Shown piece by piece: positions 1-34,987 of a DNA stretch of 34,987 bases. The DNA is taken from the NCBI GenBank assembly GCA_946415345.1, contig CAMKRY010000008.1, positions 1 to 34,987 on the forward strand. The letters run 5' to 3'. The position numbers were made by a program, and so were the translations under genes. The stretch comes from an uncultured Bacteroidales bacterium. GTDB lineage: Bacteria; Bacteroidota; Bacteroidia; Bacteroidales; UBA932. Numbering within the stretch: the first letter of the stretch is position 1; every line of letters starts with the position of its first letter. The notes beneath the pieces were generated by a model that saw only the letters and a program-made list of their open reading frames with translations, made no database searches and was not told where the DNA came from.

Positions 1-456
1 TATCCTTTCTCGTTTACGGGACAAAAGCTCATTGTGGATGGGCACAACAGGGTTTTTGATTGAAAAAGCTTTACACTTGAATCCTGCCCAAACGGAGTCG
101 AATTGGTTTATCGCCGCTTCTACGAGGGCAGGATCATCTGTCAGTATGCCCGCTTCGAAGTTCCTTGTGCGGGTACTCTTCATACCGATGCCTGCGCCTG
201 TGAGATTGGCAGAACCTATGTAGGCCGTCTGAAATCAGACCATCGAATGATACGGAACTACCTCAAGGGCACCCTTGGGGACGCCATCAATACGTTGATG
301 GCTGCTGCTGCATACAACATGAGGCATTGGATGAACAAAAATGCCTTGGCTTCTTTTGTTTCCTGGCTGAAGACAGTGGTCGAAGGCCTTGAGAATATGT
401 TATTTGAAAACGAAAACCAATACCCGATACAAGGCCTCCGGTTTTTTCGATTGTAA
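1..456 (+). pseudogene. IS5-family transposase C-terminal remnant (5' end outside window; in-frame stop and apparent frameshift)
   Basis: Frame 1 encodes ...GRLKSDHRMIRNYLKGTLGDAINTLMAAAAYNMRHWMNK, typical of IS5-type transposase C-termini; TGA at 61-63 in that frame; upstream homologous-looking segment (RLAEPM) is in frame 2. Confidence 0.65.
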
Positions 457-479
457 ATACCCTTTTTTTAGTATATTTG
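451..479 (+). promoter_or_regulatory. Bacteroidota-type promoter (TTG-N18-TATATTTG)
   Basis: TTG at 451-453 and TATATTTG at 472-479 (TAnnTTTG consensus), upstream of ATG 521. Confidence 0.6.
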
Positions 480-520
480 CAGAACAAGGTACACTGAAAC
501 GCACAAAACCAATTGGATAC

Positions 521-1981
521 ATGTCTAAGCCAAGGGTCTTCATACCCAGAACCGTAGCTGCCAGAATCATCTTCCTGACAGTATCCTACGTTGGTGTTCT
601 CCTTGCAATCACCATTCTGGCAATGACAATCGGCATGCGTATTTCAGTAAAGGAAGAAATCGGACGCCAGGTAGACCAGACATTGGAGGGCGTTGTTTGC
701 AGGATTGACAACACCTTCCTTGGAGTGGAACAGACTGCCCATATTATCGAAGGAGATATTCCAATCTTTCTTGAGAGCCCTCAGAAACTGCTGCAATTGT
801 GTCGTGAAGCCATTAAGGCCAATCCAGACATAAGCGGCTGCGCCATTGCCCTTAACCCGGATTATTATACCGATGGGGGAAAACCTTTCATGGCATATAT
901 ATACAGGAAAGGGGAATCGCTTGTCAGTTCCCAAACCTTCACCTCCCGGCCGTATACTCAGCAGGAATGGTATACAAAACCCGTCTTAGAGGGTACTCCT
1001 TCATGGGTGGGCCCGCTAAAGAATGAGGATACCGAAGAAGAACCCCTTCTTTCCTATGCTGTGCCAATTGTGGATAATGGCAGGACCGTGGGAGTTCTGG
1101 GCGTAGATGTCTCTCTGAGTACCCTCACAGATATTGCCCAGAAATACAAGACAACATCTCATTCCTACATAACCATTCTGGATAACAGCGGTTCATATAT
1201 TGTCCATCCGGACAGCACAAGGCTGTTCAATGTGGACAGCATGTCTTATTACCGTGATTCGGAAGATAACGCCTTCATGGGTGCAATCCAGGAAATGGTA
1301 GCGGGAGAATCCGGAAAGAAATTATTAACTCTTGACTCCGTCCCCTATTACGTAGCATATACGCCATTCAAGCCGTTGGCGCTTCCAGGGCGGCAGATAA
1401 ACAACCTTGGTTGGAGCATAGCTGTTTTTTATCCGCAAAATGAATTGATTAGCCAGTATGACCCCGGCTTCCGCTATTCCATTTTGATAATCCTTGTCGG
1501 CGTACTGCTTCTAATTGCCGGTGCCACAGCCGTTGCGCGTATCGGCCTTAAGCCGCTTCGGAAGCTCACAGATGTATCCCAGAGCGTCGCAAGCGGCAAT
1601 TATTTGTCTACAGACTTTGAGGCAACGCGTACAGACGAGGTTGGGCGGCTCGAGGCTCTTTTCAACAAGATGCAGAAGTCCATTTCGGACCATATGGAAA
1701 GACTTATGGACCTTTCCAGGAAAGAGGAGGCCCGCCGGGAAGATCTTGCCATAGCATATGCCAGAACCAAAGAAGCGGAAAAGCACAGGAGTACCATTCT
1801 CGGTAAAATGACCCATCAGATGACCGATGTCACGACGGATCTATATGCCGACGTGGACAAACTCTATGAAAGCGGCGGTGTCATGGACGAAAAAGAGCTG
1901 AATCGAATACTGGACAGTATTGATAGCAACGGTGTCAAGGTAACCGAAATCCTTTCCGACATGTTAAGCATAAAGAAATGA
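521..1981 (+). CDS. Membrane sensor protein: dCache-like extracellular domain, HAMP, degenerate/terminal DHp-like helix, no ATPase domain
   Basis: TM near N-terminus, W..P....LLSYAVPIVDNGRTVGVLGVDVSL dCache pattern, HAMP LKPLRKLTDVSQSVASGNY, ends shortly after ILGKMTHQMTD. Start moved to ATG 521 (MSKPRVFIPRTV) downstream of a promoter. Confidence 0.75.
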   Translation: MSKPRVFIPRTVAARIIFLTVSYVGVLLAITILAMTIGMRISVKEEIGRQVDQTLEGVVCRIDNTFLGVEQTAHIIEGDIPIFLESPQKLLQLCREAIKANPDISGCAIALNPDYYTDGGKPFMAYIYRKGESLVSSQTFTSRPYTQQEWYTKPVLEGTPSWVGPLKNEDTEEEPLLSYAVPIVDNGRTVGVLGVDVSLSTLTDIAQKYKTTSHSYITILDNSGSYIVHPDSTRLFNVDSMSYYRDSEDNAFMGAIQEMVAGESGKKLLTLDSVPYYVAYTPFKPLALPGRQINNLGWSIAVFYPQNELISQYDPGFRYSILIILVGVLLLIAGATAVARIGLKPLRKLTDVSQSVASGNYLSTDFEATRTDEVGRLEALFNKMQKSISDHMERLMDLSRKEEARREDLAIAYARTKEAEKHRSTILGKMTHQMTDVTTDLYADVDKLYESGGVMDEKELNRILDSIDSNGVKVTEILSDMLSIKK

Positions 1982-1988
1982 GAGACCT

Positions 1989-3929
1989 ATGCGGAAACTG
2001 ATTGGAAGAATACGGGATTCGCTTCCCACCAAGATAAGCCTCAGCATGTTCTGCATTGCTCTGCTGGTGTTTATCCTGGCCAATATTGTCTCAGTGGCTC
2101 TGTCTCAGTACCATTTTCACTCCGTTGCCATGAACAGTGCCAGGAAAAACCTTAACACTGCCGTTGCCAGGGCTGAACGTTATCTCAGGAGTGTGGAAAA
2201 CGCCACCAATACCACCGCCTGGATTGTCGAAAACAAATTCAGGCCGGATTCCCTGCTGGTACTGTCAAGGCGCATTGTCGAGCAGAACAGTTTCATCTCC
2301 GGCTGTTCCATAACGGCAGAGCCCAATATTTTTCCAAGTCAAGGACGCTATTTTTCTGCATATACAGTCCGAAAAGGAGAGGAAATCATTACCGTCCAGG
2401 AGGACGTGTATGAATACTTCGACTATGAGTGGTACAGTAAAGCAGCAACTGCGGGACATGCCGTCTGGATAGATCCCTTTGTGGACGAAAATGCAGGTTC
2501 GCTTTCGGCCGATCATTTGATTGCCTCATATAGCCGCCCCCTGTTTGACAAGAAGAACCGCCTTATTGGCGTAATCTCCACAGACTTTTCCCTCCCCGAG
2601 TTATCCAGGGCCATGTCTTCCGAAAAGCCCTACCGCAACTCATACTTTTTTCTTCTGGGGCATGATGGCCGGTATTTCGATCACCCGGACACCACCAGGA
2701 TTTTGGTTAATACCATCTTTGACCCCACTTCGGGTCAATATTTCTCTGACAAACTGACCCTGGGACGTGAAATGGTTGCCGGCAAGAGTGGAGCCATGCA
2801 TGCTGACGTTGCCGGCGTCAAAAGCCTGATTTGCTATGAGCCTGTTCCCGGGACTGACTGGAGCGCTGCCCTGGTAAGCCCGGAGAAAGACGTATTGCGC
2901 CGATACCGGCACCTTGACATAGTCATCCTCATTATAGTCTTTGTCGTCTTGCTTTTTATCCTTTTCATTTGCCGGAGAACTGTGGTGCGGGCCTTTGCTC
3001 CACTGAAACTTTTGGAAGAACAGGCCAGGCTCATTACAGATGGGGATTACTTTTCAGAAATGCCTCGCGGCAACGAAAACAGCGTCATAGGCACCCTTCA
3101 AAACAGCTTTGCCCACATGCAGGAGGTGCTCAGAGAAGATATCATTGAAGTTAACGAAAAAACAGAAGAACTGATAAAGCGTAACGACGAATTGGAGAAG
3201 GCAAATACGGCGCTTGAGGAGGCCCTCCTCCGTCAAAGTGATTTTGTCTCCAACATAACCCATCAGGTCCGCACCCCCCTCAATCTTGTCATGGGCTTCG
3301 CCCAGCTTCTTCGGGATTCAGGTGCGGACATGATGCCCCAGCAAGAGCTCAAGAAGATCATTCATGTCATAGACTATAACGCCATGATTCTTCGTCGTAT
3401 GTCCCTGATGCTGTACGACAGCTCAGACCGCGGATATCATGACGAGGTTGTGAGCCTTAGTTTTGCTCCCGTGTCTCCAAATGTAATAGCCAGGGAGTGT
3501 GTCGGTTATGTTAACCGATATTTCCCGGAGTCTACAGTAATGCTCAAGACATCGCTTGAGGATTATTTCACCATTAAAACTGATTATCTTTACCTAATGC
3601 GCAGCATTCGGGAAATCCTTTACAATTCCGCCAAATACTCTGACGGAAAAAACATCTCCATCGGCGTGAGCGCAAACAAAGCCAGTGTCCGTTTTGTCTT
3701 TGAGGATACGGGAAAGGGAATTCCTGAAAATAATAGGGATAATATCTTCAATCCTTTTTTCAAGTGGGACATTTTCTCAGAAGGCCTGGGTATAGGGCTT
3801 TCTCTCACAAAACGACACGTTGTCCTTTTGGGAGGCACCCTGGAATTGGACAATGACTACAAGCAAGGCTGCAGGTTTATCATGGAAATACCTGTCAATG
3901 CTGTTGCCGGTGGGCATTACGGTATTTGA
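1989..3929 (+). CDS. dCache-HAMP sensor histidine kinase
   Basis: H-box SNITHQVRTPLN, N-box REILYNSAKYSDG, G-boxes EDTGKGIPENN and GLGIGLSLTKRHVVLLGG; 7 nt after preceding gene. Confidence 0.9.
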   Translation: MRKLIGRIRDSLPTKISLSMFCIALLVFILANIVSVALSQYHFHSVAMNSARKNLNTAVARAERYLRSVENATNTTAWIVENKFRPDSLLVLSRRIVEQNSFISGCSITAEPNIFPSQGRYFSAYTVRKGEEIITVQEDVYEYFDYEWYSKAATAGHAVWIDPFVDENAGSLSADHLIASYSRPLFDKKNRLIGVISTDFSLPELSRAMSSEKPYRNSYFFLLGHDGRYFDHPDTTRILVNTIFDPTSGQYFSDKLTLGREMVAGKSGAMHADVAGVKSLICYEPVPGTDWSAALVSPEKDVLRRYRHLDIVILIIVFVVLLFILFICRRTVVRAFAPLKLLEEQARLITDGDYFSEMPRGNENSVIGTLQNSFAHMQEVLREDIIEVNEKTEELIKRNDELEKANTALEEALLRQSDFVSNITHQVRTPLNLVMGFAQLLRDSGADMMPQQELKKIIHVIDYNAMILRRMSLMLYDSSDRGYHDEVVSLSFAPVSPNVIARECVGYVNRYFPESTVMLKTSLEDYFTIKTDYLYLMRSIREILYNSAKYSDGKNISIGVSANKASVRFVFEDTGKGIPENNRDNIFNPFFKWDIFSEGLGIGLSLTKRHVVLLGGTLELDNDYKQGCRFIMEIPVNAVAGGHYGI

Positions 3930-3933
3930 GGGG

Positions 3934-4101
3934 TTATAGAATCTGCCTTGCGATATAAGCGCATGCCTCTGCATCGGCCAGCGCGTGGTGATGGTGAATA
4001 AGGTCGTATCCGCAGGTGGCGGCAACGGTTTGCAGGCATTGAATGGAGAAACGGTTTCGTATGAGCAACTGCTTAAAGTATGCCGGAAAATGAGACTTCC
4101 A
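3934..4101 (-). pseudogene. DnaQ-like (DEDDh) 3'-5' exonuclease C-terminal remnant
   Basis: Minus strand reads ...YFKQLLIRNRFSIQCLQTVAATCGYDLIHHHHALADAEACAYIARQIL*, matching the ExoIII motif region (HHxALxDAxAC); no upstream catalytic part is present. Confidence 0.6.
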
Positions 4102-4160
4102 TTTTTATTTGGAATTATGTTATAAAAACATTATGTTTGCGATGCATAATTATTTGTGAT

Positions 4161-5540
4161 ATGGATTTTGTTGATAGAAAGAAAGAGCAACAGCGACTTA
4201 AAGAGCTTCTAAACAGCGGTTCTCCCAGGTTCGTCATCGTAAGGGGACGACGCAGAATTGGGAAGTCGGCGCTGATAGGTAGGGTGCTGAAGGACAGCGA
4301 TATTTATTTTGAGGCTGACAGAACGGCCGCGCCCAATCAGATGCTCTTGTGCTCACAAGTCATCAGCAGGAGGTTTCCGGGCTTTGCTGATGCCGTTTAC
4401 ATGGATTGGAAGGCGCTATTGAAAGCCATCAATCACAGGGTGACTGAACCCATAACCGTTTGTCTGGATGAGTTTCCTTATCTTGTTGAGAACACACCAG
4501 CTTTACCGTCTATAATACAGGGGCTACTGGATGATGATAAAGATCCGGTAAAATATAATTTGGTCCTTTGTGGCTCCTCTCAGCAAATGATGTACGACCT
4601 GTCTCACGACGAGTCTTCTCCTTTGTTTGGGAGAGATGATTCCGATTTCAATATGAGGCCGATAGCAGCACCATTCCTCTCTGAAGCCTTAAATCTGGAT
4701 GCTCAAGAGACAGTGGAGAACTATGCTGTATGGGGAGGCGTACCGCGTTACTGGAAGCTCAGGGAAGATTGCTCCAGCCTGAAAGAGGCCATTAATACGC
4801 ATATCTTTTCTAATCTTGGGGCGCTGTATGAGGAGCCGCTTCATCTTTTCCGTGACGACATTAAAGACCCCGTAAAAACGGCAACCATTATGTCCATTGT
4901 CGGGAACGGTATCCATCGCCTTTCAGAGATAGCTTCTAGGTGCAATGAACCCGCCACAAACCTCTCGCGTCCGCTGGCCAAACTATTGGATCTGGGGTAT
5001 CTGGAAAAAGATATTCCTTTTGGAGAATCGCCCAAATCAAGCAAAAAAAGCCTATATCAGATAGCGGACCCTTTTCTTAGTTTTTATTACAAATTCGTTC
5101 CGGCAAACCGGTCCTTTATCGAGATGGACCGCAGGCTGCCGCTTGAAGAAGCTCTGGCCGATAATCTATCCTCACATATCGGATACTGGTGGGAGCATTT
5201 GTGCCGGGATGCGGTATCCGGGAACCGAATTGACGGAGTTGTCTTCGGCAAAGCCTCCCGATGGTGGGGAAAGGTTCTTCTTGAAGGAGAGGAAAAGCCC
5301 CGCGACGTTGAGTTGGATGTGGTGGCAGAGTCTATAGATGGAAAGACTATCTTGATTGGAGAATGTAAATGGTCCACTGGCGAAAACGGACGTCTTTTGA
5401 CGCGGCAGCTGGAAAAGATTGCTCATAGTCTCCCGTTTACACAAGGTAAAAAAGTATTATTCAAACTGTTTACTAAGAATCGCCCGGAAGAAGACCAGGG
5501 TAATTCCCTTCTTCCTGCCGATGTTTTGGGATTACTATGA
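4161..5540 (+). CDS. Archaeal-type AAA ATPase with DUF234-like C-terminal (PD-(D/E)xK-like) domain
   Basis: MDFVDRKKEQQRLKELLNSG...VIVRGRRRIGKSALIGR (Walker A), VCLDEFPYL (Walker B), C-terminal ELDVVAESIDGKTILIGECKWS. Start chosen at ATG 4161. Confidence 0.85.
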   Translation: MDFVDRKKEQQRLKELLNSGSPRFVIVRGRRRIGKSALIGRVLKDSDIYFEADRTAAPNQMLLCSQVISRRFPGFADAVYMDWKALLKAINHRVTEPITVCLDEFPYLVENTPALPSIIQGLLDDDKDPVKYNLVLCGSSQQMMYDLSHDESSPLFGRDDSDFNMRPIAAPFLSEALNLDAQETVENYAVWGGVPRYWKLREDCSSLKEAINTHIFSNLGALYEEPLHLFRDDIKDPVKTATIMSIVGNGIHRLSEIASRCNEPATNLSRPLAKLLDLGYLEKDIPFGESPKSSKKSLYQIADPFLSFYYKFVPANRSFIEMDRRLPLEEALADNLSSHIGYWWEHLCRDAVSGNRIDGVVFGKASRWWGKVLLEGEEKPRDVELDVVAESIDGKTILIGECKWSTGENGRLLTRQLEKIAHSLPFTQGKKVLFKLFTKNRPEEDQGNSLLPADVLGLL

Positions 5541-5541
5541 C

Positions 5542-5694
5542 CGAGATTCCGTCGGCCTGCGGCCGCCGCTATCTCGCGGGGCTCCTTGGAGGGCCGTAGG
5601 CCCGATGGCGCCATCAGGCGCCGGAATGGTATTGTCTCTCCGAGATTCTGCTTCGCTTCGCTCGCACTATCTCGCCCCGCCTAGCCGGCGGGGC
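5542..5694. repeat. Cluster of GC-rich palindromes, including two related CGAGAT-N22/23-ATCTCG hairpins
   Basis: cgagat...atctcg at 5542-5576 and 5641-5674; gggccGTAggccc 5591-5603; gatggcgccatc 5604-5615; ggcgcc x2; gccccgc/gcggggc 5674-5694. Confidence 0.7.
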
Positions 5695-5697
5695 TTC

Positions 5698-5756
5698 AAA
5701 ATGCAAACAAAAAACTGCGCTCAAGCAAGCTTGGCGCAGTCTTTTGTTCGCATTTT
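5698..5756 (-). terminator. Long near-perfect hairpin immediately 3' of tRNA-Ser, probable terminator
   Basis: aaaatgcaaacaaaaaactgcgctcaagc-aa-gcttggcgcagtcttttgttcgcatttt; minus strand gives CAGTTTTTTG after the GC-rich stem. Confidence 0.65.
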
Positions 5757-5757
5757 G

Positions 5758-5845
5758 CGGAGAGACCGAGATTCGAACTCGGGATACCCTTTTGGAGTAT
5801 ACACGCTTTCCAGGCGTGCCTCTTAAGCCACTCGAGCATCTCTCC
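5758..5845 (-). tRNA. tRNA-Ser (anticodon GGA)
   Basis: Minus strand GGAGAGATGCTCGAGTGGCTTAAGAGGCACGCCTGGAAAGCGTGTATACTCCAAAAGGGTATCCCGAGTTCGAATCTCGGTCTCTCCG; acceptor GGAGAGA/TCTCTCC, anticodon stem CACGC-CTGGAAA-GCGTG, long variable arm, GTTCGAATC T-loop. Confidence 0.95.
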
Positions 5846-5852
5846 AGTACTT

Positions 5853-5884
5853 AAAAAAAGCAGTCCCGCGGAAAACGGGACTGC
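5853..5884 (-). terminator. Intrinsic terminator of the PorV/PorQ-like gene
   Basis: Minus strand gcagtcccg-TTTTCCG-cgggactgc followed by TTTTTTT. Confidence 0.85.
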
Positions 5885-5921
5885 AAATGTACGACAATTT
5901 TCGTAATCTGCAAAAAATCTT

Positions 5922-6851
5922 TTAGAAACTGTAGCGGAGGCCGAGGCAGAAGCTGTTGCCGAGAGCGTCGTTGGCCGTGATGTATGCGGCGTCGAGGGAG
6001 AGGCCGGCATAACTGACACCGAGGCCGACCGTCAGGAAGGACGGCAGGACGGCATGGTCCGTGGCAAGATGGTAACCGGCGCGTGCGAACAGCATGTTCT
6101 TGAACGCGTACTGGGCGCCGAGAACGGCCGTGAAGTCGCCGCTGAAGTAGTAGTCGGCATCGACGGAGGCCTTGAGGCCGTGGTCAGGGGCGATGGCGGC
6201 ATCCCAGGTGGTGCCGATGGTCATGGACGTCGGGATGTCGTATTTGTTGCCGGCGGCGTCCTCGATGCCGGTGCCGAAATTGGAAAGGCCGAGGGCTGTG
6301 GTAATGTCACCGGTTCTGTAGATGACGGCGAAATCACCGGCGAAGGAGGTGTAGTCGTTGTCCTTCGTGAGAGTCTGCTTGAGGTAGCGGACGTTGACGC
6401 CGACGGAGAGGTCGGTCATGATCTCGTAGCCGAAACCGGCGTTGATCTGCATGTCGGAGGGGGTGAACTTGCCCTCGCTGACGCCCGCGAGCGTGAAGAC
6501 TTCATATTCCTTGCCGGGCATGTAGCTTGCGCCGAGGGCGATACCCATCTTGCCGAAACGGTAGGCCGCGGCGGCGTTGATGTGGCTCAGCATGCCTTCG
6601 TCGGAGGAGGGCATCCAGCCGGCCCAGGAGACGGCGGCGTCCAGCGTCACGGGAGCCATGCCGAGGACGGCGGGATTGCGGAAGGAAGCCCATGCCGCGG
6701 CGCCGAGGTCGGCGTATCCGGCCGTGGCCATGCCGAGGGTGACGGGGTTGTGATCGATGCGGGACCAGGGGAGGGCGATGGTATTGTCCTGCGCGGCGGC
6801 GCTGACGGTAAGCAACGCACAGGCGGGGATGGAAAGGAGTTTCAGCTTCAT
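5922..6851 (-). CDS. PorV/PorQ-like outer-membrane beta-barrel protein (type IX secretion-associated family)
   Basis: MKLKLLSIPACALLTVSAAAQ signal peptide; LGMATAGYADLGAAAWASFRNPAVLGM and repeated barrel strands ending LGLRYSF. Start at 6851, not the long ORF start. Confidence 0.7.
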   Translation of the reverse strand: MKLKLLSIPACALLTVSAAAQDNTIALPWSRIDHNPVTLGMATAGYADLGAAAWASFRNPAVLGMAPVTLDAAVSWAGWMPSSDEGMLSHINAAAAYRFGKMGIALGASYMPGKEYEVFTLAGVSEGKFTPSDMQINAGFGYEIMTDLSVGVNVRYLKQTLTKDNDYTSFAGDFAVIYRTGDITTALGLSNFGTGIEDAAGNKYDIPTSMTIGTTWDAAIAPDHGLKASVDADYYFSGDFTAVLGAQYAFKNMLFARAGYHLATDHAVLPSFLTVGLGVSYAGLSLDAAYITANDALGNSFCLGLRYSF

Positions 6852-6897
6852 TTCATTTTTCTTTTGAAACGCAAAGATTGAAATAAAAAACGGGATT

Positions 6898-6909
6898 CCC
6901 AAATTTGGG
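6898..6909. promoter_or_regulatory. 12-bp perfect palindrome CCCAAATTTGGG in divergent intergenic region
   Basis: Direct reading; lies between minus-strand gene start (6851) and plus-strand promoter (6938-6945). Confidence 0.4.
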
Positions 6910-6937
6910 CGGCCTTTTTGGGGATGTCGGCAATTTA

Positions 6938-6945
6938 TTTTATCT
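6938..6945 (+). promoter_or_regulatory. -7 promoter element TATCTTTG for S8 protease gene
   Basis: TAnnTTTG consensus just upstream of ATG 6969. Confidence 0.5.
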
Positions 6946-6968
6946 TTGCAACCCTTATCATCATGACT

Positions 6969-9365
6969 ATGAAAAAACATTATATATATTTGACTGCCGC
7001 GCTGGCCTTCCTGGCTGCCGCGTGCACTCAGGTGGAACGTGAATCCGAACCCCTCCCGGCTGAGCCGGAGGAGGATCTTGTCATGCCGCCCGTCGTGGAC
7101 GGCTGCTTTGCCGGCCAGGCGATCGTCGAGTTCGACGATGCGATGATCGAGCTCATCGAAAGCGACCTCGAGGCCGGTCTCGTGGAGACCAAATCCCCGT
7201 CGCTGAATGCCGTTCTGGCGGAGCTCGGCATCGTTTCCCTCGAGCGTGTTTTCCCCGATGCGGGCGAGTTTGAGCCCCGTTCCCGCGCCGCCGGTCTGCA
7301 CCGCTTCTACGTGGTGAACTATAGCGAGGACATGCCCGTGACGAAAGCCGTCATGGAACTCTCCGACCTGCCCGGCATCGTCTCCGTGGATCCGGTCCGT
7401 CCGGTCACGCGCCGCACCGTCTTCAACGACCCGCAGCTGAACAAGCAGTGGCACTACAACGGCGCCTCCGCCTCCAAGTCCCATATCAACGTGGAGAAGG
7501 TCTGGACCGATTATACGACCGGCGAAAACCGCGTCATCGTCTGCGTCGTCGACGAGCCGGTGGATCCGACCCATCCCGACCTCAAGGCCAACCTCTGGAA
7601 AGACTCCCAGGGTCGTACAGGCTACAATTTCGCCCGCAGTAACTATGATATGACGATCCGCCCGGAGGACGGAGACGGAGACATCGGTCACGGCACCCAT
7701 GTAGCCGGCACCGTCGCCGCGGTCAACAACAACGGCATCGGCCTCTGCGGCATCGCCGGCGGCAATGCCGCCCAGGGCATCCAGGGCGCCCTTCTGCAGT
7801 CCTGCGCCATCTTCTCCGGCACGAAATACGCTTCGGACTCACGGACTTGTGCCGCCATCAAGTGGGGCGCGGACCATGGTGCCGTCATCTCCCAGAACAG
7901 CTGGGGCTATGGCGCCGACACCAATGACGACGGCAAGGTCTCTTCTTCCGAGCTGGCCGCCTACAAGAAAGAAACCATCTCCAGCGCCATGAAGGCCGCC
8001 ATCGACTATTTCATCAAGAACGCGGGCTGCGACACCAACGGCAACCAGGCTCCTGATTCCCCGATGAAGGGCGGTCTCGTCTTTTTCGCGGCCGGCAACG
8101 AGAATATCGATTACGACATCATCTGCGCCTATGATCCGGTCATCGCCGTCGGCGCATCCCAGCCGAGCGGTGCCAAGGCCAGCTATTCCAACTATGGCAG
8201 CTGGATTGAAATCGCCGCCCCCGGCGGCGAGGGTACTTCTTCCGGAAACTCCATCTGGAGCACCCTCCCCAACAATGTGAGCGGCGGGTCCTCCGGTTAC
8301 GGCGGTTCCGGCTGGGCCGGCACGTCCATGGCCTGCCCGCACGCCAGCGGTGTCGCCGCCCTAATCATCTCCTATTTCGGCCAGGAAGGTTTCACCAACG
8401 AGGATGCGAAAAAGATTCTCTTCGGCGGCCTCGGCGACAAGATCGGCGGCAGCTCGCCCATCGGCAAGCGGCTCGACGCCCTCGCGTCCTTCGAGTGGGC
8501 CCTGCAGAATGGCTATACCGGCCATGAGCAGTCTTCGGACGCCCAGCCTCCGGTCATCACCTTCCAGGAAACGCAGTTCACCGTCCGGGCCCATGAGACG
8601 ATAACGGTCAACTTCCGCGTTACCGACCCCAACCAAGACAGCTTCACGGTGACCCTTGATCCCGGTTCCAGGGCCGTTACCCTCGACCAGGACGAGACCG
8701 GCACCTGGTTCCTGACCCTGGTCGGCCGGAACGACGAGCCCGGTAAGTATTCGGCCGTCGTCACGGCGGAAGATGCAACCGGTCTCTCCAGCTCGGTGAC
8801 CGTCAACTATACGCTCCTTGAGAACCACGCCCCGAAGCCGTCCCAGACAGTCATCACCCGGTACTTCGAAGGCCCGAACCGGAGCTTCGACTTCTACTGC
8901 AACGACCTCTTCACCGACGAAGACGGGGAAGACCTGACCGAGTTCTCCTTCAATCTGGTCGGCGACAAAGTGGTGGCCCTCTATCCGTCCAAGACCGAAG
9001 GCAAGCTCCATATTATCACCAACAAGCCCGGCTTCTGCGAGATCGAAGTGACCGTCAAGGACGCCCTCGGCGCCAAGGGAACCATCCCGATCCGGATTTT
9101 CGTCAAGAATCCAGACCAGGAAGTCGTCTATTCCTACCCGAACCCGGTCACCGACGTGCTCAACGTCCGCATCGATCGCCAGCAGGCGACGACCCTCGTC
9201 GAGGTGTTCAATGCCGCCGGCGGCAAGGTCTATGAAGAGGAAGTCGCCAACGCTTCCTGTTTCGAGCCCATCGCCGTGGCGCTCGGCCATCTGGCTCCCG
9301 GCCGTTATGTCCTCATGGTGACCTGCGACGGCAAGTCGGCCCAACGGAGTTTCGTCAAAATCTGA
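6969..9365 (+). CDS. Subtilisin-like S8 peptidase with lipobox-like signal and C-terminal T9SS sorting domain
   Basis: MKKHYIYLTAALAFLAAACTQ; catalytic motifs VVDEPVDPTHPDL, GHGTHVAGT, GTSMACPHASGVAAL; C-terminus SYPNPVTDVLNVRI...VEVFNAAGGKVYEE...LAPGRYVLMV...KSAQRSFVKI. Confidence 0.9.
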   Translation: MKKHYIYLTAALAFLAAACTQVERESEPLPAEPEEDLVMPPVVDGCFAGQAIVEFDDAMIELIESDLEAGLVETKSPSLNAVLAELGIVSLERVFPDAGEFEPRSRAAGLHRFYVVNYSEDMPVTKAVMELSDLPGIVSVDPVRPVTRRTVFNDPQLNKQWHYNGASASKSHINVEKVWTDYTTGENRVIVCVVDEPVDPTHPDLKANLWKDSQGRTGYNFARSNYDMTIRPEDGDGDIGHGTHVAGTVAAVNNNGIGLCGIAGGNAAQGIQGALLQSCAIFSGTKYASDSRTCAAIKWGADHGAVISQNSWGYGADTNDDGKVSSSELAAYKKETISSAMKAAIDYFIKNAGCDTNGNQAPDSPMKGGLVFFAAGNENIDYDIICAYDPVIAVGASQPSGAKASYSNYGSWIEIAAPGGEGTSSGNSIWSTLPNNVSGGSSGYGGSGWAGTSMACPHASGVAALIISYFGQEGFTNEDAKKILFGGLGDKIGGSSPIGKRLDALASFEWALQNGYTGHEQSSDAQPPVITFQETQFTVRAHETITVNFRVTDPNQDSFTVTLDPGSRAVTLDQDETGTWFLTLVGRNDEPGKYSAVVTAEDATGLSSSVTVNYTLLENHAPKPSQTVITRYFEGPNRSFDFYCNDLFTDEDGEDLTEFSFNLVGDKVVALYPSKTEGKLHIITNKPGFCEIEVTVKDALGAKGTIPIRIFVKNPDQEVVYSYPNPVTDVLNVRIDRQQATTLVEVFNAAGGKVYEEEVANASCFEPIAVALGHLAPGRYVLMVTCDGKSAQRSFVKI

Positions 9366-9378
9366 TGCTGCTGCAGAG

Positions 9379-10239
9379 ATGTGGGTGTTCCTGATCATCG
9401 GATCGGCGATTCTGCTCGGTCTTTATGATGTCGCGAAGAAGCATTCCCTCGCCCGGAATGACGCCCTGACCGTGCTCCTGTGCGCGACGGCGCTGTCGAC
9501 CCTTTTCCTCAGCCCGTGGCTCGTGATGGAGCCGGGAACGGTGCAGGGGCATCTCTGCCTGGTGTTCAAGGCGGTGCTGGTAACCTGCTCCTGGGTGAGC
9601 GGCATGCTGGCCCTCGGTCTCCTTCCCATCACCCTTGTCAGCACGATGAAGGCGTCCCGGCCGGTGCTGGTGCTCATTTTCTCTATCGTCCTGTTTGGCG
9701 AACAGCTCAACGCCTGGCAGTGGGGCGGCTCCGTGCTGGCCCTCGCGGCCATTTTCCTGCTGAGCATCACCGGCAAGAGCGATGGCGTTCAGTTTACCCG
9801 CAGCCGCGGCATTCTCCTGCTGACCCTGTCGATTCTCGCCGGCGTCGCGAGCGCTCTCTACGACAAGCATATCCTGCAGGGACTCCATCTCACGCCGCTG
9901 TTTGTCCAGAGCTGGACCAACCTCTACATCACCCTGCTGCTCCTGCTGTGGATCGCCCTCCGGCGCATGTTCTCCCCGGGGTCCGGCAAGCCCTTCCGGT
10001 GGGACTGGACCCTCGTGCTGATCGCCGTGCTGATCACCGGTGCCGACGCGCTCTATTTCTTCGCGGTCCATACCGACGGCGCGCCCCTGTCGTTGATTTC
10101 CATGATCCGCCGCAGCAGCGTCATCGTGACCTTCATCGCGGGCGCCGTCTTCTTCCGCGAAAAGAACGTCGGCCGCAAGTCCATCGCCATGGCTGTGATG
10201 CTCGTCGCCATGATATTGATTTTCATCGGCAGCAGATAG
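9379..10239 (+). CDS. EamA/DMT-family transporter
   Basis: ~10 hydrophobic helices in two halves; LGLLPITLVSTMKASRPVLVLIFSIVLFGEQLNAWQW and SLISMIRRSSVIVTFIAGAVFFREKN EamA-type motifs. Confidence 0.85.
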   Translation: MWVFLIIGSAILLGLYDVAKKHSLARNDALTVLLCATALSTLFLSPWLVMEPGTVQGHLCLVFKAVLVTCSWVSGMLALGLLPITLVSTMKASRPVLVLIFSIVLFGEQLNAWQWGGSVLALAAIFLLSITGKSDGVQFTRSRGILLLTLSILAGVASALYDKHILQGLHLTPLFVQSWTNLYITLLLLLWIALRRMFSPGSGKPFRWDWTLVLIAVLITGADALYFFAVHTDGAPLSLISMIRRSSVIVTFIAGAVFFREKNVGRKSIAMAVMLVAMILIFIGSR

Positions 10240-10261
10240 GCGGTTCGTCGCAAGGAAAAGC

Positions 10262-10290
10262 AGCGGAAAGAATACCCTTTCCGCTTTTTT
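10262..10290 (+). terminator. Intrinsic terminator after DMT transporter
   Basis: agcggaaag-AATACC-ctttccgct followed by T-run. Confidence 0.85.
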
Positions 10291-10293
10291 TAT

Positions 10294-10301
10294 TATATTT
10301 G
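10294..10301 (+). promoter_or_regulatory. -7 promoter element TATATTTG for malQ
   Basis: TAnnTTTG consensus 30 nt upstream of ATG 10331. Confidence 0.5.
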
Positions 10302-10330
10302 TGAGAAACTGTAACCAATAAGCTCAAAAT

Positions 10331-12931
10331 ATGAAAATCCGCATTTCCATCCAGTACAATACCGCCTGGGGCGAGGAGGTCGTTCTCGCAGCCGGGAAGA
10401 AAGTCTATCCGATGGAGTTTACCTTCGGCGGCCTCTGGCAGGCCACCTTGCCCGGATCCGCCCTCAAGGACGGCCAGCTCTATGGTTTCCGCATCGTCCG
10501 CGGCAGCGAAACCGTCCGCACGGAATGGCGCAAGCACCGTTTTACCGCTCCGGCGACGGCCCCCAAAGACGCTGTCATTCTCCGCGAGCGCTGGATCGAC
10601 CGCCCGGCTAACTCCGCCTTCTGGAGCAGCGCCTTCACGGACGTCATTTTCCGCCGGGATAAGGATGTGCATAAGGCTGTTGACGGGAATCTGACCCTGC
10701 GCGTCCCTGCGGCGGAGGTCCGTCCCGGCGAAGCCGTCGGCATCGTCGGCAGCGGCAAGGCCCTCGGCGACTGGAAGAAAGCCAAGCTCCTTTCCGACGC
10801 GGAGTTCCCGTGGTGGAGCATCACCCTCAACGTGAAGGAACCCTTCTCTTATAAATTCGTCATCGCGGACCGCAAGACCGGCGAAATCCGCCTCTGGGAG
10901 AACGGTTCGAACCACTGCTTCGCTGAAATCCCGGGCGCCGGCGTGCATGTCATCGATGCGGCCGAGGCTCCGGTGTTCCCGACGCTGCCCTGGCGCGGCG
11001 CGGGCGTTGCCGTTCCGGTCTTCTCCCTCCGCACGGAGGACGGCTACGGCGTCGGTGAGTTCAACGATATCAAAAAGCTCGTCGACTGGGCGGAAAAGAC
11101 CGGCCAGAACGTGATCCAGCTGCTTCCGGTCAATGATACGACCATGACCCACAAGTGGCAGGATTCCTACCCTTACAACGCCGTTTCCTCCTTCGCGCTG
11201 CATCCGCAGTTCCTCAACCTGCAGGCCATCGGCATCAAGGCCGATGCCAGGTTCAAGGCCCGCCGCGCCGAGCTCAACGCCCTGCCGAAGATCGACTATG
11301 AGGCCGTGAACGACGAGAAACTCGCCTATGCCCGCAAGGCCTTCGAAAAGGCTGCCGCCGACCTCGAATCCCCGGCCTACAAGGCCTTCGTCGAAGAGGA
11401 CAAAATCTGGCTCCTCCCGTACGCCGCCTTCTGCGTTCTGCGCGATCAGAACGGCACCGCCGACTTCTCCAAGTGGGGTTCCATGGCCAAGTACAGCCCC
11501 AAGAAACTGCACGATTTCGTCGCGGCGAATCAGAAGGACGTCGATTTCTACTGCTGGCTGCAGTATCAGCTCGATATCCAGCTCAAGGATGCCGTCGCCT
11601 ACGCCCACAAGCACAATGTCGCCCTCAAGGGTGACCTCCCGATCGGCGTGAGCCGGACCAGTGCCGACGCCTGGACGTTCCCCGAGCTCTTCCACATGGA
11701 TTCCCAGGCCGGTGCACCGCCGGATGCCTTCTCCGTCAACGGACAGAACTGGGGTTTCCCGACATACAACTGGGAGAAAATGGCCGAGACCGGCTTTGCC
11801 TGGTGGAAAGCCCGCCTCCGCAAGATGAACGCCTACTTCGACGCCTTCCGCATCGACCACATCCTCGGCTTCTTCCGCATCTGGGAGATTCCGCTCCATG
11901 CCGTCCACGGCCTTCTGGGGCACTTCAACCCCGCCCTGCCGTACTCGGCGGATGAGCTCCGCGGCCGCGGCTTCGACGTCAGCAACGGCGCTTTCGTGAA
12001 CCCGCTGATCAGCGACTGGTCCCTCGAGGAAATCTTCGGCGACCTTGCCGGCGAAGTGCGCACGAAATACATCCGCGACGGGAAGCTCGTTCCCGCGGTG
12101 GACACCCAACGGAAGGTTCTGGAGAAATTCACCGGCGACGACCCGAAATCCTGCCGCCTGCGCGACGGCCTGATGGGCCTGCTGGAGGATGTCCTTTTCA
12201 TCGAGGACCCGCGCCACAAGGGCTACTACCACCCGCGCATCTCCGGCCAGTTCACGCTCAGCTTCCGCGCCCTCGACGGCTGGCTGAAGGACAGTTTCAA
12301 CGCTCTCTACAACGAGTTCTTCTACCGTCGCCACAACGACTTCTGGAAGGACTCCGCCTACCGGAAACTCCCGTCCCTGCTTCGCTCCACGGGCATGCTC
12401 GCCTGCGGTGAGGACCTTGGCATGATCCCGGACTGCGTGCCGGACACCATGGCCGACCTCAACATCCTCTCGCTGGAGATCCAGCGCATGCCTAAGGCGG
12501 TTACCGAGACCTTCGGCAACCCGGCCGCCTATCCGTACTGGTGCGTCTGCGCGACGGGTACGCACGATACGTCCCCGCTCCGCGCCTGGTGGGAGGAAGA
12601 CCGCGAGGCGACGCAGCTCTTCTACAACACGATGCTCCACGAGGGCGGCGAGGCTCCGTACTTCTGCGAGCCGTGGGTGGCCGAGCGCGTGGTCCGCGAC
12701 CATATGAACTGCCCCGCCATGCTGACGATCCTGCCGCTGCAGGACTACCTCGCCACAGACGGCGAAGTCCGCTTCAATGGCGATCCGGCCGAGGAACGCA
12801 TCAACGTGCCGGCGATTCCGCGCTACTACTGGCGCTATCGCCTCCACTGCACAATTGAGTCCCTCGTGGAGAACGAAGGACTCTGCAGCAATATCAGATC
12901 AATGATTCTCGGGGGCGGCCGCGGCTGTTAG
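10331..12931 (+). CDS. malQ: 4-alpha-glucanotransferase (GH77, DPE2-like) with N-terminal CBM20-like starch-binding domains
   Basis: LRTEDGYGVGEFNDIKKLVDWA, LLPVNDTTMTHKWQDSYPYN, LKGDLPIGVSRTSADAWTFPELF, FRIDHILGFFRIWEIP, ACGEDLGMIPDCVPDTM; N-terminal CBM20-like GLWQATLP... and VGSGKALGDWKKAKLL...WWSITLNV. Confidence 0.93.
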   Translation: MKIRISIQYNTAWGEEVVLAAGKKVYPMEFTFGGLWQATLPGSALKDGQLYGFRIVRGSETVRTEWRKHRFTAPATAPKDAVILRERWIDRPANSAFWSSAFTDVIFRRDKDVHKAVDGNLTLRVPAAEVRPGEAVGIVGSGKALGDWKKAKLLSDAEFPWWSITLNVKEPFSYKFVIADRKTGEIRLWENGSNHCFAEIPGAGVHVIDAAEAPVFPTLPWRGAGVAVPVFSLRTEDGYGVGEFNDIKKLVDWAEKTGQNVIQLLPVNDTTMTHKWQDSYPYNAVSSFALHPQFLNLQAIGIKADARFKARRAELNALPKIDYEAVNDEKLAYARKAFEKAAADLESPAYKAFVEEDKIWLLPYAAFCVLRDQNGTADFSKWGSMAKYSPKKLHDFVAANQKDVDFYCWLQYQLDIQLKDAVAYAHKHNVALKGDLPIGVSRTSADAWTFPELFHMDSQAGAPPDAFSVNGQNWGFPTYNWEKMAETGFAWWKARLRKMNAYFDAFRIDHILGFFRIWEIPLHAVHGLLGHFNPALPYSADELRGRGFDVSNGAFVNPLISDWSLEEIFGDLAGEVRTKYIRDGKLVPAVDTQRKVLEKFTGDDPKSCRLRDGLMGLLEDVLFIEDPRHKGYYHPRISGQFTLSFRALDGWLKDSFNALYNEFFYRRHNDFWKDSAYRKLPSLLRSTGMLACGEDLGMIPDCVPDTMADLNILSLEIQRMPKAVTETFGNPAAYPYWCVCATGTHDTSPLRAWWEEDREATQLFYNTMLHEGGEAPYFCEPWVAERVVRDHMNCPAMLTILPLQDYLATDGEVRFNGDPAEERINVPAIPRYYWRYRLHCTIESLVENEGLCSNIRSMILGGGRGC

Positions 12932-12932
12932 G

Positions 12933-13682
12933 CTACCGTTCCATCCAGTTGATGAACGCGTCGGCGCGTGCACGACTGACCGTCAGGTCCGTGCAGGCGT
13001 CGATGTCTTTTTTCAGAGCGATGCGGAAGCGTCCGCCGATGAGTTTTCCCATGCTCTCGATGGCCTGCTCGTTGATGATGCAGGAGCGGGAGATGCGGAA
13101 GAAGAGGTTGGGGTCGATGTTGCCCTCGATGGTGTCGAGGGAGTCGTCCAACACGAAACTCTTGTTCTCGAAGGTGACGAGATAGGAGTTCTTGGCTTCG
13201 GAATAGAAATAGGCGATGTTACGCACCTCGACGGGCACAATCTGGTCGTTGAGGCGGATGAGAAGGCGCTCCCGCGGGTTGATAATCCGGGCGGGTTCGC
13301 CGACGGCGAGGCGCTCTTTCGCCCGTCCGACGGCCCGTTTCATGCTCTCGGGGTCGAGCGGCTTGAGCAGGTAGTCCAGCGCCTCGGCCTCGAAGGCCTT
13401 GACCGCATATTCGCTGTAAGCGGTCGTCATGATGACATGGGCGGTGACGGTCACCTGCTTGAAGATGTCGAAGCTGTTGCCGTCGGACAGTTCGACGTCC
13501 ATGAAGATGAGATCCGGGGCGAGCGGATCATCCCCGGCGTGGGTTTGCAGGAATTCGACAGAATCCTTCACGGAACTGGTCTCGCCGACCACGGTAATCT
13601 CCGGGAAGAGGTTGTGAAGCATTCCCTTCAGATTCTGGCGGGCGATGGGTTCGTCTTCGATGATGAGTACTTTGATATCCAT
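12933..13682 (-). CDS. LytTR-family response regulator
   Basis: IKVLIIEDEPIARQNLKGML, PDLIFMDVELSDGNSFDIF, YLLKPLDPESM, C-terminal LytTR-like NPRERLLIRLNDQIVPVEVRNIAYFYSEAKNSYLVTFENKSFVLDDSL. Confidence 0.93.
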   Translation of the reverse strand: MDIKVLIIEDEPIARQNLKGMLHNLFPEITVVGETSSVKDSVEFLQTHAGDDPLAPDLIFMDVELSDGNSFDIFKQVTVTAHVIMTTAYSEYAVKAFEAEALDYLLKPLDPESMKRAVGRAKERLAVGEPARIINPRERLLIRLNDQIVPVEVRNIAYFYSEAKNSYLVTFENKSFVLDDSLDTIEGNIDPNLFFRISRSCIINEQAIESMGKLIGGRFRIALKKDIDACTDLTVSRARADAFINWMER

Positions 13683-13702
13683 AGGGTATCGGTGCTTTGG
13701 TG

Positions 13703-14827
13703 TTAGTCAAGTAAGGGAACGCGGACGGTGAAGTGCTCCCCGTCGCGGATGATTTCTATGTCGCGTTCGGAAATGTCCTGGTAACGGGATTGGATATAGT
13801 GCAACCCGACACCGGTAGACGGGGCGGGGGAGGTGCGGGGGCGGATGTTGTTGCGGATGGTGAGCCAGCCTTTTTCGCTGGTGAGCTCGATGTCGAGCGG
13901 CTGCTCCTTCGAGAAGGCGTTGTGCTTGGTGGCGTTCTCGAGAAGGATCTGCAGCGAGCAGGGGACGATGCGGGTGCGGAGATCCTCGTCGCGGACGGTG
14001 GTGTGGACCCGGATGGAATCGGGGAAGCGGACCGACAGCAGCTGGATGTAGTCCCGGGCGAAGTTCCGCTCGTCCTCGAGGTATACAAGGCTTTCCTTCT
14101 CGTGGACCGTCATGTAGCGGTAGAGCTGGGACAGGCGGCGGAGATAGTCCTTCGCCGCTTTGTTTTCCGGCTCGATCAGTCCGTCGAGGATGTTGAGGGA
14201 GTTGAACAGGAAGTGCGGATTGACGAGGTTCTTGAGCGTGGCGTAACGGAGGTCGGCGCGGTGGCCGAGCTCGCGCTCGTGCATGGCCACGCCGTAGAGG
14301 ACCACGGCGAAAAAGACCGCGAAGAGCACGGCGACGACGTCCACGACGGCTGAAGGGGCCAGGTCGAGGCCCGAGACGGTGAATCCCTCCGATTTGAGGC
14401 TCGCGGCCATGCGGACCAGAAAGACGCAGATGATGGCGAAGATCAGGATGCCGACGCGCCCGCGGGAAAGACGGATGTACCACGCACGGGGGAGGCGGCC
14501 GGTGCACCAGTAGAGGAGCCAGCCGATGAGTTCCGTGGTGAGGATGGTCGCAATCGTGTTGGGGACCCAATCCGCTTCCATGAACAGGTCGAACAGCCGC
14601 GCCAGGGAGGTGCCGAGCAGGAAGCCGCCGATGTTGACGAAGATGATGGCGAAGGCCGTCGCTTCGACGCGGAGCTCGCGGCTGGTGCAGATGATGACGG
14701 TCATCACCATGGTCATCAGGGTCAGCAGGATGGTGTCCGGCACGCCGACCCGGGCGCACAGGGCGCAGACGGCTCCGTGGAGCACCGCGAACAGGTGAAT
14801 GACGTATGAAAGCCGCAATTTCCGCAT
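13703..14827 (-). CDS. LytS-like membrane histidine kinase (His_kinase family)
   Basis: Multiple TM helices then LKNLVNPHFLFNSLNILDGLIEPENKAAKDYLRRLSQLYRYM, LLENATKHNAF, TGVGLHYIQSRYQ; adjacent to LytTR regulator. Start uncertain (14842 or 14827). Confidence 0.9.
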   Translation of the reverse strand: MRKLRLSYVIHLFAVLHGAVCALCARVGVPDTILLTLMTMVMTVIICTSRELRVEATAFAIIFVNIGGFLLGTSLARLFDLFMEADWVPNTIATILTTELIGWLLYWCTGRLPRAWYIRLSRGRVGILIFAIICVFLVRMAASLKSEGFTVSGLDLAPSAVVDVVAVLFAVFFAVVLYGVAMHERELGHRADLRYATLKNLVNPHFLFNSLNILDGLIEPENKAAKDYLRRLSQLYRYMTVHEKESLVYLEDERNFARDYIQLLSVRFPDSIRVHTTVRDEDLRTRIVPCSLQILLENATKHNAFSKEQPLDIELTSEKGWLTIRNNIRPRTSPAPSTGVGLHYIQSRYQDISERDIEIIRDGEHFTVRVPLLD

Positions 14828-14921
14828 GTCAAATCGAAACACTGCGAAATTACTTTATTTGCACCAAAAAAACAAATTTTCCGTTCGTCGGAAAATACGT
14901 GCGCTCTGTCCGTCGAATTCC

Positions 14922-14952
14922 TCAAATCGCGCTCGGATAGCGTCAAATCGCG
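14922..14952. promoter_or_regulatory. Direct repeat TCAAATCGCG x2 (start-to-start 21 bp), candidate LytTR operator
   Basis: tcaaatcgcg at 14922-14931 and 14943-14952, just upstream of TATATTTG 14963-14970. Confidence 0.55.
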
Positions 14953-14962
14953 AAATTATTAT

Positions 14963-14970
14963 TATATTTG
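14963..14970 (+). promoter_or_regulatory. -7 promoter element TATATTTG for transporter/susC operon
   Basis: TAnnTTTG consensus upstream of ATG 14997; no TTG at the expected -33 position. Confidence 0.55.
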
Positions 14971-14996
14971 TTTGATAAAACCGCAAATGTAAAACT

Positions 14997-16334
14997 ATGG
15001 CCAATCGCAAACTGTCCTTCTGGGACATGTTCAATTTGTCCTTCGGCTTTTTCGGAGTGCAGATTGCCTATGCCCTGCAGAGTGCCAACATCAGCCGTAT
15101 CTTTGCGACGCTCGGTGCCGACCCGCACCAGCTGAGCTTTTTCTGGATTCTTCCCCCGCTCATGGGTATGATCGTTCAGCCGCTGATCGGCAAGTTCTCC
15201 GACAAGACCTGGAACAAGATGGGCCGCCGCAAGCCTTATCTTCTCATCGGTGCCATCATCGCCGTCCTGGTGATGATTCTCCTGCCGAACGCCGGCAGTC
15301 TCGGCTTGTCGACATCCTACGTCCTGCTGGGCCTGAATTCCGCCATGTGGTTCGGTCTCTTCGCCCTCATTTTCCTCGACACCTCCATCAATGTGGCCAT
15401 GCAGCCCTTCAAGATGATGGTCGGTGACATGGTAACCGAGGAGCAGAAGACCCAGGCCTACTCCATCCAGAGTTTCCTCTGCAACGCCGGCCAGCTGGTC
15501 GGCTGCCTGGCTCCGTTCCTGCTGACGTCCATCGGCGTCGCCAATGAGGCCCCCGAGGGCGTGATTCCGGATTCCGTCATCTATTCCTTCTACGCCGGTG
15601 CCGTCATCCTCATCCTCTGCGTCGTCTATACCTTCATGAAGGTCAAGGAGATGCCGCCGAAGGAGTACGCCGAATTCCACGGCATCGACTTGGACGCCCC
15701 GAAGGAAGAAGGCGGCGGCAACCTCTTCAAGCTGCTGGTCAAGGCCCCGAAGACCTTCTGGCAGGTCGGTCTCGTGCAGTTCTTCTGCTGGGCGGCCTTC
15801 CTTTATATGTGGAACTACAGCCCCGGCACCATCGCCGCGAACTGCTGGAACACGACCGATACCGCTTCCGCGGATTATCAGGCTGCCGGCAACTGGGTGG
15901 GCGTCGTTTTCGCCTTCCAGGCCGTGGGCGCCGTGCTCTGGGCTCTCGTCCTCCCGAAGTTCAAGACCGTCAAACTCGGTTACATCGTCAGCCTGCTGAT
16001 CGGTGCCGCTGGCTTCGCCTCGCTGCTCTTCCTGCATGACAAATACGCCATCTGCGTTTCCTATACCCTGATCGGCATGGCCTGGGCCGCGATGCTCGCC
16101 TATCCGTTTACGCTGCTCACCAACGCCCTGGAGGGCAATCCTTACATGGGCAGCTACCTCGGCCTGTTTAACTGCACGATCTGCCTGCCGCAGATTGTCG
16201 CAGCGGCAACGGGCGGCGCCGTCCTCCATTTGCTGGGCAGCGCACAGCCGCGGATGATGCTGATGGCCGGTATTTTCCTTGTCGCCGCAGCCTGCTGCGT
16301 GCCGCTGGTGAATACGAAAAAATCAACCAATTAA
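14997..16334 (+). CDS. MFS (SLC45-like) maltose/malto-oligosaccharide transporter
   Basis: FWDMFNLSFGFFGVQIAYALQSANISRIFATLGADPH, GMIVQPLIGKFSDKTWNKMGRRKPYLLIGAI; 12-TM pattern. Confidence 0.88.
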   Translation: MANRKLSFWDMFNLSFGFFGVQIAYALQSANISRIFATLGADPHQLSFFWILPPLMGMIVQPLIGKFSDKTWNKMGRRKPYLLIGAIIAVLVMILLPNAGSLGLSTSYVLLGLNSAMWFGLFALIFLDTSINVAMQPFKMMVGDMVTEEQKTQAYSIQSFLCNAGQLVGCLAPFLLTSIGVANEAPEGVIPDSVIYSFYAGAVILILCVVYTFMKVKEMPPKEYAEFHGIDLDAPKEEGGGNLFKLLVKAPKTFWQVGLVQFFCWAAFLYMWNYSPGTIAANCWNTTDTASADYQAAGNWVGVVFAFQAVGAVLWALVLPKFKTVKLGYIVSLLIGAAGFASLLFLHDKYAICVSYTLIGMAWAAMLAYPFTLLTNALEGNPYMGSYLGLFNCTICLPQIVAAATGGAVLHLLGSAQPRMMLMAGIFLVAAACCVPLVNTKKSTN

Positions 16335-16360
16335 TATATTTAACTAACTACAACCTCTCA

Positions 16361-19300
16361 ATGAAAAGGATTATCACCGCAATGGCCGTCGTGCTGTCTT
16401 GCATCTTCGGTCAGACCGTATTCGCCCAGGGCGGATATCAGGTCAAGGGCGTTGTAGTCGACGAGCTCGGCCCGGTCATGGGCGCCGTCGTTCTCGAACA
16501 GGGAACGGGCAACGGTGTCTCCACCGGTCTGGACGGCGACTACGTCCTGATGGTTTCCGGTCCTGACGCGATCGTGGAAATCAGCTGCATGGGTTTTGCC
16601 ACGCAGTCTTTCCCGGCCAACCAGGTTCCCGCGACCGTCACCCTCGTGGATGACGCCAACTTCCTCGACGAAGTGGTCGTCATCGGTTATGGTACCGTCA
16701 AGAAGAGTGACCTCACCGGTTCCGTCGCGACGGTCAAGGCTGACGAAATCAACAAGGGTGTCATCACGACGCCTGCCGACCTCCTCCGCGGCAAGAGCGC
16801 GGGTGTCGTCGTTACGTCGGGTTCCGGTATGCCGGGCGCCGGCGCTACGGTCCGTATCCGTGGCGGCGCTTCCCTGAATGCCTCCAACGACCCGCTGTAC
16901 ATCATCGACGGTCTGCCCGTTTCCAATGACGGCATTTCCGGCATGAGCGACCCGCTGTCCTCCATCAACCCCGAGGATATCGAGTCCTTCACCGTCCTCA
17001 AGGATGCCTCCGCGACCGCTATCTACGGTTCCCGTGCTTCCAACGGCGTTATCGTCATCACCACGAAGAAGGGTGCCAAGGGCCATGCCTCCACCATCCC
17101 TCACATCACCGTGGACCTGACGACCTCCGTCAACACCATCGCCAAGTACCAGGATGTCCTGACCGGCGACGAGATGCGTACCCTCATCGCCCAGCGCGTG
17201 GCTGACGGCAAGATCGCCCCTGCAGCGCTCGAGGCTCTCGGCACCGCCAACACCGACTGGCAGAAGGAAATCTACCGCACCGCCCCGACCGTGGACGCCA
17301 ATGTTTCCGTCAACGGCAACCTCGCGATCGGCGAGAGCATCACCCTCCCGTACCGCGTTTCCGGCGGCTTCACCATGCAGCAGGGTACCCTGAAGGGCTC
17401 CCAGATGAACCGTGGAACGGCGGCTGTCGCCCTCTCCCCGACCTTCTTCGAGAAGCACCTCAGCGTCAACCTCAACGGCAAATACACCTTCGCCAAGAAC
17501 TGGTACGCCAACCAGGGCGCCATCGGCGAGGCTCTCCGCTATGACCCGACCCAGCCGATTTACGCTACGGATGAGGAAGGCGGCCTCCACGGCTACCGCA
17601 TCTGGCGTGGTACGGATGGCAATCCGAACACCATGGCTACATCCAACCCGGTCGCAACCCTGAACGAGAAGGAAGACTGGGCCACCGCCAACCGTTTCAT
17701 CGGCAACGCACAGTTCGACTACAAGATTCACGGCTTCGAGGATCTCCGCCTCAACCTCAACCTCGGTATCGACTGGGCAAAGAGCTCCGGCGAAACGGAA
17801 GTGGTTCAGGAGTCCGAGCAGTCCTTCCACAATACCCAGCATCAGTATAAGGATCCCGTGAACGATAAAATCAATCACGCAAGCGGTTCCCATACCGACT
17901 ACCACTACGGCCGTCAGGATACGACCCTCGAGTTCTATGCCGACTACAACAAGACCTTCGGCAAGCACTTTGTCGACGTGATGGGCGGTTACAGCTGGCA
18001 GCGTTTCTATAATGACAGCGATTCCTATACTTATTGGCTCAGCGATCCGACCCATGTTATCGGTGACTCCGAAGGGAAGGGTGAGTACTTCCTTGTTTCC
18101 TTCTTCGGACGTGCCAACTATAGCTTCGGTGACCGCTACCTGATTACCGCTACGATTCGTCGTGACGGTACTTCCCGTTTCCAGAACCACAAGTGGGGTC
18201 TCTTCCCGTCCGTGGCTCTCGGATGGAACGTCAAGAAGGAATCCTTCATGCAAGGTCTTGATCTCCTGTCCACTTTGAAGCTCCGCGCTTCCTGGGGCCA
18301 GACCGGTCAGCAGTCCGTCGGTGGCTACTATGACACCTTCGCTACCTTCTACCGCAACCAGCTCGGTTCCTACTATCAATTCAACGGCGAGACGATCATC
18401 CCGATGACGGCCAAAGGTTACAACGCCGACCTGAAGTGGGAGACCACCACGACCTACAACGTCGGTCTCGACTTCGGCTTCTGGAACGACCGCCTCACCG
18501 GTAACATCGACTTCTACAAGCGCGACACCAAGGACCTGCTCTCCTATGTTCAGGTTTCTGCCCTGTCTAACCTAACGAACTACCTCAATACGAACATCGC
18601 TTCCATGACTAACACCGGTGTCGAGCTCGAACTCAACGGCATCATCATCGAAAAGCGTGACATGAGCTGGACGGCCGGTATCAACGCCGCGTGGAACCGC
18701 AACGAGATCACCAAGCTGAACGCCTCCTCCGAGAACAAGGCCGGCGTCCGCACGGGCGGCATCTCCGGCGGTACCGACAACTGGGTCCAGTACCACGACG
18801 TCGGTCATCCGATGAGCTCCTTCTACGTATACCAGCAGGTCTACGACAAGGACGGCAAGCCGATCTTCGGTCAGTACGTCGACCGTAACAACGACGGTGC
18901 CATTACCGACTCCGACCGTTACTTCTACCACAAGCCCTGGGCTGACGTGACCCTTGGTTTCAACACCAACTTCACGTATAAGAACTGGACGGCGGCCCTC
19001 TCCGCCCACGCTTCCCTCGGCAACTGGGTCTACAACAACGTCGCTTCCAACAGCGAAATGTTCAAGGACCTGTGGGTCAACAACTTCATCTCCAACCGTC
19101 TGTCCTCCGCCCTCGATTCCAACTTCGACGACGCTGCGTACATTTCCGACTACTATGTCGAGAACGGTTCCTTCCTCAAGCTGGACAACATCACCGTGGG
19201 TTACACGTTCCCTGAGCTCTTCAAGGTCTTCGGTGACCGCGAGGCTTCCCTGAACGTCTTCGGTACGGTCCAGAACATCTGCACGATCACCGGCTACAAG

Positions 19301-19390
19301 GGCATCGACCCTGAGGTCTTCGGCGGTATCGACGGCACGGTCTATCCTCGCCCGCGTACCTTCGTCATCGGTGCGAAACTTAACTTCTAA
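16361..19390 (+). CDS. susC: SusC-family TonB-dependent outer-membrane transporter
   Basis: YQVKGVVVDELG carboxypeptidase-regulatory-like domain, DEVVVIGYGTVKKSDLTGSVATV, plug VRIRGGASLNASNDPLYIIDGLP, ATAIYGSRASNGVIVITTKKG, C-terminal PRPRTFVIGAKLNF. Confidence 0.97.
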   Translation: MKRIITAMAVVLSCIFGQTVFAQGGYQVKGVVVDELGPVMGAVVLEQGTGNGVSTGLDGDYVLMVSGPDAIVEISCMGFATQSFPANQVPATVTLVDDANFLDEVVVIGYGTVKKSDLTGSVATVKADEINKGVITTPADLLRGKSAGVVVTSGSGMPGAGATVRIRGGASLNASNDPLYIIDGLPVSNDGISGMSDPLSSINPEDIESFTVLKDASATAIYGSRASNGVIVITTKKGAKGHASTIPHITVDLTTSVNTIAKYQDVLTGDEMRTLIAQRVADGKIAPAALEALGTANTDWQKEIYRTAPTVDANVSVNGNLAIGESITLPYRVSGGFTMQQGTLKGSQMNRGTAAVALSPTFFEKHLSVNLNGKYTFAKNWYANQGAIGEALRYDPTQPIYATDEEGGLHGYRIWRGTDGNPNTMATSNPVATLNEKEDWATANRFIGNAQFDYKIHGFEDLRLNLNLGIDWAKSSGETEVVQESEQSFHNTQHQYKDPVNDKINHASGSHTDYHYGRQDTTLEFYADYNKTFGKHFVDVMGGYSWQRFYNDSDSYTYWLSDPTHVIGDSEGKGEYFLVSFFGRANYSFGDRYLITATIRRDGTSRFQNHKWGLFPSVALGWNVKKESFMQGLDLLSTLKLRASWGQTGQQSVGGYYDTFATFYRNQLGSYYQFNGETIIPMTAKGYNADLKWETTTTYNVGLDFGFWNDRLTGNIDFYKRDTKDLLSYVQVSALSNLTNYLNTNIASMTNTGVELELNGIIIEKRDMSWTAGINAAWNRNEITKLNASSENKAGVRTGGISGGTDNWVQYHDVGHPMSSFYVYQQVYDKDGKPIFGQYVDRNNDGAITDSDRYFYHKPWADVTLGFNTNFTYKNWTAALSAHASLGNWVYNNVASNSEMFKDLWVNNFISNRLSSALDSNFDDAAYISDYYVENGSFLKLDNITVGYTFPELFKVFGDREASLNVFGTVQNICTITGYKGIDPEVFGGIDGTVYPRPRTFVIGAKLNF

Positions 19391-19407
19391 TCAAGGAGGA
19401 TACGACT

Positions 19408-20961
19408 ATGAAAACATTGAAATATATCCTTTCTTCCCTCGCCATCGCCGCTGCGCTGAGCTCCTGCGTCAAGGATCTCGACGTCACGCCGATCGATCCG
19501 AATCTGTCTACCGCTGACAAGGCCCTGACCTCTCCGGAGGATTTTGAGGCCCTCCTCGCCGGTATCTATACGGGTTATGGCACCTCCGGTTATTACGGTC
19601 CTAACGGTGATCCTTCCATTTCCGGTCTGGATGGCGGTATGAGCCAGTATGTCCGTGGCCTGTTCCACCTCTGCGAGCTTTCCACCGACGTCTATGTCTG
19701 CGGTTGGAACGACGAAGGTGTCCCCGCCGTCTGTAAGATGCAGTGGGATGCTTCCACGGGTCTGATCTACTCCATCTACTCCCGTATGTACTTCCAGATT
19801 GCCCACTGCAACGAGTTCATCCGCGAGGCCAACGCCACGTCCGTCAACCTTCCCAAGAAGGATGAGTGGATCGCCGAGGCCCGCGCCCTCCGCGCCCTGA
19901 GCTACTACCACGCCATCGACAACTTCGGTAACGGTCCTTTCGCCGATGAAAATTCCCTCGTGGGGCAGACTCCGAAGCGCAAGACCCGCGCCGAGCTCTA
20001 TGAGTGGCTCGAGACCGAGCTCACGGACATCATCGACAACTCCGCTCTTCCGGCTGCCCGTGCCGCCCAGTACGGCCACATCGACAAGGGCGCTGTCAAG
20101 ATGATCCTCGCCAAGCTCTACCTCAACGCCGAGGTCTACACGGGCACTGCCCAGTGGGGCAAGTGCGCCAATGTCCTCAAGGACCTCATGGATGACGGTT
20201 ACGCCCTCCATACGACCGCCCGTGGCGCCACCTACAATGCCTACCAGGATCTGTTCCTGGCCGACAACGACCAGTGCACCGACGAAATCATCTTCGCGTT
20301 TGAACAGGATGGTACCGACACCCAGAGCTATGGTGTGACCAACTACCTTGTCTTTGCCTTTACGGGTGGTACGATGGATCCTTCCGCTCTCGGTATTTCT
20401 TCCGGTTGGGCCGGCTGCCGCACGACGCCGGAATTCTACCACAAGTTCACCGCCGCTGACAAGCGCGCTCTCTTCTGGACCGACGGACAGACCGAGGATG
20501 TCACCGATTTCGGTGAGTTCACCAACGGTTACGGCTTCCAGAAATACCGCAACATGAATGCGGACGGCACTGCCGGCAAGGCTGCCGGTTTCGTGGATAT
20601 CGACTTCCCGGTGTTCCGCTATGCCGACGTCCTCCTGATGGCCGCCGAGTGCGAAGCCCATGGCGCCGCCGTTGACGGCTATGCCGGCTTCAACGAGGTG
20701 CGTGCCCGTGCCGGTCTCGCCCCGATCGCGACCCCGACCCTCCAGGAAATCCTCGACGAGCGTGCCCGCGAGCTCTATCTCGAGCTCTGGCGCCGTCAGG
20801 ACCTGATCCGTGCCGATCAGTTCACTACCGACAAGTATATCTGGCAGTGGAAGGGCGGTACCCACGACGGCGAAGCTGTCGAGGATTACAAGAACCTCTT
20901 CCCGATTCCGAACTCCGACATGATGGTCAATCCGAACCTCAAGCAGAACGAAGGTTATTAA
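19408..20961 (+). CDS. susD: SusD-family starch-binding outer-membrane lipoprotein
   Basis: LSSCVKDLDVTPIDPNLSTADKALTSPEDFEALLAGIY, AEARALRALSYYHAIDNFGNGPF, VRARAGLAPI, LDERARELYLELWRRQDLIR, LFPIPNSDMMVNPNLKQNEGY. Confidence 0.97.
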   Translation: MKTLKYILSSLAIAAALSSCVKDLDVTPIDPNLSTADKALTSPEDFEALLAGIYTGYGTSGYYGPNGDPSISGLDGGMSQYVRGLFHLCELSTDVYVCGWNDEGVPAVCKMQWDASTGLIYSIYSRMYFQIAHCNEFIREANATSVNLPKKDEWIAEARALRALSYYHAIDNFGNGPFADENSLVGQTPKRKTRAELYEWLETELTDIIDNSALPAARAAQYGHIDKGAVKMILAKLYLNAEVYTGTAQWGKCANVLKDLMDDGYALHTTARGATYNAYQDLFLADNDQCTDEIIFAFEQDGTDTQSYGVTNYLVFAFTGGTMDPSALGISSGWAGCRTTPEFYHKFTAADKRALFWTDGQTEDVTDFGEFTNGYGFQKYRNMNADGTAGKAAGFVDIDFPVFRYADVLLMAAECEAHGAAVDGYAGFNEVRARAGLAPIATPTLQEILDERARELYLELWRRQDLIRADQFTTDKYIWQWKGGTHDGEAVEDYKNLFPIPNSDMMVNPNLKQNEGY

Positions 20962-20973
20962 TAGATTCCAACC

Positions 20974-22512
20974 ATGAAGAAAATTCTTTCCATCATATCT
21001 GCAGGCCTGCTGGTAGTGCTGGCAGCCTCCTGCAACAAGGATGAAAAGGCTACGTTCGACCCGTCTGACGTGACGGCTCCCGTTCTCGGGACAGTCAACG
21101 TCGGCTCGGATATCGTAGTCAACTACACGCCCGCCGTCTTCTCGATGGATTTCAACGAGAAAATGAATACCTATCATACCCTCGGTATGGTGGCCGTCAA
21201 CGATGAGAAGTGCGACGTGACCCTTTCCAACGCCAAGGACAGCGGTACTTCCCTCAAACTCTCCGGCAAGAACATGACCGCCGCCCTCCAGCTCCGCGGC
21301 TTCGAGATGGGCGAATCGGTCAAGGTTTCGATCGTCGTCCGCGCCTCCATCCAGGATCCGTCCAAGGGCGTGACCAACGGCTACACCGATTCCGAGGACA
21401 GCTATGAGTTCAACTGGACCCTGAAGGAAGAATCCAAGCCCGGTGCACTCCCGACGCACAACGGTGTCCGTGTGTACATCGACGATCAGACCGGTTGGGA
21501 TGCCATCGCCCTCTACATGTGGGGTGATAAAAACGACTTTGGCGGTGGCTGGCCTGGCATGGCGGTCGCTGGTACCGAGTCTCTCGGCGGCACCGATTGG
21601 AAGTACTTCGAATACGATGACACCATCTTCGGTCTTGCTGAGCATCTGATTTTCAACAACAACGGTGGCGGAACCCAGCTGGCCGACTATGACATCACCT
21701 TCGAGGCGGGTGTCGCCGACTACTGGCTGACCGTAACTGCCGAGGGTGTCGAGGCTGCGGAAGCTCCGGCCGTTGGCGGAGTCGATCCGTACGCCGGCTG
21801 GGAACCGACAGCGGTTTGGAGCGTTATCGGATCCATCGCCTCCACGGGTAACAGTTGGGGTCAGGATGAGCCGATGCTCACGGATGGTACATGGTATGTC
21901 TGCCGCGGCATCGAACTCGCTACTACGGACCAGTTCAAGTTCCGCAAGGATCATGACTGGGGTACCAACTTTGGCGCTGCTTCTTCTATCACTGAGGAAC
22001 CGTATGTCGTGACCCTGGGCGAAGAACTGGAAGCTGGTGCCGGCGGCAAGAACCTCGCCGTTCCTGCTGACGGTAAATACGACCTGCTCCTTAACCCGGA
22101 TGCCGGTGTGTATAAAATCATCGAAGCCCAGGAAGCCGTTGCTGCTGATTTCTATGCAGGTTTCGAGGAAACCGAGGTCTGGAGCGTCATCGGTTCCATC
22201 GCTTCTACGGGCAATGGCTGGAATCAGGACGAACCGATGGTTACAGACGGAACCTGGTATGTCTGCCGCGGCATCGAACTTGCCACTACGGACCAGTTCA
22301 AGTTCCGTAAGGACCATGACTGGGGCACCAACTTCGGCGCAGGCCCTGAAATCTCAGAGGAACCCTATGTGGTCACCCTTGGTGAGGAACTTCCTGCCGG
22401 TCCCGGCGGCAAGAATCTCGCTGTGGCAGAGGATGGTACCTATGACCTCCTGCTGAACCCCGAGGATGCTGTTTACAAGATCATCAAGTCCGGCGACGAT
22501 CCGGCTCTCTAG
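20974..22512 (+). CDS. SusE/SusF-like surface starch-binding lipoprotein with CBM26-like domain and two tandem starch-binding modules
   Basis: LVVLAASCNKDEKATFDPSDVTAPVLG SusE N-terminal domain; GVRVYIDDQTGWDAIALYMWGDKNDFGGGWPG CBM26-like; tandem VWSVIGSIASTGN...QFKFRKDHDWGTNFGA...YDLLLNP..VYKII. Confidence 0.88.
   Translation: MKKILSIISAGLLVVLAASCNKDEKATFDPSDVTAPVLGTVNVGSDIVVNYTPAVFSMDFNEKMNTYHTLGMVAVNDEKCDVTLSNAKDSGTSLKLSGKNMTAALQLRGFEMGESVKVSIVVRASIQDPSKGVTNGYTDSEDSYEFNWTLKEESKPGALPTHNGVRVYIDDQTGWDAIALYMWGDKNDFGGGWPGMAVAGTESLGGTDWKYFEYDDTIFGLAEHLIFNNNGGGTQLADYDITFEAGVADYWLTVTAEGVEAAEAPAVGGVDPYAGWEPTAVWSVIGSIASTGNSWGQDEPMLTDGTWYVCRGIELATTDQFKFRKDHDWGTNFGAASSITEEPYVVTLGEELEAGAGGKNLAVPADGKYDLLLNPDAGVYKIIEAQEAVAADFYAGFEETEVWSVIGSIASTGNGWNQDEPMVTDGTWYVCRGIELATTDQFKFRKDHDWGTNFGAGPEISEEPYVVTLGEELPAGPGGKNLAVAEDGTYDLLLNPEDAVYKIIKSGDDPAL
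21790..22491 (+). repeat. Tandem in-frame duplication (121-codon period) within SusE/F-like gene
   Basis: YAGWEPTAVWSVIGSIASTGN... starts 21790; YAGFEETEVWSVIGSIASTGN... starts 22153; near-identical over ~113 aa. Confidence 0.95.
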
Positions 22513-22519
22513 CAACGTC

Positions 22520-22583
22520 ATTCCACGGCTTGTCCGTGGAATCTAATACAAAAAGACCGGTCCTCCGTCTGGAAGACCGGTCT
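22520..22583. terminator. Two consecutive hairpins between convergent genes (bidirectional terminator)
   Basis: attccacgg-CTTGT-ccgtggaat 22520-22542; agaccggt...accggtct 22554-22583. Confidence 0.75.
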
Positions 22584-22791
22584 ATTTCTTTTCTGATTTA
22601 AGGCCGTATTTTTCTGTCAAGTACTCCCATTTGGCTTGATCATCCAACCGAATTTGTTCTATTGGATCATCCGTGATGTATTTGGGATCAACTTTAATAT
22701 TAAAAGAAAGAGCTTTGATTTCTTCACTAATCTGAAATCCTTTCTCTAGTCTTGGGAATTCTTGGTCTTGCTTTTGTCTTGAAGTGCTCAT
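22582..22791 (-). CDS. Small acidic/charged protein, third gene of PIN toxin-antitoxin-like operon
   Basis: 69-aa ORF overlapping the stop of the PIN gene by 4 nt (22788-22791). Confidence 0.6.
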   Translation of the reverse strand: MSTSRQKQDQEFPRLEKGFQISEEIKALSFNIKVDPKYITDDPIEQIRLDDQAKWEYLTEKYGLKSEKK

Positions 22792-23231
22792 TGTTTTATA
22801 AGATTTATAAAAGCTTGAGGTGAAATAACTTCCATTTCTGTTGATGGGTGTCCGGAGATATCCATTCTTTTATCTCCTGTAATAAAGAATCGACAGAGCA
22901 GATTCTCTGCTTCTTCAAATTGTGCATCATCTTCAAAATCTCCGGAATAGTAATCCAAGGCATTTTGAATGTCTCCATAAGAAATAGAACACGTATTGAT
23001 ATGCTTAAGTAGCATTTTCATCAGCTTCTTGAAAGGCTCGAATGCTTTTTCTTTCTTTTGTGCTACATAAGCAGCATCAATGATGCTTTGTGTAGAGAAA
23101 TACCCCTCAAACCTACCATCCATGATGCCCTGGATAATAAGGAGGGAGGATTCACGATTTGGCCTGTCTTTATCAATAATCAGGTCAATCAAGATGTTTG
23201 TATCAAGGTATACGCGAATCTTGTCAATCAT
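22788..23231 (-). CDS. PIN-domain protein (VapC-like toxin)
   Basis: KIRVYLDTNILIDLIIDKDRP, FSTQSIIDAAYVA, DFEDDAQFEEAENLLCRFFITGDKRM: PIN acidic-residue pattern. Confidence 0.85.
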   Translation of the reverse strand: MIDKIRVYLDTNILIDLIIDKDRPNRESSLLIIQGIMDGRFEGYFSTQSIIDAAYVAQKKEKAFEPFKKLMKMLLKHINTCSISYGDIQNALDYYSGDFEDDAQFEEAENLLCRFFITGDKRMDISGHPSTEMEVISPQAFINLIKQ

Positions 23232-23503
23232 TTGGTAAGGAGATAAGAAAGTTTCGGATCATTTGCCAGTTCTTCATCAGAGAAGCTGTCGATAAAACCT
23301 GTCAATGAGAGAAGATCATTACAGGGTTGATAATCTTTAGGAATGAGAGGATAATCTAATACCGTATTTCTGTCGAATAGCAAATATCCGAAATCATTAA
23401 GGGATAGACCTCTTAGTTTGGCGGTACGCTTAATCCGGGCGATGAAGGCATCGTCGAAGCGGAAAGCGATTTGTTTGCGGTGGTCTTTGGTCTGTGTCAT
23501 CAT
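23228..23503 (-). CDS. Putative ribbon-helix-helix-like antitoxin
   Basis: QIAFRFDDAFIARIKRTAKLRGLSLNDFGYLLFD; overlaps PIN start by 4 nt. ATG at 23503 preferred over TTG at 23524, which overlaps the -7 element. Confidence 0.65.
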   Translation of the reverse strand: MMTQTKDHRKQIAFRFDDAFIARIKRTAKLRGLSLNDFGYLLFDRNTVLDYPLIPKDYQPCNDLLSLTGFIDSFSDEELANDPKLSYLLTK

Positions 23504-23521
23504 GGCTTCATCGGTTTTGGG

Positions 23522-23552
23522 CAAAGATAAGGGGAATTGTTAACAAAAACAA
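23522..23552 (-). promoter_or_regulatory. Promoter of PIN operon (TTG-N20-TATCTTTG on minus strand)
   Basis: Reverse complement of 23522-23529 is TATCTTTG; reverse complement of 23550-23552 is TTG. Confidence 0.55.
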
Positions 23553-23565
23553 ATAATGTTAACAT
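23537..23565. promoter_or_regulatory. Paired 10-bp palindromes TTGTTAACAA / ATGTTAACAT, candidate operator
   Basis: 23537-23546 and 23556-23565, centres 19 bp apart, overlapping/adjacent to PIN-operon promoter. Confidence 0.55.
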
Positions 23566-23577
23566 ATTTTGCAGATT

Positions 23578-23607
23578 TGTTTATTATCAAGGGAATCGGT
23601 ATATTTG
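23578..23607 (+). promoter_or_regulatory. Promoter TTG-N19-TATATTTG of the neopullulanase gene
   Basis: TTG 23578-23580, TATATTTG 23600-23607. Confidence 0.6.
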
Positions 23608-23611
23608 AAGT

Positions 23612-25495
23612 ATGAAACGCAAAGCATTATACACCTTAATTCTTATTGTGATGGCATTGACGGTGACGGCTGCTCCGGCAAGGGGGCAGAAGGCTTCGAT
23701 TCAGCGGGTGGAACCGCTTTCCTGGTGGGTCGGCATGCCGACGCCGCTGCAGCTGATGGTCCAGGGACCGGGCATCGGTGCCTACGATGACGTCAGCGTC
23801 GAGGGCGAGGGCGTCGCGGTCGCCGCCGTGACGAAGGCCGACAGCCCGAACTATCTCTTCATCGATCTCGCCATTGCTCCGGACGCTACTCCGGGCATGT
23901 ATACATTATTATTTAAGAACGGGCGGAAGAAGATCAAGTATTCCTATGAGATTGCCACGCGGGGCGAAGGCTTCCGCGGGGAGAGTTTTTCCACGAAGGA
24001 CCTGATCTACCTGATCGTTCCCGATCGCTTTGCCAACGGCGATCCGGACAACGATTCCACGCCCGATACACGTGACCCCCTGGCCCGCGAAAAGGCCTCC
24101 GGGCGCCATGGGGGCGACCTCCAGGGCATCATCGACCATCTTGACTATATTGCCGACCTCGGCGCGACGGCCATCTGGTCGACGCCTCTTCTGGAGGACA
24201 ACGATCCGCGCGGCTCCTACCATGGCTACGCCTGCACGGACTACTACCATATCGATTCCCGCTTCGGCACGAACGCCCTCTACCGCGACTACGTCCGCCG
24301 GGCGCACAAGAAGGGCCTGAAGGTGATCATGGACGTGGTCACGAACCATTGCAGCAGCGTCCACTGGTGGATGGCGGATCTGCCTTTCAAGGATTGGGTG
24401 CATGTCAAGGATACGCTCGAAATCACCAACCACGCGATGTCGGTGGCGATGGATCCGAACGCCTCGGTGGCGGATACGAAGCGGATGGAGGAGGGCTGGT
24501 TCGTCCCCTCGATGGCGGATATGAACCTCGACAATCCGTTTGTTCTCAGGTACTTCCAGCAGTGGGCGATCTGGTGGATCGAATATGCGGGCCTCGACGG
24601 CATCCGCGTCGACACCTGGCCCTACAACGAGAAATACGCCATGGCGAAATGGGCCAAGGCGGTGACCGACGCCTATCCGGGCCTGAACATCGTCGGCGAG
24701 ATCTGGAACCTTTATCCGGACATGGTCGCCTACTGGCAGAAAGACAACCCCAACCGCGACGGATTCAACTCCCAGCTGCCGTCGGTGATGGATTTCCCGC
24801 TGATGACGGCGATGGTCCAGGCCCTATCCCAGCCGGGCGAGGGGAGGGACAGCCGCAACGGTGACATCGGCGCGGTCTATCAGGCGCTGGCCCATGATTT
24901 CGTCTACCAGGACCTCAGCCACATGATGATTTTCCTCTCGAATCACGACGCCGCCCGCATCGGCGATGTCTTCGAGGGGCATCCGGAGAAACTGAAGCTC
25001 GGCATGACGATGCTGGCGACCCTCCGCGGCATCCCGCAGCTCTTCTATGGCGACGAGATGATGTTCATGACCGGCAATCCGCGCCGCGACGACGGTCGCC
25101 TGCGAATGGACTTCCCGGGCGGCTGGCCTGGCGACAAGCTCAATCTCTTCACGGAAGAGGGACGCAAGGCCGATAAGCAGAAGGCGGAGCTCTACAACTA
25201 CTGCCGGACGCTGTTCCAGTGGCGGAAGGGCAAAGAAGTGATCCACAACGGCAAACTGCTTCACTTCCTGCCGGAGAAGAATACCTATGGCTATTTCCGG
25301 TATAATGAGAAGGAAGTCGTGTTTGTCTTCCTGAACAATTCCGACAAGGACGTGACTGTTCCGTGGACGCGCTACAGCGAGATTTCCGCCGGCCTCGGCG
25401 AGGGACGCAATGTCCTGACAGGAGAGCGGATGCGGGTCTGCGACGAGACGCCCGTGCCCGCCGGCGAAGCGCTTGTCGTGGAATTTGTCCGCTGA
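23612..25495 (+). CDS. susA: GH13 neopullulanase/cyclomaltodextrinase (SusA-like)
   Basis: Signal peptide MKRKALYTLILIVMALTVTAAPARGQ; Ig-like N-terminal domain; IYLIVPDRFANGDPDND, VIMDVVTNH, GLDGIRVDTWPY, NIVGEIW, FLSNHDAARI. Confidence 0.9.
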   Translation: MKRKALYTLILIVMALTVTAAPARGQKASIQRVEPLSWWVGMPTPLQLMVQGPGIGAYDDVSVEGEGVAVAAVTKADSPNYLFIDLAIAPDATPGMYTLLFKNGRKKIKYSYEIATRGEGFRGESFSTKDLIYLIVPDRFANGDPDNDSTPDTRDPLAREKASGRHGGDLQGIIDHLDYIADLGATAIWSTPLLEDNDPRGSYHGYACTDYYHIDSRFGTNALYRDYVRRAHKKGLKVIMDVVTNHCSSVHWWMADLPFKDWVHVKDTLEITNHAMSVAMDPNASVADTKRMEEGWFVPSMADMNLDNPFVLRYFQQWAIWWIEYAGLDGIRVDTWPYNEKYAMAKWAKAVTDAYPGLNIVGEIWNLYPDMVAYWQKDNPNRDGFNSQLPSVMDFPLMTAMVQALSQPGEGRDSRNGDIGAVYQALAHDFVYQDLSHMMIFLSNHDAARIGDVFEGHPEKLKLGMTMLATLRGIPQLFYGDEMMFMTGNPRRDDGRLRMDFPGGWPGDKLNLFTEEGRKADKQKAELYNYCRTLFQWRKGKEVIHNGKLLHFLPEKNTYGYFRYNEKEVVFVFLNNSDKDVTVPWTRYSEISAGLGEGRNVLTGERMRVCDETPVPAGEALVVEFVR

Positions 25496-25519
25496 CGGCG
25501 ACCTCCCGTCGTGAAATCT

Positions 25520-25550
25520 GCCCGGATTCTTTGAATTCCGGGCATTTTTT
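25520..25550 (+). terminator. Intrinsic terminator after susA-like gene
   Basis: gcccgga...tccgggc followed by ATTTTTTG. Confidence 0.8.
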
Positions 25551-25586
25551 GCTAATATTGCTTGTTAATAACACTTTTCTCTGACC

Positions 25587-28500
25587 ATGAAAAGATTGAC
25601 CGATATGTTGCTGATGGCCGCCGTGGCGGTCCTCTGCCTTGTTGCGTGTAACAAAACCGAAAAAGATAACGTTCTGCCGTCGTTCGAGCTCTCGACGACG
25701 GGCATCGCCTTCGCCGGCGACGGAGAGACGAGAACCGTGAGCGTCAAGACCGACGCGACGGCCTGGGTCGTGACTGCCGATGCCGACTGGCTGGGCTTCA
25801 ACAAGCCCGGCGGTTCGGGCGACGCCGAGATCGAGGTGCATGCCGCGGCGAACCCGGACAAAACCAAACGATTCGCGACGGTGACCTTCCACGAGGGCGC
25901 CTCGTTTATCAATTTGGCGGTCGTGCAGGCCGGCAAGGGCGAGGAGCGCCCGATCGACCCTCCGGGACCGGGTCCGGACCCTGAGGACCCGATCGACGAC
26001 GGTCCGGACAATTCGTCACTGTATATTCCCCGCGAGGATTTCTCCGTGGAGAGCGTCTGGAGCGTGACGGGTGGCATCATGGACCTGGCCTGGACCAAGG
26101 ACTATACCATGTATGAGGAAGCATCCCACGGCTGGATTGCCGCGTTTGACGTGACGATTACCGCCGAGGAGATTGCTGCGGGCAGCGGCGGCGGTGAGTT
26201 CAAGTTCCGCAAGGACGCCGACTGGGCGACGAACCTCGGTGCCGGCAAGGGCCAGCCCGAGATCGACAAGCGCTACAAGCTGGCGGATGACGGCGGCAAC
26301 TTCAAACTCGAGCCCGGCACCTACGACCTCTACATCCAGCCGACGTTCATGCTCCTCTATGTCGAGGAGGCCGGCGCGGAATTCCGCCATGGCGACGCCG
26401 TGTCGCAGGGTGAGGTCGGCGAGAACGTCCGCATCTATATCCTGAACAACTCCCAGTGGACGAAACCCTACCTCTATGCCTATGCGGCGGGCGGTTCGCT
26501 GCAGCCCAACGGCAGCTGGCCGGGCACCTATGCCGCCGGCACGAAGACTTTCGGCGATTATACCTGGACCTACTGGGAGGCCTCCGGCTTCAACGGCATC
26601 AACGGTATCAACCTGATCCTCAACAATGCCGGTTCCGAGCAGTATCCCGCCCCGGAAGAGACCGAGCCGCTGTGGAGCGACCTGACCATTCTTAATACGC
26701 TTTATTTCATCTGGGACGGCACGAAGGTGACGCAGGTGGAGGATCCGAACAATCCCGGCGTGACCGGCAAGGGCACCGAACCCGACAAGATGGAGTTCGG
26801 CTCCAGCGCCTGGACGGTCATCGGTACGCTCGGCGGCACGAACTGGGACTATGATTTCCCGATGGAGGCCGAGGGCTACTGGGAAGTGGGCCGCGCGATC
26901 CATATCGCCGCCGGCGAGCAGTTCAAGTTCCGCCGCGACCGCAGCTGGGACGTCAATTACGGCTCCGGCGAGTTTTCCGAGACCGGGGCCAATCCGATGC
27001 CCGTCGGATCGAAGATTTCCGTCTCCGCCGGTGCCGGCAACATGACTGTTTCCACTACCGGTGACTACGACCTCTACCTCTGCGCCGAGAACGGCATCGC
27101 CTATATCCTGAACGCGGGCGCCGAATGGACGCATGAAGCCGAAGGCAAGCCCGACTACAGCACGGGCGGCGACTACGACGAGAATCTCGCCCCTTCGGAG
27201 AAAAAGTCCGGCCTGACCTACCAGATCAACGTTTTTAGCTTCAAGGACTCCGACGGCGACGGCTACGGCGACTTCCAGGGCATCATTTCCGAGCTGGATT
27301 ACTTCGACAAACTCGGTGTGACGGCCCTCTGGCTGTCTCCGGTCCAGCCCGCCCAGAGCTATCACGGCTACGACGTGACGGACTATGAGGCCCTCAACAA
27401 GCGCTACGGCACGGAGGAGGACTTCCAGGAGCTCATCACGAAGGCCCACCAGCATAACATCCGTATCTATATGGATTATGTGATGAACCATGCCGGCGAC
27501 CAGAACAAGTGGTTCCTCGACATCAAGGACAACGGTACCAAGAGTCCCTACTGGAACTACTTCTCCCTGTCCAAGAACCCGGAGGCCGATGTCAAGGCCG
27601 GCAAGATCGCCCAGGTACCGCCGTCCTACGGATACAACCAGTACAAATGGTTCCCGGTGACGGTCGGTGGCGGCGGACAGAAGCGCTTCAAGGTCGACCT
27701 CGACTGGACGAACGCTTCCGCCCCGAAGATGACCGTGACCGAGACGACAGGGGATGTGACGACGAGCGGTACCTACAACAACCCCGAGCGCTATCTCTAC
27801 TGGGGTAACGGCACCTACAGCCAGTTTGTCGACAACGGTTCCAACAAGTACACCCTTACGCTGGATTACCAGTCCAGCTGGGGTTGCCTCGTCCGCACGA
27901 CGAAGCAGGATGTCTGGACGGGCAAGAGCAAATGGGGCTTCAACAAGACCGGAGACCAGATGGTCCTCGGCCAGCCGCACACGCTCTATTCCGACGACAA
28001 CCCGGACAATGTCCAGTCCATCATCATGCCGGGCGGTGAAGTGTATTACTACTACACGGAGTTCGGCACGGGCATGTTCGTGGACTTCAACTATGGTCCC
28101 GCCTCTTCCTGCAAGAGCTCCGAAGCGTTCCAGGCCATTATGGTCGGTGTCGACAAGTGGCTCTCGATGGGTGTCGACGGCTTCCGTCTCGACGCCGTGA
28201 AGCATATCTACGCCAACGAGACCGGTCCCGAGAACAAGGCTTTCTGGAAGGCGTTCTATGAGGAGTCCAACAAGCTTTACAAGAAATACGCGAGCAAGCG
28301 CAGCGGCCTCAGCGGCATCGTGGACCAGGATATCTTCATGGTCGGCGAGGTGCTCTCCGGCGACGGCGACTGCACGCCTTTCTATGAAGGCCTGCCCGCC
28401 CTGTTCGAGTTCCAGTTCTTCTGGGATCTGCGCGAGTGCATCAACAATGAGTCGATTTTCCGCGCCGGTTACGGGCAGAACTTCCCGGGCTCGCTGGTCT

Positions 28501-29156
28501 ATCGCTGGAACAACCACAGAAGCGTGCGCGAAAGCGCCATCTCCACGCCGAAGCTCGCCAACCACGATGAGGACCGCACGGCCTCCCAGCTCGGCAACTA
28601 CAAGCCGAAGGTGCGTCTGGCCGCTGCCGTGCTGCTGACCGCTGCCGGCCGTCCGTACATCTACCAGGGCGAGGAACTCGGCTACTGGGGCACCAAGGCC
28701 GGCGGTGACGAATACGTCCGCACGCCGATCCTCTGGACGTCCTCGCAGTCTTCCGCCGCCGCCAAGGGCGTTTCCGGCAAGGTGGATTGGAGCATGCTCC
28801 AGCCGTCCATCTCCGTCGAGCACCAGGCCGCGGACGAGACGTCGCTCCTGACGCTCTACCGCCGCTTCGGCTATGCGCGCAGCACGCACCCCGCTCTCGC
28901 CAACGGCTATCCCGAGGCGGACAACATCACCGTCAACGGCTATGACGGCAAAGTCGCCGGCTGGTATCTCCACGCCATCGACGGCAGCGAGAACGTGCTC
29001 GTGCTCCACAACCTTTCCGGCAGCGACATCACGGTGGACCGTTCAGCCCACGGCGACGACCTCTCCAAGATGATCGTCTCCAACGGCAAGGTGACCGTTT
29101 CCGGCAGCAGCGTGACGCTTCCGGGCTACAGTTCCGTCGTCTTTGAAGTGAAGTAG
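25587..29156 (+). CDS. Large multi-modular GH13 alpha-amylase lipoprotein (SusG-like) with BACON-like, SusE/F-type and CBM26-like modules
   Basis: LLMAAVAVLCLVACNKTEK lipobox; STTGIAFAGDGETRTVSVKTDATAWVVTADADWLGF BACON-like; two FKFR(K/R)D..W..N.G modules flanking NVRIYILNNSQWTKPYLYAYAAGG; GH13 INVFSFKDSDGDGYGDFQGI, IYMDYVMNHAG, GVDGFRLDAVKHI, FMVGEVL, KLANHDEDR. Confidence 0.93.
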   Translation: MKRLTDMLLMAAVAVLCLVACNKTEKDNVLPSFELSTTGIAFAGDGETRTVSVKTDATAWVVTADADWLGFNKPGGSGDAEIEVHAAANPDKTKRFATVTFHEGASFINLAVVQAGKGEERPIDPPGPGPDPEDPIDDGPDNSSLYIPREDFSVESVWSVTGGIMDLAWTKDYTMYEEASHGWIAAFDVTITAEEIAAGSGGGEFKFRKDADWATNLGAGKGQPEIDKRYKLADDGGNFKLEPGTYDLYIQPTFMLLYVEEAGAEFRHGDAVSQGEVGENVRIYILNNSQWTKPYLYAYAAGGSLQPNGSWPGTYAAGTKTFGDYTWTYWEASGFNGINGINLILNNAGSEQYPAPEETEPLWSDLTILNTLYFIWDGTKVTQVEDPNNPGVTGKGTEPDKMEFGSSAWTVIGTLGGTNWDYDFPMEAEGYWEVGRAIHIAAGEQFKFRRDRSWDVNYGSGEFSETGANPMPVGSKISVSAGAGNMTVSTTGDYDLYLCAENGIAYILNAGAEWTHEAEGKPDYSTGGDYDENLAPSEKKSGLTYQINVFSFKDSDGDGYGDFQGIISELDYFDKLGVTALWLSPVQPAQSYHGYDVTDYEALNKRYGTEEDFQELITKAHQHNIRIYMDYVMNHAGDQNKWFLDIKDNGTKSPYWNYFSLSKNPEADVKAGKIAQVPPSYGYNQYKWFPVTVGGGGQKRFKVDLDWTNASAPKMTVTETTGDVTTSGTYNNPERYLYWGNGTYSQFVDNGSNKYTLTLDYQSSWGCLVRTTKQDVWTGKSKWGFNKTGDQMVLGQPHTLYSDDNPDNVQSIIMPGGEVYYYYTEFGTGMFVDFNYGPASSCKSSEAFQAIMVGVDKWLSMGVDGFRLDAVKHIYANETGPENKAFWKAFYEESNKLYKKYASKRSGLSGIVDQDIFMVGEVLSGDGDCTPFYEGLPALFEFQFFWDLRECINNESIFRAGYGQNFPGSLVYRWNNHRSVRESAISTPKLANHDEDRTASQLGNYKPKVRLAAAVLLTAAGRPYIYQGEELGYWGTKAGGDEYVRTPILWTSSQSSAAAKGVSGKVDWSMLQPSISVEHQAADETSLLTLYRRFGYARSTHPALANGYPEADNITVNGYDGKVAGWYLHAIDGSENVLVLHNLSGSDITVDRSAHGDDLSKMIVSNGKVTVSGSSVTLPGYSSVVFEVK

Positions 29157-29158
29157 CG

Positions 29159-29269
29159 ATGGAAGAGAAGAAAAAGAAGAGCAAGGCAGGGGACATCCTT
29201 TTCGTTGTCCTCTGCCTGCTCATTGTTCTGCTTTTTGTCGGCCAGAAATGGCTGGGATGGACCTGGTAA
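29159..29269 (+). CDS. 36-aa single-pass membrane peptide
   Basis: ATG 2 nt after amylase stop: MEEKKKKSKAGDILFVVLCLLIVLLFVGQKWLGWTW*; lysine-rich N-terminus then hydrophobic helix; 7 nt before next start. Absent from supplied ORF track (too short). Confidence 0.6.
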   Translation: MEEKKKKSKAGDILFVVLCLLIVLLFVGQKWLGWTW

Positions 29270-29276
29270 TTTTTTT

Positions 29277-30119
29277 ATGGAAGTCATTAAAGACCAATTT
29301 TTTGAGGGCGAACGCCCGCTCTATGCCCGCCACGGACTCCGCATCGAGAACGTGACCATCGGGCCGGGGGAGTCCGCCCTGAAGGAAGGTTCCGACATCG
29401 AGGCCGTCGGCTGTGAGTTCCGTGGCAAGTATCCCTTCTGGGAGACCCGCGGCTTTACTGTCCGGAACTGCATTTTCCGCGACGGCGCCCGGGCCGCTTT
29501 GTGGTATTCCGAGGGCTGCCGGATGTATGATACGCTGGTTGAGGCCCCGAAGATGTTCCGCCGGATTTCCGACGTGACGCTCGAGCGGGTCCGTATTCCG
29601 AATGCCGCTGAGACCTTCTGGGACTGCCGCGGGATCCGCCTGCGGGATGTGGAGGCTTTGAAGGCTGACTACATCTTCATGCACTGCTCCGACATCGATA
29701 TCGACGGCTACCGCCAGCAGGGAAATTATTCCTTCCAATATGCCCGTAACGTCGTGATCCGCAACGCCGAGCTCGACACGAAAGATGCCTTCTGGGAGTC
29801 CGAGAACGTGACGGTGTATGATTCCTACATTCATGGCGAGTATCTTGGCTGGTATGCGAAGAACCTTCGCCTCGTCCGTTGCCGCATCGGCGGCACGCAG
29901 CCGCTCTGTTACTGCGAGGGCCTGATTTTGGAGAACTGCACCTTCGACGAAGACGCCGACCTGGCCTTCGAGTATTCCACCGTTGAGGCGACCGTCAAGG
30001 GCCACGTGGTGAGCATCAAGAACCCCACCTCCGGCCATATCACCGTCGACTCGGTCGGCGAGATCATCATCGACGAAAACCGCAAGGCCCCCGGCGACTG
30101 CGTCATTACATGTCAATAA
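29277..30119 (+). CDS. DUF3737-family protein (predicted right-handed beta-helix)
   Basis: MEVIKDQFFEGERPLYARHGLRIENVTIGPGESALKEGSDIE...APKMFRRISDVTLERVRIPNAAETFWDC...KDAFWESENVTVYDSYIHGEYLGWYAKNLRLVRC. Start ATG 29277. Confidence 0.9.
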   Translation: MEVIKDQFFEGERPLYARHGLRIENVTIGPGESALKEGSDIEAVGCEFRGKYPFWETRGFTVRNCIFRDGARAALWYSEGCRMYDTLVEAPKMFRRISDVTLERVRIPNAAETFWDCRGIRLRDVEALKADYIFMHCSDIDIDGYRQQGNYSFQYARNVVIRNAELDTKDAFWESENVTVYDSYIHGEYLGWYAKNLRLVRCRIGGTQPLCYCEGLILENCTFDEDADLAFEYSTVEATVKGHVVSIKNPTSGHITVDSVGEIIIDENRKAPGDCVITCQ

Positions 30120-30125
30120 ACCGTC

Positions 30126-30153
30126 ATGCCCGGCTCGACCGGGCATCTTTTTT
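30126..30153 (+). terminator. Intrinsic terminator
   Basis: atgcccggctcgaccgggcat followed by CTTTTTTCC. Confidence 0.85.
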
Positions 30154-30156
30154 CCT

Positions 30157-31326
30157 ATGACTTACAACTTCGACACTTGCCCCTCCCGTTTGAATACCGA
30201 ATCGGTGAAGTGGGACCGCTATGCCCCCGATGTGCTGCCTCTCTGGGTGGCGGATATGGACTTTCAGGCCGCTCCGGCCATCCTCGCCGCGCTGCAGCGG
30301 CGGCTCGACCACGGCGTCTTCGGCTATGAACTCGTGCCGCAGGACTATTACGACGCCATCGCCTCCTGGTTCTCCCGCCGCCATGGCTGGGAGGGCATCA
30401 CGCGGGAGATGGTCATCCCGACAACGGGCGTGATCCCGGCCTATTCCGCCGCGATCAAGGCCTACACCCGGCCGGGCGACCGCGTCATCGTGCAGACGCC
30501 CTGCTACAACGCCTTCTTCCCGGCGGTGCGCAACAACGGCTGCCGCGAGGCCGTGAATCCGCTGGTGTGCCGGGACGGTCGCTTCGAGATGGACTTCGAG
30601 GCGCTGGAGGAACTGGCCGCCGACGAGCGTACGACCGCAATGCTGCTGTGCAACCCTCACAATCCCGTCGGCCGGGTATGGACCCGCGAGGAACTGCAGC
30701 GGGTAGGGGAGATCTGCCTGCGCCATGGCGTGTTCGTGATCTCCGACGAGATCCACTGCGAGCTGACACGCCCCGGCACGGGCTATGTGCCGTTCGCGAC
30801 GCTGCCTTCTGAGCTGGTTCGGAATTCCTGCACCTGCTGCTCGCCGACCAAACCCTTCAACATCGCCGGCATCCAGATCGCGAACATCATCGCCCGCGAT
30901 CCCGACGTGGTCCGCCGCATCGACCGAGCCATCAACGACAACGAGTGCTGCGATGTCAATGTCTTCGGCGTGGCCGCCCTGAAAGCCGCCTACAACGAGT
31001 CCGAAGGCTGGCTCGACGCCCTCCGCGACTATCTCTGGGAGAACGAACGCCTTGTCCGCGAGACCTTCGTCCGCGAGCTCCCCTCCGTCACCATGCCCGC
31101 TCTGGAAGGTACCTATCTGATGTGGCTCGACTGCCGCTCTATTTGTCCATCGTCCGAGCGTCTGGCGGACCACCTTCGTGATAACGCCAAGGTGGCGCTG
31201 TGCCCGGGTTCGTGGTATGGCGAGGCCGGCGAAGGCTTCCTGCGCCTCAACATCGCCTGCCCCCGCTCAACCCTCCTCGCCGCCCTTTCCCGCCTCCTCT
31301 CCGGCCTCCGTTCCTTCCGACCCTGA
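30157..31326 (+). CDS. MalY/PatB-type PLP-dependent aminotransferase / C-S lyase
   Basis: YNFDTCPSRLNTESVKWDRY...LPLWVADMDFQAAPAILAAL, CNPHNPVGRVWTREEL, VISDEIHCEL, SPTKPFNIAGIQIANI. Confidence 0.92.
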   Translation: MTYNFDTCPSRLNTESVKWDRYAPDVLPLWVADMDFQAAPAILAALQRRLDHGVFGYELVPQDYYDAIASWFSRRHGWEGITREMVIPTTGVIPAYSAAIKAYTRPGDRVIVQTPCYNAFFPAVRNNGCREAVNPLVCRDGRFEMDFEALEELAADERTTAMLLCNPHNPVGRVWTREELQRVGEICLRHGVFVISDEIHCELTRPGTGYVPFATLPSELVRNSCTCCSPTKPFNIAGIQIANIIARDPDVVRRIDRAINDNECCDVNVFGVAALKAAYNESEGWLDALRDYLWENERLVRETFVRELPSVTMPALEGTYLMWLDCRSICPSSERLADHLRDNAKVALCPGSWYGEAGEGFLRLNIACPRSTLLAALSRLLSGLRSFRP

Positions 31327-31334
31327 TGGCGCCT

Positions 31335-31441
31335 GTTGAATGTAACTCTTTAGTACATAGGATATTAAGCAAATGACTACCCTCTCTCGAAGGGGGTAGT
31401 CATTTGCTTAACTGATTAATAATCAATAACTTCTATTCAAC
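31335..31441 (+). repeat. Foldback element copy C1 (107 bp; GTTGAAT...ATTCAAC termini) with perfect 18-bp internal stem
   Basis: gttgaatgtaac...ttaagcaaatgactaccc(31365-31382)/gggtagtcatttgcttaa(31394-31411)...taataatcaataacttctattcaac. Confidence 0.88.
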
Positions 31442-32845
31442 GCAATAGAGTCGCACGTCTGTAATCGGATTGGTTTTCAAAGGTATTTCCGGATAATTCG
31501 AGCTTAGGAGAATCTGGATATGACTGATACGATTGTCGTAATTGTGCATAGGCGATAAAACACCATCTTCATCTTTGTAATAGTGTCCCCAAACAGAATC
31601 CGCTTCGCTATTCAAAGTAACATAGTAGGTCTTGAACCGATTGTCATATCGATCATTGCTCCACTGATACTCGCTAAAAGCCTGGCTTTTACTTCCATCC
31701 GCAAAAGTAACAAGAATGCTGCTGATTTTATAATATCTGGATTCTGGCGTATGATAGAACGATTTTCCGTAATATGAGTTTCTCAACTTCCAAGCGTCCG
31801 CATCGCAGAAGGACATGTCAGTAACGTAGGTTGGTTTATGAAAGGAAATATCAACGGTTTCCGGCGTTGTGCTAGATACTTCAAATAGTTCTGATGCTAT
31901 TTCAAACTCTTTCATTTCCTTCCATGGCTCCGTTTCTTTCCATCGATGCGTGTAATCAGGCTTGAAATAGATTTCCAGAGGCTCTGATTCCGCAAAGTCA
32001 AAGGCTTCTGCGTGATAATTCCAACTGTTACCCTGACGGATGAACCCCGTCCAATTAATGTCGGGGGACTGGGAAATATATGACTTTCCATTATAGGTAT
32101 TTTCATGTCGCCATATAAATGAATCCGAAAGTGTGATTGAGATATCGATGGAACCGGCCTTTCCACATCCCCAATGCTGTGCTGGTGTAAAGTCATAGGT
32201 AATAACTCCTGAAGTTGTATAGTACCGGCTCATGAAAGAATACTGGCTGGGATAGACACTCATGATTTGTTTATGATAGAGATAATAAGTTACCCCTAGC
32301 ACGACAGTTTCCCGCGCTTGAATACTGAATTGTGTATAAGTCCATAGGCGGGAAATCTGTGGAACATCATACCAATCTTCGGGATTGTCAGGATCTGCGT
32401 TTCGCTCGTACGCTTCTCTGTGCTCAAGGGATACGATTTCATCCGCTGAATGCCAGGGTAACATCTGGCCATTCAAAGAAAAAGAAACATCCTTGATGTT
32501 CTTGTCCCACCATCCTGTTTCATAGATGCTTTCTGTAAATCCTTCATCACGAAAACCTCGTTTGTCTTTCGTCCCCTCATAATCGATGGGGAATCCGTAG
32601 TCGATATCCTTGATTGGCTGATAGGAATTGTTCCTTAGCGTATACTCTACATGAATCCTCGTGTAGGGGACTCCCGGTGTAATCGTCAGGGATTCGTGGA
32701 CGATTTCGACTTCGCTGACGGTCCTTGGGACTGGATTACCGGAGCGCGTTACGGAAGAATAGCGAATGACGGGATCGCCGTTGGCTGATGCAACGATGCA
32801 TGAAAGCAGAAAAGCGCAAATGATGAGGGGATAGGAGGGTTTCAT
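31433..32845 (-). CDS. Secreted protein, DUF4424-like N-terminal domain and possible NADase-type glycan-binding C-terminal domain
   Basis: Signal peptide MKPSYPLIICAFLLSCIVASANGD; VEYTLRNNSYQPIKDIDYGFPIDY; C-terminal ...NPITDVRLYCVE; stop codon lies inside element C1. Confidence 0.6.
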   Translation of the reverse strand: MKPSYPLIICAFLLSCIVASANGDPVIRYSSVTRSGNPVPRTVSEVEIVHESLTITPGVPYTRIHVEYTLRNNSYQPIKDIDYGFPIDYEGTKDKRGFRDEGFTESIYETGWWDKNIKDVSFSLNGQMLPWHSADEIVSLEHREAYERNADPDNPEDWYDVPQISRLWTYTQFSIQARETVVLGVTYYLYHKQIMSVYPSQYSFMSRYYTTSGVITYDFTPAQHWGCGKAGSIDISITLSDSFIWRHENTYNGKSYISQSPDINWTGFIRQGNSWNYHAEAFDFAESEPLEIYFKPDYTHRWKETEPWKEMKEFEIASELFEVSSTTPETVDISFHKPTYVTDMSFCDADAWKLRNSYYGKSFYHTPESRYYKISSILVTFADGSKSQAFSEYQWSNDRYDNRFKTYYVTLNSEADSVWGHYYKDEDGVLSPMHNYDNRISHIQILLSSNYPEIPLKTNPITDVRLYCVE

Positions 32846-32897
32846 AATACTGTGAATGACAAATAATGAGATGCAAATTATATGCCGGGATTATTAT

Positions 32898-32927
32898 TTG
32901 CATTTTGTCCGGAAAACCGTACCTTTG
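32898..32927 (+). promoter_or_regulatory. Promoter TTG-N19-TACCTTTG upstream of C2/transposase
   Basis: TTG 32898-32900; TACCTTTG 32920-32927. Confidence 0.5.
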
Positions 32928-32970
32928 AACGAGGCTCTTTTCCAACTGCTGGCTTTCCTCCAGGAACGCC

Positions 32971-33077
32971 GTTGAATGGAAATGATTGATAAATAGCAAG
33001 TTGGGTAATTTACTCTCCTATTGCAGTCGGGGGAGTGAATTAACGAAGTTGTTGACTGTCAATTAATAACATTCAAC
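32971..33077 (-). repeat. Foldback element copy C2 (107 bp), upstream of Y1 transposase
   Basis: gttgaatggaaatgattgat...aatttactctcc/gggggagtgaatt stem...ataacattcaac; opposite orientation to C1. Confidence 0.8.
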
Positions 33078-33086
33078 GGTTGTGTT

Positions 33087-34034
33087 ATGAAGAAAACTCG
33101 TCTTTTTTACCGAAATATCGTTCATCATTGTTACCAGAATACCCCGGATGGTTTTCTGTTGTTCTACAACGTCAGTGATTATCTGATGTATTTCACGATT
33201 CTGTGTACCGTCGCTCGCCGATATCCTGTCAAGGTGTTGAAAGTTTGTCCTATGGTAGACCATATCCATCTCTCTGTCATGGCAACGAACAGGACCGGCT
33301 TTTTCGCTTTTATCCAAGAGGTCTCATCCCTCTTTGCCCGTCAACACAATGCTGTTTGTCATTCAAAGGGCCCCGTTTTCAACTCGCCATTTGGATTCGC
33401 TCCCAAAACGAGCGACAAGAAGGTTCGGACCAATTTCATCTATGTAGACAATAACCCGGTAGAACGGAAGCTGGTCAGAAAGGCGGAAGAGTATCGATGG
33501 AATTTTCTGGCCTATGCTGCCAGTGATCATCCTTTTTCTGACAAACTGGTTCTACGGAAGGCCCGATATCCCCTGCAGCAGGCCGTACGCATGATTAAGA
33601 GGCAGCATGCGAAGGGCCATTACCTTTCATATCCTTTGCTTCAGCGCTTGTTTGCACCTCTTACCCGTCCAGAAAAAGAACAACTCACTGATTTCATAGT
33701 AACAACCTATAATATTATTGATTATCAGTACTGTATACGATTCTTTGATTCTCTGGAGAACATGTTGATCAGCACCCACGCCAACACAGGGAGTGAATAT
33801 GATATCAGTGAGATTGAAACAGGCAAGACGGATGCCGTGTATTTCCAAATATCACGCCTGCTTCTGGAAACCGGTCGCTTCCAGGACATCCATGATGTGC
33901 TGGCGTTATCTTCGGAAGCCAAAATGGATCTTTTCGAGTGGCTGCTTCCCAGGACCGCCGCAATCCCTGAGCAAATAGCCAAATACCTTCACATCCGGCT
34001 TGTCCGTCCCCGTGATGCAAAGAATATGCGTTGA
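33087..34034 (+). CDS. Y1/HUH transposase, REP-associated (RAYT)-like
   Basis: HUH motif CPMVDHIHLSVMA, FIQEVSSLFARQHN, candidate catalytic Tyr region TNFIYVDNNPVERKLVRKAEEYRWNFLAYA; flanked by C2 and C3. Confidence 0.85.
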   Translation: MKKTRLFYRNIVHHCYQNTPDGFLLFYNVSDYLMYFTILCTVARRYPVKVLKVCPMVDHIHLSVMATNRTGFFAFIQEVSSLFARQHNAVCHSKGPVFNSPFGFAPKTSDKKVRTNFIYVDNNPVERKLVRKAEEYRWNFLAYAASDHPFSDKLVLRKARYPLQQAVRMIKRQHAKGHYLSYPLLQRLFAPLTRPEKEQLTDFIVTTYNIIDYQYCIRFFDSLENMLISTHANTGSEYDISEIETGKTDAVYFQISRLLLETGRFQDIHDVLALSSEAKMDLFEWLLPRTAAIPEQIAKYLHIRLVRPRDAKNMR

Positions 34035-34136
34035 ATAGAAGTTGCTGATTATTAAACGAATAAACCAATGTCTCCCCCTTGTGGAGATGAGGAGATAATC
34101 GCTTAACTAGCTGCAGGCTAGGAGCTTACATTCAAC
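34031..34136 (-). repeat. Foldback element copy C3 (106 bp), immediately downstream of Y1 transposase
   Basis: gttgaatagaagttgctgattattaa...tctcc/ggaga stem...cttacattcaac; same orientation as C2; overlaps transposase stop codon. Confidence 0.85.
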
Positions 34137-34193
34137 GGCTGGGTGATGGGAAAGAAGTCACGCGACGAGCTGGATACGAAGCACATTGAGGTA

Positions 34194-34224
34194 TTGCAAA
34201 TCAGCGGGGAAAATCGTACATTTG
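34194..34224 (+). promoter_or_regulatory. Promoter TTG-N20-TACATTTG upstream of ftcD
   Basis: TTG 34194-34196; TACATTTG 34217-34224; ATG 34259. Confidence 0.6.
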
Positions 34225-34258
34225 TTAGCTTAAATGGAATAACCCAATTAACCACATA

Positions 34259-34987
34259 ATGAACCCGATTATTGAATGTGTACCCAATTACAGCGAAGGT
34301 CGTGACCGGGCTGTGATTGACGCCATTGTTGCGGAGATTGCCAAGGTCTCCGGCGTCAAAGTGCTGGACGTGGACCCCGGTGAGGCGACGAACCGCACGG
34401 TCGTGACTTTTGTCGGAGCGCCGGAGCCGGTCTGCGAGGCTGCCTTCCGGGGCGCGAAGAAGGCCCAGGAGCTGATTGACATGCGCCAGCACCATGGCGC
34501 CCATCCCCGCAGCGGAGCGACCGACGTCCTTCCGCTGATCCCCGTAGCTGACATAACCTTAGAAGAATGCGCTTCCCTGGCACGCAAGCTGGCGGAGCGC
34601 CTTTTTACGGAACTCGGCATCCCGTGCTACTGCTATGAGGCCGCGGCCTTCACGCCCGAGCGCCGCAATCTTGCCGTCTGCCGGGCAGGGGAGTATGAGG
34701 CCCTGCAGGAAAAGATGGCCGATCCCGCCCGGAAGCCTGACTTCGGCGGGGAGTGGAACGAAGTGGCCGCCAAGGCCGGCGCCACCAACGTGGGCGCCCG
34801 CAATTTCCTCGTCGCGGTGAACTACAACCTCAATACGACCTCGACTCGCCGCGCCATGGCCGTGGCCTTCGACGTCCGCGAAAAGGGCCGCAAGGCCCGT
34901 GAGGGCGGCAGCCTGACAGGTAAACTCCTCAAGGACGAGAAGGGCAACCAGCTCTGGATCCCCGGCACGCTGAAGGGCTGCAAGGCC
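34259..34987 (+). CDS. ftcD: Glutamate formimidoyltransferase (partial, runs off window)
   Basis: MNPIIECVPNYSEGRDRAVIDAIVAEI...DPGEATNRTVVTFVGAPEPV...HHGAHPRSGATDVLPLIPV...VGARNFLVAVNYNLNT. Not in ORF track because the stop is outside. Confidence 0.95.
   Translation, partial: MNPIIECVPNYSEGRDRAVIDAIVAEIAKVSGVKVLDVDPGEATNRTVVTFVGAPEPVCEAAFRGAKKAQELIDMRQHHGAHPRSGATDVLPLIPVADITLEECASLARKLAERLFTELGIPCYCYEAAAFTPERRNLAVCRAGEYEALQEKMADPARKPDFGGEWNEVAAKAGATNVGARNFLVAVNYNLNTTSTRRAMAVAFDVREKGRKAREGGSLTGKLLKDEKGNQLWIPGTLKGCKA

Follow-up and report, generated by a model that had tools for sequence, protein, structure and literature searches.

A RAYT-linked family of REPIN-like foldback elements in a genus of rumen Bacteroidales

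Three foldback elements, C1 to C3, lie around the gene of a RAYT-like transposase in the window, by which we mean the whole stretch of 34,987 nucleotides analysed here, from an uncultured Bacteroidales bacterium. What are these elements, and are they mobilised by the enzyme that they adjoin? The features of the locus are collected in Table 1. A preliminary description had reported three copies with the ends GTTGAAT...ATTCAAC, the last of them 106 bp long. The copies and their ends stand, but C3 starts one base earlier than was given there, hence it has the same length as the other two. The central hairpins described at the same time were also recovered: the central arms of C1 (21 nt each) are 95% complementary and the fold-back of C2 spans the entire element. 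Folded as single-stranded DNA and compared with shuffled sequences, C1 has a z score of -8.8 and C2 of -4.4, while the structure of C3 is weak (z -1.8). C2 and C3 do flank the transposase gene, but their reported direct orientation carries little meaning, because the elements are nearly palindromic. Two of the element ends contain the stop codon of a gene, that of the RAYT in C3 and that of ORF470 in C1. A search of the window against Rfam gave no match.

Table 1. Features of the RAYT locus in the window (positions on the forward strand)
Feature	Position	Strand	Length	Remarks
C1	31335-31441	.	107 bp	between aminotransferase and ORF470; R1 model 86 bits
C1 left terminal repeat, GTTGAAT	31335-31341	+		counterpart ATTCAAC at 31435-31441; same pair bounds C2 and C3
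C1 central hairpin arms	31365-31385 and 31391-31411			
ORF470	31433-32845	-	470 aa	secreted-type; between C1 and C2; stop in C1 end
C2	32971-33077	.	107 bp	9 bp upstream of RAYT start codon; R1 model 74.5 bits
RAYT-like HUH/Y1 transposase	33087-34034	+	315 aa	adjoins C2 and C3
C3	34030-34136	.	107 bp	first bases hold RAYT stop codon; R1 model 60 bits

Is the enzyme a RAYT? Its sequence has the HUH motif (H59/H61), Y119 and the motif NNPVE; H59, H61, Y119 and N122/N123 are invariant in 28 family members, and P(V)E follows in most of them. It matches the NCBIfam model of REP-associated tyrosine transposases with an E value of 6e-8 (32.7 bits, below the curated cut-off of 80), and all 41 family members searched match NF047646 (REP_Tyr_transpos), the best at 3e-13; the Pfam model PF01797 gives 20.6 bits, below its threshold of 23. 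The earlier call of a RAYT-like Y1/HUH transposase is therefore upheld by the motifs and by a family match below the curated cut-off. A search of PDB by sequence gave no match. In the AlphaFold model (pLDDT 92.5) the protein consists of a catalytic part, at about residues 1-145, and an all-helical C-terminal domain, at about residues 160-315; the best fold match in PDB of the predicted catalytic part is 4er8, the E. coli RAYT-REP complex (E 3e-5). The helical domain matched no Pfam family and no HTH family. In a profile search the RAYT was confined to the genus, save for a distant match to the catalytic domain in one genome of another genus of the same family. We also noticed a second RAYT, truncated to its N-terminal 34 codons, in the window's own genome (L009:1501-1602, G000:C26), directly after a dprA-like gene; this remnant may explain the orphan element families of that genome.

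How widely are the elements spread? The own genome is a MAG of 1.34 Mb that is 56% complete, so the counts in it are lower bounds. The pattern GTTGAATN{75,105}ATTCAAC, which permits total lengths of 89-119 bp, was found there at 7 places, all exactly 107 bp long, and its reversed control at none. These seven copies were collected by their ends alone and not by pairing; central pairing is present in them, weakly in C3 and two others. With a covariance model the own genome has 15 significant matches, belonging to several terminal families. Of the 37 genomes of the genus, which we assume may be Cryptobacteroides (GTDB), 28 are matched by the model as well, and 24 genomes of other families have no match; across 296 genomes of the order, the own genome alone matches (0 of 295 others, among at most 13 candidates per genome). 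The proposal that many copies exist in this genome and its relatives is thus supported. Genomes of the genus have tens of matches each with both strands counted, corresponding to about 10-35 places per genome, in some at least that many, which is modest compared with classical REPs. Searched for in 60 relatives, the GTTGAAT pattern itself was found at scattered lengths only, little above the control, which indicates that this terminal sequence is specific to the window's own lineage.

Do the copies follow the transposase, as had been predicted? Within the genus, a strong RAYT match was found in 22 genomes, 21 of which contain elements; of the 15 that lack such a match, 7 do (Fisher p 0.0012, a value that ignores kinship). 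This outcome favours the prediction. The lone RAYT genome that has no elements, G036, carries a stop inside its RAYT. Elements with no RAYT detected occur in several genomes, including the sister species G115 and the 97%-complete G030, where about 30 or more elements were counted (L065); loss of the RAYT would explain such cases. At the level of loci, a search of named genomes gave 79 RAYT loci, nearly all in rumen or ruminant Bacteroidales assemblies; these loci hold 158 elements, 126 of them with refined borders. Defining an adjoining element as one within 350 bp upstream or 800 bp downstream of the RAYT, 68 of the 79 loci have one and 43 have them on both sides; the downstream element overlaps the RAYT stop codon at 23 loci, as in the window. 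The variable terminal bases on the two sides of one RAYT agree on average at 5.3 of 6 positions; between loci the mean is 2.5. The similarity of these bases tracks RAYT identity (Mantel r 0.28, p 5e-4), and most RAYT pairs that are at least 60% identical have at least 5 of the 6 bases in common.

What is conserved in an element? Most of the elements with refined borders measure 104-106 bp; at the other RAYT loci of the genus the range is 99-107 bp and the ends differ but are always GT...AC. When 31 elements of 16 RAYT families are aligned, covariation is confined to two helices, a family-specific terminal stem (columns 3-9 with 99-105) and a central hairpin (columns 39-48 with 60-69). The score is 0.706, against 0.159 in shuffles (0 of 500 reach it) and 0.12-0.18 with the partners slid, and it is inflated for the elements beyond the own seven, since these were chosen partly for palindromy. 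The terminal stem of each element comprises GT, its sole invariant part, and about 5-7 family-specific base pairs, and the sequence of the central hairpin is free. Between the helices lie two fixed spacers of about 27 nt that carry TAAnnnnnTTGATnnTCAnnnnnTTA and its mirror image, with A10, T17, A25, T32 and their mirror images as fixed positions. Hairpins within the arms or spacers have no covariation (observed 0.41, expected 0.42), which argues that the spacers are conserved as sequence; a classical REP doublet, with a hairpin inside each arm, was rejected on this ground. An integron attC site was considered as well. The attC consensus is GTTRRRY/RYYYAAC, and GTTGAAT and ATTCAAC fit it, but they occur in the opposite order to that of attC sites, and there is no integrase in the vicinity, so this candidate was dropped.

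The sister species G115 is about 89% identical over the tldD-pmbA locus. Seven orthologous positions are filled in both genomes, counting L092/L211, and these include the copy of C1 (L208:1501-1607) and the position of C3. In the six shared-position elements that were aligned, the ends are identical or nearly so and the interiors 51-97% identical; the pair L004/L205 shows compensatory changes in the central stem. Three sites filled in the own genome are unoccupied in G115 (L088, L090 and L093), each by a gain or a loss, and a fourth case of presence and absence was found in other species (L095 against L142). The comparison with empty sites that had been called for is thus answered in part: unoccupied sites do exist, but because of small indels each border can be placed only to within about 10-35 bp, and precise GTTGAAT/ATTCAAC borders were not obtained to the base. 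Two further comparisons were set aside. L104 was rejected as an empty site for the element of L102/L105 and is taken as a deletion remnant, because about 20 bp of the left end are retained; the alignment of L131 with L158 was too diverged. Two other repeats were noticed on the way. A second dispersed short palindrome, ATGCCCGACCTGATCGGGCATC, lies in the flanks of L089 and L093 and at more than 12 places in G115; it is a separate repeat, REP-like or terminator-like. The hairpin AAAGACCCCACGGACAATGCCGTGGGGTGACG, probably a terminator-like repeat, recurs in G115 contigs C2, C9, C14 and C20 among others and stands in tandem in the right flank of L089.

The dispersed copies, the association of RAYT and elements across genomes and the unoccupied sister sites support, as far as genome comparison goes, what appears to be a family of mobile repeats linked to the RAYT, and so do the constant anatomy, the compensatory changes that preserve pairing and the terminal bases that track RAYT relatedness. 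The modest copy numbers, the genomes that have elements but no detected RAYT, and the spacers, which unlike REPs form no covarying hairpins, weigh on the other side. Probably, C1 to C3 are non-autonomous, REPIN-like miniature elements that the neighbouring RAYT would mobilise in trans. Could they instead be fixed regulatory structures, that is, immobile bidirectional terminators or stabilisers of mRNA 3' ends that are selected at the ends of genes? Their positions would suit such a role. Of 133 elements, 130 are intergenic. Among the 40 that are distant from RAYT genes, 23 sit in a gap between convergent genes, a class expected to make up 22% of gaps (p 1.5e-6), and the median distance to the stop of a neighbour is 8.5 bp. 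The central stem commonly has A before it and T after it, and where the own genome has the L088 element, G115 has a terminator-like hairpin. But terminators need neither matching 7-bp ends nor a fixed length of 104-108 bp, and they need no terminal sequences that track a neighbouring transposase. Moreover, the A-rich and T-rich sides are both present in only 44% of elements, a scan of the window found terminator-like sites no more often than in shuffles, and the presence of elements differs between the sister species. A purely regulatory origin is therefore unlikely, and a terminator role of the elements may be a by-product.

A still less likely scenario is that element, RAYT and element move as one composite unit, and that solitary copies are remnants left by insertion of the whole unit or by recombination between elements. 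The content between the outer elements does change. At the orthologous locus of G115 the same two positions hold elements that enclose an esterase gene where the window has ORF470, C2 and the RAYT, so the cassette between the outer elements differs between the species, and the truncated RAYT of the own genome could be read in the same sense. Most elements, however, are solitary between ordinary genes with no RAYT remnant, and the RAYT has kept its locus among close species, as would be expected under vertical inheritance. The esterase (L208:322-1530, PF00756) has a CBM48 domain; the RAYT was looked for in G115 and not found. ORF470 matched no family and is absent from the sister-genome locus, and it may be a passenger or a neighbour of the element and RAYT system. 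A search for defence systems gave no match. That the elements are relics of an unrelated MITE with merely similar ends, and the RAYT a bystander, is most improbable: some genomes do have elements with no RAYT detected, and enzymes of the IS200 type do not usually go with long terminal repeats, but in the loci examined no other transposase was seen next to an element, in most species the RAYT gene is flanked by elements, their terminal bases match RAYT relatedness, and elements and RAYT are confined to the same genus.

How would mobilisation by the RAYT proceed? By analogy with IS200/IS605 enzymes and the E. coli RAYT, the protein would bind a folded single strand of element DNA, presumably at the replication fork, and may read the spacer motif together with the terminal sequence. 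Tyr119 would then cleave at or near C|GT and AC|G, and the copy would rejoin between the C and the G of a site rich in GC, usually a short way downstream of a gene. The context C|element|G is found for 98 of the 126 elements, and the next base on each side is G or C. The outer C...G was rejected as a part of the stem, for the complementarity at positions -2/+2 (0.48) is hardly above that expected (0.45), so that these bases look like a target preference. G1 and C107 may be bases of the element or part of a duplicated CG. A more tentative reading, somewhat more doubtful than not, goes further: the window would represent a distinct lineage of enlarged RAYTs with a C-terminal domain of its own, whose role we infer, that recognises a three-part element made of terminal stem, conserved spacers and central hairpin; the terminal "address" would diversify, giving many distinct RAYT-element pairs in one genus, which insert between C and G of GC-rich sites.

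Are the elements then new? The preliminary description had proposed an undescribed mobile repeat system; the repeat family is upheld, but "undescribed" overstates the case: published precedents include REPINs, TIRtrons and the atypical structures next to Bacteroidetes RAYTs. What we report is a real family of REPIN-like elements, linked to RAYTs, widespread in a genus of rumen Bacteroidales and uncatalogued before. REPINs are REP doublets that form hairpins and occur with RAYTs, for example in Pseudomonas fluorescens SBW25 (PMC3116915). Like them, the present elements are short, intergenic foldback DNA with inverted, invariant ends and a variable, hairpin-forming middle that keeps its length and pairing, and they flank a RAYT gene; the gene is bounded by inverted repeats copied elsewhere in the genome, as a RAYT gene is expected to be. 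But each end of a REPIN is a REP with a GT[AG]G foot and a hairpin of its own, whereas here GT alone is invariant and is followed by a family-specific stem, the spacers are conserved without covarying hairpins, the central hairpin is separate and the copies are fewer (PMC3116915).

Atypical secondary structures were mentioned in 2018 beside Bacteroidetes RAYTs of TnpAREP subclass 2.6, the RAYT group 5 REPtrons (Quentin et al., PMC6006769). Both cases share a Bacteroidetes RAYT and flanking structures that lack GT[AG]G and have copies elsewhere. Members of the subclass are described as averaging 179 aa, with a 21-aa insertion and an HUH-Y distance of 82. By this description the predicted RAYT does not fit subclass 2.6, for the proteins here have about 300-330 aa, 58 residues between HUH and Y (H61 to Y119) and a C-terminal domain of about 150 aa (PMC6006769). 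TIRtrons likewise have a RAYT-like gene, the TIRYT, between TIR elements that form repeat families, and most TIRYTs belong to subclass 2.1 and have GGGGWSAS in common (PMC3733652); GGGGWSAS was not found in the terminal sequences of our elements, and no HTH domain like that of TIRYTs was seen in the protein. With IS200/IS605 (IS608, ISDra2) the window RAYT shares the HUH/Y1 fold, but it does not lie inside a conserved autonomous IS, and the ends of the elements are palindromic instead of having subterminal hairpins. The specificity of RAYTs is difficult to investigate, since REPs hardly vary (GTAG). The genus described here contains dozens of RAYT-element pairs whose terminal sequences differ; therefore comparison could point to the residues with which the protein reads the ends, and these could be exchanged in a laboratory assay. 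A covariance model and a catalogue are now available for these unannotated repeats in a species-rich rumen lineage. The best explanation is a family of non-autonomous elements of the REPIN or TIR type, with family-specific ends, that a RAYT with a large C-terminal domain would mobilise; it is a variation on a kind of system already known.
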